NCBI GenBank assembly: GCA_947495075.1
Contig: CANLXH010000002.1
Location: forward strand, 806,001-870,000
Reading direction: 5' to 3'
Length of the DNA: 64,000 bases
Origin: an uncultured Croceitalea sp.
GTDB taxonomy: Bacteria > Bacteroidota > Bacteroidia > Flavobacteriales > Flavobacteriaceae
Shown here: piece by piece, positions 1 to 64,000 of the stretch
How the letters are laid out: every line of letters starts with the position of its first letter
How positions within the stretch are numbered: the stretch's first letter is position 1
Notes under the pieces: model-generated
Databases searched by the model: none
Told to the model about the DNA's origin: nothing
Seen by the model: the letters and a program-made list of their open reading frames with translations, nothing else
Translations under genes and position numbers: made by a program

Positions 1-580
1 ACAAAACGCGATTGGTTTGTTCTGCGTCGTCATAAAAAGTAGTCGCCAGTTCTATTGCCGAATTGATAGCTGTTCCTTGGGAAGAAAGCATATCTGTATT
101 CATACTTTGCAGAAACATTTTTGCAGCTCCGTAATCTGTTGTAATGGGTAATTGGGGATATGCCTGTCCTGCATAAGCAATAATACCAATACGGTCACTA
201 GCTAATTGATTAATAATTTCTGAGACTAATCGTTTAGATTTTTCAATACGATTAGGTGCAATATCTTCGGCGAGCATACTTTTAGAAACGTCAACAGCAA
301 ATACAATATCTACTCCTTCGCGTTTTACAGTTTCTAATTTTGTTCCAATTTTTGGATTAACTAAACCTAAGGTTAAAAAAGTAATTCCAAGTAACAAAAA
401 GATGAGCTTTAAGGTAGATTTAAAACTTGATTTTTCTGGAGCTAGACGTTTTAGTAATTTGGTATCAGCAAATTCACGTTGTTTACTTTTTTTCCAAACT
501 TGCAACAATAGGAAAAGTAATACCAATACTGGAATAAGTCCCAGCAGATAGAAGTATAATTTTTCGTCGAATTGCACCAT
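1..580 (-). CDS. batB: BatB-like VWA-domain membrane protein (3' part cut off by window edge)
   Basis: The reading frame starts at the ATG read from 580 and runs off the left edge, so 193 residues are visible and the C-terminus is missing. The start gives MVQFDEKLYFYLLGLIPVLV, an N-terminal membrane segment, followed by a second hydrophobic segment and a von Willebrand A domain similar to the next gene. It begins 2 bp after the BatA stop, in the same operon. Family knowledge: Bacteroidota Bat operons carry two VWA proteins in tandem (BatA, BatB), membrane-anchored with the VWA domain probably facing the periplasm and linked to stress tolerance. BatB as the name rests on order after BatA; a TPR protein (BatC) would be expected next, outside the window. 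Confidence 0.85.
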   Translation of the reverse strand, partial: MVQFDEKLYFYLLGLIPVLVLLFLLLQVWKKSKQREFADTKLLKRLAPEKSSFKSTLKLIFLLLGITFLTLGLVNPKIGTKLETVKREGVDIVFAVDVSKSMLAEDIAPNRIEKSKRLVSEIINQLASDRIGIIAYAGQAYPQLPITTDYGAAKMFLQSMNTDMLSSQGTAINSAIELATTFYDDAEQTNRVL

Positions 581-582
581 TT

Positions 583-1581
583 TTAAATAAAACTTTTAAA
601 TATTGTTGCTCTTAATAACGACTCTAACAACAAGAAAATACCAGCAATAAAAACCCAGAATCTAAACTTTTCCTCGTATTTAGTATACTTGAATTCTTCA
701 ATTTCTGTCTTTTCTAGTTTATTTATTTCATCATAGATTTCCTCTAATTTATCATTATCGGTAGCTCTAAAATATTTTCCGCCAGTTACATCGGCAATAT
801 CTTCTAATAATTCCTCATCAATTTCTACTTGACGCATACCATATTGAAAAGTGCCATCACGTTTGTAAGCAATTGGAGTAAGTGCGTTTCCATTTGTTCC
901 TAAACCAATAGTATAAGTTTTAATATCGTATTCTACAGCTAAATCGGCAGCGGTTTGTGGTTCTATAAAGCCAGCATTATTTACACCATCTGTCAATAAA
1001 ATAATCACCTTACTTATTGCTTTGCTTTCTTTGAGCCTGTTAACTGAAGTAGCTAACCCCATTCCAATGGCAGTGCCATCTTCTAGTTGCCCATAATCGA
1101 TATCTCTTAACGCAGCTAAGACAATGGATTTATCACTAGTAATAGGTGTTTTGGTGTAACTTTCGCCTGCATAAGCTACTAAACCAATTCTATCGTTAGG
1201 GCGTTTTTTTATAAAGTCTTCCGCAACATCTTTTAAGGCATCTAAACGATTAGGTTTTAAATCTCTTGCTAACATACTAGAAGAAACATCGATTGACATT
1301 ACAATATCTATCCCCTTAGTGGTCTTTGTTCTTGTGGAAACTTCTTTGGTTTGTGGTCTAGCTAGAGCGGTAATTACGGCAGCTAAAGCTAACAAACGAA
1401 GTACAAACAATAATGGCTTAAGCTTAGAAAAGATACTTGAGGTCTTAAACCCTTTTATACTGGATATCCTTAAAGAAGCAACTTGATTCTTACGAGTGAG
1501 AATATACCATACCAAAGCTATAGGAAGCAGTGAAAGCAACCAAAATAACTGTGGATTCGCAAATTCTATATTCTCAAACAT
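583..1581 (-). CDS. batA: BatA-like VWA-domain membrane protein
   Basis: 332 residues. Two N-terminal hydrophobic segments (about residues 11-30 and 56-75) precede a von Willebrand A domain with an intact MIDAS motif D-V-S-S-S (98-102). A C-terminal membrane helix lies at about 309-328. This is the standard BatA architecture. The ATG overlaps the upstream stop as TAATG (1579-1583), so translational coupling to the BatD-like gene is likely. Family knowledge: BatA acts with BatB in a membrane complex downstream of a MoxR ATPase, and the metal ion at the MIDAS probably mediates protein contacts. The substrate is unknown. Assignment to the family is firm; the exact role is inferred. Confidence 0.9.
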   Translation of the reverse strand: MFENIEFANPQLFWLLSLLPIALVWYILTRKNQVASLRISSIKGFKTSSIFSKLKPLLFVLRLLALAAVITALARPQTKEVSTRTKTTKGIDIVMSIDVSSSMLARDLKPNRLDALKDVAEDFIKKRPNDRIGLVAYAGESYTKTPITSDKSIVLAALRDIDYGQLEDGTAIGMGLATSVNRLKESKAISKVIILLTDGVNNAGFIEPQTAADLAVEYDIKTYTIGLGTNGNALTPIAYKRDGTFQYGMRQVEIDEELLEDIADVTGGKYFRATDNDKLEEIYDEINKLEKTEIEEFKYTKYEEKFRFWVFIAGIFLLLESLLRATIFKSFI

Positions 1582-3242
1582 TATGCTTGTGTTTTTACAT
1601 CAACCGAAGTTAAAATACGTTCAACAATCTTTTCGGCATATTCGTCACCCTCTTCCCATGTAATAATGATTTGTTGCATAAAACCTTTTCCTCCAAAATT
1701 TAACATGGTGTATTTAATATTTTTCTTGTCTTTGGATATAGGGTCTTGGTATTGTCCAGAACCATAAGTTTTTAAACCTTTTATTTGGGAAGCGGTTATA
1801 AATTCTTCTTGTTTTGGAATAATATTTTTAATTCCGTTTGCTTCAAGAGAAGCTAGACTAGTACCAATAGCCGCTTCAAAATTTGGCTCGTTCTGTTCCT
1901 TATATGTTGTAGAAGCAGTTGTAATAGAGAACAATCCTAAATAGCTTCCATAAGAAAAAAGCTGCATTTCTTTCACCACTTCTACCGCCTCTGGTGGTAA
2001 ATCAACCTCTTGTCTTACAAGTACTTCTGGAGTTGCTATATCTATAGGAGGAAAACCATAGGAACTAGCTATCCATTCATTTTCCAACAACTCTTTAGTT
2101 GGGTATCCAAAAACAGTGTCTTTAACAGTTTTGTAGCCATAAAGTAATATAGTAGTGGTAATACCAATAATAATACTTGCACCAAATACAGCCGCTGCAA
2201 TATAGATTCGTTTTCGTTGTTTTTTCTTAGCTAACTCTTCTAAGTAAGCCTCATTCTGAAGTAATTCTTCTTCCGTTGGTTCTGGGAGTGCTTCTTTGGT
2301 TTTTACTACTATATTTTCTACCAATAAACGATCTTGTTCGGCAACTGAAGTTGGAGGTTTGGATTTTGCAAATTTCACCAAATCTGCAGTTTGTAATATT
2401 TTTTTGAATTGAGTTAATGTTTCATCTTCAAGCGTTAATTCTCCAGCATCTTTTAAAAGTTCTAACTTTGTTATTAGTTGGTCTGTAGTGCTTTCCAGAG
2501 CTGAAACATTAGCATCTTCTTCTAAATAAGAACGAACAATATCGGTTAGTTCCGAATAGTACTTTTTGTACTCATCTTGGATTAAATATCTAGAGTTCTC
2601 TAATTCTTTTAATTGTAAAAGAGCACGGTCATACGGAGGCAATAAAGCAACTTTTTCTTCTTCTGTAAGTGGCTTTTTTCTCAGGAAAAACCAGTAAACT
2701 AATCCACCAATAAGTAATAAACCAAATACTATAAAGAATGCAATCTTCCAGATTTTGGCATTACTCTTGTCAACTTCTATTAAAGGTTTAATATCATAAA
2801 GCTTCTGCTTTGTAGTGTCTACAGCTACGTCTCCGACTCTAATCCTAAATGAATCTGTAAAAAAAGGTTCTTCGTTTATTGCTATTCGTTGAGGTGGAAT
2901 AGTGTAAGCTCCACTATCAAACTGTGTAAGTGCATATATGCGTTGTAAAGTAATCCTATCCTTGTTTTTTGTGGTGTCTATTTTTAAAGCCTCGACCATT
3001 TCTACTGGAGAGAAAGTCTGGTCTTCTGGGAAATATACTAGATTTAAAGAATCTGTTTCTACAGTAATCTTATACTGTATTTGTTCTCCAATTTTTATTG
3101 AAGCTGTATCAATTTTGGCAGAAACTTTAGAAGATTCTTGAGAAAAACCTGAGAGAGGAGAAAGTAAAAAGCATAGGAGTATAGCTTGACAAACTAGTCT
3201 AGCAGAACTTTTAACTTTTAACTTTAAACTTCTAACTTTCAT
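1581..3242 (-). CDS. BatD-like membrane protein with C-terminal extension
   Basis: 553 residues. A signal peptide (about 1-34) is followed by a beta-rich exported domain (35-160), a membrane helix (165-187), a helical cytoplasmic region (190-340) and a second membrane helix (346-369). A separate C-terminal domain of about 180 residues follows, with no recognised motif. The exported domain, helix and charged cytoplasmic part resemble BatD/DUF4381-type proteins that sit between DUF58 and BatA in Bacteroidota. The start codon abuts the DUF58 stop with no gap and the stop overlaps batA. The second helix and C-terminal domain are more than I expect for this family, so a domain fusion is possible. 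Function is inferred from the operon only. Confidence 0.7.
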   Translation of the reverse strand: MKVRSLKLKVKSSARLVCQAILLCFLLSPLSGFSQESSKVSAKIDTASIKIGEQIQYKITVETDSLNLVYFPEDQTFSPVEMVEALKIDTTKNKDRITLQRIYALTQFDSGAYTIPPQRIAINEEPFFTDSFRIRVGDVAVDTTKQKLYDIKPLIEVDKSNAKIWKIAFFIVFGLLLIGGLVYWFFLRKKPLTEEEKVALLPPYDRALLQLKELENSRYLIQDEYKKYYSELTDIVRSYLEEDANVSALESTTDQLITKLELLKDAGELTLEDETLTQFKKILQTADLVKFAKSKPPTSVAEQDRLLVENIVVKTKEALPEPTEEELLQNEAYLEELAKKKQRKRIYIAAAVFGASIIIGITTTILLYGYKTVKDTVFGYPTKELLENEWIASSYGFPPIDIATPEVLVRQEVDLPPEAVEVVKEMQLFSYGSYLGLFSITTASTTYKEQNEPNFEAAIGTSLASLEANGIKNIIPKQEEFITASQIKGLKTYGSGQYQDPISKDKKNIKYTMLNFGGKGFMQQIIITWEEGDEYAEKIVERILTSVDVKTQA

Positions 3243-4109
3243 CTATCCTCTACGTTTAAAATACCCCAACAATTTTTTCACATAACTCTCATCTACACGG
3301 CAATTTATAACACCACTGCCAGATTTGGTAAAAGCATTATTAAAGTAATCTACTTTCTCTAAGTGATATCGCCAATACTCATGGCGTACTTTTTTGGAGC
3401 TGGTATTTATTAATTTAACTCCGCCAGTTTCTGTATCTTGAACTTGAATCATTCCTAAGTTGGGAATGTACTCCTCCTTCTCATCATAAACACGAATTCC
3501 AGTAACATCATGTTTATTGCCAACAATTCTTAGCGTATTGTCATAGTCATCTGCAATAAAATCAGATAGCACAAAAACAATAGCTTTCTTTTTCATTACA
3601 TTGGTTAAGAATTTAAGTGCTTCGCCAATATTGGTTTCTTTGCTTTTAGGTTTAAATTCTAAAAGTTCACGAATTATCCGCAGCACATGGCTTTTTCCTT
3701 TTTTAGGAGGAATAAAAAGTTCTACTTCATCAGAAAAAAGAATTAGTCCAACCTTATCATTATTCTGCATTGCAGAGAAAGCAAGTGTTGCAGATATTTC
3801 TGTTAGTACATCTTTTTTAAACTGATTGGTTGTTGCAAAAAGTTCTGAGCCACTAACATCTACCATAAGCATCATGGTTAGCTCTCGTTCCTCTTCAAAA
3901 ACTTTTACATATGGCTCGTTATAGCGGGCGGTTACGTTCCAGTCAATCGAGCGGACATCATCACCAAATTGATACTGCCTTACCTCACTAAAAGTCATAC
4001 CACGACCTTTAAAGGTGGAGTGGTACTCTCCTCCAAAGATATGATCAGACAACCGGCGTGTCTTTATTTCAATCTTTCGTACTTTTTTTAGTAGCTCTTT
4101 TGTATTCAT
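3243..4109 (-). CDS. DUF58 domain-containing protein
   Basis: 288 residues, no signal peptide and no membrane helix, so cytoplasmic. The DUF58 signature is visible at about residues 50-75 (R-S-I-D-W-N-V-T-A-R then E-E-E-R-E). It is followed by a VWA-like fold whose metal motif reads D-V-S-G-S. Family knowledge: short DUF58 proteins nearly always follow a moxR gene and are thought to link the ATPase to VWA partners. It lies 68 bp downstream of moxR and directly abuts the BatD-like gene. Family assignment is strong; biochemical activity is not known. Confidence 0.9.
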   Translation of the reverse strand: MNTKELLKKVRKIEIKTRRLSDHIFGGEYHSTFKGRGMTFSEVRQYQFGDDVRSIDWNVTARYNEPYVKVFEEERELTMMLMVDVSGSELFATTNQFKKDVLTEISATLAFSAMQNNDKVGLILFSDEVELFIPPKKGKSHVLRIIRELLEFKPKSKETNIGEALKFLTNVMKKKAIVFVLSDFIADDYDNTLRIVGNKHDVTGIRVYDEKEEYIPNLGMIQVQDTETGGVKLINTSSKKVRHEYWRYHLEKVDYFNNAFTKSGSGVINCRVDESYVKKLLGYFKRRG

Positions 4110-4177
4110 TTAAGGTGCAAGGATTACGATTTCATGTTCAAAATTTACTGAACATAGATTTGAAAACGTTAGCCTTT

Positions 4178-5179
4178 TTAAGGCACTTCAACCTCATTTA
4201 CAATCTTATTAATGATTTCTTCTGAAGTAATATTTTCTGCTTCAGCCTCATATGTTATTCCAATCCTATGCCTAAGCACGTCATGTACAACAGCACGTAC
4301 ATCTTCAGGAATTACATATCCTCTTCTTTTAATAAATGCATAGCATTTAGAGGCGGTTGCAAGATTAATACTTCCCCTTGGAGAAGCACCAAAACTGATT
4401 AGAGGTTTAAGGTTTTCTAAATTATATTTTTCTGGATATCGTGTTGCGAATACAATATCAAGGATATATTTTTCTATTTTCTCGTCCATATATACTTCAC
4501 GAACTGCCTGTTGTGCACTTAAAATTTGTTTTACAGTAACTACAGGCTTAATGGCTTCATTTGCTCCTTTAAGATTTTGACGAATAATTAATTGCTCCTC
4601 GTTTAACTTTGGATAATCAATTACTGTTTTTAGCATAAAACGGTCAACCTGTGCTTCAGGTAATGGATAAGTACCTTCTTGTTCTACGGGGTTTTGTGTT
4701 GCCATTACCAAGAAAGGAGGTGTTAACTTAAAAGTTTCATCACCAATAGTAACCTGCTTTTCTTGCATTGCTTCTAATAAAGCAGATTGTACTTTTGCCG
4801 GAGCACGGTTAATCTCATCTGCCAAAACAAAGTTGGCGAAGATTGGACCTTTTTTAATAGAGAAATCATTCTCTTTAATATTGTAAATCATTGTTCCTAC
4901 AACATCAGCAGGTAATAAATCTGGAGTAAATTGTATTCTACTAAAACTTCCTTTTACTGCTTTTGCTAAGGTATTTATAGCCAATGTTTTGGCGAGACCC
5001 GGCACACCTTCTAATAAAATATGACCTTGGCCAAGTAAACCAATGAGTAAGCGCTCAATCATGTGATTTTGACCCACAATTGCCTTATTCATTTCCAGTG
5101 TAAGCAGGTCAATAAAGGCACTTTCCTGAGCAATTTTCTCATTTACAGCAGCAATGTCTATCGTAGTATTTTCTTCCAT
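4178..5179 (-). CDS. moxR: MoxR family AAA+ ATPase
   Basis: 333 residues, full length for the MoxR (AAA_3) family. Walker A is G-V-P-G-L-A-K-T (58-65) and Walker B is L-A-D-E-I-N (119-124). The sensor region with M-A-T-Q-N-P-V-E and the C-terminal lid with G-A-S-P-R are present. It is the first gene of a minus-strand run: moxR, DUF58, BatD-like, batA, batB. MoxR proteins act as chaperones for VWA-domain partners, and here the partners are in the same operon. No good TAnnTTTG promoter was seen in the 158 bp before it. The symbol denotes the family, not a proven orthologue of the methanol oxidation gene. Confidence 0.93.
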   Translation of the reverse strand: MEENTTIDIAAVNEKIAQESAFIDLLTLEMNKAIVGQNHMIERLLIGLLGQGHILLEGVPGLAKTLAINTLAKAVKGSFSRIQFTPDLLPADVVGTMIYNIKENDFSIKKGPIFANFVLADEINRAPAKVQSALLEAMQEKQVTIGDETFKLTPPFLVMATQNPVEQEGTYPLPEAQVDRFMLKTVIDYPKLNEEQLIIRQNLKGANEAIKPVVTVKQILSAQQAVREVYMDEKIEKYILDIVFATRYPEKYNLENLKPLISFGASPRGSINLATASKCYAFIKRRGYVIPEDVRAVVHDVLRHRIGITYEAEAENITSEEIINKIVNEVEVP

Positions 5180-5337
5180 ATGAAATTATATGATTACTTA
5201 AATTGTAATTAAGAATTTTAACAGAGTGCAAAATGAAAATTTATTTAAAATTGACCTGTTAATTATTGGTTAAAAAAACTTTGAAACCCCAAGTTTTATG
5301 AAGAGTTTAAGGGATATATTTTATAAATTCACCCGAT

Positions 5338-6210
5338 ATGCAAGAAACAAATTTATACTCAAAAATAATTGCTGGAACTATGACTTGGGGAAGTTGGGGT
5401 AAACAACTTTCAAAACCTCAAATGATAGATTTAATGAATTACTGCTTGGAAATAGGAATTACTACTTTTGACCATGCAGATATTTATGGAGATTACAGCA
5501 TGGAAAAAGATTTTGGAGCTGCTTTTGGTGAGAGCGGAATTGAAAGGTCCAAAATTCAGTTGATTAGCAAATGTGGAATACAAATGACTAGTGGCAGAAA
5601 CAATGCCGTTGCACATTACCAGTATGATGCTGCTTACATTATTTGGTCTGCAGAACAATCACTAAAAAAGCTCAAAACTGAATATTTGGATTTGTTATTA
5701 ATTCATCGGCCAAGTCCATTAATGGTAGCTGATGAAATCGCAGAAGCTATTCAAAAACTTAAGGCAGATGGGAAGATAAAAGAATTTGGAGTATCCAACT
5801 TTACACCATCTCAAATAGCTATGCTAGAGACTAAAATACCAGTTTCTATCAACCAGGTAGAGTTTTCATTAACCCATGATATACCCATGTATGATGGAAC
5901 TTTTGATGACTGTTTAGCTAACAATAGGATAGCTATGGCGTGGAGTCCTTTGGGGAACTTTTTTAGAGCGGAAAATGACCGAAATACCCGGATTAAAAAT
6001 GTATTAAAAGACTTAGAAAAAAAATACGATGCTAATACAAGTCAATTAATACTTGCTTTTATTATGAATCACCCAGCAAAGGTTTTTCCAGTTGTTGGGA
6101 CAACAAGTAAACAAAGACTTAAAGATTCATTAAACGCGACTAATATAAATTTAGAACTACAAGATTGGTTTATTTTACTAGAAGCTAGTAAAGGAGAACC
6201 TGTACCATAA
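5338..6210 (+). CDS. Aldo/keto reductase
   Basis: 290 residues, a complete (beta/alpha)8 NADPH-dependent oxidoreductase. The catalytic tetrad is visible: Asp and Tyr in T-F-D-H-A-D-I-Y-G, Lys in I-S-K-C-G, His in L-L-I-H-R-P. The C-terminal cofactor loop (P-V-V-G-T-T-S-K) is present. It is closest in feel to the YdhF-type group, with the sequence M-A-W-S-P-L-G. The substrate is unknown. The gene starts a plus-strand run diverging from moxR. A degenerate dispersed repeat lies directly after its stop codon. Confidence 0.9.
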   Translation: MQETNLYSKIIAGTMTWGSWGKQLSKPQMIDLMNYCLEIGITTFDHADIYGDYSMEKDFGAAFGESGIERSKIQLISKCGIQMTSGRNNAVAHYQYDAAYIIWSAEQSLKKLKTEYLDLLLIHRPSPLMVADEIAEAIQKLKADGKIKEFGVSNFTPSQIAMLETKIPVSINQVEFSLTHDIPMYDGTFDDCLANNRIAMAWSPLGNFFRAENDRNTRIKNVLKDLEKKYDANTSQLILAFIMNHPAKVFPVVGTTSKQRLKDSLNATNINLELQDWFILLEASKGEPVP

Positions 6211-6326
6211 AGCCCCTCCTAACCTCTCCAATGATGATGAGGAACTTAAAATGATTTAAACAATGAACAACTATTATGAATACTAAGAATAAGAATTCTC
6301 ATCCTTTGGGGGAGCAAGAAGGGACT
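6211..6326. repeat. Degenerate dispersed flavobacterial repeat with inverted ends
   Basis: The left end reads AGCCCCTCCTAACCTCTCC (from 6211). The right end reads CTTTGGGGGAGCAAGAAGGG (about 6304-6323) and is roughly the reverse complement of the left. The AT-rich centre is GGAACTTAAAATG and following. From memory, elements ending in AGCCCCTCCTAACCTCCCC and opposed by CCTTTGGGGGAG are common between genes of Flavobacteriaceae. This copy looks decayed. Its right half overlaps the annotated start of the SDR gene. Confidence 0.5.
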
Positions 6327-7073
6327 ACAGTACTAATTACAGGGGCCACAAGTGGAATAGGAAAAGCCACAGCAGAGCTTCTAGCTAAAAATGAGTTTCG
6401 ACTTGTACTTTGTGGCCGCCGCCAAAAAAGATTAAATCAATTAGAGAAAGAACTAAGTAGTAAAACAGAAGTAACTACTTTAAATTTTGATGTTCGAAAT
6501 AAAGAACATGTTTCTAAGCAAATTGAATCTTTACCTAAGTCGTTTTCAAACATAGATATCTTAATAAATAATGCGGGTAATGCGCATGGTTTAGATAAAA
6601 TAGATAAAGGGAATTTAGATGATTGGGATGCTATGCTCGATATTAATGTAAAAGGCTTGCTGTATGTTTCTAAAGCAATTATCCCTCAAATGGTAGAAAG
6701 AAAATCTGGACATATTATAAATATAGGCTCTACTGCTGGAAAAGAAGTGTATCCCAAAGGGAATGTCTATTGCGCTAGTAAACATGCTGTAGATGCTATA
6801 AATCAGGGGATGCGATTAGACTTAAACGAGCACGGTATTCGTGTAGGAGCTATAAACCCTGGCTTAGTAGAAACGGAATTTAGTAAGGTTCGTTTTAAAG
6901 GGGATTCGGATAAGGCAAAAAAGGTCTATCAAGGATTTCAAGCCTTAAAACCAGAAGACATCGCAGATATAATCCACTTTGTTGTTACTCGACCCTATCA
7001 TGTAAATATTGCAGATTTAATGGTGATGTGTACTGCGCAGGCAAGTAGCACAATTGTGAAAAAGGCATTATGA
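6276..7073 (+). CDS. SDR family NAD(P)-dependent oxidoreductase
   Basis: 265 residues. The Rossmann motif T-G-A-T-S-G-I-G is at 22-29, N-N-A-G at 98-101, catalytic Ser at about 152 and Y-x-x-x-K at 165-169, so the active site is intact. It resembles the YdfG/serine 3-dehydrogenase group of short-chain dehydrogenases. The first 17 residues are unlike the family, which normally starts two or three residues before the first beta strand. They are encoded by the right half of a dispersed repeat (see 6211). The ATG at 6276 is the only ATG available upstream of the fold; a TTG at 6306 is an alternative. The stop overlaps the next start by 4 bp (ATGA), so the two genes are probably co-translated. Confidence 0.88.
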   Translation: MNTKNKNSHPLGEQEGTTVLITGATSGIGKATAELLAKNEFRLVLCGRRQKRLNQLEKELSSKTEVTTLNFDVRNKEHVSKQIESLPKSFSNIDILINNAGNAHGLDKIDKGNLDDWDAMLDINVKGLLYVSKAIIPQMVERKSGHIINIGSTAGKEVYPKGNVYCASKHAVDAINQGMRLDLNEHGIRVGAINPGLVETEFSKVRFKGDSDKAKKVYQGFQALKPEDIADIIHFVVTRPYHVNIADLMVMCTAQASSTIVKKAL

Positions 7074-8206
7074 TTAACAAACGCCTTCTTGTAAAAAACC
7101 TCCTTGCCCACAATGATGAGAATAGCTTTTACGATAAGAAACGTTTTATCGCTATTGGAGAAAAAGAAGGCAAAGCAAAATTCTTAAAACATGTTTGTGC
7201 ATTAGCAAACAGCAATCCATTTAATAATTCTTTTATTGTAGTAGGAGTAGAGGATGAAGATAATAAGATAGTTGGGGTAGATTTTTTTGATGATAGTAAG
7301 ATTCAAAATCTAGTAAATGCTTATCTAGATAATCCTCCTAAAATTGCCTACGAGAACATACCGTTTCCACACTTAACCGAAGGTAAGGTAGTTGGTTTAG
7401 TTACCATCGCATCAAGCGGAAAAGTATGTGCACTACGGAAAAATATCTGGAAATACTATGGGGGTGCTGTTTTCTTTAGAGAAGGGAGTATTAGCCTACC
7501 AAAAGCATTCGACATTAGACTTGAGGATATTAATTCTGAAAAAGTAGCAACCATTGAGCAACATGCTCGCAATAATATTGAGTTAACTTTAGACGGAGTG
7601 ATTGATTTTATCAATAATAGACATGCAGATTTAACCAGTAATTATAAGGTTTTTAAAGAACAATTTGTGGTATGTTGGGCAGGAAATCAAAAGAAAGTAG
7701 ACAATGACATCTATTATTCTAGGGTTGATATAGAATTAATTAATGAACAGGTAAAGCTTTTTTATTCGGCATTGGATGAAATCACTATTTCTTTTAATGA
7801 GGATACTTTTACTACTCTAGAATATGTACAATTAGGCTTAGGAAAGCAACAAAAATATTATCCTTTAGAAGAAGTTACTATCACCTTCTCTGAAAATGGA
7901 AAGTACACAATTAATAGCAATCTAGTTTTTGAAGCACCACAGTACAACAAAAAAACTTTACATCATATTTTAAATACCAACAATACTATAATTAATAAGA
8001 TCGAGAAGAGAATTGCGCTCACTTCATCAGAAAAAAACAACTTGAAATATTTAGCAGACACTTATCTTATATGCTACTTAAACGGTTTTGAAGAAGCAAA
8101 AAAACAGATGGAGGATGCTAGAGCAATATTAAAGAAAACAGACCAAAGAATATACTTGTCTTTAAAGGAAGCATTGCGTGTTTTACGTAAAGTTCGTTAC
8201 AATTAG
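7070..8206 (+). CDS. AlbA_2/Schlafen-type ATP-binding domain protein
   Basis: 378 residues, cytoplasmic. The N-terminal 120 residues fit the AlbA_2 (divergent AAA_4) pattern: a conserved E-K-E-G-K-A-K-F-L-K-H helix, then A-N-S-N-P and F-I-V-V-G-V-E-D. Family knowledge: in other proteins this domain is predicted to bind nucleic acid or nucleotide. The remaining 250 residues match nothing I recognise. The start overlaps the SDR stop (ATGA) and the stop overlaps the convergent amylosucrase stop by 4 bp. Pairing with a small oxidoreductase may be conserved in related species; the role is unknown. Confidence 0.65.
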   Translation: MINKRLLVKNLLAHNDENSFYDKKRFIAIGEKEGKAKFLKHVCALANSNPFNNSFIVVGVEDEDNKIVGVDFFDDSKIQNLVNAYLDNPPKIAYENIPFPHLTEGKVVGLVTIASSGKVCALRKNIWKYYGGAVFFREGSISLPKAFDIRLEDINSEKVATIEQHARNNIELTLDGVIDFINNRHADLTSNYKVFKEQFVVCWAGNQKKVDNDIYYSRVDIELINEQVKLFYSALDEITISFNEDTFTTLEYVQLGLGKQQKYYPLEEVTITFSENGKYTINSNLVFEAPQYNKKTLHHILNTNNTIINKIEKRIALTSSEKNNLKYLADTYLICYLNGFEEAKKQMEDARAILKKTDQRIYLSLKEALRVLRKVRYN

Positions 8207-10125
8207 AATTTTTTTAACCAAAAGATTTGGTAAGGATTTAGCTCTAAAAATCCACTATTTAATTTAATTTTTTTATCTGTTATAATATCTCTAAACATTT
8301 GATTTTTAAGATAGCCTAGCTTAGTAATCCAGTTCCCGTCTATTACTTCACGGGAGGTATTAAAATTACAGAGTATTAATATCCCTTCTTTAGCTTTTCT
8401 TTCAAAAACCAAGATATGATTGTTACCAGTATTGTGAAAATCAATATTATTGGTATCTGCAAAAACAGAGTGTTTTTTACGTAAAGCAATTAACTTTTTT
8501 AATGCAAAGAAGACCTTGGATTCAGGAGTATTTTTAAATTCTAAATTAGCAACGGTTTCCCAATTATGGTATGGACGATTAATCCAACGGCTATCTTCTT
8601 TCTTATTTTTGTCTTTTAGGAAAGAATAGTCATTTAGTGTTGCAATCTCATCTCCTGCGTAGATTAATGGAATACCTGTAAATGCCATAATAATGCCATG
8701 CAACATGTTAATTTTATTAATGGCTTCATTAATTAAATTGGAATTATTTTCTTCAATTCCTTTTTCTAGCCCTAGTAGTGAGGCGGCACTTCCGGTAATT
8801 CTACCATCACCAGTTTTAGGATTGTACATAAAAAGCATTCCTTTTGCTGGAGACCAGTCTAAGAATTGGCAATAGTAGTTTAAAATAAATTTACGGTGTT
8901 CTTGAGGGTTCCACCCCATTTCATGAATAAAAAAGTCATCCATACCTAAACCAATATCATCATGGGATCTTATATAATTTATCCATGTGCTATCTTTTGG
9001 CTTTTGCGGTAAGTTGATTAGACTTTTGTGTAACAGCCCAATTTCTTTAGTGGCAATAGAATTCCATAATAATGCCATTAATGATGCATTATAGGCAATT
9101 TCACACTCGTTGCCTTTTCTACCATCCTCACCAAAATATTTAATAATATCTGTTGGAGCTACAATTGCTTCAGCCAATAAAATGGTACCTGGAGCAACGA
9201 CTTGTAAACACATTCTAAAAAGGGAAGTTAGTATATGAGCTTCTGGAAGATTTTGAGAGGTAGTTCCTATTCTTTTCCACAAAAAAGCTAAAGCATCAAA
9301 GCGAATAACATCTACTCCTAGATTTACTAAATTAACCAAATTGGCAAGCATTTCTAGAAATACTTCGGGATTAGTATAGTTTAAATCCCATTGATAATTA
9401 TTAAAACAGGTCATTACCCATTTATTCATTTCGAGAACAAAGGTGAAATTTCCGGGAGAAGTTTCAGGAAATATTTCTGGGAGGCTTTTTTCAAATTCAT
9501 CTGGAACTTTACGGTCAGCATATGTATAATAATATTCTTGATATTTTTTATTCCCAGCAATAGCTTTTTTTGCCCACGAATACTCATTTGAGGTATGGTT
9601 TACCACAAAATCTAGCATTACATACATTTTCTTTTTGCGTAGGGTCTCTGTAAGCTTAACAAAATCTTTTTGTGTGCCATATTTAGCATCTATTTTGTCA
9701 TAACTATTAACTGCATAACCTCCATCATTCTCTCCTTTAGGTCTTGTAGTAAGCGGCATTAAGTGTAAAAAATTAATGCCTAATTCTTCAAAATAAGAGA
9801 GTTTATTGTGAAGGCCTTTTAAATCTTTATTAAACCTATCAACATATAATTGAGAGCCCACTAATTTTTCGGATTGATACCAATTGCCTTTTTTTAATCG
9901 GTCAACATCTTGTTGCTTTAAATTTTCTGGCCTGCTGTTATATAATTTTGAGAACTGTTTAAGTAATTTTTGAAAAGTAGCTCTATAATGTTCCTCGGGA
10001 TATAAAGAAAAAAATAAATCTTTAATTAAAGTAAGGTTTGTTACCAAGCGTAGTTCGAATAACTCATCTAAACTTTGATTTTCTTTTTTTGAAGAAAGTA
10101 ACTTGTGTAAAGCGGCTTGGTTCAT
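8203..10125 (-). CDS. Amylosucrase-like GH13 enzyme
   Basis: 640 residues, matching the length of amylosucrases (GH13 subfamily 4). Visible landmarks are a helical N-terminal domain (1-85), D-F-V-V-N-H-T (172-178), nucleophile Asp277 in R-F-D-A-L-A-F, acid/base Glu319 in A-E-A-I-V, and His388-Asp389 in R-S-H-D-D-I-G. Family knowledge: amylosucrase cleaves sucrose, builds an alpha-1,4-glucan from the glucose and releases fructose. Sucrose hydrolase belongs to the same subfamily and cannot be excluded. There is no signal peptide, so the enzyme is intracellular. A fructokinase lies 1 bp upstream in the same operon, which strongly supports sucrose as substrate. Confidence 0.85.
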   Translation of the reverse strand: MNQAALHKLLSSKKENQSLDELFELRLVTNLTLIKDLFFSLYPEEHYRATFQKLLKQFSKLYNSRPENLKQQDVDRLKKGNWYQSEKLVGSQLYVDRFNKDLKGLHNKLSYFEELGINFLHLMPLTTRPKGENDGGYAVNSYDKIDAKYGTQKDFVKLTETLRKKKMYVMLDFVVNHTSNEYSWAKKAIAGNKKYQEYYYTYADRKVPDEFEKSLPEIFPETSPGNFTFVLEMNKWVMTCFNNYQWDLNYTNPEVFLEMLANLVNLVNLGVDVIRFDALAFLWKRIGTTSQNLPEAHILTSLFRMCLQVVAPGTILLAEAIVAPTDIIKYFGEDGRKGNECEIAYNASLMALLWNSIATKEIGLLHKSLINLPQKPKDSTWINYIRSHDDIGLGMDDFFIHEMGWNPQEHRKFILNYYCQFLDWSPAKGMLFMYNPKTGDGRITGSAASLLGLEKGIEENNSNLINEAINKINMLHGIIMAFTGIPLIYAGDEIATLNDYSFLKDKNKKEDSRWINRPYHNWETVANLEFKNTPESKVFFALKKLIALRKKHSVFADTNNIDFHNTGNNHILVFERKAKEGILILCNFNTSREVIDGNWITKLGYLKNQMFRDIITDKKIKLNSGFLELNPYQIFWLKKF

Positions 10126-10126
10126 G

Positions 10127-11071
10127 TTATGCCTCTAATTGTTCTAGATTTGGTAATGCTGCGATTGCTCCAAATTTTGTAGTAGTAATAGCTCCAGCCT
10201 TATTTGCTATGGCAACCATTTTCAATAGATTATCACTATCATTAAAAATAGTTTTTAAATTAGAAAGTTTTGCTATTTGATACAAAAGACAACCTATAAA
10301 AGCATCGCCCGCACCAGTGGTGTCAACAGGGAAGACAGTTGTGCTAGGAACAGTTTGTTTTATATCTTTTGTGCTTACAAAAGTTCCTTCTTTTCCAAGT
10401 GTAACGGTAATAATTTCAGCACCTATTTCATGTAGATAAGTACATGCGTCATCTATATTTTCTTTACCAGATATGAGTAAAGCTTCCTCTAGACTAAACT
10501 TACATAGATGAGATTTCTCTACATAAGGCAAACATTTTTTAATAAAAGCTTCTTGGTCATCAGTCCATAAATCACTCCTAAAATTTGGATCAAAAGAGAT
10601 AAAAGAATCATTACAGAGACCATCAAAAAGGTAACGTCCATAGGCTTTCTCTAAAGAGCCTCCTAATAAAGCAGTAGCGGCGCCAAAGTGTAAAATATTA
10701 TTTTTGAATTCGGTTTTAATTGTAGAATCATATTTTAATTCTTCATCTGCACCACGGTCAAAAACAAAATCTCTTTCACCATCTTCTGATATAGAAACAA
10801 AAGCTAGTGTTGTAAATGTTTTTGAGCGTTGAGCCATAGAAATATTGACCCCCTCATTTTTTAAAACATCTAATAAAAAACCTCCAAAAGGGTCTTTTCC
10901 AACACAGCCTATAAAGGAGCTTTTACCGCCTAATTTAGAAATGGCACAAGCCACATTTGCAGGAGCACCCCCTGCTTTTTTTGTAAAATTTACTGCTTTT
11001 GAAAGATTGTCACCTTGATTTTCAGCAACAAAATCAATCAATAGTTCACCAATACAAAAAACTTGTGTCAT
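10127..11071 (-). CDS. PfkB-family carbohydrate kinase, probable fructokinase
   Basis: 314 residues from the chosen start, which begins M-T-Q-V-F-C-I-G-E-L-L-I-D-F, the normal family N-terminus. A longer frame reaches 11125 but adds an 18-residue tail without family support. The substrate motif G-G-A-P-A-N-V-A and the C-terminal signature D-T-T-G-A-G-D-A-F with the catalytic Asp are intact. Family knowledge: such kinases phosphorylate fructose to fructose 6-phosphate with ATP. The amylosucrase gene follows after 1 bp, so the pair would capture both halves of sucrose: glucose into glucan and fructose into glycolysis. No sucrose transporter is visible nearby. Confidence 0.87.
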   Translation of the reverse strand: MTQVFCIGELLIDFVAENQGDNLSKAVNFTKKAGGAPANVACAISKLGGKSSFIGCVGKDPFGGFLLDVLKNEGVNISMAQRSKTFTTLAFVSISEDGERDFVFDRGADEELKYDSTIKTEFKNNILHFGAATALLGGSLEKAYGRYLFDGLCNDSFISFDPNFRSDLWTDDQEAFIKKCLPYVEKSHLCKFSLEEALLISGKENIDDACTYLHEIGAEIITVTLGKEGTFVSTKDIKQTVPSTTVFPVDTTGAGDAFIGCLLYQIAKLSNLKTIFNDSDNLLKMVAIANKAGAITTTKFGAIAALPNLEQLEA

Positions 11072-11222
11072 ACCTTGACAATATTTTAATATCACAAGGT
11101 ACATAGAAAAGGTTCTTACAACCAAAAAAACAGTGCATATGAGGTTTTCTTAGCCAAAACTTCATTTTAAGGGTTATGTCTTAATATTTTTTGTGGGTAT
11201 TATTGCTAAAATTTTTAGTTCT

Positions 11223-11948
11223 ATGAGAAGATTCGTAATTGGAGATGTCCATTCTGGGAAAAAGGCAATTGTTCAATTATTAGAACGTGCCGAGATAACA
11301 GGAAATGACCATCTTATTTTTTTAGGAGATTATGTAGATTCATGGAGTGAAGCATTTGAAACTATTGAATTTTTAATGACATTGCAAAAAACTCATAAGT
11401 GCACTTTTCTTAGAGGAAATCACGATGAGCTTTGTAAAGAATGGATGTTAACTGGTTATGAGAATCCACAGTGGTTGGCACATGGTGGTATAGCCACAAG
11501 AGATTCATATCTAAAAGTAGGAAAAGAGTATTGGGAACCTCATATTAAATTTTATAAGTCTTTAGAAAATAATTACTTAGATGAAGAAAATCGATTATAC
11601 TTGCATGCAGGGTTCACCAATTTAAAAGGGATTAAATATGAATATTTTAAGGAAAATTTCTACTGGGATAGGACTCTTTGGGAATTGGTAAAAGCAATAA
11701 ACCCTGCATTAAAATTTAAAGACAAAGACTTTCCTCCAAGGCTAACTCATTACAAAGAAGTATTTATTGGGCATACTCCTATTTCAAAAATAGGTGATGC
11801 AATACCACAAAAAAGAGCCAATGTTTGGAATATAGATACCGGTGCAGCCTTTAAAGGTCCGCTAACAATATTAAATGTTAAGACCAAAGAGTTTTGGCAA
11901 AGTGACCCAGTGTACAAGTTATATCCTGGAGAAAAAGGAAGAAACTAG
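11223..11948 (+). CDS. Metallophosphoesterase (PPP-type serine/threonine phosphatase-like)
   Basis: 241 residues from the ATG at 11223, giving M-R-R-F-V-I-G-D-V-H-S-G. A longer frame starts at 11193 but the metal motif should sit near the N-terminus. Metal-binding motifs are complete: G-D-V-H, G-D-Y-V-D, R-G-N-H-D-E, and later C-terminal His in L-H-A-G and G-H-T-P. This is the pattern of bacterial PrpA/ApaH-like calcineurin phosphatases. The substrate (phosphoprotein or dinucleotide) cannot be told from sequence. It diverges from the kinase/amylosucrase operon and is followed after 54 bp by the desaturase. Confidence 0.85.
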   Translation: MRRFVIGDVHSGKKAIVQLLERAEITGNDHLIFLGDYVDSWSEAFETIEFLMTLQKTHKCTFLRGNHDELCKEWMLTGYENPQWLAHGGIATRDSYLKVGKEYWEPHIKFYKSLENNYLDEENRLYLHAGFTNLKGIKYEYFKENFYWDRTLWELVKAINPALKFKDKDFPPRLTHYKEVFIGHTPISKIGDAIPQKRANVWNIDTGAAFKGPLTILNVKTKEFWQSDPVYKLYPGEKGRN

Positions 11949-12002
11949 AAACTTCAACACACTTTTAAAATTATTATAAAGACCTTTACCAAAACTTAAA
12001 TC

Positions 12003-12998
12003 ATGTCGGCAAAGAATATCAGGTTAGAGGTAATGCAAGCTATAGAACCACAAGTAAAAGGTTTTATGGATGATTTCTTGGTTGCCCCAGAAAAAATATG
12101 GCAACCTACAGACTTCTTACCAAACTCCCAAACGGATACATTTTTTGATGAGGTTGAGCAAATAAGAGAAGAATCTAAAGAGCTTGGATACGATTTTTGG
12201 GTGACTTTAGTTGCTGATACAATAACTGAGGAGGCTTTACCTACCTATGAATCTTGGTTAATGGATGTGGAGGGTGTAGATCAACACGCAGGAAAAGAAA
12301 ATGGTTGGTCTAAATGGGTAAGAGCTTGGACAGCTGAGGAAAATAGACATGGCGATGTTTTAAACAAATATTTATACCTATCTGGCAGGGTAAATATGAG
12401 AGAGATTGAAATCACAACCCAACACCTTATCGCAGATGGGTTTGATATTGGAACGGACAGAGATCCATATAAAAATTTTGTATATACTACTTTCCAAGAA
12501 TTAGCCACAAATATTTCGCATAAGCGCGTTGGTAAAATGGCAAAGAAAAAAGGAAATACCTTATTGGGTAAAATGTGCACAATAATTGCTGGAGACGAAA
12601 TGCGTCATCATTTAGCTTACCGAGAATTTGTAAAAACTATATTGGGACAAGACCCAAACGGTATGTTATTAGCCTTTGCAGATATGATGAAAAAGAAAAT
12701 TGTGATGCCTGCGCATTTTTTAAGAGAATCTGGAGGGGAAATCAGTACAGCTTTTGAACTTTTTTCTAACTGCGCACAACGTTTGGGAGTTTATACTGCC
12801 CAAGACTATATAGACATTCTTAAAAAGTTAAACGATTACTGGAATATAGGAAGTTTAGGACAACTTTCTGATCAAGCCGAAAAAGCTCGCGATTATTTAA
12901 TGAAATTACCTGAGAGACTGCAACGAATATCTGAACGCATGGTATTTGAACAAGATCAGTACAAGTTTAAGTGGGTTGAAGCAAACGGTATGCTATAA
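12003..12998 (+). CDS. Acyl-ACP desaturase (stearoyl-ACP desaturase family)
   Basis: 331 residues, full length for the soluble plant-type desaturases. The diiron ligands appear as two E-x-x-H motifs, E-E-N-R-H-G and D-E-M-R-H-H, each preceded by a helix with a single Glu (E-E-A-L-P-T-Y and F-Q-E-L-A-T-N). Family knowledge: the enzyme introduces a cis double bond into a saturated acyl chain on acyl carrier protein, using O2 and ferredoxin, and so tunes membrane fluidity. The next gene converges on it and an intrinsic terminator separates them. Confidence 0.9.
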   Translation: MSAKNIRLEVMQAIEPQVKGFMDDFLVAPEKIWQPTDFLPNSQTDTFFDEVEQIREESKELGYDFWVTLVADTITEEALPTYESWLMDVEGVDQHAGKENGWSKWVRAWTAEENRHGDVLNKYLYLSGRVNMREIEITTQHLIADGFDIGTDRDPYKNFVYTTFQELATNISHKRVGKMAKKKGNTLLGKMCTIIAGDEMRHHLAYREFVKTILGQDPNGMLLAFADMMKKKIVMPAHFLRESGGEISTAFELFSNCAQRLGVYTAQDYIDILKKLNDYWNIGSLGQLSDQAEKARDYLMKLPERLQRISERMVFEQDQYKFKWVEANGML

Positions 12999-13031
12999 AA
13001 AAACCGACCTTAATTAGAGATCGGCTTTTTC
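12999..13031 (+). terminator. Bidirectional intrinsic terminator
   Basis: An A-run, then C-C-G-A with a second short arm, loop TTAATT, and T-C-G-G followed by a T-run. It lies between the convergent desaturase and helix-hairpin-helix protein genes. The A-run and T-run flank the stem on both sides, so it can serve both strands. Confidence 0.75.
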
Positions 13032-13055
13032 GTTGGTTATTTAAATACGGGAGTA

Positions 13056-13625
13056 CTATAGTTTTCCTCCTTTATGTTCATCCTGCCATTTAGCAAGTTT
13101 TTTCCAATCTCCTTTAAATGCTAATTTTGCTTGCATTGGCCATGAGGCTGGGTCATGTATACGATAACGGTCTCCACCAGAATTTAATACTTCTTGGCAT
13201 TTTGCAACTGAAGCTTCAGATAAAGCTTTCCAGGTTTTAATATCAAAATTATGGAATAGACCTTCTATTTTTGGCCCAATACCTTCAACAACTTTAAGAT
13301 CGTCTTGTTTAATGCGCTTACCAAAAGCAGTTTTCGCAGCGTTTGCATCAAAAGCAACCGCAGCCAATGAAGCAGGAGCAACTTTTGCTTTTAGAGTAGC
13401 TTTTTTCTTAGGAGCAACTGCTATCGGTGCAGCAACTAGCTTTTTATTACAAGCATCTAAATCTGCTTGTAAACGAACATTTTTATCTTCTAAAACTTTA
13501 AGATTAGCAGAGTTGTCGATTACTTCGTTATTTCCTTTGCCCCAGTAATAGCCTATTATTCCGCAAATTAAACCAGTTAATAGTGGAATTAACCAGCACC
13601 AGATATTCATATTTTCAAAATCCAT
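13056..13625 (-). CDS. Membrane-anchored helix-hairpin-helix-like protein
   Basis: 189 residues. One N-terminal membrane helix (about 7-27), a short coiled-coil-like stretch (40-65), an Ala/Lys-rich linker (68-100) and a C-terminal domain starting at D-D-L-K-V-V-E-G-I-G-P-K-I (about 108-120). That last element is the helix-hairpin-helix motif seen in proteins annotated as predicted 5' DNA nuclease or ribosomal L21-like (COG3743 type). DNA binding is not proven for this group. The gene follows the OmpA-family gene after 25 bp and is probably co-transcribed. Exact role unknown. Confidence 0.75.
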   Translation of the reverse strand: MDFENMNIWCWLIPLLTGLICGIIGYYWGKGNNEVIDNSANLKVLEDKNVRLQADLDACNKKLVAAPIAVAPKKKATLKAKVAPASLAAVAFDANAAKTAFGKRIKQDDLKVVEGIGPKIEGLFHNFDIKTWKALSEASVAKCQEVLNSGGDRYRIHDPASWPMQAKLAFKGDWKKLAKWQDEHKGGKL

Positions 13626-13650
13626 TTTTAATATTTTAAGTGTTGTATGT

Positions 13651-14568
13651 TTAGTTTAATGTTACTACGGTTCTTCTATTCTTAGACCTACCATCATCAG
13701 TCGCATTAGAAGCGATTGGAGCGTCTGGTCCTTTGGAACTCGATTTAATTTTTGCAGCTGGAATACCGTTTCTTATTAGATATGCCATAGCAAAATCTGC
13801 ACGTTCCAAGCCTAACCTAATATTCGTAGTCCTTGAGCCTGTATTGTCTGTATGACCTACAACATTGCAATTAGCATCAGCTACTTTATCTAAGTACCGA
13901 GTAATTTTTGCTACTTTTTCCCGCTGTTTGGCAGTTAGATTAATAGCCGCTTCACCAGAGTTAAAATATAATACCAAAGGATTGGCTTTAATTTCATTAT
14001 AAAGCGCTTTTAACTCATCAATATCGTCTTCAGCTTGGGTAGTAATTTCATAGGTAACTGGACCTAGAAGAGTGCTGTCTAGAGGTAGAAAGCCATCCAT
14101 TAATCTTCCAAAAGTATTAGTTTGTGAAGAAGGAATACCTTGAGAAACAAAATAATTTTTTACTTTATTTGCTCTTGCTAATCCTAGATTTGGGAAGGCC
14201 GTATTATTTTTTTCATTATCCTTATATAAACCAGTAATATTAATTGCCTTATCTAAGTTTTCAGTTAAATAATTTTTTAAACTTTCAATGCCTGGTCCAA
14301 TATTGTCTGATAATGGAATTAAAAAGGAAGCAGAAGAAAGATTAAAATTAAAATTGTCTTGAACCTCAAATGTATAATCACCATCTTTAAAAGAAAAAGG
14401 TAGAGAGGTGGCTTCGGGTTCTTTGGGAGGAACTATCTCTTCTTGAACTTTTTTGGTATCTGCATCAACCACTTGGTTTCCACATTCACTGCAAAGATTT
14501 AGATAGAGAAAAATTCCTGCTAAGATCACAAGGATCATACCTAATAAATAGGTCAGGTTTCTAGTCAT
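13651..14568 (-). CDS. OmpA-family peptidoglycan-binding protein
   Basis: 305 residues. An N-terminal membrane anchor (about 5-23) is followed by a linker, a first OmpA/BON-like segment (70-170) and a clear OmpA C-terminal domain (about 195-305). The last contains V-V-G-H-T-D-N-T-G and N-x-x-L/R-x-x-R-A (N-I-R-L-G-L-E-R-A), which bind diaminopimelate in peptidoglycan. It heads a two-gene unit with the helix-hairpin-helix protein. The pair could connect the inner membrane with the cell wall. The anchor suggests an inner-membrane rather than outer-membrane location. Confidence 0.87.
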   Translation of the reverse strand: MTRNLTYLLGMILVILAGIFLYLNLCSECGNQVVDADTKKVQEEIVPPKEPEATSLPFSFKDGDYTFEVQDNFNFNLSSASFLIPLSDNIGPGIESLKNYLTENLDKAINITGLYKDNEKNNTAFPNLGLARANKVKNYFVSQGIPSSQTNTFGRLMDGFLPLDSTLLGPVTYEITTQAEDDIDELKALYNEIKANPLVLYFNSGEAAINLTAKQREKVAKITRYLDKVADANCNVVGHTDNTGSRTTNIRLGLERADFAMAYLIRNGIPAAKIKSSSKGPDAPIASNATDDGRSKNRRTVVTLN

Positions 14569-14819
14569 GTTAAAAGTAATTAGTGTTTAAGACTCCAAAG
14601 TATTAAAAATCTCTTAAAAAAGTTAAATTTTAGGCATGAAATTCTTAGTTATCAAATAGTTGGATAAAAACAGGAAAAGTCTTTTAGAAATAAGTCTAAC
14701 CAAAAAAGAATAAATAAATACCACACACACAATTTTCTCTACCAGTTGTATGTGTACAATATGGTTTTTGAAATAATAGCGAGAAATTAGATTAAAATTT
14801 TGGTAATAACCCTATTTCT

Positions 14820-14918
14820 CCCGACAAAGTTCCGGCACTGAGATGGGGTTTTCAAATATTAAGTTTGAGTTAGTTAAGTTGGTTTAAACCGTTGTTCTTA
14901 GTGGGGCGACGGTTTTTT
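14820..14918 (+). ncRNA. Candidate small RNA, third member of the AAGTTT/GGTT motif family
   Basis: Within the 417-bp gap 14569-14985 the plus strand has a GC-rich segment with CCCGACAAAGTTCCGG (14820-14835) and GGGG (14845-14848). Next comes a short T-C-A-A-A/T-T-T-G-A hairpin, the string ATATTAAGTTTGAGTTAG (14856-14873), then an intrinsic terminator: AAACCGTTG (14886-14894), loop, CGACGGTTT (14907-14915) and T-run. The string ATATTAAGTTT is identical to the locus at 23582. No exact TAnnTTTG was found upstream. No reading frame of note is present. The rest of the gap holds nothing I can assign. Confidence 0.35.
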
Positions 14919-14940
14919 AATGAAGGATATATTGATTGAG

Positions 14941-14976
14941 AGGACCGTTTAGATTAAAAGATACCTAAACAGTCCT
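14941..14976 (-). terminator. 12-bp stem-loop after the aldehyde dehydrogenase gene
   Basis: On the minus strand AGGACTGTTTAG pairs with CTAAACGGTCCT (one G-U pair) around a 12-nt loop, 9 bp after the ALDH stop. On the plus strand the same position would be a C-A mismatch, so the minus-strand RNA folds better. There is no U-run on the minus side, so it may be an mRNA 3' end stabiliser rather than a classical terminator. Confidence 0.55.
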
Positions 14977-14985
14977 TTATTTTAT

Positions 14986-16539
14986 CTATAAGTCAAATTT
15001 AATTCCTTGAGCCAATGGTAATTCTGTTGTATAATTGATGGTATTAGTTTGTCTACGCATGTAAATTTTCCAAGCATCAGAACCACTTTCTCTACCTCCA
15101 CCGGTTTCTTTTTCACCACCAAAAGCACCGCCAATTTCTGCGCCTGAAGTGCCTATGTTAACGTTAGCTATACCACAATCGCTCCCAGAAACAGATAGAA
15201 AACGCTCCGCTTCTCTTAAATTAGTTGTCATAATAGCTGATGATAAGCCTTGTACAACTCCATTTTGTTGTGTAATAGCGTTTTCTACTTCTCCAGAATA
15301 TTTTAGTAAGTATAGTATTGGAGCAAAAGTTTCTTCTTGGACAATACTAAAACTATTATCTGCTTCAACAATTGCAGGTTTAACGTAACACCCACTTTCA
15401 TAACCTTCACCAGATAAAACGCCTCCTTCCACTAAAAGAGAACCCCCTTCTTTTTGTGCTTTCTCTAAAGCGGTTTTGTACGAGTCTACAGCAGCAGTAT
15501 CAATAAGAGGACCAACATGATTATTCTCGTCTAACGGATTTCCAATCCTCAACTGTTTGTATGCATCTACAACTGCATTTTTTACATTGTCATAAATAGA
15601 ATCATGGATTATTAATCTCCTTGTAGATGTACAACGCTGTCCAGCAGTTCCTACAGCTCCAAAAACAGCTCCAATAACTGTCATTTTAATATCTGCATCT
15701 GATGTGACTATAATGGCATTATTTCCACCAAGTTCTAATAAAGATTTACCCAATCTACTGGCAACAGCTTGTGCTACTATTTTCCCCATTCTAATGGAGC
15801 CTGTAGCCGAAACTAAAGGAACGCGTTTATCATGAGTCATGAATTCTCCAACTTTATAGTCTCCGTTGATAAGACATGATATTCCCTCAGGTAAATTATT
15901 TTCTTTTAAAACTTCAGCAATTATGTTTTGACAAGCAATACCACATAAAGGTGTTTTTTCTGATGGTTTCCAAATACATACATCTCCAGAAATCCATGCT
16001 AAAGCTGTATTCCATGCCCATACGGCTACTGGAAAATTAAACGCAGAAATAATGCCAACAACCCCTAATGGATGGTACTGTTCGTACATGCGGTGACCTG
16101 GTCTTTCCGAGTGCATTGTTAGACCATGTAGTTGTCTTGAAAGACCTACCGCAAAGTCACAGATATCTATCATTTCTTGAACTTCTCCAAGACCTTCTTG
16201 ATAAGATTTACCCATTTCATAGGATACTAACTTCCCTAATGGTTCTTTAAGTTCACGAAGTTTATCTCCAAATTGGCGTACCATTTCACCCCTTTGAGGA
16301 GCTGGGATTATTCTCCAATCTGTAAATGCATTGGTAGCTGTATCCATTACAATTTCATAATCTTCTTTAGTGGTGCTTTTTACCTTACCAATTAAAGAAC
16401 CATCAACGGGAGAGTAAGATGCTATAATTTCTCCAGAACCAAAGCTCTTGGAACCTGTAGAGCTTCCTGCGTTAATTTCTTTTAATCCTAGTTGTTTAAG
16501 GGCTATATCTAAGCCGAAAGCAGATGCAATTTTTGACAT
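14986..16539 (-). CDS. ALDH7-type aldehyde dehydrogenase (alpha-aminoadipic semialdehyde dehydrogenase-like)
   Basis: 517 residues, full length. Catalytic Cys303 is in G-Q-R-C-T-S-T-R-R and the general base Glu269 in L-L-E-L-G-G-N-N. The A-F-N-F-P-V-A-V-W-A-W-N segment and G-Q-R-C-T-S-T-R-R context are typical of the antiquitin (ALDH7A1) branch. Family knowledge: this branch oxidises alpha-aminoadipic semialdehyde in lysine breakdown, and betaine aldehyde or lipid-derived aldehydes as well. It appears monocistronic: a TAGTTTTG promoter lies on the minus strand at 16577 and a stem-loop follows the stop. Confidence 0.9.
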   Translation of the reverse strand: MSKIASAFGLDIALKQLGLKEINAGSSTGSKSFGSGEIIASYSPVDGSLIGKVKSTTKEDYEIVMDTATNAFTDWRIIPAPQRGEMVRQFGDKLRELKEPLGKLVSYEMGKSYQEGLGEVQEMIDICDFAVGLSRQLHGLTMHSERPGHRMYEQYHPLGVVGIISAFNFPVAVWAWNTALAWISGDVCIWKPSEKTPLCGIACQNIIAEVLKENNLPEGISCLINGDYKVGEFMTHDKRVPLVSATGSIRMGKIVAQAVASRLGKSLLELGGNNAIIVTSDADIKMTVIGAVFGAVGTAGQRCTSTRRLIIHDSIYDNVKNAVVDAYKQLRIGNPLDENNHVGPLIDTAAVDSYKTALEKAQKEGGSLLVEGGVLSGEGYESGCYVKPAIVEADNSFSIVQEETFAPILYLLKYSGEVENAITQQNGVVQGLSSAIMTTNLREAERFLSVSGSDCGIANVNIGTSGAEIGGAFGGEKETGGGRESGSDAWKIYMRRQTNTINYTTELPLAQGIKFDL

Positions 16540-16576
16540 TTTATAACTTTTTGAACAGGTATTGTTAGATTTTAGA

Positions 16577-16584
16577 CAAAACTA
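16577..16584 (-). promoter_or_regulatory. -7 promoter element TAGTTTTG for the ALDH gene
   Basis: The minus strand reads TAGTTTTG, an exact match to the Bacteroidota -7 consensus TAnnTTTG. It ends 38 bp before the ALDH start. No clear TTG -33 element at normal spacing was found. Confidence 0.5.
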
Positions 16585-16599
16585 CAAAGAATAGAACTT

Positions 16600-16995
16600 T
16601 TAGAAGTCCCATCTAAAAATCAAATTTTGGTTTGCATAAAGCCAAAGAATAATTGCTACTATGGCTGGCATACCTTGAATAAAGAAAATCTTTTTAGAAA
16701 CTGAAATTCCTCCAAAAATCCCTGCAATTGTTACGCAGGAAAGAAAAAATAAAGCAATATAGAGTGCCCATTGAGAGTCATTAATTGTAAGACACCATAT
16801 TAAACCTGCGGCAAGAAAACCGTTATAGAGTCCTTGGTTTGCAGCCATACTTTTGGTAGGTTCAAATAAATCTGAAGGGAAGTTTCTAAAAACTTTTTTT
16901 GCTTTTGTAGTCCAAGCAAACATTTCTAACCATAAAAAATAGATATGCATGAATGCTACAATTGCTGTAAGTGTTTTTGCTATTCCAAGAATCAT
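16600..16995 (-). CDS. DUF1304 family membrane protein
   Basis: 131 residues from the ATG at 16995, which gives M-I-L-G-I-A-K-T-L-T-A-I-V-A-F-M-H, the normal family start. The longer frame to 17046 would translate part of the upstream terminator hairpin. Four membrane helices are visible, with conserved H-x-Y-F-x-x-L-E-M near the N-terminus and Q-G-L-Y-N-G-F-L-A-A-G-L in the middle. These are hallmarks of DUF1304. The function is unknown. Confidence 0.88.
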   Translation of the reverse strand: MILGIAKTLTAIVAFMHIYFLWLEMFAWTTKAKKVFRNFPSDLFEPTKSMAANQGLYNGFLAAGLIWCLTINDSQWALYIALFFLSCVTIAGIFGGISVSKKIFFIQGMPAIVAIILWLYANQNLIFRWDF

Positions 16996-17046
16996 TATTG
17001 ATTTTTCCCTAAGATATAAAAGATTTTTAAGGTAAAACAAAACCAT

Positions 17047-17076
17047 TAAAAAAGGCCTGTATTACTACAGACCTTT
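17047..17076 (-). terminator. Intrinsic terminator of the first CAP gene
   Basis: On the minus strand AAAGGTCTGTA, loop GTAA, TACAGGCCTTT and then a T-run (one mismatch in the 11-bp stem). It lies after the CAP gene stop at 17131 and before the DUF1304 start. Confidence 0.8.
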
Positions 17077-17130
17077 ATCCAAACCTTAAATACTTAATTT
17101 AAAACACTTATTTAATTTTTTTATTGGCGA

Positions 17131-17634
17131 CTATTTTTTGAAAAATAATTGCGTGTAATATAGCTTACCTTTTTCATCAGCTTTTACACTAATTGTAGTA
17201 TGGGTAAAATCTCCTTCAATAGTATTTCTATGTGATCGGCTGTTTAACCAACCATTCATTGCTTGTTCCGCTTTTGGATAATTCTTGGCAACATTTTCTT
17301 TTACGACAGTAGCTCCTGTTTCATTAGCTAATTTATTAGCTCTTTCATTAAAGTTATCGTGACTTATTTTTCCCTTACTAATCATATAGTTGGTATGCTC
17401 ATCTGCATATTTATAAGCTTCCGTGCTCAGCTGTAATTTTGTTAATCCCATTTCTTCTCTATGAGTGTTTACAACATCTAAAACTTCAGTTTCAATAGAA
17501 GAAGCATTTACTTCAACACTTTCAACAGATGTGTTATCATTTTCAAATAGAGCCTCTTCTTCTTGGATTGAAGAGGAAGTACAGGAAGTTAAAGCAGCAA
17601 TAAGAACGAATAAAAAAGTGTATTGTAATTTCAT
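17131..17634 (-). CDS. CAP-domain (SCP/PR-1) lipoprotein, copy 1
   Basis: 167 residues from the ATG at 17634, giving M-K-L-Q-Y-T-F-L-F-V-L-I-A-A-L-T-S-C: a lipoprotein signal with lipobox L-T-S-C. The longer frame to 17697 places 21 unrelated residues ahead of the signal. The CAP domain follows, with H-R-E-E-M-G-L near the start, then H-D-N-F-N-E-R-A, E-N-V-A and G-W-L-N-S-x-x-H-R. The two His and Glu positions typical of bacterial CAP proteins are kept. It is a paralogue of the gene at 17932, strongly similar through the C-terminal half. The function of bacterial CAP proteins is mostly unknown. Confidence 0.9.
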   Translation of the reverse strand: MKLQYTFLFVLIAALTSCTSSSIQEEEALFENDNTSVESVEVNASSIETEVLDVVNTHREEMGLTKLQLSTEAYKYADEHTNYMISKGKISHDNFNERANKLANETGATVVKENVAKNYPKAEQAMNGWLNSRSHRNTIEGDFTHTTISVKADEKGKLYYTQLFFKK

Positions 17635-17774
17635 AATTTGGGGGAAAATATGTAATACGTTGTTTGTGATTTGCTTTGCGAAACTATGACCGAACACAAC
17701 TTAGCACATTAAAAAACCTATATCTTGATGGAAAATTTCGATAACCTGCAAAATATTGACTTATAAGGACTTAT

Positions 17775-17864
17775 CGATGAAATATTATTTATATTTCATC
17801 GTAAAAAGATGCATTTCACACCTTTTTTAACAGTTTATCATTAAAAAACATCTTTTTAACGATG
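17775..17864. repeat. Overlapping inverted repeats forming mutually exclusive hairpins
   Basis: Hairpin A: CGATGAAATAT (17775-17785), 5-nt loop, ATATTTCATCG (17791-17801), perfect 11 bp. Hairpin B: CATCGTAAAAAGATG (17797-17811) against CATCTTTTTAACGATG (17849-17864), 15 bp with one bulged base. They share CATCG at 17797-17801, so only one can form at a time. The region lies between the two CAP genes, in the leader of copy 1 and the trailer of copy 2. No classical T-run follows hairpin A. Confidence 0.65.
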
Positions 17865-17931
17865 TAAGAAAATACTTGTTATAGAACAAAAGCAAAAAAT
17901 GCCGTTTAACTACATTTAAGGAACTGTAATT

Positions 17932-18414
17932 TTACTGTTTGAAGAAAATATGTGTAAAATAGAAATTACCGTTTGCATCTTTCTTTACACTTAGCCCAGT
18001 ATGTGTAAAATCACTTTCTATATTTTCTTTATGTAGAGGACTATTTATCCATCCATCAAAAACAGCTTTGGCTGTCGAATAATCTTTAGCTACATTTTCG
18101 CCAACTTCTTTAGCATTTGTTTCAGATGATATTTTAGAAGCTCTACTATTAAAATTATCGTGACTTAAGCTTCCTTTTGCAATCATGTAATCATTATGCT
18201 CATTTGCATAATTATATGCTACAGCGTTAAGAATTAGCTGCTTTAAACCCAAAGACTCTCGGTGGGAATTTACAAGTTGTATAACTTGGGTTTCCAGTTT
18301 AATATCATTAACTGAGTTTAATGATGCTATTTCTCCCGTATTCTCAGAAGAACAAGATAAAGTAAAAAGGACTCCTATAAATAATAGTACTTTTAAAAAT
18401 ACTGCCTTTGTCAT
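17932..18414 (-). CDS. CAP-domain (SCP/PR-1) lipoprotein, copy 2
   Basis: 160 residues from the ATG at 18414, giving M-T-K-A-V-F-L-K-V-L-L-F-I-G-V-L-F-T-L-S-C and a lipobox L-S-C. The CAP domain shows H-R-E-S-L-G-L, H-D-N-F-N-S-R-A, E-N-V-A-K-D-Y and G-W-I-N-S-P-L-H. The end S-V-K-K-D-A-N-G-N-F-Y-F-T-H-I-F-F-K-Q mirrors copy 1. The pair is a tandem duplication separated by about 300 bp of structured non-coding DNA. Probably surface or periplasmic, anchored by lipid. Confidence 0.9.
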   Translation of the reverse strand: MTKAVFLKVLLFIGVLFTLSCSSENTGEIASLNSVNDIKLETQVIQLVNSHRESLGLKQLILNAVAYNYANEHNDYMIAKGSLSHDNFNSRASKISSETNAKEVGENVAKDYSTAKAVFDGWINSPLHKENIESDFTHTGLSVKKDANGNFYFTHIFFKQ

Positions 18415-18571
18415 TTGCGTGTTCTTAAAGTGGCAGTTCAATGAAGATTATGGGGAACTTCTAATTGATTAATTAAGTAAAGACAATGTTACTTTTTTTC
18501 TAAAACATTATCATTGTATGCTTACATTTTTCGTTATGAGGCACTGTTTATAGGAAGAAATACAACCAACA

Positions 18572-19075
18572 TTATTCTTCAACATTAGAATTATCTTCTT
18601 TAAAAACGCTACTAAAAACAAAAACTCCTATATCTCTTACCGGTTTGTAAAGAATAGATTCGTTTTGAGTGTCTTTATTAATAAAGTTTAATGATGCTGT
18701 TGCTTTCTCGAAAAAAATCAAAGCCGCACCCAGAATAATAGCCACTTTAAGTGTTCCAAAGATTCCGCCAGCAATTTTATTTAAAATCCCTAACATTGCA
18801 AAATCTGCAATTTTGGTTAATAATTTACCAGCAAGCCCTACAAGTACGATAATAGCAATAAACGTAATTAAGAAAGCAGTAACTTTAAGAAAGCGCTCAC
18901 TTAGTTCCATGTTCTGCGATAAGTAGTCCGATGCTATATATGAAAAATGAATGGCCCCGTAAATTCCTGCCACTAGAGCCACTAAAGAAGCTAATTCCAC
19001 AAATAATCCATTTTTTAAACCTTTGTAAAGACCCCAGGCAAGTAGAATCCCCAAAACAATATCTAGAAAGTTCAT
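18572..19075 (-). CDS. CvpA family membrane protein
   Basis: 167 residues with four hydrophobic helices and the family start M-N-F-L-D-I-V-L-G-I-L-L-A-W-G-L-Y-K-G. The central G-L-A-G-K-L and G-G-I-F-G motifs are typical of CvpA (colicin V production) proteins. In other bacteria CvpA-family proteins are linked to envelope integrity. It diverges from the gene at 19136 across only 60 bp that contain both promoters. Confidence 0.9.
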   Translation of the reverse strand: MNFLDIVLGILLAWGLYKGLKNGLFVELASLVALVAGIYGAIHFSYIASDYLSQNMELSERFLKVTAFLITFIAIIVLVGLAGKLLTKIADFAMLGILNKIAGGIFGTLKVAIILGAALIFFEKATASLNFINKDTQNESILYKPVRDIGVFVFSSVFKEDNSNVEE

Positions 19076-19086
19076 GAGCGTAGTGT

Positions 19087-19121
19087 TTTGAACAAATATA
19101 GGATATTGATTTGTACCTTTG
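19087..19121 (+). promoter_or_regulatory. Promoter TTTG-N23-TACCTTTG for the 19136 operon
   Basis: TTTG at 19087-19090 and TACCTTTG at 19114-19121, spacing 23 bp, at the long end of what Flavobacterium promoters allow. It implies transcription from about 19125, which excludes the longer start at 19088 and supports the ATG at 19136. It interleaves with the opposite-strand promoter at 19093. Confidence 0.65.
19093..19100 (-). promoter_or_regulatory. -7 promoter element TATATTTG for cvpA-like gene
   Basis: Exact TAnnTTTG on the minus strand, ending 17 bp before the ATG at 19075, which implies a leader of roughly 13 nt. Confidence 0.55.
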
Positions 19122-19135
19122 TTTTTTGCTTTTTT

Positions 19136-19492
19136 ATGTCTAGAGATACAGTTTTAAAGGAAAGATGGGAACTACTTGTAGAAAAACTTTCTACACAATT
19201 TGCAGATGGAGACTCATTAGATTTAGATGCGATTATTTATTTGGTGGGAGTTCAGGAATTAGGGCAGTATCAAAAGAAGTATAAAAAAGATGAAAAAGTG
19301 AACCTAATGCACATTGCTATTTGTAGATTGTTAGAGCCTTATGGGTATTATGAGTTTAATTTTTTTGATGATGATGGATGGCCTCACTATACTATAAAGG
19401 AAGAACTACCACCGCTTAAGGCTGGTGAGCAGACGGTTTTAATGAAAGAAGCTATTGTAACTTATTTTTTAGAAAAAGAATACATTTTATAA
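19136..19492 (+). CDS. Conserved hypothetical cytoplasmic protein
   Basis: 118 residues from M-S-R-D-T-V-L-K-E-R-W. The longer frame from 19088 would overlap the promoter. No signal peptide or membrane helix; acidic, with the D-G-D-S-L-D-L-D-A-I-I-Y-L-V-G-V-Q-E-L-G segment in the middle. I do not recognise a named domain. The stop overlaps the next start as TAATG, and a GlpD gene follows, so it is the first gene of a three-gene operon. Confidence 0.75.
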   Translation: MSRDTVLKERWELLVEKLSTQFADGDSLDLDAIIYLVGVQELGQYQKKYKKDEKVNLMHIAICRLLEPYGYYEFNFFDDDGWPHYTIKEELPPLKAGEQTVLMKEAIVTYFLEKEYIL

Positions 19493-19821
19493 TGGAATTA
19501 CAAAAACCATATTATGCTGTAATTTTTACTAATACCAAGAATCATAACGACGAAGGTTATGCAATTATGGCAGAAGAAATGGAGAAGCTAGCTCGCCAGC
19601 AACCAGGGTTTTTGGATTTTGAAAGTGCACGTTCAGATTTAGGAATTTCTATAAGCTATTGGGAAAGTGAGCAAGCAATTGCGAATTGGAAGGAAAACGC
19701 AGATCATAAAATTGCTCAAGAGACAGGAATAAAAGAATGGTATTCTTGGTATAAAGTAAGGGTCTGTTTAGTAGAAAGAGAGTATTCTTTTGAAAAGACC
19801 CCAAAAATAAAAATGTATTAA
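19492..19821 (+). CDS. Antibiotic biosynthesis monooxygenase (ABM)-like domain protein
   Basis: 109 residues with the ferredoxin-like dimeric alpha/beta barrel pattern of ABM proteins. Visible are Y-A-V-I-F-T-N at the start, the helix M-A-E-E-M-E-K-L-A, P-G-F-L-D-F-E-S-A-R, I-S-Y-W-E-S-E-Q-A-I-A-N-W-K and a H-K-I-A-Q-E helix. Family knowledge: many are small stress or quinone-related enzymes with unknown substrates. Coupled by TAATG to the preceding gene, 36 bp before glpD. Confidence 0.82.
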   Translation: MELQKPYYAVIFTNTKNHNDEGYAIMAEEMEKLARQQPGFLDFESARSDLGISISYWESEQAIANWKENADHKIAQETGIKEWYSWYKVRVCLVEREYSFEKTPKIKMY

Positions 19822-19857
19822 AAATAATATTGCGAATTGTCTTTATAAATAAATAAT

Positions 19858-21516
19858 ATGACCAGATTTTCTAACCTAGATCGTAAAGAAATTATACAAG
19901 AATTATCCAATGAAACCTATGATTTGGTTGTTGTTGGAGGAGGTATTACAGGAGGAGGAATAGCTTTGGATGCTGCGTCTCGCGGAATGAAGGTTGCACT
20001 TGTTGAAAAAGGAGACTTTGCCTCTGGAACTAGTAGTAAATCTACAAAACTGATACATGGAGGATTACGTTATTTAAAACAATTTGATTTTTGGTTGGTA
20101 AAAGAAGTTGGTTCAGAAAGAGCTATAGTGCACAAGTTAGCACCACATTTGGTATTACCAGAAAAGATGCTTTTACCATTAATAGATGGCGGTTCTTATG
20201 GTAAATGGCTAACTTCAATTGGACTAAAAGTTTATGACATTCTAGCACAGGTAACAGGAGACGATAAAAGACAAATGTTAGAAAAGAAAGAGGCTTTAAA
20301 ACTAGAGCCATTGCTTCCTAAAAAAATCCTAAACGGAGCTGGCTATTACGCTGAATACCGTACAGATGACTCCAGATTAACAATAGAGAACATAAAGACT
20401 AGTTTAAATTATGGTGCTAAGGCGTTGAACTATACCAAGGTAGAAGATTTTATCTATGAAGATGAAAAAGTAGCAGGAGTTAAGGTAATGGATAAGGCCA
20501 CTGGAATTCAATTCAATATTAAATCAAAATATGTAATTAGTGCTGCAGGTCCTTGGGTAGATGAATTAAGAAGTACTAATAACTCCAAAAAAGGGAAACG
20601 TCTCCATTTAACCAAAGGAGTGCACCTTGTATTCCCTTTTGAAAAACTTCCAGTAAAGCAATCTGTATATTTTGATATTCCTGACGGTCGAATGATGTTC
20701 GCTATCCCTAGAGGTAAGATTACTTATGTAGGGACAACAGACACTAATTTTAATTTAGATAAGGATAATGTTAAAACAGATATTGCAGATGCTATTTATT
20801 TGATATCGGCTGTTAATAATATGTTCCCAAATATCAATTTAGAGTTGGATGATATTATTTCATCTTGGGCTGGTCTCAGGCCTTTAATACATGAAGAAGG
20901 CAAATCTGCTTCGGAGTTGTCTAGAAAAGACGAAATATTTACTTCAGACACTGGATTGGTAAGTATAGCAGGAGGGAAACTTACTGGCTATAGAAAAATG
21001 GCAGAGCGTGTGGTAAACCGAATTTCTAAAAAAATGGAGGAAGACTACGATATAGAATTTGCAGCATGTACTACAGATACAATTCCCTTGTGTGGAAGTG
21101 GGTTTAAGAAATTTAAACACGTTAAAAAATATATAGAAGAGGTTTTCTCTAGAATTGAAAAAGAAGGATTCTCCTATTATGATGCTTGGTATTTAGTTAC
21201 TAATTATGGCAAGCAAACAGAGGATATACTTTTAGCATACCAGTCTTTTAAAAATAATAACCCTCATTTACGCATGTTACGTGCAGAGTTACAGTTTGGA
21301 ATTGAAAATGAAATGGTTTTAAATCCTATGGATTTCTTTATCCGTAGGACTGGACGTCTTTATTTTGATATTGATAGTATAAGGGAATACATGACTCCCA
21401 TACTTGAAGATTTTAAAAAGGCATATGATTATAATGATAAAAAAATCTTAAGCTTTAAAGAAAGTTTAGAAGCCGAATTGGATTTACACTCTAACTTTTC
21501 ATTAGAAAGAGCTTAG
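19858..21516 (+). CDS. glpD: Aerobic glycerol-3-phosphate dehydrogenase
   Basis: 552 residues, full length. The FAD-binding motif V-V-V-G-G-G-I-T-G-G-G-I-A is at about 24-36, and S-S-K-S-T-K-L-I-H-G-G-L-R-Y-L is the family signature. The C-terminal DAO_C domain is present. Family knowledge: the enzyme oxidises glycerol 3-phosphate to dihydroxyacetone phosphate at the inner membrane and passes electrons to quinone. It converges with gpsA, which makes the reverse reaction from NAD(P)H, with stops overlapping. No glycerol kinase or facilitator is visible nearby. Confidence 0.95.
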   Translation: MTRFSNLDRKEIIQELSNETYDLVVVGGGITGGGIALDAASRGMKVALVEKGDFASGTSSKSTKLIHGGLRYLKQFDFWLVKEVGSERAIVHKLAPHLVLPEKMLLPLIDGGSYGKWLTSIGLKVYDILAQVTGDDKRQMLEKKEALKLEPLLPKKILNGAGYYAEYRTDDSRLTIENIKTSLNYGAKALNYTKVEDFIYEDEKVAGVKVMDKATGIQFNIKSKYVISAAGPWVDELRSTNNSKKGKRLHLTKGVHLVFPFEKLPVKQSVYFDIPDGRMMFAIPRGKITYVGTTDTNFNLDKDNVKTDIADAIYLISAVNNMFPNINLELDDIISSWAGLRPLIHEEGKSASELSRKDEIFTSDTGLVSIAGGKLTGYRKMAERVVNRISKKMEEDYDIEFAACTTDTIPLCGSGFKKFKHVKKYIEEVFSRIEKEGFSYYDAWYLVTNYGKQTEDILLAYQSFKNNNPHLRMLRAELQFGIENEMVLNPMDFFIRRTGRLYFDIDSIREYMTPILEDFKKAYDYNDKKILSFKESLEAELDLHSNFSLERA

Positions 21517-22502
21517 TCTAATTTGTCTGTTAGTTTTTTAAAAGTCTTTTTAGCATCTTCATTTTCATAAAGGATATCGTAAACCGCATTGATTATTGGA
21601 GTTCTACTTTTTTTCTCGTGTTTTTGATTAAGCAAGTGTGCACTTTTAGTAGCATAATACCCTTCGGCAACCATATTCATTTCCATCTGGGCACTTTTTA
21701 CGGTGTATCCTTTACCAATCATATTGCCAAACATTCTATTTCGGCTAAAAGTAGAATATCCCGTAACCAATAAATCCCCTAAATAAGCCGAATTATTGAT
21801 GTTACGTTTCATTTTATGAACCCTTTTTATAAAACGTTTCATTTCACGTATAGCATTACTCATTAAAACACTTTGAAAATTATCACCATAACCTAGACCA
21901 TGGGCAATTCCTGCGGCAATTGCATAAATATTTTTGAGCATAGCGGCGTATTCTGTGCCTATAATATCATCGGATATTTTAGTTTTAATATAATGGCTCT
22001 GTAAGTGAGAAGCTAACAATTCTGCTTTTTTTTCATCCGCACTAGCAATTGTAAGATAAGATAGGCGTTCTAAGGCAACTTCTTCTGCATGGCAAGGGCC
22101 TGTTATTACGCCGATATTTTTAAAAGGAATATTGTAATTATCATGAAAATGTTCTCCAACAATTAATCCTGTTTCGGGAACAATTCCTTTAATGGCAGAA
22201 AAAATAATTTTGTTTTCTAGAGATACGGTTAGCTTTTTAAGCTCTGTTTCTAAAAAGGCTGATGGAATTGCAAAAACTAGAATATCAGAAGCTTTAACAG
22301 CATCGTCCATAGAATTGGTTAGACTAATGCGCTCATTGTGTAATTCTACTGAACTTAAATAGTTGGGATTGTGCCCTTCTTTTTTAATATGTTCAATAGC
22401 ATATATACTGCGCATGTACCAAAACACGTCATCAGAATTTTCAGTCAACATTTTAACTATGGCTGTAGCCCAGCTTCCACCTCCTAAAACAGCAATCTTC
22501 AA
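21513..22502 (-). CDS. gpsA: NAD(P)H-dependent glycerol-3-phosphate dehydrogenase
   Basis: 329 residues, full length. The Rossmann motif G-G-G-S-W-A-T-A is at 7-14. The catalytic Lys is in E-Y-A-A-M-L-K-N-I-Y-A-I-A-A-G, with G-P-C-H-A-E-E-V-A ahead of it. Family knowledge: it reduces dihydroxyacetone phosphate to glycerol 3-phosphate, the backbone for phospholipids. It overlaps the glpD stop by 4 bp, tail to tail. Confidence 0.95.
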   Translation of the reverse strand: MKIAVLGGGSWATAIVKMLTENSDDVFWYMRSIYAIEHIKKEGHNPNYLSSVELHNERISLTNSMDDAVKASDILVFAIPSAFLETELKKLTVSLENKIIFSAIKGIVPETGLIVGEHFHDNYNIPFKNIGVITGPCHAEEVALERLSYLTIASADEKKAELLASHLQSHYIKTKISDDIIGTEYAAMLKNIYAIAAGIAHGLGYGDNFQSVLMSNAIREMKRFIKRVHKMKRNINNSAYLGDLLVTGYSTFSRNRMFGNMIGKGYTVKSAQMEMNMVAEGYYATKSAHLLNQKHEKKSRTPIINAVYDILYENEDAKKTFKKLTDKLD

Positions 22503-22638
22503 TTCTTAAGGTTTAAAAATTATAAAGGGCTAAAGGTAGTTAAATCAAAAAATTCATATTATATATTGATAATCAGTGCTTTACATTTTTTGGCATGGTG
22601 CTTGAAATAGTTATATCAAATCATTAAACCAAAAAATT

Positions 22639-23556
22639 ATGAGAACAAGAAAAATACTATTTGGATTATTAGGGATTGGGCTTTTAGCAAGTTCATGTTA
22701 TACAGAGGTTATTTTAGATGATGATATCATCGTAGAATCCCCGTTTAATACGAACCAAGCATTACAAGCATATGATTTATGGTATGTAGATATTAATGCT
22801 ACCAAAGGAAATGGAGAAGTTCCATTTTTACAACGTGCTTTTACTATTTCATTTGATAGAGGGATTGTTTATGCAAATAACAATATTGCAGGTGTTGGAA
22901 AAACAGGTAATGGCTTGGGGATAGATGTAGGTTCTTATTCAACCTTAAGTGGAGTAGTTGATATTGATCATGATATTGATGGTTTTTGGGAGCTAGATGT
23001 TTATGCCATTAACAATAGCACTTTAGAATTATACGATTCACGTTCTAATACTTCATATTTTTTAAATGGATATCAGCGTAATAATTTTGACTATGATAGA
23101 CTATTTTATGAAAACATCAATCTGCTTTTACAAGAGTATGGAGCATGGGAAAAAACTTTTACAAGTGAAGTGGGAGCAATAAATGAGTTTGATAATGAAA
23201 ACTTTTTACAGTTTTTCTCTGATAATGGAGGTTATTTTAGATCTTCCATTGATGCTTCTGGTACGCCGCTGTCAAATCTAGAGTGGGATTATGAAGGAGA
23301 TTATGAAGTTTTTGATACGAATGATGAAACACTCAAAACTTTAACACTGGATTACGATTTTCTGGGCAATGATTACTTTGAGCTTTACGTTATTGATGAT
23401 AGTACGGTAGAACTTTACCATGTAGCAAGTGAAACAGTTTATGAGTTTGGAGGTAGAGGTTTTATTCAATACTTAAAATCTGATAGTAAAACAGGTAAAA
23501 AGCGAGTAAAATCTGCTAATAAAAAGATGAATGTTACGCGTAAGCGTAAAATGTAA
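22639..23556 (+). CDS. Lipoprotein with two lipocalin-like repeats
   Basis: 305 residues. The signal M-R-T-R-K-I-L-F-G-L-L-G-I-G-L-L-A-S-S-C gives a lipobox A-S-S-C, so a lipoprotein. Two similar beta-rich domains follow (about 45-155 and 160-285). Each opens with a W (D-L-W-Y-V-D-I; G-A-W-E-K-T-F), ends with S-T-x-E-L-Y and a Y-F/Y-E-F strand, and is shaped like small lipocalin-type barrels. The C-terminal tail is very basic (K-K-R-V-K-S-A-N-K-K). I do not know a function. A hairpin and terminator unit lies directly after the stop. Confidence 0.75.
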   Translation: MRTRKILFGLLGIGLLASSCYTEVILDDDIIVESPFNTNQALQAYDLWYVDINATKGNGEVPFLQRAFTISFDRGIVYANNNIAGVGKTGNGLGIDVGSYSTLSGVVDIDHDIDGFWELDVYAINNSTLELYDSRSNTSYFLNGYQRNNFDYDRLFYENINLLLQEYGAWEKTFTSEVGAINEFDNENFLQFFSDNGGYFRSSIDASGTPLSNLEWDYEGDYEVFDTNDETLKTLTLDYDFLGNDYFELYVIDDSTVELYHVASETVYEFGGRGFIQYLKSDSKTGKKRVKSANKKMNVTRKRKM

Positions 23557-23655
23557 GGAATACAAATAGTCTACGACTATTATATTAAGTTTTTTGGTTG
23601 GTTATTTAGTTAGGAACCGCCCCAGAGCATCTTAAGCTTGGGGCGGTTCTTTTTT
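23557..23655 (+). ncRNA. Candidate 3'UTR RNA element with TTTGGTTGGTTATTTAG motif
   Basis: Directly after the lipoprotein stop: hairpin AATAGTC-TAC-GACTATT (23565-23581), then ATATTAAGTTT (23582-23592) and TTTGGTTGGTTATTTAG (23593-23609), then the terminator stem. The 17-nt string is identical to 53315-53331, where it also sits directly before a terminator. No separate promoter was found, so a 3'UTR-derived RNA is more likely than an independent gene. Confidence 0.45.
23613..23655 (+). terminator. Strong intrinsic terminator
   Basis: GAACCGCCCC (23614-23623), 16-nt loop, GGGGCGGTTC (23640-23649) and a T6 run. It ends the lipoprotein transcript. The right arm includes the last codons of the AraC gene on the other strand. 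Confidence 0.9.
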
Positions 23656-24495
23656 GGAAAATGTTATTTTAAATTCCGATGGATTCTCCCCAGTAATTTT
23701 TTTGAAACTTCGATTAAAATAAGAAAGACTTTCAAAACCACACTCGTAACATGCTTCAGTGATATTTTTACCCTTTAAAAGCAATCGTTTTGCTTGACTT
23801 ATACGGTATTGATTTAAAAACTGAACAAAAGTACTGCCAGTAGTTTTTTTAAAATACCTGCAAAAAGCAGGTTTAGTTAAATTGCATAATGCCGCTACTT
23901 CTTCAAGAGAAATTTTAGATTGGTATCGCTCATCTATGAAACCATAGATTTTACGAATTCGTTGCTGTTCTTTATTACTATACCTATTAACAAAGGGTTT
24001 TTTATGTAATAGCTCAAACTCATTACTAAGCGCTAATAGTTTTAAAAGACGCATGATGGTCATAAAATAATCAAAAGGCTCAAGAGAATGCAAAGTTTTC
24101 ATTAGCTCACCTACCTCCTTTTTAGTAATCCCAAAGAATGCAATTCCGTATTTAGCTAAGTCTAATAATCTATTAATCTGATGTAATTCTGGCAAAGTGT
24201 CCAGAACTTTATCTCTAAAATTAGATTTAAAGTGCAAAACTTCTTTACGATAGGTAGTTGTTACTCCGTGATCAAAGTTGAGATGAGGTATGTTAGCTCC
24301 AATTAAAACCAAATCACTTCCCTTATATCCAGATATGTGATTTCCAACATGTCTTTTTGCACTTGCTCCTTCTATATAAACAAGTTCAAGTTCTGGATGA
24401 AAATGCCAATAAAACAAATGATTCAATTTAGGGTCATGTAAAAGCCTAAATGGACTTTTAGTATCTGGCGATATAGTTTCTAATTGGATTTTCAC
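23632..24495 (-). CDS. AraC family transcriptional regulator
   Basis: 287 residues. The N-terminal half is an AraC-type cupin ligand domain (H-P-E-L-E-L-V-Y-I-E-G, with F-H-W/F-H-P). The C-terminal third carries two helix-turn-helix motifs (I-S-L-E-E-V-A-A-L-C-N-L and N-I-T-E-A-C-Y-E-C-G-F-E-S-L-S-Y-F-N-R-S-F-K). This matches regulators of sugar or small-molecule use. It is divergent from a PhyH-type dioxygenase across 152 bp, so that gene is the likely target. A TAATTTTG promoter lies at 24521. Confidence 0.92.
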   Translation of the reverse strand: MKIQLETISPDTKSPFRLLHDPKLNHLFYWHFHPELELVYIEGASAKRHVGNHISGYKGSDLVLIGANIPHLNFDHGVTTTYRKEVLHFKSNFRDKVLDTLPELHQINRLLDLAKYGIAFFGITKKEVGELMKTLHSLEPFDYFMTIMRLLKLLALSNEFELLHKKPFVNRYSNKEQQRIRKIYGFIDERYQSKISLEEVAALCNLTKPAFCRYFKKTTGSTFVQFLNQYRISQAKRLLLKGKNITEACYECGFESLSYFNRSFKKITGENPSEFKITFSKKEPPQA

Positions 24496-24520
24496 AATTA
24501 TTTTTTCATTGAAAAAAATA

Positions 24521-24528
24521 CAAAATTA
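24521..24528 (-). promoter_or_regulatory. -7 promoter element TAATTTTG for the AraC gene
   Basis: Exact TAnnTTTG on the minus strand, 25 bp before the ATG at 24495. A TTTTG lies upstream at about 24 bp spacing, which is rather long. Confidence 0.5.
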
Positions 24529-24615
24529 TCATATAAACACTTTAAAAGTATTCAAAATGTTAATATAGTTCAAATATATATCAATATTAGACCTAGAGTG
24601 TGATTATCGTTCTAC

Positions 24616-24623
24616 TACATTTG
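24616..24623 (+). promoter_or_regulatory. -7 promoter element TACATTTG for the PhyH-family gene
   Basis: Exact TAnnTTTG, 24 bp before the ATG at 24648. No TTG -33 element at normal spacing, which fits a promoter that needs an activator such as the adjacent AraC protein. Confidence 0.5.
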
Positions 24624-24647
24624 AAGCAGTAAATTAAAATAGTGATT

Positions 24648-25619
24648 ATGAAGACCGATGTTAAATTAGAGATGGCAAATAAAGCCCATGCGGAGATTCC
24701 TGGTAATCCATCTACCGCTACTACTAGTAAACAAAGTTTAAATAAACGTAGTAACGACGAACCTTTAAGAGTGCTATCTGAGGAGGATTGGGACTTCTGG
24801 ATTCATAATGGCTACATAGTAGTTCAAAATGCAGTTTCAAAAAAGCAAGCGAAGGTAACTGCTGATTTCCTTTGGGAGTTTGATGAAAAAGACTCAAATG
24901 ATTCTAAGACTTGGTATACGCCACCAAGGGCGGAAATGCAAATGAAGGAGTTAACGGGAACAGGAATGGTAGAAGTTTATAATAATCAACATTTATGGAA
25001 TAACAGACAAATGCAGAAAGTGTACGATGCTTTTGTAGATGTTTGGGGGACAGAAAAATTGTGGGTAACTATTGATCGAGCCAATTTAAATTTTCCTCAA
25101 AGACCTGGTGAAGAAAGAGAAGGTTTTATCCACTGGGATTATGACCCAGAAACCAAACCACAAAATGTGCAAGGAGTTTTGGCCTTAGCGGATCAAACAG
25201 ATGAAAATATGGGAGGCTTTCAATGCATTCCATGGTTATATAGAAATTATGATACTTGGAAATTGACTCAGCCTGAAGATAGAAATCGATTTCAACCAAG
25301 TTTAGAGGGTCTAGAAGATAAGATTGTAAAGGTTAAAATGGATGCTGGGGACTTATTAATTTTTAATAGTACAGAACCTCACGGAATTCGCCCTAATAGA
25401 TCAATAGATAAAGTGCGAATTGCACAATATATTTCTATGATGCCAGCGGAAGAGGATAATAAGGAGCTTCGTAACTGGCGCATTAATTCTTGGAAGAATA
25501 GAATTGCACCCGAAGGCTATGCTTTTCCTGGAGATCCAAGAAATTGGGAACAAACAAAGTATGAAACTGCTAAATTAAGTGAGCTTGGAAAGAAATTATT
25601 GGGATTAAATAGCTGGTAG
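24648..25619 (+). CDS. Phytanoyl-CoA dioxygenase family protein
   Basis: 323 residues from the ATG at 24648; a GTG two codons upstream is possible but less likely. The 2-oxoglutarate/Fe(II) dioxygenase facial triad is visible: H-W-D (I-H-W-D-Y-D-P) and the distal His in E-P-H-G-I-R-P-N-R-S, with Arg for 2-oxoglutarate. Family knowledge: PhyH enzymes hydroxylate lipids or small molecules. The substrate is unknown. The first 40 residues are polar and probably disordered. The divergent AraC regulator is the likely controller. Confidence 0.87.
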   Translation: MKTDVKLEMANKAHAEIPGNPSTATTSKQSLNKRSNDEPLRVLSEEDWDFWIHNGYIVVQNAVSKKQAKVTADFLWEFDEKDSNDSKTWYTPPRAEMQMKELTGTGMVEVYNNQHLWNNRQMQKVYDAFVDVWGTEKLWVTIDRANLNFPQRPGEEREGFIHWDYDPETKPQNVQGVLALADQTDENMGGFQCIPWLYRNYDTWKLTQPEDRNRFQPSLEGLEDKIVKVKMDAGDLLIFNSTEPHGIRPNRSIDKVRIAQYISMMPAEEDNKELRNWRINSWKNRIAPEGYAFPGDPRNWEQTKYETAKLSELGKKLLGLNSW

Positions 25620-25672
25620 ATAAGTAAATTCTTAAAAATTTGATTTTCTGTGGCTTACTTAAGTAATAGTGG

Positions 25673-25680
25673 TATTTTTG
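25673..25680 (+). promoter_or_regulatory. -7 promoter element TATTTTTG for the SulP gene
   Basis: Exact TAnnTTTG, 19 bp before the ATG at 25700. A TTCTG at about 22 bp upstream is an imperfect -33 element. Confidence 0.5.
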
Positions 25681-25699
25681 CCCGCTTTAAACAGTACCC

Positions 25700-27328
25700 A
25701 TGAAAAAGTACCTTAACCTTTTCGATTTTAAGCAAAAAGTAGATTATAAAACTGAAATCCTTTCTGGATTAACAGTTGCATTAGCTTTAGTTCCAGAAGC
25801 AATTGCTTTTGCGCTAATTCCGGGATTTTCTCCACTTACTGGACTTTATGCTGCTTTTATTTTGGCATTGGTAACTTCAATTTTAGGAGGGCGACCAGGG
25901 ATGATTTCTGGTGCAACAGGTGCAGTGGCTGTAATTTTTGTAGGATTAATTTTAGAATTGAAAAATACGTTTCCTGGAATTGAACCAGAAACTATTTTAA
26001 ATTATGTTTTTGCTACAGTTATTATCGCGGGCGGATTGCAAATTTTGGCTGGAGTACTTCGATTAGGGAAATTTATTCGTTTAGTACCACATCCAGTAAT
26101 GTTTGGTTTTGTTAATGGCTTGGCGATAATCATTTTTATGGCGCAATTTCCCAATTTCTATCAGAAAGGAACAGAGGAATTACTTTCAGGTTCTTCCATG
26201 TATATTATGCTAGGACTTACACTTCTCACAATGCTTATTATATGGGGCTTCCCTAAATTGACTAAAGCAGTACCCTCATCTTTATTGGCCATTGTCGTAG
26301 TATCTGCTATAGTTATTGGTTTTGGGATAGATACTTTAACGGTTGCAGATACTATGCGAGAAGGAGAAACTATTAAAGGAGGATTTCCACCCTTATCCAT
26401 TCCCCAAATTCCATTTACATGGCAGACGTTTATGATTATTCTTCCATATGCTGGGATTGTAGCAGGGGTTGGATTAATAGAAAGCTTATTAACCTTAAAC
26501 ATCATTGATGAGATTACCGAAACAAGAGGTAGAGGAAATAAAGAATGTGTTGCTCAAGGGACAGCAAATATTCTTTCAGGATTCTTATCTGGTATGGGCG
26601 GATGTGCAATGATTGGACAGAGTTTAATTAACACATCATCCGGCGCAAGGGCTCGTCTTTCTGGAATTACTGCAGCAATAATGCTTTTGGTGTTTATCAT
26701 GTTCGGAAGTAGTTTAATAGAGCGTTTGCCAATGGCTGCTTTAGTAGGTTTAATGTTTATGGTAGCCATAGGTACTTTTGAGTGGGCGAGTTTTAAAACC
26801 TTTAGAAAGATGCCAAATTCTGATGTGATAGTAATGATTTTGGTAACCTTAATTACGGCAATCACCCACAATCTTGCTATTGCAGTTTTATTAGGTGTAA
26901 TTATTTCTGCGCTGGCATATTCTTGGGAGAATGCAAAGCGAATTCGCGCAAGAAAGCATGTAGATGAGAATGGGATAAAGCACTATGAGATTTATGGTCC
27001 ATTATTCTTTGGCTCAACAACTTTATTCGCAGAAAAGTTTGATGTCCAAAATGATCCAGAAGAGGTTATTATCGATTTTCAAGAAAGCCGCGTAGCAGAT
27101 ATGTCTGGGATAGAAGCTTTAAATAAAATCACGGAACGTTATGCCAATGCTGGCAAAAAAGTTCACCTAAGACATTTAAGTAAAGACTGCGTTCGCTTAT
27201 TAAAAAATGCAGAGGAAATTATAGAGGTTAATGTTTTGGAAGACCCAACGTATAAAGTTGTGGTTGATAGGGTAAAAAAATTGGACGATTCTGAGCCGGA
27301 ACGACCATTTAATCTTTGGGAATTGTAA
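25700..27328 (+). CDS. SulP family anion transporter with STAS domain
   Basis: 542 residues. About a dozen membrane helices form the SulP core, beginning with A-L-A-L-V-P-E-A-I-A-F-A. A C-terminal STAS domain covers about 430-530, with V-I-I-D-F-Q-E-S-R-V-A-D-M-S-G-I-E-A-L. Family knowledge: SulP proteins carry sulfate, bicarbonate or dicarboxylates, often with Na+ or H+. Substrate is uncertain; bacterial relatives with a STAS domain in marine strains often take up bicarbonate or sulfate. No carbonic anhydrase is adjacent. Confidence 0.92.
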   Translation: MKKYLNLFDFKQKVDYKTEILSGLTVALALVPEAIAFALIPGFSPLTGLYAAFILALVTSILGGRPGMISGATGAVAVIFVGLILELKNTFPGIEPETILNYVFATVIIAGGLQILAGVLRLGKFIRLVPHPVMFGFVNGLAIIIFMAQFPNFYQKGTEELLSGSSMYIMLGLTLLTMLIIWGFPKLTKAVPSSLLAIVVVSAIVIGFGIDTLTVADTMREGETIKGGFPPLSIPQIPFTWQTFMIILPYAGIVAGVGLIESLLTLNIIDEITETRGRGNKECVAQGTANILSGFLSGMGGCAMIGQSLINTSSGARARLSGITAAIMLLVFIMFGSSLIERLPMAALVGLMFMVAIGTFEWASFKTFRKMPNSDVIVMILVTLITAITHNLAIAVLLGVIISALAYSWENAKRIRARKHVDENGIKHYEIYGPLFFGSTTLFAEKFDVQNDPEEVIIDFQESRVADMSGIEALNKITERYANAGKKVHLRHLSKDCVRLLKNAEEIIEVNVLEDPTYKVVVDRVKKLDDSEPERPFNLWEL

Positions 27329-27354
27329 AACCTCCTACGCCATATCCCATTTGA

Positions 27355-27375
27355 GCTATTTTTTCTTAAAATAGC
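27355..27375. terminator. Short AT-rich stem-loop between convergent genes
   Basis: GCTATTTT, TTCTT loop, AAAATAGC, perfect 8-bp stem. It spans the stop of the minus-strand gene at 27366 and could terminate both genes, although it is AT-rich and weak. Confidence 0.45.
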
Positions 27376-27641
27376 AGTAGATAAGCGCCAAAAATTAGTA
27401 ATACTAAAATAAGAAACGCGACCAGCGACATTTTCATATCATGGAATCTTTCTTGTTTAGCTCTAGCAATAATTTTATCCCGAATCTTTTGCTGCTCAAA
27501 AGAGGTAAGCTCCTTAAACTTTAAGGTGGCATCATTTACGTAACCAATATAGGATTCTTTAATTTCTTTAAGACTGCGTCGTTTCCTCAATAAACCTCTA
27601 TGGTATTTAACGACTAACATCGGTTGACTTGCTAATCCCAT
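27366..27641 (-). CDS. Small protein with C-terminal membrane helix
   Basis: 91 residues. A very basic N-terminal part (Y-H-R-G-L-L-R-K-R-R-S-L-K-E), a helical middle and a C-terminal membrane segment (about 70-90) with no residues beyond it. This is a tail-anchored layout with a cytoplasmic domain. I do not recognise the family. Separate from the SulP gene, which it converges on. Confidence 0.7.
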   Translation of the reverse strand: MGLASQPMLVVKYHRGLLRKRRSLKEIKESYIGYVNDATLKFKELTSFEQQKIRDKIIARAKQERFHDMKMSLVAFLILVLLIFGAYLLLF

Positions 27642-27696
27642 AAGCTACTCCTTTAATTATGAGTAGGGTAAAATCACAGTTTGTTACAACAAGGGT

Positions 27697-28287
27697 TTAA
27701 TCCTCTCTAGTTTTTCCTATAAAAACATTCACTTTTGGGTTTTGTGGATTCCCATTGCTTCTGCGCATGATAACTAATTGCCCAGTATGGTATATGCAGT
27801 CGGACAGCATACCATTTATCATATTCCAATAAGGAAAATCAGTTTGTTTTTCACCACGCTGAAAAGTTACTTTAAAATTGGAAACTGCATCTGCATTTTT
27901 TCCCTTTACAAGCTTGCTTGCAGCTTCAAGATTTTCCAGTGTTTTTCTTCGCAATTCTTCAAATGAATACTTTGTAAAATCTTTAGGACGAATACTCGGT
28001 TCTCCTTTTGGGGATTCTAAAATCATTTCAGACATACCATAAATATGTTGTAATGTTTCTAGTATTGTACGCCCATTTCCAGATGGTTTATATTCCAAAT
28101 CGGATGTTGTTAATCCTTCTGTCGCCCAATAGTAACGATAACCCAAACCATCAATTAGTCGCCCAATTACATTTCCTGTAGTATATTCTGGAGGCGATTC
28201 TGGTATTTGGTGATAAGGAAGTCTCATGTCTTGTGCTTGAAGGTTGCTTATAAAAATAAGAATCAGAAAAAATAAAAGTTTTTGCAT
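27697..28287 (-). CDS. Exported DinB-like protein
   Basis: 196 residues from the ATG at 28287, which starts a signal peptide (M-Q-K-L-L-F-F-L-I-L-I-F-I-S-N-L-Q-A-Q). The longer frame to 28392 has 35 unrelated residues. The mature part has the four-helix DinB pattern: L-Q-H-I-Y-G-M-S-E, then S-D-C-I-Y-H-T-G-Q-L-V-I-M-R-R. In the last motif Asp stands where many DinB proteins have the first His of H-x3-H. It lies 7 bp after the exported YCII-like gene and is surely co-transcribed with it. DinB proteins are usually cytoplasmic thiol transferases or metalloenzymes. Confidence 0.8.
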   Translation of the reverse strand: MQKLLFFLILIFISNLQAQDMRLPYHQIPESPPEYTTGNVIGRLIDGLGYRYYWATEGLTTSDLEYKPSGNGRTILETLQHIYGMSEMILESPKGEPSIRPKDFTKYSFEELRRKTLENLEAASKLVKGKNADAVSNFKVTFQRGEKQTDFPYWNMINGMLSDCIYHTGQLVIMRRSNGNPQNPKVNVFIGKTRED

Positions 28288-28294
28288 AGCTAAA

Positions 28295-28648
28295 TTATTC
28301 AATGCATCCTTTATAAAAAGAAGCATATGGATGTATTTCAAGTTCAAAGAGTTTATTTTGGATAGCAAGATCTTGTTGCAACATGCTTTCAATTGTTTTA
28401 AAATCTGTTGCCTTTAAAATCAACATACCAGTATCGCTATAGCGTGCTCCAGTTACAATTATCTTATCTTTTCTTAATTGGGACAAAAAACTGGAATGTT
28501 CCTTAAAGTAAAGTTGCTCTCCTGGTGATTTTTTAACATCCCAATTTTCTCCAACTGTGTACAAAGCAATAAAATATTGGTCACTTTTTTGGGGAGATTC
28601 CTGCGCAATTAAAAGGATTGGGAAAAATAAAAAAAGTAAAACTCTCAT
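28295..28648 (-). CDS. Exported YCII-related protein
   Basis: 117 residues. A signal peptide (M-R-V-L-L-F-L-F-F-P-I-L-L-I-A-Q) precedes a YCII-like ferredoxin fold: Y-F-I-A-L-Y-T-V-G, H-S-S-F-L-S-Q-L-R-K-D-K-I-I-V-T-G, and F-E-L-E-I-H-P-Y at the end. The His-Asp pair typical of YCII active sites is only partly visible (H in E-H-S-S-F). YCII proteins are usually cytoplasmic. First gene of a two-gene unit with the exported DinB-like protein. Confidence 0.75.
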   Translation of the reverse strand: MRVLLFLFFPILLIAQESPQKSDQYFIALYTVGENWDVKKSPGEQLYFKEHSSFLSQLRKDKIIVTGARYSDTGMLILKATDFKTIESMLQQDLAIQNKLFELEIHPYASFYKGCIE

Positions 28649-28703
28649 GATTTAAAATTGGATTAAAGTTATATAATGCTCCAAAAAGGGAAAGAATTCG
28701 ATA

Positions 28704-29432
28704 TTATTTTTTTGATTTTCGTTTGCTCCAAACCTCATAAAGAGGAGCTCCTTTGCTGCTAAATCCGGAATGGTGCCAGTCATCATCTTTTATTTCAAAA
28801 TCAAATTCAAGACTAGCTCCAATCCTGCTGTTATCTTTTGAAAAGAACTCAATATTTTCCGTATACTTCCCATCAATAGTAGTATACGTGCCTCCACCTG
28901 TTCCCATAAATTGTTTGGTTTCGGTATTGTAAGCTATCCACTGGAAACGAGTTCCAGAAAGTATTTTCATAGTCTTGCGGGGCTTTTTCGTATCTCTCGT
29001 CTGAAACGTTCCATTACGCTTACGACCAGACATTAACCATGCACCAGATAATGCGCCAGGGCTGCCATCATCGATTCGTTTTAGTGTTAGGTTATCACTT
29101 TCCATTTGGAGCTCGCCATTTTCAAATTTAATTTTTGACGATTTTGTAGTCCCAATCCTATCAGGATTTTCGGAGTCAAATTCAATAGTCTGTGAAAGGT
29201 TATTTTCATTCATAGACCAAGAACCTCCAAAAGTTGCTACAAAAGCTCCAGTTTTAGCATCAAATGCTGAAGCTACATGATGATTTTTAGTAAATACAAC
29301 AACAATTTTTACATCTGCCTTTATATGATCAGAATCCACTAAAATTTTAGTTTCCCAAGCACCAATTAAAGATTGTGAGTGCAATAAATAACCTAAGAAT
29401 GTAAACAATACAAAGAAGAATACTTTTTTCAT
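28704..29432 (-). CDS. Exported beta-rich protein with two repeats
   Basis: 242 residues. A signal peptide ends at about 20 (L-G-Y-L-L-H-S-Q-S). Two repeats follow (about 22-123 and 130-240). Each opens L-x-G-A-W (L-I-G-A-W-E-T; L-S-G-A-W-L-M-S-G-R-K) and has a F-G-G-S-W or G-G-G-T-Y strand, then an N/S-P/N-D/S-R-I-G segment, then E-F/N-L-x-L-K. This suggests two lipocalin-like or DUF4488-type barrels in one chain. Function unknown. It follows a strong terminator, so it has its own promoter. Confidence 0.78.
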   Translation of the reverse strand: MKKVFFFVLFTFLGYLLHSQSLIGAWETKILVDSDHIKADVKIVVVFTKNHHVASAFDAKTGAFVATFGGSWSMNENNLSQTIEFDSENPDRIGTTKSSKIKFENGELQMESDNLTLKRIDDGSPGALSGAWLMSGRKRNGTFQTRDTKKPRKTMKILSGTRFQWIAYNTETKQFMGTGGGTYTTIDGKYTENIEFFSKDNSRIGASLEFDFEIKDDDWHHSGFSSKGAPLYEVWSKRKSKK

Positions 29433-29455
29433 GGAGCTATTTTTTACAAAAAAAA

Positions 29456-29490
29456 TGCTGTTACTCTTGCCTTTTAGTGGAGTAACAGCA
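29456..29490 (-). terminator. Strong intrinsic terminator of the cytochrome c gene
   Basis: Perfect 11-bp stem (TGCTGTTACTC with GAGTAACAGCA), 13-nt loop, followed on the minus strand by T8. Confidence 0.93.
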
Positions 29491-29514
29491 CTTAAAATAG
29501 TTAACTACTTTTTA

Positions 29515-29991
29515 TTATAAGGTACGTAGGTACTCTGCCACATCCCGGGCTTCATCTTCCGTTAGATTTTGATTTAGCATGATTGCATTATTGTATTCTT
29601 TAAGTAATGCCTTTGCAATAGGATCTTCTTTTAACATTCCATCAGGGTTTAAAATCATATTCATAACCCATTCTGGACTGCGACGTTCATAGACACCTTT
29701 CATAGCAGGACCAATCATACGACCTTCTATCATATGACAAGCCACACAAATAGCATTAAATTTTGCCTCACCTCGAGCTGCCATTTCCGTATCAACATCA
29801 GAAGCAAAATCCACACTTTTTATAGGGCCTACTCCTTTATTATCTAAATCTACAGGCACTCCAGCACTTTCTTCTTTTTTGTCCGCAGATTTGGTTCGGC
29901 TTACCTCAAAACTATCTTTTTTTTCTTCTTTCTTTTCGCCACAACTCGCTATAAAGATACCTAAGGCAATGAACAAGATTATTTTTTTCAT
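29515..29991 (-). CDS. c-type cytochrome lipoprotein
   Basis: 158 residues. Lipoprotein signal with A-S-C (Cys17), a charged linker rich in Lys/Glu (18-45), then one cytochrome c domain. The heme motif C-V-A-C-H is at 82-86, and Met92 or Met97 are candidate axial ligands. It would be a periplasmic, lipid-anchored electron carrier. No oxidase gene is adjacent. A strong terminator after the stop makes it monocistronic. Confidence 0.92.
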   Translation of the reverse strand: MKKIILFIALGIFIASCGEKKEEKKDSFEVSRTKSADKKEESAGVPVDLDNKGVGPIKSVDFASDVDTEMAARGEAKFNAICVACHMIEGRMIGPAMKGVYERRSPEWVMNMILNPDGMLKEDPIAKALLKEYNNAIMLNQNLTEDEARDVAEYLRTL

Positions 29992-30085
29992 TTTACTATT
30001 TATTTAATCGTTAAGTTGATTGGAACTACTAATATAAGTTAAACTTTGCGCGATAACAAAAGCCATTTATTTTTACAATGATAAG

Positions 30086-31045
30086 CTACAGCGCATTTAA
30101 AAATTCAACGCCTCTTTTTTCTGCGTAGCTTATATTTTTTCTTCCCCAAAAGCCAACGTGACCGCCAAATTCTGGCACCTCTAAATATAGGTAGGTATTA
30201 GACAGCGCTTGGGTAAAAGGATAGCAGGCTTCTCCTAAAAAAGAATCATTTTTAGCGTTTAATAGTAAACTTGGAGTTGTAATGTTTGGTAAGAATTGTA
30301 AGCAGCTACATTTTTCATAATAATCATAGGCGTCTATAAATCCATGTGCTTTACTTGTATAGACATCATCAAAATCTTTTAAGGTGTTAATAGCATTAAT
30401 ATCTGAGTCTGAAATTGAATCTGGGAATAGCTGTTTTTTCTCCTTTAATTTCGACAATAAATGCTTTTTAAAACGTTGCGAATACAAAGCATTTTTAGAT
30501 TTTAACAACTCATCACTAGCATTTTTTAGACTACAAGGCACAGATACACCAACTGCTCCTTTTAGTTGACTTGGAATTTTATTGCCTTCACCCAAATATT
30601 TAAAGATTAAATTCCCACCAAGACTATAACCCATAAGATAGATTCTATCATAAGATTTACTGTTAAGAATATGCTGTATTACTGCTATTAAATCTTCTGT
30701 CGCTCCAGAATGATAGGTACGATATAGACGGTTTTGCGCTCCGCTACAGCCTCGCAAATTAATAGCACAAGCATCAAAATTATTTTGATTGAATTTTTTG
30801 GCACTACCTGTAATGTAGTGGCGCTGTGCATTACCCTCTAATCCATGAATTAGAATTACTAATTTACTAGTCTTGGATTTACTTTCGCTCCAATCTAAAT
30901 CCAAAAAATCGCCATCTGCAAGTTCTAAACGTTCTCGTTTTTGAAGCAAACCGTGAACCTTTCTAAATACTCCAGAATAAATGGTTGAAAAATGGCCGTT
31001 TCTAAACGGGAAAGGGGGCTTATAGTCTGAAGGTACTAAAGGCAT
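30086..31045 (-). CDS. YheT-like alpha/beta hydrolase
   Basis: 319 residues. The nucleophile elbow G-Y-S-L-G-G-N and the opening P-P-F-P-F-R-N-G-H-F-S-T-I-Y are signatures of the YheT/ABHD1-3 group. The catalytic Asp (N-A-K-N-D-S-F) and His (G-G-H-V-G-F-W-G) are visible. Family knowledge: probable esterase or lipase on unknown substrates. The start overlaps the bestrophin stop (TAATG), so the two are co-translated. Confidence 0.9.
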   Translation of the reverse strand: MPLVPSDYKPPFPFRNGHFSTIYSGVFRKVHGLLQKRERLELADGDFLDLDWSESKSKTSKLVILIHGLEGNAQRHYITGSAKKFNQNNFDACAINLRGCSGAQNRLYRTYHSGATEDLIAVIQHILNSKSYDRIYLMGYSLGGNLIFKYLGEGNKIPSQLKGAVGVSVPCSLKNASDELLKSKNALYSQRFKKHLLSKLKEKKQLFPDSISDSDINAINTLKDFDDVYTSKAHGFIDAYDYYEKCSCLQFLPNITTPSLLLNAKNDSFLGEACYPFTQALSNTYLYLEVPEFGGHVGFWGRKNISYAEKRGVEFLNAL

Positions 31046-32046
31046 TAATACAAAATATTTTGTATTGGTTTTGTTTTTTCTGGAAGGTTTTCCTCATTTA
31101 ACATATCTCGTAAATCAATTTCAATAGTTTTACACAAAGCAGTCATTGGAACATCATTGATACGACCTTCAAATGGGTCTTCGCTATTGCTTCCAATTTT
31201 TTCCATAGTGGTAAAAATCCAAGAAATAAGCACCGAGAAGAAAATCATTAAAACCATATGCCACCAGTTGCTTCCTTTATTAAGTTCAACCAATTGAGAT
31301 TCAAAAACATTTAATAATCCAAACGGAAGTAAGAGTACAAATATCCAAGTAAAAACAGTACTAAAATAAGCGTATTGTCTTGGGAAGGGAGTGTTTTTTA
31401 TACGTTCACATTTCCCTTGGAGATTATACATTTCTTCAAGATTATTATGGAACACCTGTTTGTCGAACTCAGTAATCTTACCTTCTTCTAAAAGTTTTTT
31501 TAAGTGTTGTCCTTGGTTTTTAATCAGATGCGTTGCTACATTTTTACGGCGCTCTAAATCTTCAACTTCTTTAGGGTCCAATAAGATATCAAAACCATTA
31601 CAAACAGGATTTCGTTCCCCATGTTTGTCGAACATGCGTTCTACAGCGCGATTCTCTTTTATAGAAAAACTATTTGGTTGGCGTAGTTGAATTCGTAAAG
31701 CATTAATCCAGGCGATATGTCGATATATTAAAGTTATTTGCGCAGCGCGATCATTTTCTACAAAACTCAATACGTTGTTTGCCCAAGTTCTGGAGTAGTT
31801 TACTATACCTCCCCATATTTTACGACCTTCCCAAAAACGATCATAACTCTGGCTATTTTTAAAACCGATGTAAAAGGCCACAGCGATACCAATTACAGAT
31901 AATGGCTGGAAAGGAATATCTATATGTTTCCAATCTAAAATATGGTAAAGTGAAAAGATTATTGTCGCATAAGCGATAAAAAAGAGGAGATTTTTCCAAG
32001 CATAGCGCATTATAATGCCCCAGCTAATATTTCTTTTAATATACAT
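31045..32046 (-). CDS. Bestrophin family ion channel
   Basis: 333 residues with the bestrophin N-terminal core: about four membrane helices, the conserved S-Y-D-R-F-W-E-G-R-K-x-W-G segment and P-F-G-L-L. A second start M-R-Y-A-W at residue 13 would also be plausible. Bacterial homologues form pentameric channels, reported as cation-selective in some species. It is coupled to the YheT-like hydrolase gene and 52 bp after the nitronate monooxygenase gene stop. Confidence 0.9.
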   Translation of the reverse strand: MYIKRNISWGIIMRYAWKNLLFFIAYATIIFSLYHILDWKHIDIPFQPLSVIGIAVAFYIGFKNSQSYDRFWEGRKIWGGIVNYSRTWANNVLSFVENDRAAQITLIYRHIAWINALRIQLRQPNSFSIKENRAVERMFDKHGERNPVCNGFDILLDPKEVEDLERRKNVATHLIKNQGQHLKKLLEEGKITEFDKQVFHNNLEEMYNLQGKCERIKNTPFPRQYAYFSTVFTWIFVLLLPFGLLNVFESQLVELNKGSNWWHMVLMIFFSVLISWIFTTMEKIGSNSEDPFEGRINDVPMTALCKTIEIDLRDMLNEENLPEKTKPIQNILY

Positions 32047-32098
32047 TGTAAGCTAATAGATGGTTTGTAGCTCCAATTTACAAAGAATGGTCCAATTA

Positions 32099-33076
32099 TC
32101 AGTTTTTAGGATAGTTGCTTAAAAGTTTGCACTGTTCTTCAATAGCAATCTTAAATTCGGCTTTTAAATTACCAATCAATTCGGCTACAGGAATAGTATT
32201 TTTTATAGAAGTTACACCTTGTCCTGCAGACCAGATAGTTTTCCAGGCTTTTGCTTCTGTGTCTAATTCTTTTCCAAAATCGATTTTAGTATCCTTTTTT
32301 AAATCTTCTTCGGTTATACCAGCTGCTTTAAGACTTGCTGCAAGAAAGTTGGCATGTACCCCTGAAATAGAAGCTGTATAAGTTACATCACTGGCTCCAG
32401 CTTCAATAATCATATCCTTGTATTCTTGGGGCGCCTTACTCTCATCTGCATTAATAAAGCGAGTCCCCATATAGGCTAAATCTGCTCCCATTTGCATAGC
32501 GGAAGCAATATCACGACCTGTAGAAATACAACCGGAAAGTAGAATCGTTTTATCAAAGAATTTTTTTATTTCCGCCACTAAGCTCATCGGGTTAATGGTT
32601 CCTGCATGCCCACCAGCTCCAGTAGCAACCAAAATTAAGCCATCTACGCCCGCTCCGGCAGCTTTTTCTGCGTGGCGTTTTTTGATAACATCATGAAAAA
32701 CCAAACCGCCATAGCTATGAATAGCATCAATAACCATAGAAACTGCACCTAAAGAAGTAATAACCAAAGGCACTTGGTGTTTTATACACAACTTTACATC
32801 TGCTTCTAATCTTGGGTTTGTAGGATGAACAATAAGGTTAACCCCAAAAGGGGCTGGTTTTTTTCCAGTTTCTTCTTCGAACTTTTTAAGTTCACTTTTT
32901 ATTTCAATAAGCCATTCTTCAAAGCCTTCACTTGTGCGTTGATTTAAAGCGGGGAAGGTACCTACAATACCATTTTTACAACATTCAATAACCAATTTTG
33001 GTCCAGAGATTAAGAACATTGGTGCGGCGACAGCTGGTAAAGAAAGGTTGTTTATAAAAGATGCTTTTTGGTTCAT
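32099..33076 (-). CDS. Nitronate monooxygenase family protein
   Basis: 325 residues, an FMN-dependent TIM barrel of the 2-nitropropane dioxygenase type. Visible features are the N-terminal A-A-P-M-F motif, G-A-G-G-H-A-G-T near the phosphate site, and the S-G-C-I-S-T-G-R-D-I and G-A-D-L-A-Y-M-G-T-R-F segments. Family knowledge: it oxidises alkyl nitronates; enoyl-ACP reductase-like members also exist in the fold. It is preceded on its own strand by a terminator-like hairpin in the leader (33095) and a TAGATTTG promoter. Confidence 0.9.
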   Translation of the reverse strand: MNQKASFINNLSLPAVAAPMFLISGPKLVIECCKNGIVGTFPALNQRTSEGFEEWLIEIKSELKKFEEETGKKPAPFGVNLIVHPTNPRLEADVKLCIKHQVPLVITSLGAVSMVIDAIHSYGGLVFHDVIKKRHAEKAAGAGVDGLILVATGAGGHAGTINPMSLVAEIKKFFDKTILLSGCISTGRDIASAMQMGADLAYMGTRFINADESKAPQEYKDMIIEAGASDVTYTASISGVHANFLAASLKAAGITEEDLKKDTKIDFGKELDTEAKAWKTIWSAGQGVTSIKNTIPVAELIGNLKAEFKIAIEEQCKLLSNYPKN

Positions 33077-33094
33077 GATAATATGTTTTGTGAT

Positions 33095-33116
33095 AAAAAA
33101 ACACCTTTAAGAGGTG
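33095..33116 (-). terminator. Terminator-like hairpin in the nitronate monooxygenase leader
   Basis: On the minus strand CACCT, CTTAA loop, AGGTG and then T7, ending about 19 bp before the ATG at 33076. The position between promoter and start codon fits an attenuator, or a block on antisense reading from the right. The stem has only 5 bp. Confidence 0.5.
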
Positions 33117-33123
33117 CATTCTT

Positions 33124-33131
33124 CAAATCTA
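33124..33131 (-). promoter_or_regulatory. -7 promoter element TAGATTTG for the nitronate monooxygenase gene
   Basis: Exact TAnnTTTG on the minus strand, ending 47 bp before the ATG. It is 3 bp from the plus-strand -7 element, so the promoters are back to back and may compete. Confidence 0.45.
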
Positions 33132-33134
33132 TGT

Positions 33135-33142
33135 TATTTTTG
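33135..33142 (+). promoter_or_regulatory. -7 promoter element TATTTTTG for the thioesterase gene
   Basis: Exact TAnnTTTG, 40 bp before the ATG at 33183. Confidence 0.5.
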
Positions 33143-33149
33143 ACAATTG

Positions 33150-33163
33150 TTATGCGTGCATAA
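33150..33163. promoter_or_regulatory. 14-bp palindrome at the thioesterase transcription start
   Basis: TTATGC-GT-GCATAA, perfect 6-bp arms, placed 7 bp after the -7 element. It would cover the predicted start site, a usual position for a repressor operator. No regulator gene is adjacent. Confidence 0.35.
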
Positions 33164-33182
33164 TAAAAAATAAACAAGGACT

Positions 33183-33659
33183 ATGTTTTTAAAGGAGTTT
33201 GAAATTCGTTGGAGCGATATTGATGCTAATCGCCATTTGGCTAATTCTGCCTATATTAATTATACTGCACATACTAGAATGTCATATTTAGAGCAGCTGG
33301 GTTTTAATCAGAAAACGATGGCAAAATACAGGATTGGACCTGTAGTTTTCTACGAGCATATGTATTATTTCAAAGAGGTATTTATTGGCAAACCAATACA
33401 GGTTTCTTCAGAATTAAAAGGAATGAGCCAAGACGGGATGTTCTTTGAGTTTCATCATGATTTTTATGATACAGAAGGTAAAAACTTTGCCCATTCTGAA
33501 ATGATGGGTGCTTGGATAGATTTAAAGGAAAGAAGATTAACCTCTTTACCAGAAGAATTTATGAAAGCTGTAAGTAAGATTGAACGTGCTGAAGGATTTA
33601 AATTTTTAACCAAAGAAGACACCCGAAAGTTTAAGAGAGTTCCTAAGAACTTGGGCTAA
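33183..33659 (+). CDS. Acyl-CoA thioesterase (hotdog fold)
   Basis: 158 residues with the 4-hydroxybenzoyl-CoA thioesterase/YbgC-type pattern. The opening R-W-S-D-I-D-A-N-R-H-L contains the catalytic Asp, and N-S-A-Y-I-N-Y the following helix. The E-F-H-H-D-F strand and the G-A-W-I-D-L strand complete the fold. It probably hydrolyses acyl-CoA thioesters in the cytoplasm. Divergent from nitronate monooxygenase. Confidence 0.88.
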   Translation: MFLKEFEIRWSDIDANRHLANSAYINYTAHTRMSYLEQLGFNQKTMAKYRIGPVVFYEHMYYFKEVFIGKPIQVSSELKGMSQDGMFFEFHHDFYDTEGKNFAHSEMMGAWIDLKERRLTSLPEEFMKAVSKIERAEGFKFLTKEDTRKFKRVPKNLG

Positions 33660-33670
33660 TACTCAAGTTT

Positions 33671-34564
33671 TTAAGACTTTGCCTTAACTTTTTTGCTCGC
33701 CAGATAGACCCCCAATAATACCAAACCGGCAGCGCCAACCTTTACTATAGTAAGCGTATCTTTTCCTGTAAGTAAAGCAAATAAAATTCCAAACAAAGGC
33801 TGCACATAAATAAAGGCACCAATAGTAGATGCTTTTAACTCTGTCATTGCAAAGATGTTAAACAAATAGGTGCAGAATGTAGTACCAATAATTACAAAGG
33901 CAATAACGCCATAAGCCCATAAGGGCATGGTAGCCCATTGTACCTCCATAGCCTCTGAAAATGTAATGGGAAAATTTATAATTAGTGCGATAGTAAAAAG
34001 CCATTTCATCAAGGTAAAAGGATGGTATTTTTCTACCAGTTTTTTAGCAACGACTAGATAAGCTCCATAAGCAGTTGCATTTAAAATAAATAAGCTATTC
34101 CCTAAAGGTATATTGGGAGCATCTTGCCTTATCTCTGCTCCAAAAAGAACTAGTGCTATGGCTCCAATAAAGCCTAAAGCAATCCCTAAACCTTTATTTA
34201 TGGTAATACGTTCTTTTAAGAAAAATGCAGAAAGTGCAACTACAATTATAGGGCTAATAGTAACTAAAACAGCGCTGTTTATTGGAGTGGATAACTCTAA
34301 CCCCTTAAAAAAAGAGAGCATGTTTATAACCATTCCTAAGAGTGCTGCTAACACCAAACGTCCCCAATCTTGTTTTTCAATTTTTTGCTTTGGTCCTAAA
34401 AAAGAGATTGCCCAAAATAAAATAGTGGCGCCAGTTACCCTTAAAAATATAAACCCAAATGGTTTAACATAGGTGGGCATAACACCTTTTGCAATGGTGT
34501 GGTTAATGCCGTAAATAGTAGTTGCGCCAATGGCTGCTAGTAGCGCTAGCGTGCGTTTACTCAT
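33671..34564 (-). CDS. EamA/DMT family transporter
   Basis: 297 residues with ten predicted membrane helices in two EamA halves, each containing a conserved Pro/Gly pattern (P-I-I-V-V-A-L-S-A-F-F-L-K-E-R; Y-V-Q-P-L-F-G-I-L-F-A-L). Family knowledge: exporter of metabolites or drugs; the substrate is not predictable. The start is coupled to the ArsC-like stop (TAATG). Confidence 0.92.
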   Translation of the reverse strand: MSKRTLALLAAIGATTIYGINHTIAKGVMPTYVKPFGFIFLRVTGATILFWAISFLGPKQKIEKQDWGRLVLAALLGMVINMLSFFKGLELSTPINSAVLVTISPIIVVALSAFFLKERITINKGLGIALGFIGAIALVLFGAEIRQDAPNIPLGNSLFILNATAYGAYLVVAKKLVEKYHPFTLMKWLFTIALIINFPITFSEAMEVQWATMPLWAYGVIAFVIIGTTFCTYLFNIFAMTELKASTIGAFIYVQPLFGILFALLTGKDTLTIVKVGAAGLVLLGVYLASKKVKAKS

Positions 34565-34914
34565 TAATGTAATGCTTCTTTTGCACCTGCCACTTGTTTT
34601 TTGGCATTACCAATAAAGATTTGGTTGTCGACTACTACGACAGGACGTTTAAGAAAAGTATAGTGCTCTAGAATAAGGTTTTTGTAATCTTCTTCATCTA
34701 GTTTTTCATTATTTAATCCTCGCTGGCGAAAAAGCATTGCTCTACGGCTAAATAAATCTTCATAGCTATCTGTTAAAGCCCTCATCTCGTCTAATTCCTC
34801 TGGAGTAACTCCTTTAGATTTAATTTCACGAAGTTCTATTCCATCAAGTGGTTCTAACTCTTTTAATATTTTCTGACAAGTTTTACAGGTTTCTAGGTGA
34901 AATATTTTTTTCAT
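34564..34914 (-). CDS. ArsC/Spx-like thioredoxin-fold protein
   Basis: 116 residues of the ArsC/YffB group. The N-terminal C-K-T-C-Q-K motif (Cys10 and Cys13 roughly) and the L-K-R-P-V-V-V-V-D segment fit the family. It could be a small arsenate reductase or a non-enzymatic relative. No ArsR, ArsB or other arsenic gene is near, so the arsenate role is doubtful. Coupled by TAATG to the EamA transporter gene. Confidence 0.85.
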   Translation of the reverse strand: MKKIFHLETCKTCQKILKELEPLDGIELREIKSKGVTPEELDEMRALTDSYEDLFSRRAMLFRQRGLNNEKLDEEDYKNLILEHYTFLKRPVVVVDNQIFIGNAKKQVAGAKEALH

Positions 34915-35183
34915 TTATAATGACTTAAAATTCTTATGCAAAGAAACCCAATTCTATTAAATTGAACTACTCTTTAGTCTTATCTTAAGTACAAGTTTTT
35001 TCAAAAAAAAAGTTTGCCCGTGTTGAAAAACAAACGTTAAGAGGAAAGAATCTTAAATTAAGATACCAAAGTTTTACTAATAACGCTGAAAAATCTAGTA
35101 GGTGATAGTAAGAAAGGAAAACTTGGCTAGGAGTTTATAAATAATCATTAAGTTCTAATTATAAAATTGTCTAAAAGATTACG

Positions 35184-35936
35184 CTACTCCTCTTTTAATC
35201 GGTAATTCTTTTTAAGAAAAGAATTGACCTCATTGTAGGGAATTACTAATTCTATTAGCCCATCTGCATAGGAAGCTACCTCGTATGGATTGTATATTAG
35301 TTGAATTCCTTCTTTGGTAAAACCTAGATTCTCTGGCAAGTGGAAAACATTATCAGAGAACATAAAACCGGTAGCATTAATAGGGCCTTTTTTTGGGATT
35401 TCTTTTTCTGCTCTAAATTTTGTTTCGACAAAAGCGATGAAGCCTTCCAAATCACTAAATAACTCGTAGTTTTCTACTTCTATATTTCTTTGTTTGTCAA
35501 AATTTAGAAAAGTAGAAGTTCCATTTCCATGTGCTCCACCAGTATACGTATATATGTTTAGTAAAATTGACAATATGGTAGGGCTTTCATAATATACTTT
35601 TCCTTCTACTTGTGCTTCCCAACCAATAACTTCATCATTAAATTCTCTCTGAAAATCTTGAAAACTTTCGGTAAAAGATCGCATGGCCTCATCTATTGTA
35701 TTTGTATCAATACTATCTTCAAACTTTAGTGTATAAATAATTTCTTCATTTATCGCAGTATTAATAGTTTCAGCGATTCGCGTTTCATCTAATGCTTTAG
35801 GGATAACAATTGTTATTTCTGGACAGGTATTACAAGTTTTGTTTTTTAGCTCAATGTTTTTAAAAGTAAGCTTTGATTCGGTCTCACAACCAAATAGAAA
35901 TATTGCAATAAGCAAGTAAGCAAAGGAGTTTTTCAT
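35184..35936 (-). CDS. DUF3298/DUF4163 lipoprotein
   Basis: 250 residues from the ATG at 35936, which begins M-K-N-S-F-A-Y-L-L-I-A-I-F-L-F-G-C, a lipoprotein signal with F-G-C. The frame to 35957 would lie against the promoter at 35955. The body has the DUF4163 region (E-V-E-G-K-V-Y-Y-E-S-P-T-I-L-S-I) and the DUF3298 C-terminus (G-L-I-E-L-V-I-P-Y-N-E-V). Family members resemble peptidoglycan-binding or envelope proteins; function unknown. A CxxC-like pair (C-N-T-C) near residue 36 is unusual. Confidence 0.85.
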   Translation of the reverse strand: MKNSFAYLLIAIFLFGCETESKLTFKNIELKNKTCNTCPEITIVIPKALDETRIAETINTAINEEIIYTLKFEDSIDTNTIDEAMRSFTESFQDFQREFNDEVIGWEAQVEGKVYYESPTILSILLNIYTYTGGAHGNGTSTFLNFDKQRNIEVENYELFSDLEGFIAFVETKFRAEKEIPKKGPINATGFMFSDNVFHLPENLGFTKEGIQLIYNPYEVASYADGLIELVIPYNEVNSFLKKNYRLKEE

Positions 35937-35954
35937 TAGGGCATAATTAAGAGA

Positions 35955-35962
35955 CAAAAATA
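35955..35962 (-). promoter_or_regulatory. -7 promoter element TATTTTTG for the DUF3298 gene
   Basis: Exact TAnnTTTG on the minus strand, 18 bp before the ATG at 35936. It supports that start over the one at 35957. Confidence 0.55.
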
Positions 35963-36037
35963 AGGACTAGTATCCAGTTATAGATTCATTGATTACTCAA
36001 AAACTTAACAATACCTTTATAACTATAATTTGATAAC

Positions 36038-37192
36038 ATGGGGAAGAAAGATTTAAAATTTAATAGTAAAACAATACATGGAGGTCAGGAGCCAGATGCA
36101 GGATATGGAGCTGTAATACCTCCAATTTATCAAACTTCTACTTATGCCCAAAGTACTCCGGGGGGTCATAAAGGCTATGCATATTCTAGAAGTGCAAACC
36201 CAACTAGAACAGCGCTAGAAAATTCTATAGCAAGTATTGAGAATGGTTCATACGGATTAGCTTTTGCTAGTGGAATAGCTGCAATTGATGCTGTAATTAA
36301 ACTTTTAAACCCTGGTGATGAGGTTATTTCTACAAACGATTTATATGGTGGCAGTTATCGTATTTTTAGATGCATTTTTGAAAAATATGGCATTACATTT
36401 CATTTTATAGAAATGCAAAATATTGCTAAGATTAAAGAAAATATAAATAGCAATACAAAGCTAATTTGGGTAGAGACACCAACTAATCCGATGATGAATG
36501 TTATCGATATTAAAGCTGTTTCAATGCTTGCTAAAAAGCATAATATTTTGCTAGCTGTGGATAACACTTTTGCTACTCCGTATTTACAAAGACCTTTAGA
36601 GTTAGGTGCAGATATTGTGATGCACTCAGCTACTAAATATTTAGGAGGACATAGTGATGTTGTTGTTGGTGCTTTAGTGGTAAAAGATAAACACTTAGCT
36701 GACCAGTTATATTTTATCCAAAACGCTAGTGGTGCTGTGTGTGGTCCTATGGATAGTTTTTTAACGCTCCGCGGGATTAAAACATTGCACGTTCGCATGC
36801 AACGTCACTGTGAAAATGGGAAAGCAATAGCTGAGTATTTGGCAAACCACCCTAAAATTGACATGGTGTATTGGCCTGGTTTTGAAACTCATCCAAACCA
36901 TGATGTAGCAAAAAACCAAATGGACGATTTTGGTGGGATGATTTCTTTTGTGCCTAACGGGAGTAGTTATAAAGAGGCAATTAAAATTGTGGAAAAACTC
37001 AAGATTTTTACACTTGCAGAATCTCTTGGTGGTGTAGAAAGTCTGGTTGGTCATCCAGCTAGTATGACTCATGCAAGTATACCTAAAGAAAATCGAAAAA
37101 AAATAGGAGTTGTAGACGCTTTAATTAGACTTAGTGTTGGTATTGAAGATGTATCTGATTTGATTGCCGATTTAGAACAAGCTATAGGATAA
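36038..37192 (+). CDS. Cystathionine gamma-synthase/lyase family PLP enzyme
   Basis: 384 residues, full length for the Cys/Met metabolism PLP family. The PLP Lys is Lys200 in H-S-A-T-K-Y-L-G-G-H-S-D, with Asp175 in A-V-D-N-T-F-A-T-P. The N-terminal Y-S-R-S-x-N-P-T motif is intact. It would act in transsulfuration (cystathionine synthesis or cleavage) or directly on acyl-homoserine; sequence alone does not decide. No met cluster surrounds it. Confidence 0.9.
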   Translation: MGKKDLKFNSKTIHGGQEPDAGYGAVIPPIYQTSTYAQSTPGGHKGYAYSRSANPTRTALENSIASIENGSYGLAFASGIAAIDAVIKLLNPGDEVISTNDLYGGSYRIFRCIFEKYGITFHFIEMQNIAKIKENINSNTKLIWVETPTNPMMNVIDIKAVSMLAKKHNILLAVDNTFATPYLQRPLELGADIVMHSATKYLGGHSDVVVGALVVKDKHLADQLYFIQNASGAVCGPMDSFLTLRGIKTLHVRMQRHCENGKAIAEYLANHPKIDMVYWPGFETHPNHDVAKNQMDDFGGMISFVPNGSSYKEAIKIVEKLKIFTLAESLGGVESLVGHPASMTHASIPKENRKKIGVVDALIRLSVGIEDVSDLIADLEQAIG

Positions 37193-37245
37193 ATCTTTTT
37201 TTGAAATATTTTCAAAAACATCCTATCTAAATTATACAAATAGCA

Positions 37246-37253
37246 TAATTTTG
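37246..37253 (+). promoter_or_regulatory. -7 promoter element TAATTTTG for gdhA
   Basis: Exact TAnnTTTG, 70 bp before the ATG. The leader would be about 65 nt, longer than for other genes here. Confidence 0.5.
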
Positions 37254-37323
37254 CCGTTAGATTTTTAATTCAATAAAATAGACCCTTTTAAGTGTTAAGA
37301 GGTTAACAAATTATCAATCCTTT

Positions 37324-38667
37324 ATGGAAGCAAAAATTAAAGCATTTATGGACGAGGTGATTACCAGAAATGGTCATGAGCCTGAGTTTATTCAAGCTGT
37401 GCAGGAAGTTGCAGAAACTGTAATTCCATACATAGCTAAGCATGAAATTTATAATGGAAAAAATATCCTTTTAAGAATGGTGGAGCCAGAAAGGCTTTTA
37501 TCATTTAGAGTTGCTTGGGTAGATGATAATGGAGAAATTCATGTGAACCGTGGTTATAGAATTCAAATGAATTCTGCTATAGGTCCTTATAAAGGAGGGC
37601 TTCGTTTTCACCCAACGGTAAATGCAAGTGTTTTAAAATTCTTAGCTTTTGAGCAGGTCTTTAAAAATAGTTTAACAACGCTGCCTATGGGTGGCGGTAA
37701 AGGAGGTTCAGATTTTGACCCAAAAGGTAAATCTGATGATGAGGTGATGCGCTTTTGCCATGCCTTTATGCTAGAATTAAATAGACATATTGGTCCTAAT
37801 ACAGATGTTCCTGCTGGTGATATTGGTGTTGGTGCAAGAGAAATTGGTTTCCTATTTGGAATGTATAAGAAAATTAGAAATGAATTTACTGGAGTACTTA
37901 CAGGTAAAGGCCGTTCTTGGGGAGGGTCTTTAATTCGTCCAGAAGCTACTGGTTATGGTACCGTGTACTTTGCAGATAGTATGCTTAAAACTAAAGGAGA
38001 TTCTTTTAAGGGTAAAAATGTAGTTATTTCTGGTTCTGGAAATGTTGCACAATATGCAGCCGAAAAAGTATTGCAATTAGGAGGAAAGGTGTTAACACTT
38101 TCAGATTCTGGAGGGTATATCCATGATAAGGATGGAATAGATATGGAAAAATTAGCTTTCGTGATGGATTTAAAGAATAACCGCCGTGGAAGAATTTCAG
38201 AATACGCAGATAAATACACATCAGCAGAGTTCCATAAAGGGAAAACTCCTTGGGAAGTTACCTGTGATATTGCCCTACCATGTGCTACCCAAAACGAACT
38301 GGATGGAGATGATGCCAAAAATCTAATTAAAAATGGTTGTATGGCAGTGGCCGAAGGTGCAAATATGCCTTCTACACCAGAAGCTATTCACGAATTTCAT
38401 GAATCTAGAATACTTTTTGCTCCTGGAAAAGCTTCAAACGCTGGTGGTGTTGCTACTTCTGGTCTAGAAATGTCTCAAAACTCTCTCCGTATTAGTTGGT
38501 CTAGAGAAGAAGTGGATCAAAGACTTAAAGATATCATGGAGGACATTCACAATTCTTGTGTAGAGTTTGGCAAGGAAGAGAATGGCTATTGTAATTATGT
38601 GAAAGGTGCAAATATTGCTGGTTTCGTAAAAGTTGCAGACGCTATGCTTGCGCAAGGGGTTATATAA
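37324..38667 (+). CDS. gdhA: NADP-specific glutamate dehydrogenase
   Basis: 447 residues, the length of hexameric NADP-dependent enzymes. The substrate-binding motif P-Y-K-G-G-L-R-F-H-P, the catalytic Lys region P-M-G-G-G-K-G-G-S-D-F and the nucleotide-binding G-S-G-N-V-A are intact. It assimilates ammonia into glutamate from 2-oxoglutarate. It has its own promoter and a strong terminator, so it is monocistronic. Confidence 0.95.
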   Translation: MEAKIKAFMDEVITRNGHEPEFIQAVQEVAETVIPYIAKHEIYNGKNILLRMVEPERLLSFRVAWVDDNGEIHVNRGYRIQMNSAIGPYKGGLRFHPTVNASVLKFLAFEQVFKNSLTTLPMGGGKGGSDFDPKGKSDDEVMRFCHAFMLELNRHIGPNTDVPAGDIGVGAREIGFLFGMYKKIRNEFTGVLTGKGRSWGGSLIRPEATGYGTVYFADSMLKTKGDSFKGKNVVISGSGNVAQYAAEKVLQLGGKVLTLSDSGGYIHDKDGIDMEKLAFVMDLKNNRRGRISEYADKYTSAEFHKGKTPWEVTCDIALPCATQNELDGDDAKNLIKNGCMAVAEGANMPSTPEAIHEFHESRILFAPGKASNAGGVATSGLEMSQNSLRISWSREEVDQRLKDIMEDIHNSCVEFGKEENGYCNYVKGANIAGFVKVADAMLAQGVI

Positions 38668-38688
38668 AAAGCCTTAGTTTAAAAATAT

Positions 38689-38724
38689 AAAATGCGAAGT
38701 AGCTTTTAGTGCTTCGCATTTTTT
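38689..38724 (+). terminator. Strong intrinsic terminator of gdhA
   Basis: AAATGCGAAG (38690-38699), 12-nt loop, CTTCGCATTT (38712-38721) and T-run, 22 bp after the stop. Confidence 0.92.
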
Positions 38725-38756
38725 GTACCTTTAATTGTACTTTTTAATCCTTGACC

Positions 38757-39062
38757 ATGCAAAGTGTATTAGTTGTTTTTGCCTTTTTAACTTTACATTC
38801 GTTAATGGGGCAAAAACCATCAAAATCTATATTCAACTATAAGTCTTACCCAAAATTTAAGATAGATTCTTTAAGCGATAGCTATAAAGATTCATACTTT
38901 TTAGATAAACTACAGAGTTTAAAAAATGACGAAATATCCTTGCTAAAGCGTAATAACACGATGCCAATTTTTAAACCAAATCATGAGTCATCAATGCCAA
39001 TTTATGATGTAGACTCTACAAATACGTATTTTTTACGAGTTTACCCTTCAGCCAAAAACTGA
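38757..39062 (+). CDS. Small exported protein of unknown function
   Basis: 101 residues from the ATG at 38757; a TTG two codons upstream is less likely. Signal peptide M-Q-S-V-L-V-V-F-A-F-L-T-L-H-S-L-M-G-Q, then a polar, Ser/Lys-rich mature part of about 80 residues. I do not recognise a domain. recO follows 18 bp after the stop, so they may be co-transcribed. Confidence 0.65.
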   Translation: MQSVLVVFAFLTLHSLMGQKPSKSIFNYKSYPKFKIDSLSDSYKDSYFLDKLQSLKNDEISLLKRNNTMPIFKPNHESSMPIYDVDSTNTYFLRVYPSAKN

Positions 39063-39080
39063 AACCTTTCACTAAATTTT

Positions 39081-39800
39081 ATGCAAGTAACTACCAAAGC
39101 CATTGTTCTTACTTCATTAAAATATGGTGATACAAGTCTTATCGTTAAAGTTTTTACCCAAGCAGACGGCTTAAAATCTTATCTGCTTAAAGGAGTGCTC
39201 GCTTCAAAAAAAGGGAAGTTAAAAGCCGCATATTTTCAACCTTTAACGCAATTAGAATTAACAGCTAACCATAAGAACAAAGGCACTTTAGAAACAATTA
39301 GAGAAGTCAAGATTATAAATCCCTATAAAACTTTACATACAAACATTGTAAAAAATAGTTTAGTACTTTTTTTGGCAGAGATGTTGAGTAATAGCATTCA
39401 GGAAGAACAACAGGACGAAAGCCTTTACAACTATTTGGAGTATGGTTTAAATTGGCTTGATTTTAATGAAAAAATTGCAAATTTCCATCTACTTTTTTTA
39501 ATGAACCTGACTAAGTTTTTAGGGTTCTACCCTGAAGAATCAGAAGGTGTAAATGCCTATTTTGATTTACAAGAAGGGCAGTTTGTATCAAGCCCAACTT
39601 TAAACCCTTTAATTGAAAATGAAAACGTAACACACTTCAAAAAACTTTTGGGCATAAATTTTGATGCATTAAAAGGAATAAAAATCGCTAAGGGCAATCG
39701 CGAGCCACTTTTAAAATCTGTAATTCTCTATTTTGAATTACATTTGCACGGCTTTAGAAAACCCAAGTCTTTGGCCGTTTTAAATGCAGTTTTCGACTAA
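39081..39800 (+). CDS. recO: DNA repair protein RecO
   Basis: 239 residues with the RecO layout: N-terminal OB fold (T-K-A-I-V-L-T-S-L-K-Y-G-D-T-S-L-I-V-K-V-F-T), then an all-helical domain. No Cys4 zinc motif is present, as in many Bacteroidota RecO. It helps RecA load on single-stranded DNA in the RecF pathway. The TonB receptor starts 1 bp after its stop. Confidence 0.92.
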   Translation: MQVTTKAIVLTSLKYGDTSLIVKVFTQADGLKSYLLKGVLASKKGKLKAAYFQPLTQLELTANHKNKGTLETIREVKIINPYKTLHTNIVKNSLVLFLAEMLSNSIQEEQQDESLYNYLEYGLNWLDFNEKIANFHLLFLMNLTKFLGFYPEESEGVNAYFDLQEGQFVSSPTLNPLIENENVTHFKKLLGINFDALKGIKIAKGNREPLLKSVILYFELHLHGFRKPKSLAVLNAVFD

Positions 39801-39801
39801 T

Positions 39802-42216
39802 ATGCGCAATGTAGTTCTTAGTTTATTTCTACTCTTTATTTCTATAGCAGCAAAGGGACAGCAAGTAATTGTTTTGGATGCTAATTCTGGAAATACAATA
39901 GTTAATGTTGCCGTATTTAATCAAGACAAGTCTAAAACAGCAGTTACAGATTTTGACGGAAAATGCGACCTTTCCATATTTGAGAAAAATGAACGAATAA
40001 CCTTTAAACATATAAGCTACGAAGCTTTTAAAACTTCCCGAGCCCAAATAGTAAAAAGAGGTAATAACGTTTATTTAAATCTTAAAGCAGAACAATTAGA
40101 TGAGGTGGTCATGTCTGTTTCTAAATGGGAACAGCAGCGTAAAGATGTACCGCAAAAAATAGTATCTATAGATGCCAGAAGTATTGCTTTCACCAATCCG
40201 CAAACATCTGCGGATCTTTTACAGAATAGTGGAAAAGTCTTTGTGCAAAAAAGTCAATTAGGCGGTGGTAGTCCTTTAATTAGAGGTTTTGCTACTAATA
40301 GGCTATTACTTTCTGTAGATGGTGTGCGTATGAACAATGCTATTTTTAGAGGGGGAAATGTCCAAAATGTGATTTCTATAGACCCCTTTACTATAAAGAA
40401 TACCGAAGTTATTTTTGGTCCAGGTTCTGTTATTTATGGAAGTGATGCTATAGGTGGAGTAATGAATTTCTTCACGCAGGACCCTAGATTTTCGTATACA
40501 GATAGCCTCACTTTTTCAGGTAAAGTAGACTACCGTTTTGCATCGGCAAATTTAGAAAATACGGTTCATGTAGATTTTAATATAGGACATCAAACATGGG
40601 CAAGTTATACCAGTTTTACCTACAATAGTTTTGATGATTTAAGAATGGGAGAACACGGTCCGGATTCTTACTTGCGGAATAACTTTGTAGTTCGGGAAAA
40701 TGGGCAAGACGTGTTAATGGCAAATTCTAACCCTAAAAGACAAGTTGAAACTGGTTACAATCAAATTAATTTCCTACAAAAATTTAGATATAAGCCCAAT
40801 AAAAATTGGAACTACGATTTAGGTTTGTATTATTCAGAAACTTCAGACTATTCAAGATATGACCGGTTAATTAGACCTAATAATGATGGTGAAGGGCTTC
40901 GCTCTGCCGAATGGTTTTATGGCCCTCAAAAATGGTTTATGGCTAATTTTCAAGCCACTCAAAAAGGGAAAAATAGGTTTTATGACCGGTTAAAAATTAC
41001 TACTGCTTATCAATTTTTTGAAGAAAGTAGAAATAGTAGAAATTTTCAAGACCTTATCCGCAACACAACAACCGAGCAAGTAGATGCACTTTCTTTAAAT
41101 CTTGATTTTGAAAATAAAAAGATTGGAAACCTACGGTTGTACTACGGCGCAGAATATATTTTTAATAAGATAGGTTCTATTGGGCAAAACCTAAATATTG
41201 AAACCAATGCAATTTCTGGAGCAGTTTCTAGGCATCCAGATGGGTCTACATGGCAAACTTTAGCAGGGTATATAAATGGAGAATATCAAATTAAACCAAA
41301 CCTTACCATATTATCAGGATTAAGATATAGTCAAGTCTACGCTAGCGCAGATTTTGACACAACTTTTTTTCCTTTCCCTTTTGAGGAGGCAGATGTTAGC
41401 TCTGGAGCCCTTACAGGAAGTTTGGGGGTTAGTTGGTTTCCTAAGGCAGATTTGCAAATAACACTAAACGGTTCTACAGGATTTAGGGCGCCTAATATAG
41501 ATGATATTGGAAAAGTATTTGATTCTGAACCTGGCTCTGTGGTAGTTCCAAATCCAGATTTGGTTTCGGAATATGCATATAATGGAGAACTAGGAATACG
41601 TAAAAACTTCAATGATAAAGTAGTTTTGAAAGGAGCTACTTTTTATACCTATTTGGTAGATGCTTTGGTGCGTAGAGATTTTGAGTTTAATGGACAGTCT
41701 GAAATTGAATTCAATGGCGAACTAAGCAATGTACAGGCCATACAGAATGCAGCCAAAGCCTATGTATATGGTTTTGAGTTTGGGATAGAAGCTTTTATGA
41801 ATGAGAATTGGTCTTTTTTAGGGAACCTAACTTTAACAGAAGGTGTAGAGGAAGATGATGATGGTACAGATTCTGCAGCACGCCATGTTGCACCAACTTT
41901 TGCAGATGCCCATATAGTTTGGAAAAACCAAAAATGGAAAGCAGATTTTTTTGTGAATTACAATGGAGAAATCCCTTTTGAAGATTTAGCGATTTCTGAA
42001 CGTAACAAGCCTTTTATTTATGCACAAGATGAAAATGGGAATCCTTTTTCACCTTCTTGGTATACGCTAAACTTTCGTTCGCAATATCAAATTTCCAATG
42101 CTTTAAAGGCTACATTAAGTTTGGAGAACATAACTAACCAAAGATATCGTACCTACTCTTCTGGTATAGTTGCTCCTGGTGCAAATTTGATTTTAGGATT
42201 GGGGTATAAATTTTAA
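39802..42216 (+). CDS. TonB-dependent receptor, heme/hemoglobin-receptor type
   Basis: 804 residues from the ATG at 39802, giving signal peptide M-R-N-V-V-L-S-L-F-L-L-F-I-S-I-A-A-K-G-Q. A carboxypeptidase-regulatory-like domain comes first (about 20-100), then plug and beta-barrel. The plug segment G-G-S-P-L-I-R-G-F-A-T-N-R-L-L-L-S-V-D-G and the final beta strand ending K-F fit TonB-dependent receptors. The plug style resembles hemoglobin/heme receptors, but no heme-handling gene is near, so the ligand is an inference. Directly follows recO. Confidence 0.88.
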   Translation: MRNVVLSLFLLFISIAAKGQQVIVLDANSGNTIVNVAVFNQDKSKTAVTDFDGKCDLSIFEKNERITFKHISYEAFKTSRAQIVKRGNNVYLNLKAEQLDEVVMSVSKWEQQRKDVPQKIVSIDARSIAFTNPQTSADLLQNSGKVFVQKSQLGGGSPLIRGFATNRLLLSVDGVRMNNAIFRGGNVQNVISIDPFTIKNTEVIFGPGSVIYGSDAIGGVMNFFTQDPRFSYTDSLTFSGKVDYRFASANLENTVHVDFNIGHQTWASYTSFTYNSFDDLRMGEHGPDSYLRNNFVVRENGQDVLMANSNPKRQVETGYNQINFLQKFRYKPNKNWNYDLGLYYSETSDYSRYDRLIRPNNDGEGLRSAEWFYGPQKWFMANFQATQKGKNRFYDRLKITTAYQFFEESRNSRNFQDLIRNTTTEQVDALSLNLDFENKKIGNLRLYYGAEYIFNKIGSIGQNLNIETNAISGAVSRHPDGSTWQTLAGYINGEYQIKPNLTILSGLRYSQVYASADFDTTFFPFPFEEADVSSGALTGSLGVSWFPKADLQITLNGSTGFRAPNIDDIGKVFDSEPGSVVVPNPDLVSEYAYNGELGIRKNFNDKVVLKGATFYTYLVDALVRRDFEFNGQSEIEFNGELSNVQAIQNAAKAYVYGFEFGIEAFMNENWSFLGNLTLTEGVEEDDDGTDSAARHVAPTFADAHIVWKNQKWKADFFVNYNGEIPFEDLAISERNKPFIYAQDENGNPFSPSWYTLNFRSQYQISNALKATLSLENITNQRYRTYSSGIVAPGANLILGLGYKF

Positions 42217-42220
42217 AAAC

Positions 42221-42252
42221 AAAAACCCCAACCAATAAAGGCCAGGGTTTTT
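42221..42252 (+). terminator. Intrinsic terminator of the TonB-receptor gene
   Basis: AAAAACCC, 16-nt loop with a small inner CC/GG pair, GGGTTTTT. It lies between convergent genes. Confidence 0.75.
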
Positions 42253-42274
42253 AAATGATTTGGAACAAAAGTGT

Positions 42275-42664
42275 TTAGTGGTCGTCTGTAGCTTCCTCTA
42301 CTTCTTTTGCTGCTTTATTAGCGGCGTCTTTTACTTCATCACCAGCTTTGTTCATTGCGTCTTTAGCGTCAGCGCCCATTTTTTCAGCACCTTCTTTAAG
42401 GTTTTCACCTGCTTTTTTAATACTATCCATAGCTTTTTCAGCACCTTCTTTCATTTCTTCACCTGCTTCTTTCATCTCATCACCTACCTCTTTAGCAGCA
42501 TCTTTTAAATCTTCGCCTGCTTCTTTAATGTTATCGCCAGCTTCTTCTAATGCACTTTCTGTTGCCTCAGCGGCGTCTTCAGCTTTCTTCTCTGCTTCTT
42601 TACAAGAAGTCAAAACAGAAGCTGTCATTGATAGTGCCAATACGGCTAAAAATACTTTTTTCAT
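42275..42664 (-). CDS. LEA-like amphipathic repeat lipoprotein
   Basis: 129 residues. The signal ends L-T-S-C (Cys21), a lipobox. After it comes almost pure Lys/Glu/Ala/Asp/Gly, built from 11-residue-like units of the type K-E-A-G-E-x-M/L-K-E/D-G/A-A. These form amphipathic helices like group 3 LEA or apolipoprotein-type proteins. Such repeats are associated with desiccation, freeze or membrane stress in other systems; the role here is inferred. Ends D-D-H. Confidence 0.8.
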   Translation of the reverse strand: MKKVFLAVLALSMTASVLTSCKEAEKKAEDAAEATESALEEAGDNIKEAGEDLKDAAKEVGDEMKEAGEEMKEGAEKAMDSIKKAGENLKEGAEKMGADAKDAMNKAGDEVKDAANKAAKEVEEATDDH

Positions 42665-42792
42665 TTTAATAGTTTTTGTGTTTGTTATTGTATAGATACG
42701 CTTAAAAACAAGATTTAGATGTAAATCTCTAAATAGTAGACACCTTATTTGTATTTAAGTCACTGAATGCTATCCAATTCAGTCTAAATTTT

Positions 42793-42800
42793 TATTTTTG
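42793..42800 (+). promoter_or_regulatory. -7 promoter element TATTTTTG for ileS
   Basis: Exact TAnnTTTG, 30 bp before the ATG at 42831. It overlaps the longer alternative start at 42798 and rules that start out. Confidence 0.6.
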
Positions 42801-42830
42801 CAAACTTGGAATTCTAGAAGCCAAAGGGAT

Positions 42831-45800
42831 ATGAAGTTTGCAGAATATAAGGGATTAGATTTACCAAAAGTTGCTGATAAGGTTTTAGACTACTGGAAGG
42901 AGAACAACATCTTTGAAAAAAGTGTCTCTACTAGGGAGGGTAAGCCTAGCTATGTCTTTTATGAAGGGCCACCTTCCGCAAACGGAATGCCAGGGATTCA
43001 CCATGTAATGGCACGTACGATAAAAGATATTTTTCCTAGGTATAAAACCATGAAAGGCTTTCAAGTAAAGCGCAAAGCAGGTTGGGATACCCACGGCTTA
43101 CCTATTGAGCTTGGTGTTGAAAAGGAATTGGGAATTACTAAAGAAGATATTGGCAAGAAAATTTCTGTTGAGGAATACAATGCAGCTTGTAAAAAGGCTG
43201 TAATGCGTTATACAGATGTTTGGAATGAAATGACTGAGAAAGTAGGGTATTGGGTAGATATGGATGACCCGTACATCACCTACAAGTCTAAATACATGGA
43301 ATCTGTTTGGTGGTTGCTAAAGCAGATTTATGATAAGGGATTAATTTATAAAGGCTATACAATTCAACCGTATTCCCCTAAGGCTGGAACAGGACTTAGT
43401 TCGCATGAACTAAATCAGCCAGGAACCTATCAAGATGTTACGGACACCACAGTTACGGCTCAGTTTAAAGCTGTTGAAAATTCCTTGCCGGAATTCTTAA
43501 AAAGGTTCGACCATTTGCATTTTCTAGCCTGGACGACCACACCTTGGACTTTGCCAAGTAATACAGCACTAACTGTAGGTTCTAAAATTGATTATGTGGT
43601 TGTAGCGACATACAATCAATACACTTTTGAACCTATTCATGTGATTCTAGCTAAAAACTTAGTTGGAAAACAATTCGGCGGAAAATTCTACGAAACAACG
43701 GAGGTTTCAGAGCTTTCTGGCTATTCAAAAGCGGATAAAAAAATACCATATTTAATTGCTACGGAGTGCAAAGGGTCAGATTTGTTAGAGATTAAATACG
43801 AGCAATTAATAGATTATGCCTCACCATATAAAAATGCAGAGAATGCTTTTCGTGTAATCGCTGGTGATTTTGTTACTACAGAAGATGGTACTGGTATTGT
43901 ACATACAGCGCCAACCTTTGGTGCAGATGATGCTTTGGTAGCCAAACAGGCAAAACCAGAAGTGCCTCCTTTGTTGGTTTTAGACGAGAATAAAAATCCG
44001 GTTCCACTGGTAGATTTGCAAGGCAAGTTTAGACCTGAACTTAAAGAGTTTGGGGGTAAGTATGTAAAGAACGAATATTATAATGATGGTGACGCCCCTG
44101 AGCGTTCTATAGATGTAGAAATTGCCATCAAACTAAAAGAAGAAAACAAAGCGTTTAAAGTTGAAAAGTACGTGCACAGCTACCCAAATTGTTGGCGTAC
44201 AGACAAACCTATTTTATATTATCCGTTAGATTCTTGGTTTATTAAAGTAACAGACATTAAGGACCGTATGTTCGAATTGAACCAAACCATTAACTGGAAA
44301 CCAAAATCTACTGGCGATGGTCGCTTTGGAAACTGGTTGGCCAATGCAAATGATTGGAATCTTTCGCGTTCTCGGTATTGGGGTATTCCATTACCTATCT
44401 GGCGTACAGAAGATGGTACAGAGCAACTAATGATTGGTTCTGTAGCAGAATTGAAGACTGAAATGGCAAAAGCTATTGAAGCTGGAGTTCTAGAAAAGGA
44501 TATTTTCGAAGATTTTGTAGTTGGTGATATGAGTGAAGCTAACTATGATAGAATAGATTTGCACAAGAACATTGTTGACCAAATCACCTTAGTTTCTGCT
44601 TCAGGAAAACCAATGAAACGAGAGTCTGACCTAATTGATGTTTGGTTCGATAGTGGTTCTATGCCCTATGCACAATGGCATTATCCTTTTGAGAACAAAG
44701 ATTTTATAGATAATAATAAAACCTTTCCTGCAGATTTTATTGCAGAAGGGGTAGATCAAACTAGAGGTTGGTTTTACACCTTGCACGCTATAGGAACCAT
44801 GGTTTTTGATTCTGTAACATACAAGAATGTAGTTTCTAACGGGCTTGTACTTGACAAGGAAGGCAAGAAAATGTCTAAACGTTTAGGAAATGCCGTAGAC
44901 CCATTTGTAACCTTACCGGAACATGGTGCTGATGCCACACGTTGGTATATGATTTCTAATGCCAATCCTTGGGATAATTTAAAGTTTGATACTGATGGTA
45001 TTATTGAGGTTAAACGTAAGTTTTTTGGCACGCTTTACAACACATATTCGTTTTTCTCTCTCTATGCAAATATTGATAATTTCACTTATTCAGAGGAAGA
45101 GATAGCCTTAGCGGATAGACCAGAGTTGGATCAGTGGATTCTTTCAGAATTAAATACGATTATCCAGAAAGTAGATGAGGCATATAACGAATATGAACCT
45201 ACAAGAGCTGCTAGAGTAATATCGGATTTTGTGCAAGAGAATTTGAGCAACTGGTATGTACGTTTAAGTAGAAGACGTTTCTGGAAAGGAGATTATCAGC
45301 ATGATAAAATTTCTGCTTACCAAACTTTATATACTTGTCTGCAAACGGTTGCAAAACTATCGGCTCCAATTGCACCATTCTTTATGGATAGCTTGTACAA
45401 AGATTTAGATGCAGTAACTGGTAAAGAAAGTTTTGAGAGTGTGCATTTGGCAAACTTTCCGGAGTATGATGCTTCAGTTGTAGATGTGAGTTTAGAGAAT
45501 AAAATGCAAACGGCGCAAAAGATTTCATCATTGGTTTTATCTATTCGCCAGAAAGAAAAAATAAAAGTACGTCAGCCATTACAAAAGATAATGGTACCTG
45601 TTTTAAATGAAGCACAACGTGATGAGATTGAAGCAGTAGCGGAACTTATTAAATCTGAAGTTAATGTCAAGGAAATAGACTTAATGGATGATGCATCAGA
45701 AATTCTAGTGAAGCAAATAAAACCAAATTTTAAAGTTTTAGGACCTAAATTTGGTAAGGATATGAAAACTGTTGCGAACGTAATTAATGGATTGCAGCAG

Positions 45801-46229
45801 GAAGACATCCAAAAAATAGAACAAGAAGGCGAATTAACACTACAATTAGATAATAAAAGTATTAATTTACAGTTGTCAGATGTAGAAATAACCTCTCAAG
45901 ATATAGAGGGTTGGCTGGTAGCAAGTTCAGGTCCCTTAACAGTGGCATTAGACATTACTATCGATGAAAACCTAAAAAATGAGGGTATTGCTAGAGAATT
46001 GGTTAATCGAATTCAAAATTTGAGAAAGGAATCAGGTTTTGAGGTGACAGATAAAATCAACCTTAGAATATTAAAAGATGGTCTTATAGAAAAGGCCATT
46101 GCTAGTAATGAGAATTATTTAAAAAGTGAAACACTAACCGCAGAACTAAAATATGAAGAACGTTTAGAGGAAGGCACGGAAATTGCTTTCGATGACGTGA
46201 ATACTAAATTGTTTATCCAAAAACATTAA
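42831..46229 (+). CDS. ileS: Isoleucyl-tRNA synthetase (IleRS2-like, swapped HIGH motif)
   Basis: 1132 residues from M-K-F-A-E-Y-K-G-L; the frame from 42798 overlaps the promoter. The enzyme charges tRNA-Ile. Visible are E-G-P-P-S-A-N-G (45-52), the editing insert with T-T-P-W-T-L-P-S-N, W-D-T-H-G-L-P, and K-M-S-K-R (680-684). In place of H-I-G-H the sequence reads G-I-H-H at residues 55-58. Length and this swap point to the type 2 (eukaryote-like) branch. The DksA-like gene starts 2 bp later, so co-transcription is likely. Confidence 0.95.
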   Translation: MKFAEYKGLDLPKVADKVLDYWKENNIFEKSVSTREGKPSYVFYEGPPSANGMPGIHHVMARTIKDIFPRYKTMKGFQVKRKAGWDTHGLPIELGVEKELGITKEDIGKKISVEEYNAACKKAVMRYTDVWNEMTEKVGYWVDMDDPYITYKSKYMESVWWLLKQIYDKGLIYKGYTIQPYSPKAGTGLSSHELNQPGTYQDVTDTTVTAQFKAVENSLPEFLKRFDHLHFLAWTTTPWTLPSNTALTVGSKIDYVVVATYNQYTFEPIHVILAKNLVGKQFGGKFYETTEVSELSGYSKADKKIPYLIATECKGSDLLEIKYEQLIDYASPYKNAENAFRVIAGDFVTTEDGTGIVHTAPTFGADDALVAKQAKPEVPPLLVLDENKNPVPLVDLQGKFRPELKEFGGKYVKNEYYNDGDAPERSIDVEIAIKLKEENKAFKVEKYVHSYPNCWRTDKPILYYPLDSWFIKVTDIKDRMFELNQTINWKPKSTGDGRFGNWLANANDWNLSRSRYWGIPLPIWRTEDGTEQLMIGSVAELKTEMAKAIEAGVLEKDIFEDFVVGDMSEANYDRIDLHKNIVDQITLVSASGKPMKRESDLIDVWFDSGSMPYAQWHYPFENKDFIDNNKTFPADFIAEGVDQTRGWFYTLHAIGTMVFDSVTYKNVVSNGLVLDKEGKKMSKRLGNAVDPFVTLPEHGADATRWYMISNANPWDNLKFDTDGIIEVKRKFFGTLYNTYSFFSLYANIDNFTYSEEEIALADRPELDQWILSELNTIIQKVDEAYNEYEPTRAARVISDFVQENLSNWYVRLSRRRFWKGDYQHDKISAYQTLYTCLQTVAKLSAPIAPFFMDSLYKDLDAVTGKESFESVHLANFPEYDASVVDVSLENKMQTAQKISSLVLSIRQKEKIKVRQPLQKIMVPVLNEAQRDEIEAVAELIKSEVNVKEIDLMDDASEILVKQIKPNFKVLGPKFGKDMKTVANVINGLQQEDIQKIEQEGELTLQLDNKSINLQLSDVEITSQDIEGWLVASSGPLTVALDITIDENLKNEGIARELVNRIQNLRKESGFEVTDKINLRILKDGLIEKAIASNENYLKSETLTAELKYEERLEEGTEIAFDDVNTKLFIQKH

Positions 46230-46231
46230 AA

Positions 46232-46615
46232 ATGGCAGAAGATTTAAAAGTAAGATACTCAGATAAAGACCTTGGGGAGTTCAAGGATTTAATCGAAGAA
46301 AAAATAGAAAAAGCAAAAAATCATTTAGAGTTGTTAAAGAGTGCTTATATGAATGATGGTAATAATGGTACAGATGATACCTCACCAACATTTAAAGCTT
46401 TTGAGGAAGGCTCTGCGACTATGAGCAAAGAAGCTAATACACAATTAGCTATTCGCCAAGAAAAGTTTATTCGTGATTTAAAGAATGCTTTACTTAGAAT
46501 TGAAAATAAGACTTATGGTATTTGTAGAGTTACGGGTAAGCTTATAAATAAAGAACGGCTAAAATTAGTTCCGCATGCTACATTAAGCATAGAGGCTAAG
46601 AATATGCAAAAATAA
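46232..46615 (+). CDS. DksA/TraR-family protein with degenerate zinc finger
   Basis: 127 residues. N-terminal coiled coil (about 10-45) and a C-terminal part Y-G-I-C-R-V-T-G-K-L-I-N-K-E-R-L, which is the DksA/TraR zinc-finger region. Only one Cys (Cys98) remains of the usual four, so it does not bind zinc in the classical way. This variant is typical of Bacteroidota. DksA proteins modify RNA polymerase at rRNA and amino-acid promoters. Two bp after ileS and followed by a strong terminator. Confidence 0.85.
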   Translation: MAEDLKVRYSDKDLGEFKDLIEEKIEKAKNHLELLKSAYMNDGNNGTDDTSPTFKAFEEGSATMSKEANTQLAIRQEKFIRDLKNALLRIENKTYGICRVTGKLINKERLKLVPHATLSIEAKNMQK

Positions 46616-46618
46616 CTA

Positions 46619-46640
46619 AAGCGCCTTAGGGCGTTTTTTT
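46619..46640 (+). terminator. Intrinsic terminator after the DksA-like gene
   Basis: AAGCGCC, TTAG loop, GGCG and then T7. It ends right before the next gene. Confidence 0.88.
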
Positions 46641-46644
46641 GTTG

Positions 46645-47268
46645 ATGAAAGTTTTATACTCTTTTCTGCTTTTTTTAGTTTCCACGCAGTTTATAACAGG
46701 GCAAAAAGTAATTCGTAAGACAATTATTAACCCCGAAAACCAATCTATACAGCTTGATGCCGAAAATTGCTATCAAGTTATATTGGAAACCTCTAAAAAT
46801 AGAGAGTTAATAGTTAAAGCGGAGATAGAAGGAGAGTATCAAAAAGACTTAGTCGTAAAAATTGAAGAAGATGGTTCTAACGTCTTAGTAAGTACAGACT
46901 TCCTACCTAATTTTATTGCTCCTAATGATAAACTCAGTGCACACAAGGTTATTTCGATTGCACTTAAAATAATAATACCTGAATACTGTGTGGTAAATGT
47001 TTTTGGAACTAATAGTAAAGTACAAGCCACAGGCATTTATAAGAATCTAAAGATAAGTTTAGACACAGGGAATTGTGTGCTTAATAATGTTATTGAAAGT
47101 GCAGAGGTTAAAACCCAAAGGGGAACAATAACTATAGTAACAAGGGAAGGGAAAGTAGATGCCGAAAGTATTTATGGAATTGTAAAACTATCTGAAATCC
47201 CTGAGGGTAATTCCAGATATAAACTTGCATCTGTAGAGGGAAACATCTACGTTAAGAAAACCGAATAA
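46645..47268 (+). CDS. Exported beta-rich protein of unknown function
   Basis: 207 residues from the ATG at 46645, only 5 bp after the upstream terminator. Signal peptide M-K-V-L-Y-S-F-L-L-F-L-V-S-T-Q-F-I-T-G. The mature part has repeated strands with N-V-F-G-T-N-S-K-V and K-T-Q-R-G-T-I-T-I, and resembles the single-stranded beta-helix of DUF4097-type proteins. No catalytic motif. The short distance to the terminator suggests readthrough or a promoter inside the dksA-like gene. Confidence 0.7.
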   Translation: MKVLYSFLLFLVSTQFITGQKVIRKTIINPENQSIQLDAENCYQVILETSKNRELIVKAEIEGEYQKDLVVKIEEDGSNVLVSTDFLPNFIAPNDKLSAHKVISIALKIIIPEYCVVNVFGTNSKVQATGIYKNLKISLDTGNCVLNNVIESAEVKTQRGTITIVTREGKVDAESIYGIVKLSEIPEGNSRYKLASVEGNIYVKKTE

Positions 47269-47274
47269 TATGGC

Positions 47275-47282
47275 TATTTTTG
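47275..47282 (+). promoter_or_regulatory. -7 promoter element TATTTTTG for lspA
   Basis: Exact TAnnTTTG, 19 bp before the ATG at 47302. Confidence 0.55.
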
Positions 47283-47301
47283 CCGAATCTATTCACTAGA
47301 A

Positions 47302-47931
47302 ATGAATTTAAAAAAATCTATTTTACTTATCGTTTTGATTCTGGTAGTTGACCAACTAAGTAAGATATACATTAAAACAAATTTTGTTTTAGGAGAATCT
47401 GTACAAGTATTTAGCTGGTTTAAAATTCTTTTTATAGAAAATGAAGGTGCTGCGTGGGGAACAAAGCTTAGTGATATTCTGCCAATTTCAGAATCTTTAG
47501 GAAAGTTATTTTTAACCATTTTCCGGTTGTTTGCAATTTTTGGTATTGGATACTGGTTATTTGATATTATTAAAAAACAATCTCCTAAAGTTTTAATACT
47601 AGCCGTATCATTAATATTTGCTGGAGCCTTAGGAAATATAATTGATTCTGTTTTATATGGGCTATTATTTAATGATAGTAATAACCAAGTTGCAGAATTG
47701 TTTTCTAACGAGCCTTACGGTAAGCTCTTTTATGGTAAAGTTGTAGACATGCTTTACTTTCCTATGATTGATACTACTTGGCCAGAATGGGTACCTAGTT
47801 TGGGAGGAAAGAGTTTCAGATTTTTTGAACCTATTTTTAATATAGCAGATACAGCAATAAGCACAGGAGTTGGGATTCTAATTTTTTTTAATAAAAAGGC
47901 TTTCGCAAAACTTAAAAATCAAAACTCGTAA
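47302..47931 (+). CDS. lspA: Lipoprotein signal peptidase (type II)
   Basis: 209 residues, about 40 longer than the common enzyme. Four membrane helices are present. The catalytic Asp pair is Asp149 (V-V-D-M) and Asp183 (F-N-I-A-D-T-A-I), with conserved N-E-G-A-A-W-G (47-53) and G-N-I-I-D-S. The extra residues lie mainly between 120 and 175. It cleaves the signal peptide of prolipoproteins after lipidation. Many lipoproteins in this window would be its substrates. It overlaps the folate cyclo-ligase end by 13 bp. Confidence 0.95.
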   Translation: MNLKKSILLIVLILVVDQLSKIYIKTNFVLGESVQVFSWFKILFIENEGAAWGTKLSDILPISESLGKLFLTIFRLFAIFGIGYWLFDIIKKQSPKVLILAVSLIFAGALGNIIDSVLYGLLFNDSNNQVAELFSNEPYGKLFYGKVVDMLYFPMIDTTWPEWVPSLGGKSFRFFEPIFNIADTAISTGVGILIFFNKKAFAKLKNQNS

Positions 47932-48479
47932 ATCTTATTTGGCGTAACGCAATAGTTTAAGGGAATATCATTACTGGAAACACCATCTATTTTTTCTTCA
48001 GCTTCAAAAAAGGATAATCCAATTTTAATTACTCCAGGGTTACATTTTTTAAGGAAATTATCGTAAAATCCTTTTCCGTAGCCAACACGATTACCAGATA
48101 AATCAAATGCTAATAATGGGACAAACACAACTTCAATTTGGTTATCATTAATTACAATTCCATCTTCAGGTTCTGGAATATTCCACTTACTTTTTCTAAA
48201 TACGGTGTTATCTGTAAGTAAGTAGTTTTGGACTTCATCTTCCGATACTACTTTAGGAATAATAACATTCTTATCTTTTCCTTGTAGTAGCGTAAGCAAG
48301 TAAGAGGTGTCTATCTCTTTGCTTTCTGTTATGGTGAGGAAAATATGGTAATATGAAATACTCCAAATATTCATTTGGAGTATGTGATTAGAGATTTTTA
48401 AGCTCTTGCTTTGTATTGTATTGAAACTAAGACTTTCTCTTTTGTTTTTGTAGGTCTTTCTAAGTTCAATTTTATTCAT
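47919..48479 (-). CDS. 5-formyltetrahydrofolate cyclo-ligase
   Basis: 186 residues with the family core: R-x-x-Y-K-N-K-R at the N-terminus, V-F-V-P-L-L-A-F-D-L-S-G-N-R-V-G-Y-G-K-G-F-Y-D-N-F-L in the middle. This G-Y-G-K-G-F-Y-D motif is diagnostic. It converts 5-formyltetrahydrofolate to 5,10-methenyltetrahydrofolate with ATP. Converges on and overlaps lspA by 13 bp. A small ORF lies 47 bp upstream on the same strand. Confidence 0.93.
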   Translation of the reverse strand: MNKIELRKTYKNKRESLSFNTIQSKSLKISNHILQMNIWSISYYHIFLTITESKEIDTSYLLTLLQGKDKNVIIPKVVSEDEVQNYLLTDNTVFRKSKWNIPEPEDGIVINDNQIEVVFVPLLAFDLSGNRVGYGKGFYDNFLKKCNPGVIKIGLSFFEAEEKIDGVSSNDIPLNYCVTPNKIYEF

Positions 48480-48526
48480 CTAACTTTTTAAGATAGAAGA
48501 TACTGTGAGGCAGTTCTAGACAATAA

Positions 48527-48613
48527 TTACTCTCTTGTAGAGACAGCAAAATAGACTTTAAAGAAAAGCATCAGAATCAAATACATACCTAAAACAATTA
48601 AATAGTTTTCCAT
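48527..48613 (-). CDS. Putative 28-residue single-pass membrane peptide
   Basis: ATG at 48613-48611, TAA at 48529-48527. The peptide starts M-E-N-Y-L-I-V-L-G-M-Y-L-I-L-M and ends V-S-T-R-E. It is a hydrophobic helix with acid N-terminus and a basic/acid C-end, a layout common in small regulatory membrane proteins. It lies 47 bp upstream of the folate cyclo-ligase gene on the same strand. No clear ribosome site or promoter was found, and chance is possible at this size. Confidence 0.4.
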   Translation of the reverse strand: MENYLIVLGMYLILMLFFKVYFAVSTRE

Positions 48614-48762
48614 TGGGGGTAACTTTAATTTGATTTAAATATAAAGAAAAATTTTACACGAAACCTATGAAGTGTACAATTTAATCGTTGAAATACATAT
48701 TTTTTATAGATTCTTTAACATTGAAAAAATTGAACTCGTTTTTTCATCAATCTATCGCCATG

Positions 48763-48800
48763 TGCACAATAGTGTTAAGTTAATAGCTCACTATTGTGCA
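48763..48800. repeat. Perfect 12-bp inverted repeat
   Basis: TGCACAATAGTG (48763-48774), 14-nt loop, CACTATTGTGCA (48789-48800). It lies in the 623-bp gene-poor stretch 48480-49102. No T-run follows, so it is not a classical terminator. Confidence 0.6.
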
Positions 48801-48825
48801 TTTAAGACAGATAAATAATTAAAAT

Positions 48826-48945
48826 GTTATTTCGAGTGATTTTGAGATACCAAAAATCATATCGAGAACAACTTTTGTATCCAAAATTTTTATTCTCAAT
48901 ACAAATTTGGTTTCTCTTATACGCAAAATTCACTCGAAATGGCAG
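48826..48945. repeat. Dispersed flavobacterial palindromic repeat
   Basis: Opens with ATTTCGAGTGA (48829-48839) and closes with TCACTCGAAAT (48930-48940), perfect 11-bp ends, enclosing a 90-bp region with secondary pairs (ATATCGAGAAC and T-C-T-C-A-A-T-A). From memory, elements with GTCATTTCGAGTGA and TCACTCGAAATGAC ends are common between genes in this family. No transposase is present, so it is a non-autonomous or REP-like element. Between it and uvrC lies about 150 bp in which I see nothing assignable. Confidence 0.55.
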
Positions 48946-49102
48946 AGTTTAATCAAAAATGTATAATAGGTTTATAGTCATTATATTTAATCGTGATATA
49001 GTGTAAGCGTTAAAAATCTAAAAACAAAGCCCGATTTTTTAAAAAACGCAGTAATTTAACCATGTGTTCTAGATTTTATATTTCTTACAGTTTACATGTT
49101 AC

Positions 49103-50890
49103 ATGGTTAACTTACCTATTGAAGTTCAAATTAGTTCTTTACCAAATAGCCCTGGAGTCTATCAGTTCTATGACGCATCAGAGACAATTATATATGTAGG
49201 TAAAGCTAAAAACTTAAAAAAAAGAGTTTCTTCATATTTTACAAAGAATCATGAATATGGTAAAACTAGGGTTCTTGTAAAAAAGATTAAATCCATTAAG
49301 CATATTGTGGTGGCAACAGAGTCTGATGCGCTACTGCTCGAAAATAACTTCATAAAAAAATACCAACCTAGGTATAATGTTTTACTTAAAGATGATAAAT
49401 CATATCCTTGGATTTGTATTAAGAACGAACGCTTTCCAAGAATATTCCCAACACGAAAGTTAATTAAAGATGGCTCAGAATATTTTGGTCCCTATACGAG
49501 TATGAAAACGGTTAAAACGCTTTTAGAACTTGTAAAAAGCGTTTATCCCTTAAGAACGTGCAACTATGATCTTTCTGTAGAGAAAATTAATTCTGGAAAG
49601 TATAAGCGGTGCCTAGAATTTCACTTAGGAAATTGCAAGGCTCCTTGTGAGGGACTTCAAGAAGCGGAAGAATATCACAGACAAATAGATGATATAAGAG
49701 ATATTATCAAAGGAAACTTTAAGAGCTCTCTCCAGTATTTTAAACACCAGATGAAAACGTTTGCTGAGAACATGGAGTTTGAAAAAGCACAGCGAATCAA
49801 AGAAAAAATAGAAGTGCTAGAGAATTATCAGGTGAAGTCAACAGTGGTTAACCCCAAGATTAGTGATGTTGATATTTTCTCTATTTTCTCTGATGAAACC
49901 CACGCGTATATTAACTTCTTACAGGTATCTCATGGTCTTATTATTAGATCTCATACTTTAGAAATTAAAAAGAAATTAGAAGAGACAGATGAGGAATTGC
50001 TACAGTTAGCGGTTGTTGAGTTGCGGCAGCGTTTTAAATCAGACTCTAAAGAACTATACCTTCCTTTTCCTATAACCATTACTAGTAGTATAAAAATTAC
50101 TGTTCCAAAATTGGGTGATAAGAAAAAGCTCCTTGATTTGTCTACTCGAAACGCTAAATTTTTTAGACAGGAACGCTTTAAGCAAATAAAAATAACAGAC
50201 CCAGACCGGCATGCTAAACGCATAATGGCGCAGATGAAGTCTGATTTAAGGTTGTCTGAGGAGCCTACACATATTGAGTGTTTTGATAATTCTAATATTC
50301 AAGGTAGCAACCCTGTCGCTGCATGTGTGGTTTTTAGAGACGGTAAATCCTCAAAAAAAGAATACCGCCATTACAATATTAAAACTGTTGAGGGGCCAGA
50401 TGATTTTGCCTCAATGGAAGAAGTAGTGTTTAGACGATATAAGCGACTTTTAAATGAAGATGAATCGCTACCACAATTAATAGTTATAGACGGTGGTAAA
50501 GGGCAGCTTTCATCTGCACTTAAAAGTCTCGATATTCTTGGACTTAGAGGAAAAATTGCAATTATTGGAATCGCAAAACGATTAGAAGAAATTTATTTTC
50601 CAGAAGATCCTATTCCTTTATACCTTGATAAAAAATCAGAAACACTAAAAATAATTCAACAATTACGCAACGAAGCACACCGTTTTGGCATCTCTTTTCA
50701 TAGAAATAAACGAAGCAAGGCTGCTATAAATTCAGAGCTTGAAAATATTGAGGGCATTGGCGAGAAAACAGCCGAGCAGCTATTAAAACGTTTTAAGTCT
50801 GTTAAAAGAATAAGAGAGGCATCCGTAGAGAATTTGGCAAAATCTATTGGTATGGCAAAAGCTAAAAAAGTATATGAATCATTTCATTGA
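49103..50890 (+). CDS. uvrC: Excinuclease ABC subunit C
   Basis: 595 residues, full length. N-terminal GIY-YIG-type nuclease (P-G-V-Y-Q-F-Y-D ... I-I-Y-V-G-K-A-K-N-L-K-K-R-V), a UVR motif (about 205-240), the RNase H-like second nuclease (E-C-F-D-N-S-N-I-Q-G; V-I-D-G-G-K-G-Q-L) and a C-terminal helix-hairpin-helix pair (G-I-G-E-K-T-A-E-Q-L-L). It incises DNA on both sides of a lesion with UvrA/UvrB. A patatin gene follows 13 bp later. Confidence 0.95.
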   Translation: MVNLPIEVQISSLPNSPGVYQFYDASETIIYVGKAKNLKKRVSSYFTKNHEYGKTRVLVKKIKSIKHIVVATESDALLLENNFIKKYQPRYNVLLKDDKSYPWICIKNERFPRIFPTRKLIKDGSEYFGPYTSMKTVKTLLELVKSVYPLRTCNYDLSVEKINSGKYKRCLEFHLGNCKAPCEGLQEAEEYHRQIDDIRDIIKGNFKSSLQYFKHQMKTFAENMEFEKAQRIKEKIEVLENYQVKSTVVNPKISDVDIFSIFSDETHAYINFLQVSHGLIIRSHTLEIKKKLEETDEELLQLAVVELRQRFKSDSKELYLPFPITITSSIKITVPKLGDKKKLLDLSTRNAKFFRQERFKQIKITDPDRHAKRIMAQMKSDLRLSEEPTHIECFDNSNIQGSNPVAACVVFRDGKSSKKEYRHYNIKTVEGPDDFASMEEVVFRRYKRLLNEDESLPQLIVIDGGKGQLSSALKSLDILGLRGKIAIIGIAKRLEEIYFPEDPIPLYLDKKSETLKIIQQLRNEAHRFGISFHRNKRSKAAINSELENIEGIGEKTAEQLLKRFKSVKRIREASVENLAKSIGMAKAKKVYESFH

Positions 50891-50903
50891 TAGTATTGTT
50901 TAA

Positions 50904-53153
50904 ATGAAGAAGACAGGAATTCTATTAGCACTACTTTTATTTGTATTAAATGCTTTCTCACAGAAAGAACCTAAGGTGGGTCTAGTTTTAAGTGGAGGTG
51001 GGGCTAAAGGGCTTGCGCATATTGGAGCGCTCAAAATCATAGAAGAGGCTGGGGTTAAAATCGATTATATAGGAGGAACCAGTATGGGTGCCATAGTTGG
51101 AGCATTGTATGCTTCGGGTTACTCAGCTCAAGAATTGGATTCAATTTTTAGAACCACAGACCTATCCAAACTTATACAGGATAATGTGCCTAGGGGGGCA
51201 AAATCTTTTTACGACAAAGATGATTCTGAACGTTATGCCTTAGGCTTGCCTTTTGATAATTTTAAAGTTTCTTTCCCTGAAGCAATTTCTGGTGGTCAAA
51301 ATATTTATAATGAATTTGTTCGTTTGCTTTTTCACGTAAAAGATGTAAGGGATTTTAGTAAACTCCCAATACCATTTTTATGTATTGCAACTAATGTTGA
51401 AACTGGTGAACCCGTATTACTTAATAGTGGATATTTACCCGAAGCAATTATGGCAAGCGGAACTTTACCCTCTCTTTTTGAACCAACTGAACTTGATGGT
51501 CAAATACTAATTGATGGAGGAGTAGTAAATAACTACCCAATTACTGAAGTAAAAAATCTAGGTGCAGATATTATTATAGGGATTGATGTGCAAGATGCAT
51601 TGGCTAAGAGAGAGTCTTTGTCATCTGCTACAGAGGTGCTTCTTCAAATAAATAATTATCGTACGGTAAACGACATGGTTAAAAAACGTGCACAAACAGA
51701 TATTTACATACAACCAAATATTGAAGACTTTTCAGTTATCGATTTTGATAAAAAGTCAATCATTATTGAAGTGGGTGAAATTGGAGCAAAAGAACAATGG
51801 CAGGCCTTAAAGGCTTTGAGCAATAGGCAAGTAAATAAAGCAAAGACTAAACCAAAAAGAAAAAGCATGGACAGTCTAAGCATTAATAGAATGATTATTG
51901 AAGGTAATAATCGTTATACCAGAGGCTACATAAAAGGAAAATTAAGATTTGATTTAGCGGATAAAATTGCATTTAACAAACTAAAACAAGGAATAAATAA
52001 TTTAGCTGCCACAGGAAACTTTAAAGCTATTAGATACGAATTAGTTTCTAATGGGTTAGGAACAGATTTAATATTAAAACTTAAAGAGAATACAACAAAG
52101 ATGTATATTAAAATGGGGGCACATTATGATGATTTATATAAAAGTGCTGCTCTAATCAATATCACCAGAAAGAACTTTGTTTTAAAGGACGATGTTGCTT
52201 CTTTTGATTTTATTTTAGGAGATCATGTTCGTTATAATTTTCAATATTATTTAGATAAAGGATTTTATTGGAGTTTTGGTATTAATTCTAACTATAATGA
52301 TTTGGATGAAGAAATAGATTTTGGACTTATACAGTCAAATTTTGATGTGCCAGACGATCCAAATATTGGAGAAATTAATCTAGACGTTTCAGACTTAACA
52401 AATCAAATCTATTTACAAACGGTTTTAAAAGAAGAGTTTGCTTTTAGTTTGGGTGTAGAACATAAATTATTAAAGTATAGCACAAGAACCTTAAATAAAC
52501 TGGATAATTTCTCTACGCTTACAGAATCTCCGCCATCTAGGGAACGTACTTTTTTTGAAAACAGTAATTACTTTAGTACCTATGGCAAGCTTAAACTAGA
52601 TACTTACAACGATAAGTACTTTCCAACAAATGGATTATATTTTGATGGTGACTTCCATTTCTATATTCTTTCATCAGACTTTAATGATAATTTTAAAGAG
52701 TTTTCAATTGCAAAAGCAAGAATGGGAGGAGCCTTTACTTGGTTTAATAATTTATCACTAAATATTGAAACTGAAGGAGGTTTTAAACTAGGTACTTCAA
52801 ACGTATCTTCTTTCGACTTTATTCTTGGAGGATTTGGAAGCGAGCTAACACATAATTTTATACCGTTTTTTGGATACGATTATTTATCATTGCCTGGTAA
52901 TAGTTTTGTGAAAGCTTATGCTAGATTGGATTATGAATTCGCCCCTAAAAATCACGCCCTCTTTACTACCAATGTAGCTAATGTAGCTGATGACCTTTTT
53001 AGAACAGGAGATTGGTTTACTACACCAAATTTTTCTGGTTACGGCATAGGTTATGGCTATGAATCTTTTATTGGACCGGTACAGATTTATTATTCTTGGT
53101 CTCCTCAGAGAAATAATAGTGAAATTTACTTTAGTATTGGATATTGGTTTTAG
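50904..53153 (+). CDS. Patatin-like phospholipase fused to BamA/Omp85-type barrel
   Basis: 749 residues. Signal peptide (1-19). Patatin domain with oxyanion motif G-G-G-A-K-G (31-36), nucleophile Ser60 in G-T-S-M-G, and catalytic Asp204 in D-G-G. A POTRA-like region follows (about 325-400) and then a surface-antigen beta-barrel to the C-terminus, ending G-Y-W-F. This is the layout of type Vd autotransporters (PlpD-like): a lipase moved across the outer membrane by its own barrel. The catalytic dyad is intact. It follows uvrC after 13 bp and has an RNA element after it. Confidence 0.9.
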   Translation: MKKTGILLALLLFVLNAFSQKEPKVGLVLSGGGAKGLAHIGALKIIEEAGVKIDYIGGTSMGAIVGALYASGYSAQELDSIFRTTDLSKLIQDNVPRGAKSFYDKDDSERYALGLPFDNFKVSFPEAISGGQNIYNEFVRLLFHVKDVRDFSKLPIPFLCIATNVETGEPVLLNSGYLPEAIMASGTLPSLFEPTELDGQILIDGGVVNNYPITEVKNLGADIIIGIDVQDALAKRESLSSATEVLLQINNYRTVNDMVKKRAQTDIYIQPNIEDFSVIDFDKKSIIIEVGEIGAKEQWQALKALSNRQVNKAKTKPKRKSMDSLSINRMIIEGNNRYTRGYIKGKLRFDLADKIAFNKLKQGINNLAATGNFKAIRYELVSNGLGTDLILKLKENTTKMYIKMGAHYDDLYKSAALINITRKNFVLKDDVASFDFILGDHVRYNFQYYLDKGFYWSFGINSNYNDLDEEIDFGLIQSNFDVPDDPNIGEINLDVSDLTNQIYLQTVLKEEFAFSLGVEHKLLKYSTRTLNKLDNFSTLTESPPSRERTFFENSNYFSTYGKLKLDTYNDKYFPTNGLYFDGDFHFYILSSDFNDNFKEFSIAKARMGGAFTWFNNLSLNIETEGGFKLGTSNVSSFDFILGGFGSELTHNFIPFFGYDYLSLPGNSFVKAYARLDYEFAPKNHALFTTNVANVADDLFRTGDWFTTPNFSGYGIGYGYESFIGPVQIYYSWSPQRNNSEIYFSIGYWF

Positions 53154-53248
53154 CAAAAAATTATCCTAAAAAATGGTAATTATTCTTAAAAGAGAACTAA
53201 CTCTAGTTAAACTACGTTAAAACATCCTTTTTCTATTAAAAGCTACCA

Positions 53249-53256
53249 TACATTTG
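53249..53256 (+). promoter_or_regulatory. -7 promoter element TACATTTG in the patatin/DUF3108 intergenic region
   Basis: Exact TAnnTTTG. About 110 bp downstream comes a strong terminator with no reading frame between, so this promoter would make a short RNA. A weak TTTTTC stands in the -33 region. Confidence 0.55.
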
Positions 53257-53259
53257 TAT

Positions 53260-53365
53260 TTCGAGAGGGGTGGTTCCCTCGCAACTTTAAGTATTGGTTT
53301 TTCATAATTTAAAGTTTGGTTGGTTATTTAGAGAAAGCCTTGATGTATACATCAAGGCTTTTTTT
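53260..53365 (+). ncRNA. Candidate small RNA with TTTGGTTGGTTATTTAG motif
   Basis: From the promoter at 53249 a transcript of roughly 105 nt is expected. Order: hairpin GAGGG-GTGGTT-CCCTC; second hairpin AACTTTAA/TTAAAGTT (53283-53290 with 53309-53316); unpaired TTTGGTTGGTTATTTAG (53315-53331); terminator AAAGCCTTGATG-TATA-CATCAAGGCTTT plus T-run (53334-53365). No ORF. The unpaired 17-mer is identical to the locus at 23593. The rest of the 304-bp gap, 53366-53457, shows nothing else I can assign. Confidence 0.55.
53334..53365 (+). terminator. Strong intrinsic terminator of the candidate small RNA
   Basis: Perfect 12-bp stem with TATA loop, followed by a T-run. Confidence 0.92.
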
Positions 53366-53457
53366 ATACAATACTTTGGAATAACTTTTGTTTAAGTAAT
53401 CATAAATAGGTTTGTAAAGCCATTTAATATATTAATTTTAGTGTTAGTTATTCTGCT

Positions 53458-54234
53458 ATGAAAAAACTTACTTTTTTTATTTTATCCTTTTTGCTGCTTA
53501 CTGTTTCTGCACAAAAGACACCAGCGTATAAATCAGGAGAATGGTTAAAGTTTAGGATTCACTATGGTATTTTTAATGCTAGCTATGCAACATTAAAACT
53601 TACCTCAAAAGATTTGAATGGAACCCCTGTTTACCATGCGGTAGGTAAAGGCGAAACCACAGGAATGGCTAGATGGTTTTTTAAAGTTGATGACAGGTAT
53701 GAAAGCTATTTTGGAAGATATGATAGTAAACCATATAGATTTGTAAGAAAAATTGATGAAGGAGGCTATACAAAAGATATAGAAATAAATTTTGATTATG
53801 ATAAATCCTCGGCTTTGCTTGAGGATAAAAAGAATAAAAAAGATTACAATATTTCTATTAACAATAAAGTTCAAGATTTAATTTCTGCATCTTACTATCT
53901 AAGGAGTAATTATGATTTAGATGATTTTAAGATAGGAGAGAGTATTAATATAGATATGTTGTACGATGATGATGGAATGTATAAGTTTAAACTAAAGTTT
54001 TTAGGGACAGATATTGTTAGAACTAAGTATGGGAAAGTAGAGTGTTTAAAATTTAGACCTTATGTACAATCTGGAAGAGTTTTTAAAGAACAAGAAAGCT
54101 TAACTTTGTGGGTGTCGAATGATTTAAATAAGATTCCTATTCGTATTAAAGCAGATTTGGCAGTTGGTTCAATAAAAGCAGATTTGGATGGATATAATGG
54201 TCTTAAGAATCAATTTAAGATAATTATGAAGTAA
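53458..54234 (+). CDS. DUF3108 exported protein
   Basis: 258 residues. Signal peptide M-K-K-L-T-F-F-I-L-S-F-L-L-L-T-V-S-A-Q. The DUF3108 pattern follows: G-E-W-L-K-F-R-I-H-Y-G-x-F-N-A-S-Y-A-T, R-Y-E-S-Y-F, and Y-G-K-V-E-C-L-K-F-R-P. It probably folds as an outer-membrane-associated or periplasmic beta-barrel-like domain. Function unknown. First gene of a very tight four-gene run with TDO, M23 and Pgi. Confidence 0.87.
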   Translation: MKKLTFFILSFLLLTVSAQKTPAYKSGEWLKFRIHYGIFNASYATLKLTSKDLNGTPVYHAVGKGETTGMARWFFKVDDRYESYFGRYDSKPYRFVRKIDEGGYTKDIEINFDYDKSSALLEDKKNKKDYNISINNKVQDLISASYYLRSNYDLDDFKIGESINIDMLYDDDGMYKFKLKFLGTDIVRTKYGKVECLKFRPYVQSGRVFKEQESLTLWVSNDLNKIPIRIKADLAVGSIKADLDGYNGLKNQFKIIMK

Positions 54235-54239
54235 TTTAA

Positions 54240-55205
54240 ATGAAGAAAGATGAGCTAATTGAGTCCCAAATCAACAAGCTTGAAGAAAAATTTAAAAATT
54301 CTGGTCAAGACCTTAGTTCTTATCTAGATGGTCTTCTTTACCAAAAATATTTAACGTACTGGGATTATATTCACCTTGATACACTTCTTAGTTTACAAGC
54401 TCCAAAAACATATTTTCCTGACGAGGAAATATTTATTATGTATCATCAAATTACGGAACTGTACTTTAAACTCATTTTACATGAGCAGAAACAATTAGTA
54501 GAAGATAAATCACAAGACCTACATTTTTTTATAAATAAAGTATCTCGTATTAATAATTATTATAAAACCTTAACGTCTTCTTTTAGTATAATGATTAAGG
54601 GAATGGACCGGGAGCAATTTTTACGCTATAGAATGGCTTTACTACCTGCAAGCGGTTTTCAATCTGTGCAATATAGAATGATAGAGTTGTATGCTACATC
54701 AATGGAGAATTTAATTCACCGTACAGAAAGAGCAAATTTTTCTCATGAAAATACTATCGAAGAATTATACGAGCACATTTATTGGAAAAAGGGTGCCACA
54801 GACATTGTTACTGGCGAAAAAACGCTAACTCTTAAGCAATTTGAGTTTAGATATACACCAAGATTATTGAGAATTGCTAATCAAGTAAAGGGAAAAACGA
54901 TTTATAGTAAATATCAAGATTTACCAAAAAAAGACAAAGAAAATAAAGAGTTAATTAGAGTCTTAAAAGAGTTAGATGTTAATGCCAATATTAATTGGCC
55001 ATTAATGCATATGGGTTCTGCTTACCGTTATTTAGGAAAAGATAAAGCACCAGTAGATGCAACGGGAGGCACAAATTGGAAAGACTATTTGCCTCCGAGT
55101 TTTCAGAAAATAATATTTTTCCCAAATTTGCATTCAAATAAAGAGTTGACCACTTGGGGGAAACAATGGGTCGAACATATATTTAATCCAGAAAATAAAG
55201 CATAA
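54240..55205 (+). CDS. Tryptophan 2,3-dioxygenase
   Basis: 321 residues, within the family range. Substrate-pocket motifs F-I-M-Y-H-Q-I-T-E-L-Y-F-K (65-77) and R-M-A-L-L-P-A-S-G-F-Q-S (131-142). The heme ligand is probably His257 in W-P-L-M-H-M-G-S-A-Y-R, followed by G-G-T-N-W-K-D-Y-L-P-P. It opens the indole ring of tryptophan to N-formylkynurenine with O2. No kynureninase or formamidase is near. It is 5 bp after DUF3108 and 4 bp before M23. Confidence 0.9.
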   Translation: MKKDELIESQINKLEEKFKNSGQDLSSYLDGLLYQKYLTYWDYIHLDTLLSLQAPKTYFPDEEIFIMYHQITELYFKLILHEQKQLVEDKSQDLHFFINKVSRINNYYKTLTSSFSIMIKGMDREQFLRYRMALLPASGFQSVQYRMIELYATSMENLIHRTERANFSHENTIEELYEHIYWKKGATDIVTGEKTLTLKQFEFRYTPRLLRIANQVKGKTIYSKYQDLPKKDKENKELIRVLKELDVNANINWPLMHMGSAYRYLGKDKAPVDATGGTNWKDYLPPSFQKIIFFPNLHSNKELTTWGKQWVEHIFNPENKA

Positions 55206-55209
55206 AAGC

Positions 55210-56496
55210 ATGCGAAAGTATTGGAGTGCTGCTTTAGCACTAGTCGTATTTATATCTTGCAACGAAGATAAACCAGAACAAAAAGAAGAGATAGCTCAGA
55301 TACCTATTGAAGAACCTGTTGTAAAAAGATTTGGTTTTGACTTTGATGAATACAAAATAGTACAGGACACAGTTAGAAATGGAGATAGTTTTGGACAACT
55401 TATGCTAAAAAATAATGTAGATTATGATAAAGTAATTACAATCTCAGAAAAATATAAAGACACTTTTGATGTTCGTAAAATTAATGTTGGCAAACCCTAC
55501 TTTATTTTAAAATCAAAAGATTCTATAGAAAAAGCTCAAGTATTTATATATCAGAACGATAAGATAAACTACACTGTTTTTAATCTTAAAGATTCTGCAA
55601 AAGTTTACAAGAGTAAAAGAAGAGTAAGTTATGTTGAAAGAGAAATTGCTGGTGAAATCAGAAATTCTTTATCGCTAGATATGGATTCCTTAGGAGTAGA
55701 TTACAACGTGACTTTAAATCTTGCCGATATATATGCATGGACCATAGATTTCTTTAGACTCGAGAAAGGAGATAAGTTTAAAATTATATATGATGAACGT
55801 TACATTAATGATTCCATATATGCAGGAGTAACACCAATAAAAGCTGCGTATTTTAATCATAAAGGTAAGCCTATCTATGCATTTCCATATGTGGTGGATT
55901 CATTAAAAAGCATTGAAGATTATTATGATCAAGATGCTAATAATCTAAGGAGTACATTTTTAAAAGCACCAATAAAATTTAATTATCGAGTATCTTCTAG
56001 GTATAATTTAAGAAGACGTATTGCTTATTATGGCTATAAGGTTCGTCCACATAAAGGGACAGACTATGCTGCAGCAATTGGCTCTCCTATTGTCGCTACT
56101 GCGGATGGAACTGTTACAGAGTCTAGAAGAAGAGGGGGGAACGGTAAGTATGTAAAAATTAAACATAACGGGACCTATAGCACTCAATACCTTCATATGA
56201 AAGCCCAAAAAGTTAAAAAGGGTGATTTTGTTCGCCAAGGAGATGTTATTGGATGGGTTGGAATGACAGGAAATACAGGAGGTCCCCATGTTTGTTATCG
56301 GTTTTGGAAAAATGGAAGACAAGTAGACCCGTTGCGTGAAAAATTACCATCTGCTGAACCAATCGCCGATTCCTTACGTATGGGCTATTCAGAACATATA
56401 ACGCCAATTAAAAGGCAATTAGACTGTATTGAATATACGGTGCCTGCTGTACAAGAAGAAAACAAAGAAGAGGATTTAATTACATTTAATCAATAA
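55210..56496 (+). CDS. M23-family peptidoglycan endopeptidase, lipoprotein
   Basis: 428 residues. Lipoprotein signal with F-I-S-C (Cys17). A domain of about 50-105 resembles OapA/LysM-type. The LytM domain has His281 and Asp285 (H-K-G-T-D), His329 (L-H-M) and His360, but C-Y instead of the usual second His: G-P-H-V-C-Y-R-F. The third zinc ligand is thus Cys362, not His. This swap is known to me from Bacteroidota M23 proteins. It would cut peptide bridges in peptidoglycan. 1 bp before pgi. Confidence 0.9.
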
Positions 56497-56497
56497 A

Positions 56498-58135
56498 ATG
56501 GCGCTACCCAAAATAAACCCTACAACAACAAAAACTTGGTCAAAACTTACTTCACATTTTAAAGAAACTAAAAATCAGCATTTAAAAGAACTATTCAAAC
56601 AAGACGCCTCAAGAGCTCAAAAATTTTCTATTGAATGGAAGGATTTTTATATAGATTTTTCTAAAAATAGAATTACAAATCAGACATGGTCTTTATTATT
56701 AGAGCTAGCGGAGGAGTTAAAGCTGAAAGAAGCTATCGACGCTTATTTTGAGGGGGAAGAAATAAATCAGACCGAAGGAAGAGCTGTTTTACATACTGCT
56801 CTTAGAGCGGAAAAAACAGATAGGGTTTTATTGGACGGGAATAATGTGATTCCTGAAGTTTACCAGGTAAAAGAACAGATTAAGACTTTTAGTGAAGCTA
56901 TTATTTCAGGCAAGAAAAAAGGCTATACCGGAAAAGCTTTTACTGATGTTGTAAACATAGGAATTGGAGGTTCGGACCTTGGTCCAGCAATGGTCACTGA
57001 AGCCTTGAAGTTTTATAAGAATCACTTAAAGGTTCATTTTGTTAGCAATGTTGATGGTGACCATGTTAATGAGATTTTACAAGAACTAAACCCTGAAACC
57101 ACACTGTTTGTTGTAGTATCAAAAACTTTTACAACTCAGGAGACCTTAAGCAATGCTACTACGATTAAAGAATGGTTTTTAAAATATGCTAAACAAGAAG
57201 ATGTAGCGGCTCATTTTGCTGCAGTTTCTACCAATCAAGAAAAAATTACTGAATTTGGAATTAGCAGTGATAATGTTTTTCCAATGTGGGATTGGGTCGG
57301 GGGTCGTTTTTCGCTTTGGAGTGCAGTAGGACTTTCAATAGCCTTGGCTATAGGCTACGATGATTTTAATCAGTTGTTGAAAGGAGCAAATGATATGGAT
57401 GTTCATTTTAAGGAAACCTCTTTTGAAAACAACATTCCAGTTACATTGGCTCTACTAAGCATATGGTACAATAATTTTTATGGTGCAGAAACTGAGGCTA
57501 TTATTCCCTATACACAATATTTACATCGCTTTTCGGCATACTTACAGCAAGGTATTATGGAAAGTAATGGTAAAAGTGTAGATCGGGCAGGTAATAAAAC
57601 AACCTATCAAACAGGAACTATAATATGGGGAGAGCCAGGAACAAATTCCCAACATGCTTTTTTTCAATTAATCCATCAAGGAACAAAACTAATTCCTGTA
57701 GATTTTATTGGTTATAAAAAATCACTATACGAGAATAAAAATCACCACAATAAATTGATGGCAAACTTTTTTGCCCAGACAGAAGCCCTAATGAATGGTA
57801 AAACTTTTGCTGATGTAGAAAAAGAACTTAAGTCTTTGAAGTTAAACAAAGAAGAAGTACTAAAGTTAGCCTCATTTAAAGTATTCGAAGGGAACAAACC
57901 AACGAATACTATTTTAATTGATAAACTAACACCAAAAAGCTTGGGTGCTCTTATTGCGATGTACGAGCATAAAATTTTTGTACAAGGTATTGTATGGAAT
58001 ATCTTTAGTTATGATCAATGGGGAGTAGAATTAGGGAAGCAACTTGCTAAAAATACATTAAAGGATATCGAAAGTTCAGATATCGGCAATCATGATTCCT
58101 CGACAATGACACTTTTACAAAAATTTAAGATTTAG
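56498..58135 (+). CDS. pgi: Glucose-6-phosphate isomerase
   Basis: 545 residues, full length. The family signatures are visible: [13 protein letters not shown] near the first domain and [28 protein letters not shown] holds the catalytic region. It interconverts glucose 6-phosphate and fructose 6-phosphate. Last gene of the DUF3108-TDO-M23-pgi run. Confidence 0.96.
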
Positions 58136-58292
58136 ACCTCTTTTTAATAATCCTAAAAATAGTTATAAACAATTGCCTAGTAAGCTTTTAACAAGTTTTG
58201 CGCAATATATTTCTTAACGTTAGTTTAACACTACAAAAAGTTTAAAACAAGACTTTTGCAGAGCTAATAAAACAAATTAAACACGCAAAAAA

Positions 58293-61200
58293 ATGAAAAA
58301 AATTTACTTGGTTATTGTAACACTTTTTATTGGTGTTACAGCATTTTCACAAGGGGTTACCACATCTGCAATAGGTGGTAAGGTAACAGACAATGCTGGG
58401 GAGCCACTTCCTGGTGCAAGTATTGTTGCCGTTCATACACCTTCAGGTACTGTGTATGGAGCTGCAACAGATTTTGACGGCTTTTACCGCATCTCTGGTA
58501 TGCGTACTGGAGGTCCTTACAAAGTAACTATTTCTTATGTTGGCTTTAATGAAGATGTTAAGGAAGGTGTCTATTTAAACCTTGGTTCAACAGTTAGAAT
58601 TAGTTCTCAAATGACAGAATCTTCTACAGCACTTGATGAGGTCGTTGTTACTGCTGTTTCTAACGGTGTTTTTGGATCTAACAAAACAGGTACGGAGACA
58701 AACATTTCGCGACGACAAGTAGCCACAACTCCTGCAGCTTCACGTTCTTTAGCCGATTTTGTACGTTTAACGCCACAAGCTCAATTGAGTGAAGGTGACG
58801 ATGGCTTTTCTATTTCACTAGCTGGTCAGAACAATCGTTACAATGCAATTTATGTAGATGGAGCAGTAAACAACGATGTCTTTGGTTTGGCAGGTTCAGG
58901 TACTAATGGCGGACAAACAGGTGTTAATCCTTTATCAGTCGATGCTATTGAAACTTTTCAAATAAACATTGCTCCTTTTGATGTAAGACAATCTGGTTTC
59001 TCAGGAGGTTCTATTAATGCTGTGACACGTTCAGGATCTAATGAATTTAAAGGTTCAGCATATTATTTTACAAGAAATGAAAGTCTGGCAGGAAAAACCC
59101 CACCAGATTTAGTTGGTGATGGTGAAGAAAGAGAGAAACTAGCTAACTTCTCTGCAAACACTTATGGTGTTCGTTTGGGAGGACCACTTGTAAAAGATAA
59201 GTTATTCTTTTTTGTAAACTACGAAAGGGGAGAAGCAGAAACACCACAGCCCTTCAATTTTAGCAATTATACTGGGCGTGCATCAGAAGCTGATTTAGCA
59301 AACCTTAGAAACTTTGTTAATACTACTTATGGATACGACATCGGTATTTTTGATAACAATACAAGAACTTTAGAAAGTAATACATTAGTTGCGAAGTTAG
59401 ATTGGAATATTAATCAAGATCATAATTTATCACTGAGACATAGTTATGTTGGTGCTGATAATTTAGAAGCTCGTAATTCTGGAAATAGAGGTATTGGATT
59501 TCTTAATGGTTCAGAGTCTTTTGTATCTAATACCAATTCAACGGCTTTAGAGCTAAATTCAAGGTTTGGCAACAAATTTTCAAATAATTTGGTAGTTGGT
59601 TATACCTCAGTTCGTGACGATCGTGATCCTTTGGGTGATCCATTCCCAACGGTTAGAATTCAAGATGGAAATGGAAATATAAATTTTGGTGCTGAACCCT
59701 TCTCAACAGCAAACTTGTTAAATACAGATTATTTAACAATCACAAATAATTTTGAGATTTACGCTGGTAGACATACAGTAACTTTAGGTGCTAATGCCGA
59801 ATTTGCGAACGTCAAAAACTTATTCTTTGCTTTTAATTTTGGTAGCTACAACTATGAAGATATAACAGATGATGACGGAAACTTAATAACTTCTGCTTTA
59901 GACCAGTTTTTGAATAATTTAGCTCCTGAAGAGTATCAGCATGGGTATTCATTGGTAGGAAGTACCGCTGTAGGAGATGAGTCAGACGGTTCAGCAGATT
60001 TTGAAACGTCTCAATATGGGTTTTATATACAAGATGATTTTGACGTGACCGATGATTTTAAATTTAGTTTTGGTGCGAGAATAGATCTTCCAGTTTGGAA
60101 ATCAGGTCCTGTAAATGAAGATTTCAATACTACTACAGTTGGTATTTTAGAAGCTGCTGGTAAAGATTTGCAAGGTGCTCGTGTGGGTCAAGAAATCAGT
60201 AATGCGGTTTTCTCTCCGCGTTTAGGATTCAATTGGGATGTTAACGGAAATAGAACAACTCAAATAAGAGGTGGTTTAGGAGTATTTACATCAAGACTTC
60301 CTTTGGTTTGGCCAGGTGGTACATATAATAACAATGGTATAACTGGTGGGTTTTCAGGAGACTTTAACACTAACGTCACTGAATTTGAACCAGATGTTAA
60401 TAATCAAACCAGAGCTGTTGAGCCAGGTACCGGAGGTCTTAGTGGAAATATTGACTTAATAGCTGCAGATTTTAAATTGCCGCAAGTAATGAAGTATAAC
60501 ATAGCAATAGATCAAAAGCTTCCTTTCTGGGGATTAATAGCTTCTGCAGATTTCTTGTATACTGATGTTATTACGGATATTTTCTATGAAAACTTAAATA
60601 TTCCTGCATCGATTGGTAATTACGAAGGAGCGGATAATAGACCATTCTACACTAGAAGTTTTGGAGATTTGCTTGATAACACGTATGGAAGAATTATTTT
60701 AGCTTCTAACACTGGAGGTGGTAATGCAACAAACGCTACGTTTACGTTGAGAAAACCTTTTGAAAACGGTTTCGCTGGTTCTGTTTCGTATACTTATGGT
60801 GAATCTAATAAAATTTTTGATGGTACATCTTCTCAAAACAGTTCTCAATGGAGAAATATTCAGACTGTTAATGGAAAGAACTCTAACTTACCAGTAACTC
60901 GTTCAGATTTTGCTTTAGGTAATAGAATAACGGCAAATGCTTCTTACGAATTTAAGTGGAACGATAATGTTAAAACTACAGTAGCACTTTTCTACGAAGG
61001 TGTACAGAGTGGTCCTTACAGTTTTACTTATAGAGATACTCGTGACTTATTAAATGATGATTCTCGTGACAATGCATTAATTTATATTCCTAGAGATGCA
61101 AGTGAGATTCAATTTTCTGGAGATGCTACTGAGCAAGCTGCAAAATGGCAACAGCTAGATACATTTATTAGTAGTATTGATTATCTAAATGAAAATAGAG

Positions 61201-61553
61201 GAAATTATGCAGAGCGTAATGCAATAAGAGGACCATGGAGTCACGTGGTTGATTTTAAATTGTTGCAAGATTTTTCACTTAAATTTGGTGAAAAAACACA
61301 TACGCTACAATTATCTGCAGATATTTTCAACTTTACGAATTTGTTGAATAAAAATTGGGGACAAAGAAAGTTTATCAGAAACAACGTAAATCCTCTAACT
61401 ACAGTTTCAACTTCTGGAGGTACTCCTACATTTGATATCAATTCTGGTGCATACAATGATGACGGAACTCCAAATATTGAAGAGCTTGATGATTTTGGTA
61501 TTCAATCTTCAAGATGGCAAGCACAATTAGGTGTTAGATATATCTTTAACTAA
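58293..61553 (+). CDS. Oar-like TonB-dependent receptor
   Basis: 1086 residues. Signal peptide (1-20), carboxypeptidase-regulatory-like domain (about 25-115: G-K-V-T-D-N-A-G-E-P-L-P-G-A-S-I), plug (L-D-E-V-V-V-T-A-V) and long beta-barrel ending R-Y-I-F-N. The G-G-S-I-N-A-V-T-R-S-G-S-N-E-F-K-G-S-A-Y motif is typical of Oar-type outer-membrane proteins. No SusD partner follows, so it is not a classic SusC. Protein or peptide uptake has been reported for Oar homologues; the ligand here is unknown. Confidence 0.9.
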   Translation: MKKIYLVIVTLFIGVTAFSQGVTTSAIGGKVTDNAGEPLPGASIVAVHTPSGTVYGAATDFDGFYRISGMRTGGPYKVTISYVGFNEDVKEGVYLNLGSTVRISSQMTESSTALDEVVVTAVSNGVFGSNKTGTETNISRRQVATTPAASRSLADFVRLTPQAQLSEGDDGFSISLAGQNNRYNAIYVDGAVNNDVFGLAGSGTNGGQTGVNPLSVDAIETFQINIAPFDVRQSGFSGGSINAVTRSGSNEFKGSAYYFTRNESLAGKTPPDLVGDGEEREKLANFSANTYGVRLGGPLVKDKLFFFVNYERGEAETPQPFNFSNYTGRASEADLANLRNFVNTTYGYDIGIFDNNTRTLESNTLVAKLDWNINQDHNLSLRHSYVGADNLEARNSGNRGIGFLNGSESFVSNTNSTALELNSRFGNKFSNNLVVGYTSVRDDRDPLGDPFPTVRIQDGNGNINFGAEPFSTANLLNTDYLTITNNFEIYAGRHTVTLGANAEFANVKNLFFAFNFGSYNYEDITDDDGNLITSALDQFLNNLAPEEYQHGYSLVGSTAVGDESDGSADFETSQYGFYIQDDFDVTDDFKFSFGARIDLPVWKSGPVNEDFNTTTVGILEAAGKDLQGARVGQEISNAVFSPRLGFNWDVNGNRTTQIRGGLGVFTSRLPLVWPGGTYNNNGITGGFSGDFNTNVTEFEPDVNNQTRAVEPGTGGLSGNIDLIAADFKLPQVMKYNIAIDQKLPFWGLIASADFLYTDVITDIFYENLNIPASIGNYEGADNRPFYTRSFGDLLDNTYGRIILASNTGGGNATNATFTLRKPFENGFAGSVSYTYGESNKIFDGTSSQNSSQWRNIQTVNGKNSNLPVTRSDFALGNRITANASYEFKWNDNVKTTVALFYEGVQSGPYSFTYRDTRDLLNDDSRDNALIYIPRDASEIQFSGDATEQAAKWQQLDTFISSIDYLNENRGNYAERNAIRGPWSHVVDFKLLQDFSLKFGEKTHTLQLSADIFNFTNLLNKNWGQRKFIRNNVNPLTTVSTSGGTPTFDINSGAYNDDGTPNIEELDDFGIQSSRWQAQLGVRYIFN

Positions 61554-61578
61554 TTACTCTTAATCATCATATAAATTT

Positions 61579-61603
61579 AAACCCCGCAAAAGCGGGGTTT
61601 TTT
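61579..61603 (+). terminator. Strong intrinsic terminator of the Oar-like gene
   Basis: AAACCCCGC, AAAA loop, GCGGGGTTT and T-run; perfect 9-bp stem. Confidence 0.95.
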
Positions 61604-61644
61604 ATGTGTAAAGAATTTGTATTTTTAAGCATCAAACTTAAACT

Positions 61645-62082
61645 ATGGAAATCATTCAAAACTTACATTCTTATTTTGCTTACATAGTCCTAGCAATATT
61701 AATTCTAGCAGTAATTAACGCCTTATCAGGTTGGTTAAGTAAAAAAGAGTTTAGATTTGATAAAGATTTACGTATAAGCCTATTTGCACTTATTCTAAGC
61801 CACATTCAATTACTAATAGGATTAGCTTTATACTTTACCTCTGCCAATGGTCTAAAAGCAATACAAACCTTAGGTGTGGGGGGGTTAAATGCTTCGGCAC
61901 GCTTATTAGCACTAGAACATCCGCTAACTAATATAATTGCTTTGGCACTAATTACAATAGGATGGTCGCGTCATAAAAAGAAAACAGACGATACCGCCAA
62001 ATTTAAGAGTATCGCTGTATTTTATGGTTTGGGATTGTTGTTAATATTAAGCCAAATTCCATGGGGACAATGGTTTAACTAA
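61645..62082 (+). CDS. Conserved four-helix membrane protein
   Basis: 145 residues with four membrane helices. A His in the first helix (N-L-H-S-Y-F-A-Y), one in the second (L-S-H-I-Q-L-L-I-G-L), and E-H-P in the third (A-L-E-H-P-L-T-N-I-I) are spaced like heme-ligand positions in cytochrome b-type proteins. Bacteroidota homologues are often named cytochrome B or hypothetical. Function unproven. Confidence 0.75.
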   Translation: MEIIQNLHSYFAYIVLAILILAVINALSGWLSKKEFRFDKDLRISLFALILSHIQLLIGLALYFTSANGLKAIQTLGVGGLNASARLLALEHPLTNIIALALITIGWSRHKKKTDDTAKFKSIAVFYGLGLLLILSQIPWGQWFN

Positions 62083-62084
62083 TT

Positions 62085-62597
62085 CTATTTAACTACGGAA
62101 ATTTTAAAATTAATTTTGGAGTCGTTTTCAAAAACCCCAAAAGGTTCAACATTTTGTTCTGTTCCGTTGTAAGTTGCTGAAAGAACTTCGAATAAGAAGA
62201 ACCCACATTCATCAGGAATCCCATGCTTAATATCTAATACTAATAGATCCGTTTCCTCTTCATTTAGGTTTATAGACCAAGTGTTTTCTCCTTCTTGTCC
62301 AAAGAGTTCTAGAACTATTATATCCTTAACAGAATCTGGTAATCCAGGAATCTGATTTTCATCAAAAACTACAGGACGAATAATAATCCCATTTTTTTCT
62401 ACTGTAATATCTAATCCACTATAGGTATTATTGGCGATAAGGTTTGTGCCGTTGACGTCTACCAATTCTATATAAATTGTTTGTGTTATAGGGTCTATTA
62501 TGGCTCCATCAGGAATTCCACAAGGGTTATTATCATCACTAATATTACAGGATGTTATTAGTATAATAGTTAATACAAATAGTATAGTCTTTTTCAC
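62085..62597 (-). CDS. Lipoprotein of unknown function
   Basis: 170 residues from a GTG at 62597, which gives a lipoprotein signal K-K-T-I-L-F-V-L-T-I-I-L-I-T-S-C. A longer frame from a TTG at 62648 overlaps the upstream stop (TTGA) but delays the signal by 17 residues. The mature part is rich in Asp/Glu and beta-prone, with C-G-I-P-D-G and E-C-G-F-F-L-F-E. No domain recognised. Downstream of the endonuclease-type gene and probably in one transcript. Confidence 0.72.
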   Translation of the reverse strand: MKKTILFVLTIILITSCNISDDNNPCGIPDGAIIDPITQTIYIELVDVNGTNLIANNTYSGLDITVEKNGIIIRPVVFDENQIPGLPDSVKDIIVLELFGQEGENTWSINLNEEETDLLVLDIKHGIPDECGFFLFEVLSATYNGTEQNVEPFGVFENDSKINFKISVVK

Positions 62598-62644
62598 AAC
62601 TGCTTTTCCAATAGATGATAAAATCAAATACAGTTGCGTTAAGT

Positions 62645-63682
62645 TCAATTGTATTGTTTAATTAAGTATAAGTAGACTGGAAAATGGTCTGCGTAACCCC
62701 CTTGGTAGGTAGTGCCTACATAAGTGCGAAAGGGATATCCCTTATATCTTCCCGAAGAAGTTTTTAAATAATTAGGACTAAAAACTCCAACCTTCCAAAA
62801 CGAATATGTATTATTCGTAGAATCTACAAGGTTTGAAGTAAAAAAGAATTGATCAAATAAATTCCACTTATCCCTATAAGCCAAGGAACCCAACCCTTTT
62901 CTAAACAATTTTTCCATGGGGTTATATAAGGATAAGCTATCTAGTTGTTTTATTTTTCCTTTGACCTTCAATACTTTTTTAAAACTAGCATCACGAGGGT
63001 CATCATTAAAATCTCCCATGCTTATTATTTTTGCTGTAGTATCTATTTCTTGAATAGAGTCAATAATTCTTTTGTTTAATTCCGCAGCTTTTCTTCTAAA
63101 AGGTTTACTACGTGCTTCTCCACCACTTCTAGAAGGCCAATGGTTAACTATAAAATAAACAGACTCATTATCTAAAACACCTTTAACTACAAGTTGATCT
63201 CTGGTGTAGTCTCGATAACCATCCTCTTTAAAAAGCAATAGGCGATGACTCTTAAAAGAATCTGGAATAAAAGAAGCTTTTTTATACAATAGAGCAACAT
63301 CTATCCCACGTTCATCGGGAGAATCTAGGTGAATAATACCATAATCCTTATTCTGAAGATTTTTATGATTTATTAAGTCTTCTAAAACAGTTCTTTTTTC
63401 AATTTCGCAAAGACCAATAATATCTGGAGAGGTATTGGTTATACTTTTCCCTATTTCAGAAATAACAGAGGAAATATTATCAATTTTCTTTTGATACCGT
63501 TCTTGCGTCCAATTATAAGAGCCTTTGGCAGTTCTTTCGTCATCAAAGATTAAGCTGTCATTTACAGTATCAAATAAATTTTCGACATTATAAAATGCTA
63601 TAGTTTTAATTTTAAAAGTCTTTTGGGGTTGACCAAATAGAATACAAGGAAACGATAATAATAAAACTAAAAGAACTCTCAT
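62645..63682 (-). CDS. Exported endonuclease/exonuclease/phosphatase family protein
   Basis: 345 residues. Signal peptide M-R-V-L-L-V-L-L-L-S-F-P-C-I-L-F-G. The EEP fold is intact: Y-N-V-E-N-L-F (metal Glu), catalytic Asp in I-D-V-A-L-L-Y, H-W-P-S-R-S-G-G, M-G-D-F-N-D and Y-A-D-H-F-P at the end. Exported EEP enzymes cleave nucleic acids or phospho-lipids; the substrate is open. It diverges from the receptor-like gene at 63777. Confidence 0.9.
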   Translation of the reverse strand: MRVLLVLLLSFPCILFGQPQKTFKIKTIAFYNVENLFDTVNDSLIFDDERTAKGSYNWTQERYQKKIDNISSVISEIGKSITNTSPDIIGLCEIEKRTVLEDLINHKNLQNKDYGIIHLDSPDERGIDVALLYKKASFIPDSFKSHRLLLFKEDGYRDYTRDQLVVKGVLDNESVYFIVNHWPSRSGGEARSKPFRRKAAELNKRIIDSIQEIDTTAKIISMGDFNDDPRDASFKKVLKVKGKIKQLDSLSLYNPMEKLFRKGLGSLAYRDKWNLFDQFFFTSNLVDSTNNTYSFWKVGVFSPNYLKTSSGRYKGYPFRTYVGTTYQGGYADHFPVYLYLIKQYN

Positions 63683-63776
63683 TACAGGTAAATGTAAGTT
63701 AACCTTTTAAGTTTTTATTCAATTAAAATGTAATTTCTTACATTTTACGTATTATTGAGATACACATTAATATTAC

Positions 63777-64000
63777 ATGCGTTTAGCTTTTATCATTTTT
63801 TGCACTTCATTTTTTACGTATGGTCAAGACACAATTATCATTTCAGGAAGTTTACAGAAAGAAAGCAAGAGAGAAGCGTTAGAACAGGTTCTTATTGAGA
63901 TTGAAGGAACTAACGAGACCAGTCTGTCTAACAGCTTAGGAGAATTTACACTAAGTACTTCTTTAAAAGGAACATATATTCTAAGGCTTTCTGCTCCCTA
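63777..64000 (+). CDS. Receptor-like protein with carboxypeptidase-regulatory domain (3' cut off)
   Basis: ATG at 63777; 74 residues visible before the window ends. Signal peptide M-R-L-A-F-I-I-F-C-T-S-F-F-T-Y-G-Q, then a beta sandwich opening with I-I-S-G-S-L-Q-K-E-S and N-S-L-G-E-F-T-L-S. That is the usual N-terminal domain of TonB-dependent receptors or of related exported proteins in Bacteroidota. The barrel, if any, is outside the window. Confidence 0.65.
   Translation, partial: MRLAFIIFCTSFFTYGQDTIIISGSLQKESKREALEQVLIEIEGTNETSLSNSLGEFTLSTSLKGTYILRLSAP

Follow-up and report, generated by a model that had tools for sequence, protein, structure and literature searches.

An isoleucyl-tRNA synthetase (IleRS) with G-I-H-H at its first signature

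The ileS gene in this stretch of DNA encodes G-I-H-H at a place where class I synthetases carry H-x-G-H, the HIGH position. We asked whether this reading is a genuine exchange in a working housekeeping enzyme, whether it sets this organism apart from its relatives, and what it would mean for sensitivity to mupirocin. Positions refer to the window, that is, the whole 64,000-nucleotide stretch that was analyzed. The features of the gene are as follows.

42831..46229, + strand: ileS, type 2 isoleucyl-tRNA synthetase (IleRS2) of 1132 amino acids (TIGR00392, 995.8 bits against a cut-off of 621.4; Pfam tRNA-synt_1, Anticodon_1, and DUF5915)
42993..43004, + strand: G-I-H-H (GGG ATT CAC CAT) at the HxGH place, residues 55 to 58, aligned with HVGH of PDB 8c8u
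44868..44882, + strand: second class I signature, residues 680 to 684, KMSKR and not KMSKS
45642..46223, + strand: C-terminal DUF5915 domain, residues 938 to 1131 (PF19302, 203.9 bits)

The open reading frame runs intact through 1132 codons, from the ATG at 42831 to a stop codon ending at 46229, and the motif stands in the context EGPPSANGMP-GIHH-VMARTIKD. The window protein aligned here without a gap to the IleRS2 of Priestia megaterium (PDB 8c8u), with GIHH exactly on HVGH; GIHH therefore occupies the HIGH position, with positions 1 and 3 exchanged. The bases at 42993 to 43004 and this alignment bear out the placement given in an earlier note on this DNA. The motif is genuine, and neither chance nor a sequencing slip, because GIHH also occurs in the genus's other five genomes, and GxHH in every one of 198 genomes sampled from the phylum.

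The enzyme is of type 2 and is the only IleRS found in its genome

Comparison with IleRS1 and IleRS2, which the earlier note had proposed, separated the two types clearly. The window protein scored 799 to 810 bits by phmmer against four P. megaterium IleRS2 chains and 708 bits against Thermus thermophilus IleRS2, versus 309 to 318 bits against P. megaterium IleRS1 chains and 295 bits against Staphylococcus aureus IleRS1. The top-scoring chain was 8c8w (809.8 bits), a laboratory GVHH mutant of P. megaterium IleRS2. Four Pfam matches covered the class I core (two families), the anticodon-binding domain, and the C-terminal DUF5915, and no zinc-finger family was among them. The SD3 of IleRS2 lacks the zinc motif of IleRS1 (PMC10485003), and DUF5915 would correspond to this C-terminal region. 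By sequence the window enzyme is thus classed as an IleRS2: it is closer to IleRS2 than to IleRS1, and its C-terminal region is that of type 2, lacking the zinc-binding motif of IleRS1. Its GIHH also fits the pattern of the G/AXHH IleRS2 enzymes (G or A, a hydrophobic residue, H, and H at the HXGH place). The NCBIfam exception models for MupA and MupB (NF000257 and NF000258) scored 734.6 and 760.8 bits, below their cut-off of 1900.

We scanned the genome that contains the window (3,726,017 bases in 15 contigs, 99.99% complete) with the ileS model. Ten rows had an E value of 0.001 or less, and the only one above the cut-off was the window gene itself, so the profile scan of the 15 contigs gave no second ileS. 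Eight of the nine rows below the cut-off were valyl- (two), leucyl- (four), and methionyl-tRNA synthetase (two); the ninth was a weak match on contig C1 (E = 5.4e-4, in a 497-amino-acid frame). The window gene is the only ileS found and is therefore the housekeeping enzyme, as the earlier note had supposed. The signatures of the other synthetases are HMGH in ValRS, HVGH in LeuRS (in a frame read to the locus end), and HIGH in MetRS. Of the four synthetases read here, IleRS alone carries the swap.

The motif is uniform across the sampled Bacteroidota

The phylum sample consisted of 198 genomes drawn evenly from Bacteroidota, the window genome included. GxHH was read in all 198, as GIHH in 141, GVHH in 55, and GMHH and GLHH in one each. 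A set of 80 named loci from a contig collection, all Bacteroidota by title except one "uncultured bacterium," gave the same picture: four of them start after residue 58, and the 76 that cover the motif all have GxHH (GIHH in 74, GVHH in 2). H-x-G-H was thus absent from the IleRS of the 198 genomes and the 76 loci; some species may occur in more than one of the genome, named-locus, and plasmid-record sets. These counts do not support the idea that a swapped motif in the housekeeping ileS sets this organism apart.

A match to ileS at an E value of 1e-120 or less was present in 197 of the 198 genomes, and none had two at that level; the top four candidates per genome were scored, so that a second ileS is excluded less strictly here than in the 55 genomes in which all candidates were scored and no second ileS passed the cut-off. 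The remaining genome (G176) has an ileS cut by a contig end, in which the motif could still be read. The single ileS of three genomes (G190, G057, and G103) appears as two stretches within one open frame. The ileS of another genome (G067, C5:3383-5968) has one internal TAG, which may reflect an error of sequencing, the genome being a draft.

GIHH is also present in three ileS genes whose records are filed under plasmids, from Riemerella (101,897 bases), Parabacteroides (47,127 bases), and Bacteroides (61,688 bases). The genes on these records look chromosomal, and the records may be assembly pieces mislabelled as plasmids. A contig in a viral collection (IMGVR_UViG_3300038318_000483) carries a nearly full-length GxHH ileS whose product is 42% identical to the window protein across residues 13 to 1107, and it is perhaps a bacterial contig misfiled as viral.

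Relatives outside the phylum and inheritance of the motif

Outside Bacteroidota, the evidence comes from a few records in the plasmid collection, where GxHH was found in Acetoanaerobium (Clostridia; GIHH) and in two Actinomycetota, Nonomuraea (GVHH) and Rhodococcus (GTHH). HxGH was found in Paenibacillus (HIGH), Sutcliffiella (HAGH), MupA (HTGH), and Escherichia coli IleRS1 (HIGH). The enzyme of pTML1, from Pseudoalteromonas sp. SANK 73390, is an IleRS2 that combines HHGH with KMSKR, and its branch in the tree is long. We take pTML1 to carry the thiomarinol genes, and its IleRS2 would presumably serve as the producer's self-protection.

A quick tree built from 59 rows placed all 50 rows of Bacteroidota in one group, with the window sequence among the Flavobacteriaceae and adjoining the rows of its genus-mate and its family. 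The HXGH enzymes of Bacilli formed a separate group together with MupA. The pTML1 enzyme joined the GxHH rows of Actinomycetota, a join flagged as a possible long-branch error. The tree has only 8 to 9 rows outside Bacteroidota, the branches of MupA and E. coli are long as well, and the root was placed for drawing only. The earlier note had named clustering with G-x-H-H IleRS2 proteins as support for its reading; in this tree GxHH was not a clean clade. We infer that the window organism did not gain the motif itself but received it by vertical descent from an ancestor no later than the base of Bacteroidota, mainly because the motif is so uniform, the tree being quick, with few outgroup rows and long branches.

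The second signature and residue 672

The last position of the KMSKS signature also departs from the usual reading. In the window's class, presumably Bacteroidia to judge from the named tree rows, it is R in 44 and S in 5 of 49 genomes; in the rest of the phylum (149 genomes) it is S in 130, T in 9, R in 2, and K in 1, with 7 not read. KMSKR is therefore largely a class-level trait. At the adenine-facing residue 672, the GxHH rows (n = 201) have Leu in 192, His in 8, and Met in 1, and the HxGH rows (n = 5) have His in 3 and Ile and Phe in 1 each, counts in which the window appears twice, relatives are not independent, and the HxGH rows number only five.

Gene neighborhood and promoter

Downstream of ileS, the window contains the following.

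46232..46615, + strand: DksA/TraR-like zinc-finger protein, starting 2 bases after the ileS stop (zf-dskA_traR, 30.8 bits)
46639-47268: open reading frame without a match in the Pfam scan, between the DksA-like gene and lspA
47302..47931, + strand: lspA, lipoprotein signal peptidase, one open reading frame after the DksA-like gene (Peptidase_A8, 116.5 bits)

Coupling of ileS to the DksA-like gene is plausible because only 2 bases separate them. Annotations of the Riemerella, Parabacteroides, and Bacteroides records show the order ileS, DksA-like gene, lspA, with lspA directly after the DksA-like gene, whereas the window has the additional frame between them. Of the named loci, 68 have 900 bases or more of downstream sequence, and in 47 of these a DksA-type finger was found within 1.5 kb of ileS; the 21 loci without such a match could be true absences, long gaps, or failures of the pattern. 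The pattern for lspA was loose (36 of 68 loci) and was left out of the argument. The gene order common to the three genera and the frequency of the finger suggest that this neighborhood is probably old and not a new coupling.

A promoter of its own, which the earlier note had ascribed to ileS, found no support. The region from 42660 to 46260 contained 8 sigma-70-like sites (11.1 expected), and none of the 8 lay upstream of the ileS ATG. A Bacteroidetes-type promoter pattern had one match in the window against 4.62 expected, at 1513 to 1544 on the other strand.

Predicted effect on mupirocin binding

Brkic et al. described the GXHH variant, together with its mechanism, in 2023 (PMC10485003); their set comprised 158 HXGH IleRS1, 77 HXGH IleRS2, and 86 G/AXHH IleRS2 enzymes and no swapped IleRS1. 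Changing ALHH of Deinococcus radiodurans IleRS2 to HVGH lowered the mupirocin Ki from 6.6 mM to 8.1 μM (about 823-fold). The reverse change from HVGH to GVHH raised it from 0.20 to 35 μM (about 175-fold) in T. thermophilus IleRS2 and from 1.08 to 460 μM (about 430-fold) in P. megaterium IleRS2 (PMC10485003; the fold changes are computed from its Table 1). Structures and a steric-clash model in that paper have the third His replace the first and clash with mupirocin, with Ki values up to the millimolar range. The IleRS of Streptomyces griseus has a mupirocin Ki of 10 mM, and the MIC is described as correlating well with IleRS type (PMC4861432).

The window protein aligns as an IleRS2 and has the motif class treated in PMC10485003, which sustains the link to hyper-resistance drawn in the earlier note. 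Extending the published work on relatives to the window enzyme, His57, at motif position 3, would take the catalytic place of the absent first His, a role attributed to a shifted tip of helix alpha1 in IleRS2. His57 would then clash with mupirocin, and the drug would be bound only at high-micromolar to millimolar concentrations. From the motif, we consider it likely that the window IleRS is hyper-resistant to mupirocin, and the organism may accordingly be intrinsically hyper-resistant. Full activity of the enzyme would not be guaranteed by the motif alone because the swap, when put into canonical IleRS2, leaves the enzyme active but lowers kcat/KM, with losses of up to 10-fold in kcat or KM (PMC10485003).

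The nearest published phenotype found is that of Maribacter halichondriae Hal144T, a type strain in the Flavobacteriaceae recorded as resistant to a 200-unit mupirocin disc (PMC10942906), which could have other causes in a Gram-negative strain. For Candidatus Ornithobacterium hominis, also of the Flavobacteriaceae, isoleucyl-tRNA synthetase is entered under mupirocin in a list of resistance-related genes, in a passage that does not give the motif (PMC10835994). The portions of PMC7564983 and PMC9927545 consulted contain nothing on the mupirocin phenotype of Bacteroidota. The string "Bacteroid" is absent from the main text of PMC10485003, although its figure tree may mark Bacteroidota, and among titles and the starts of abstracts we found no paper on the GXHH motif in Bacteroidota.

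Alternative explanations

A gene of this kind could have arrived by horizontal transfer as a mupirocin-resistance ileS2 like MupA of staphylococcal plasmids, which is itself of type 2 (IleRS2) and whose match to the window protein covers 98% of its length. However, MupA has HTGH and not GxHH and is only 36.6% identical to the window protein; the window gene lies in an ileS, DksA-like, lspA neighborhood resembling those of Riemerella, Parabacteroides, and Bacteroides, with the finger recurring in the named loci as counted above; and its nearest tree rows include sequences of its genus-mate and family. A megablast search of window positions 42000 to 48500 against 72,556 plasmid records gave no match, and the phylum-wide pattern (198 of 198) also speaks against a horizontal gain, which we regard as very improbable. 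Still less credible is a degenerate enzyme that has lost its catalytic motif while another enzyme charges isoleucine. IleRS1 of E. coli and P. megaterium, when mutated to GXHH, did yield no product (PMC10485003), but the window enzyme is an IleRS2, a type that remains active with GXHH, losing at most 10-fold in kcat or KM when the motif is introduced by mutation (PMC10485003). The intact 1132-codon frame, the lack of any other ileS found, and the retention of the motif throughout the phylum sample point the same way. Almost certainly, the window gene is the ordinary, sole housekeeping IleRS2 of a Flavobacteriaceae bacterium, with the G-x-H-H motif found in all Bacteroidota sampled; the His57 mechanism and vertical inheritance would go with it.

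A further proposal concerns only the cause of the motif and is compatible with this best explanation. The swap may persist for a reason other than mupirocin, for example because the shifted helix alpha1 locked in what began as an ancestral accident, or because of a different inhibitor, with resistance as a by-product. We hold this to be possible but short of an even chance. GxHH occurs without reversion in every Bacteroidota genome read, whereas reversion is reported in Deinococcus-Thermus (PMC10485003); the authors of that paper, however, favor antibiotic selection as the cause of the swap. Tentatively, fixation of the swap could date to the root of Bacteroidota or earlier, with no reversion in any member read, the motif locked by its protein context and hyper-resistance a by-product of this entrenchment rather than of present drug selection. 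If so, a whole phylum would depend on a class I synthetase whose catalytic motif has been rewired, and in the window's class the second signature has usually changed too, to KMSKR.

Comparison with known IleRS enzymes

The window gene is typical of its phylum and an ordinary representative of an enzyme class already described, and the motif, the type, and the mechanism are in print. The present analysis makes two small additions, the uniformity of the motif in the sampled Bacteroidota and the KMSKR form in the window's class. Given this uniformity, mupirocin resistance at the level of the target is to be expected in the phylum, and the many natural GXHH enzymes, often with KMSKR, offer material for learning how the active site of a class I synthetase accommodates the exchange.

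Closest to the window enzyme are the G/AXHH IleRS2 proteins of S. griseus and D. radiodurans, likewise of type 2 with residues 1 and 3 of the motif swapped. They are the enzymes to which the published kinetics apply, and the D. radiodurans enzyme has ALHH, whereas the window has GIHH plus KMSKR. The HXGH IleRS2 enzymes (T. thermophilus 1ile, P. megaterium 8c8u, and staphylococcal MupA) are also of type 2 and align over most of their length, but they have the canonical motif and a lower mupirocin Ki (0.20 μM for T. thermophilus and 1.08 μM for P. megaterium). IleRS1 (E. coli and S. aureus 1ffy) has the class I catalytic core and the function in common with the window enzyme but differs in its C-terminal region, in its HXGH motif (158 of 158 in the published set), and in a mupirocin Ki that is nanomolar or lower.
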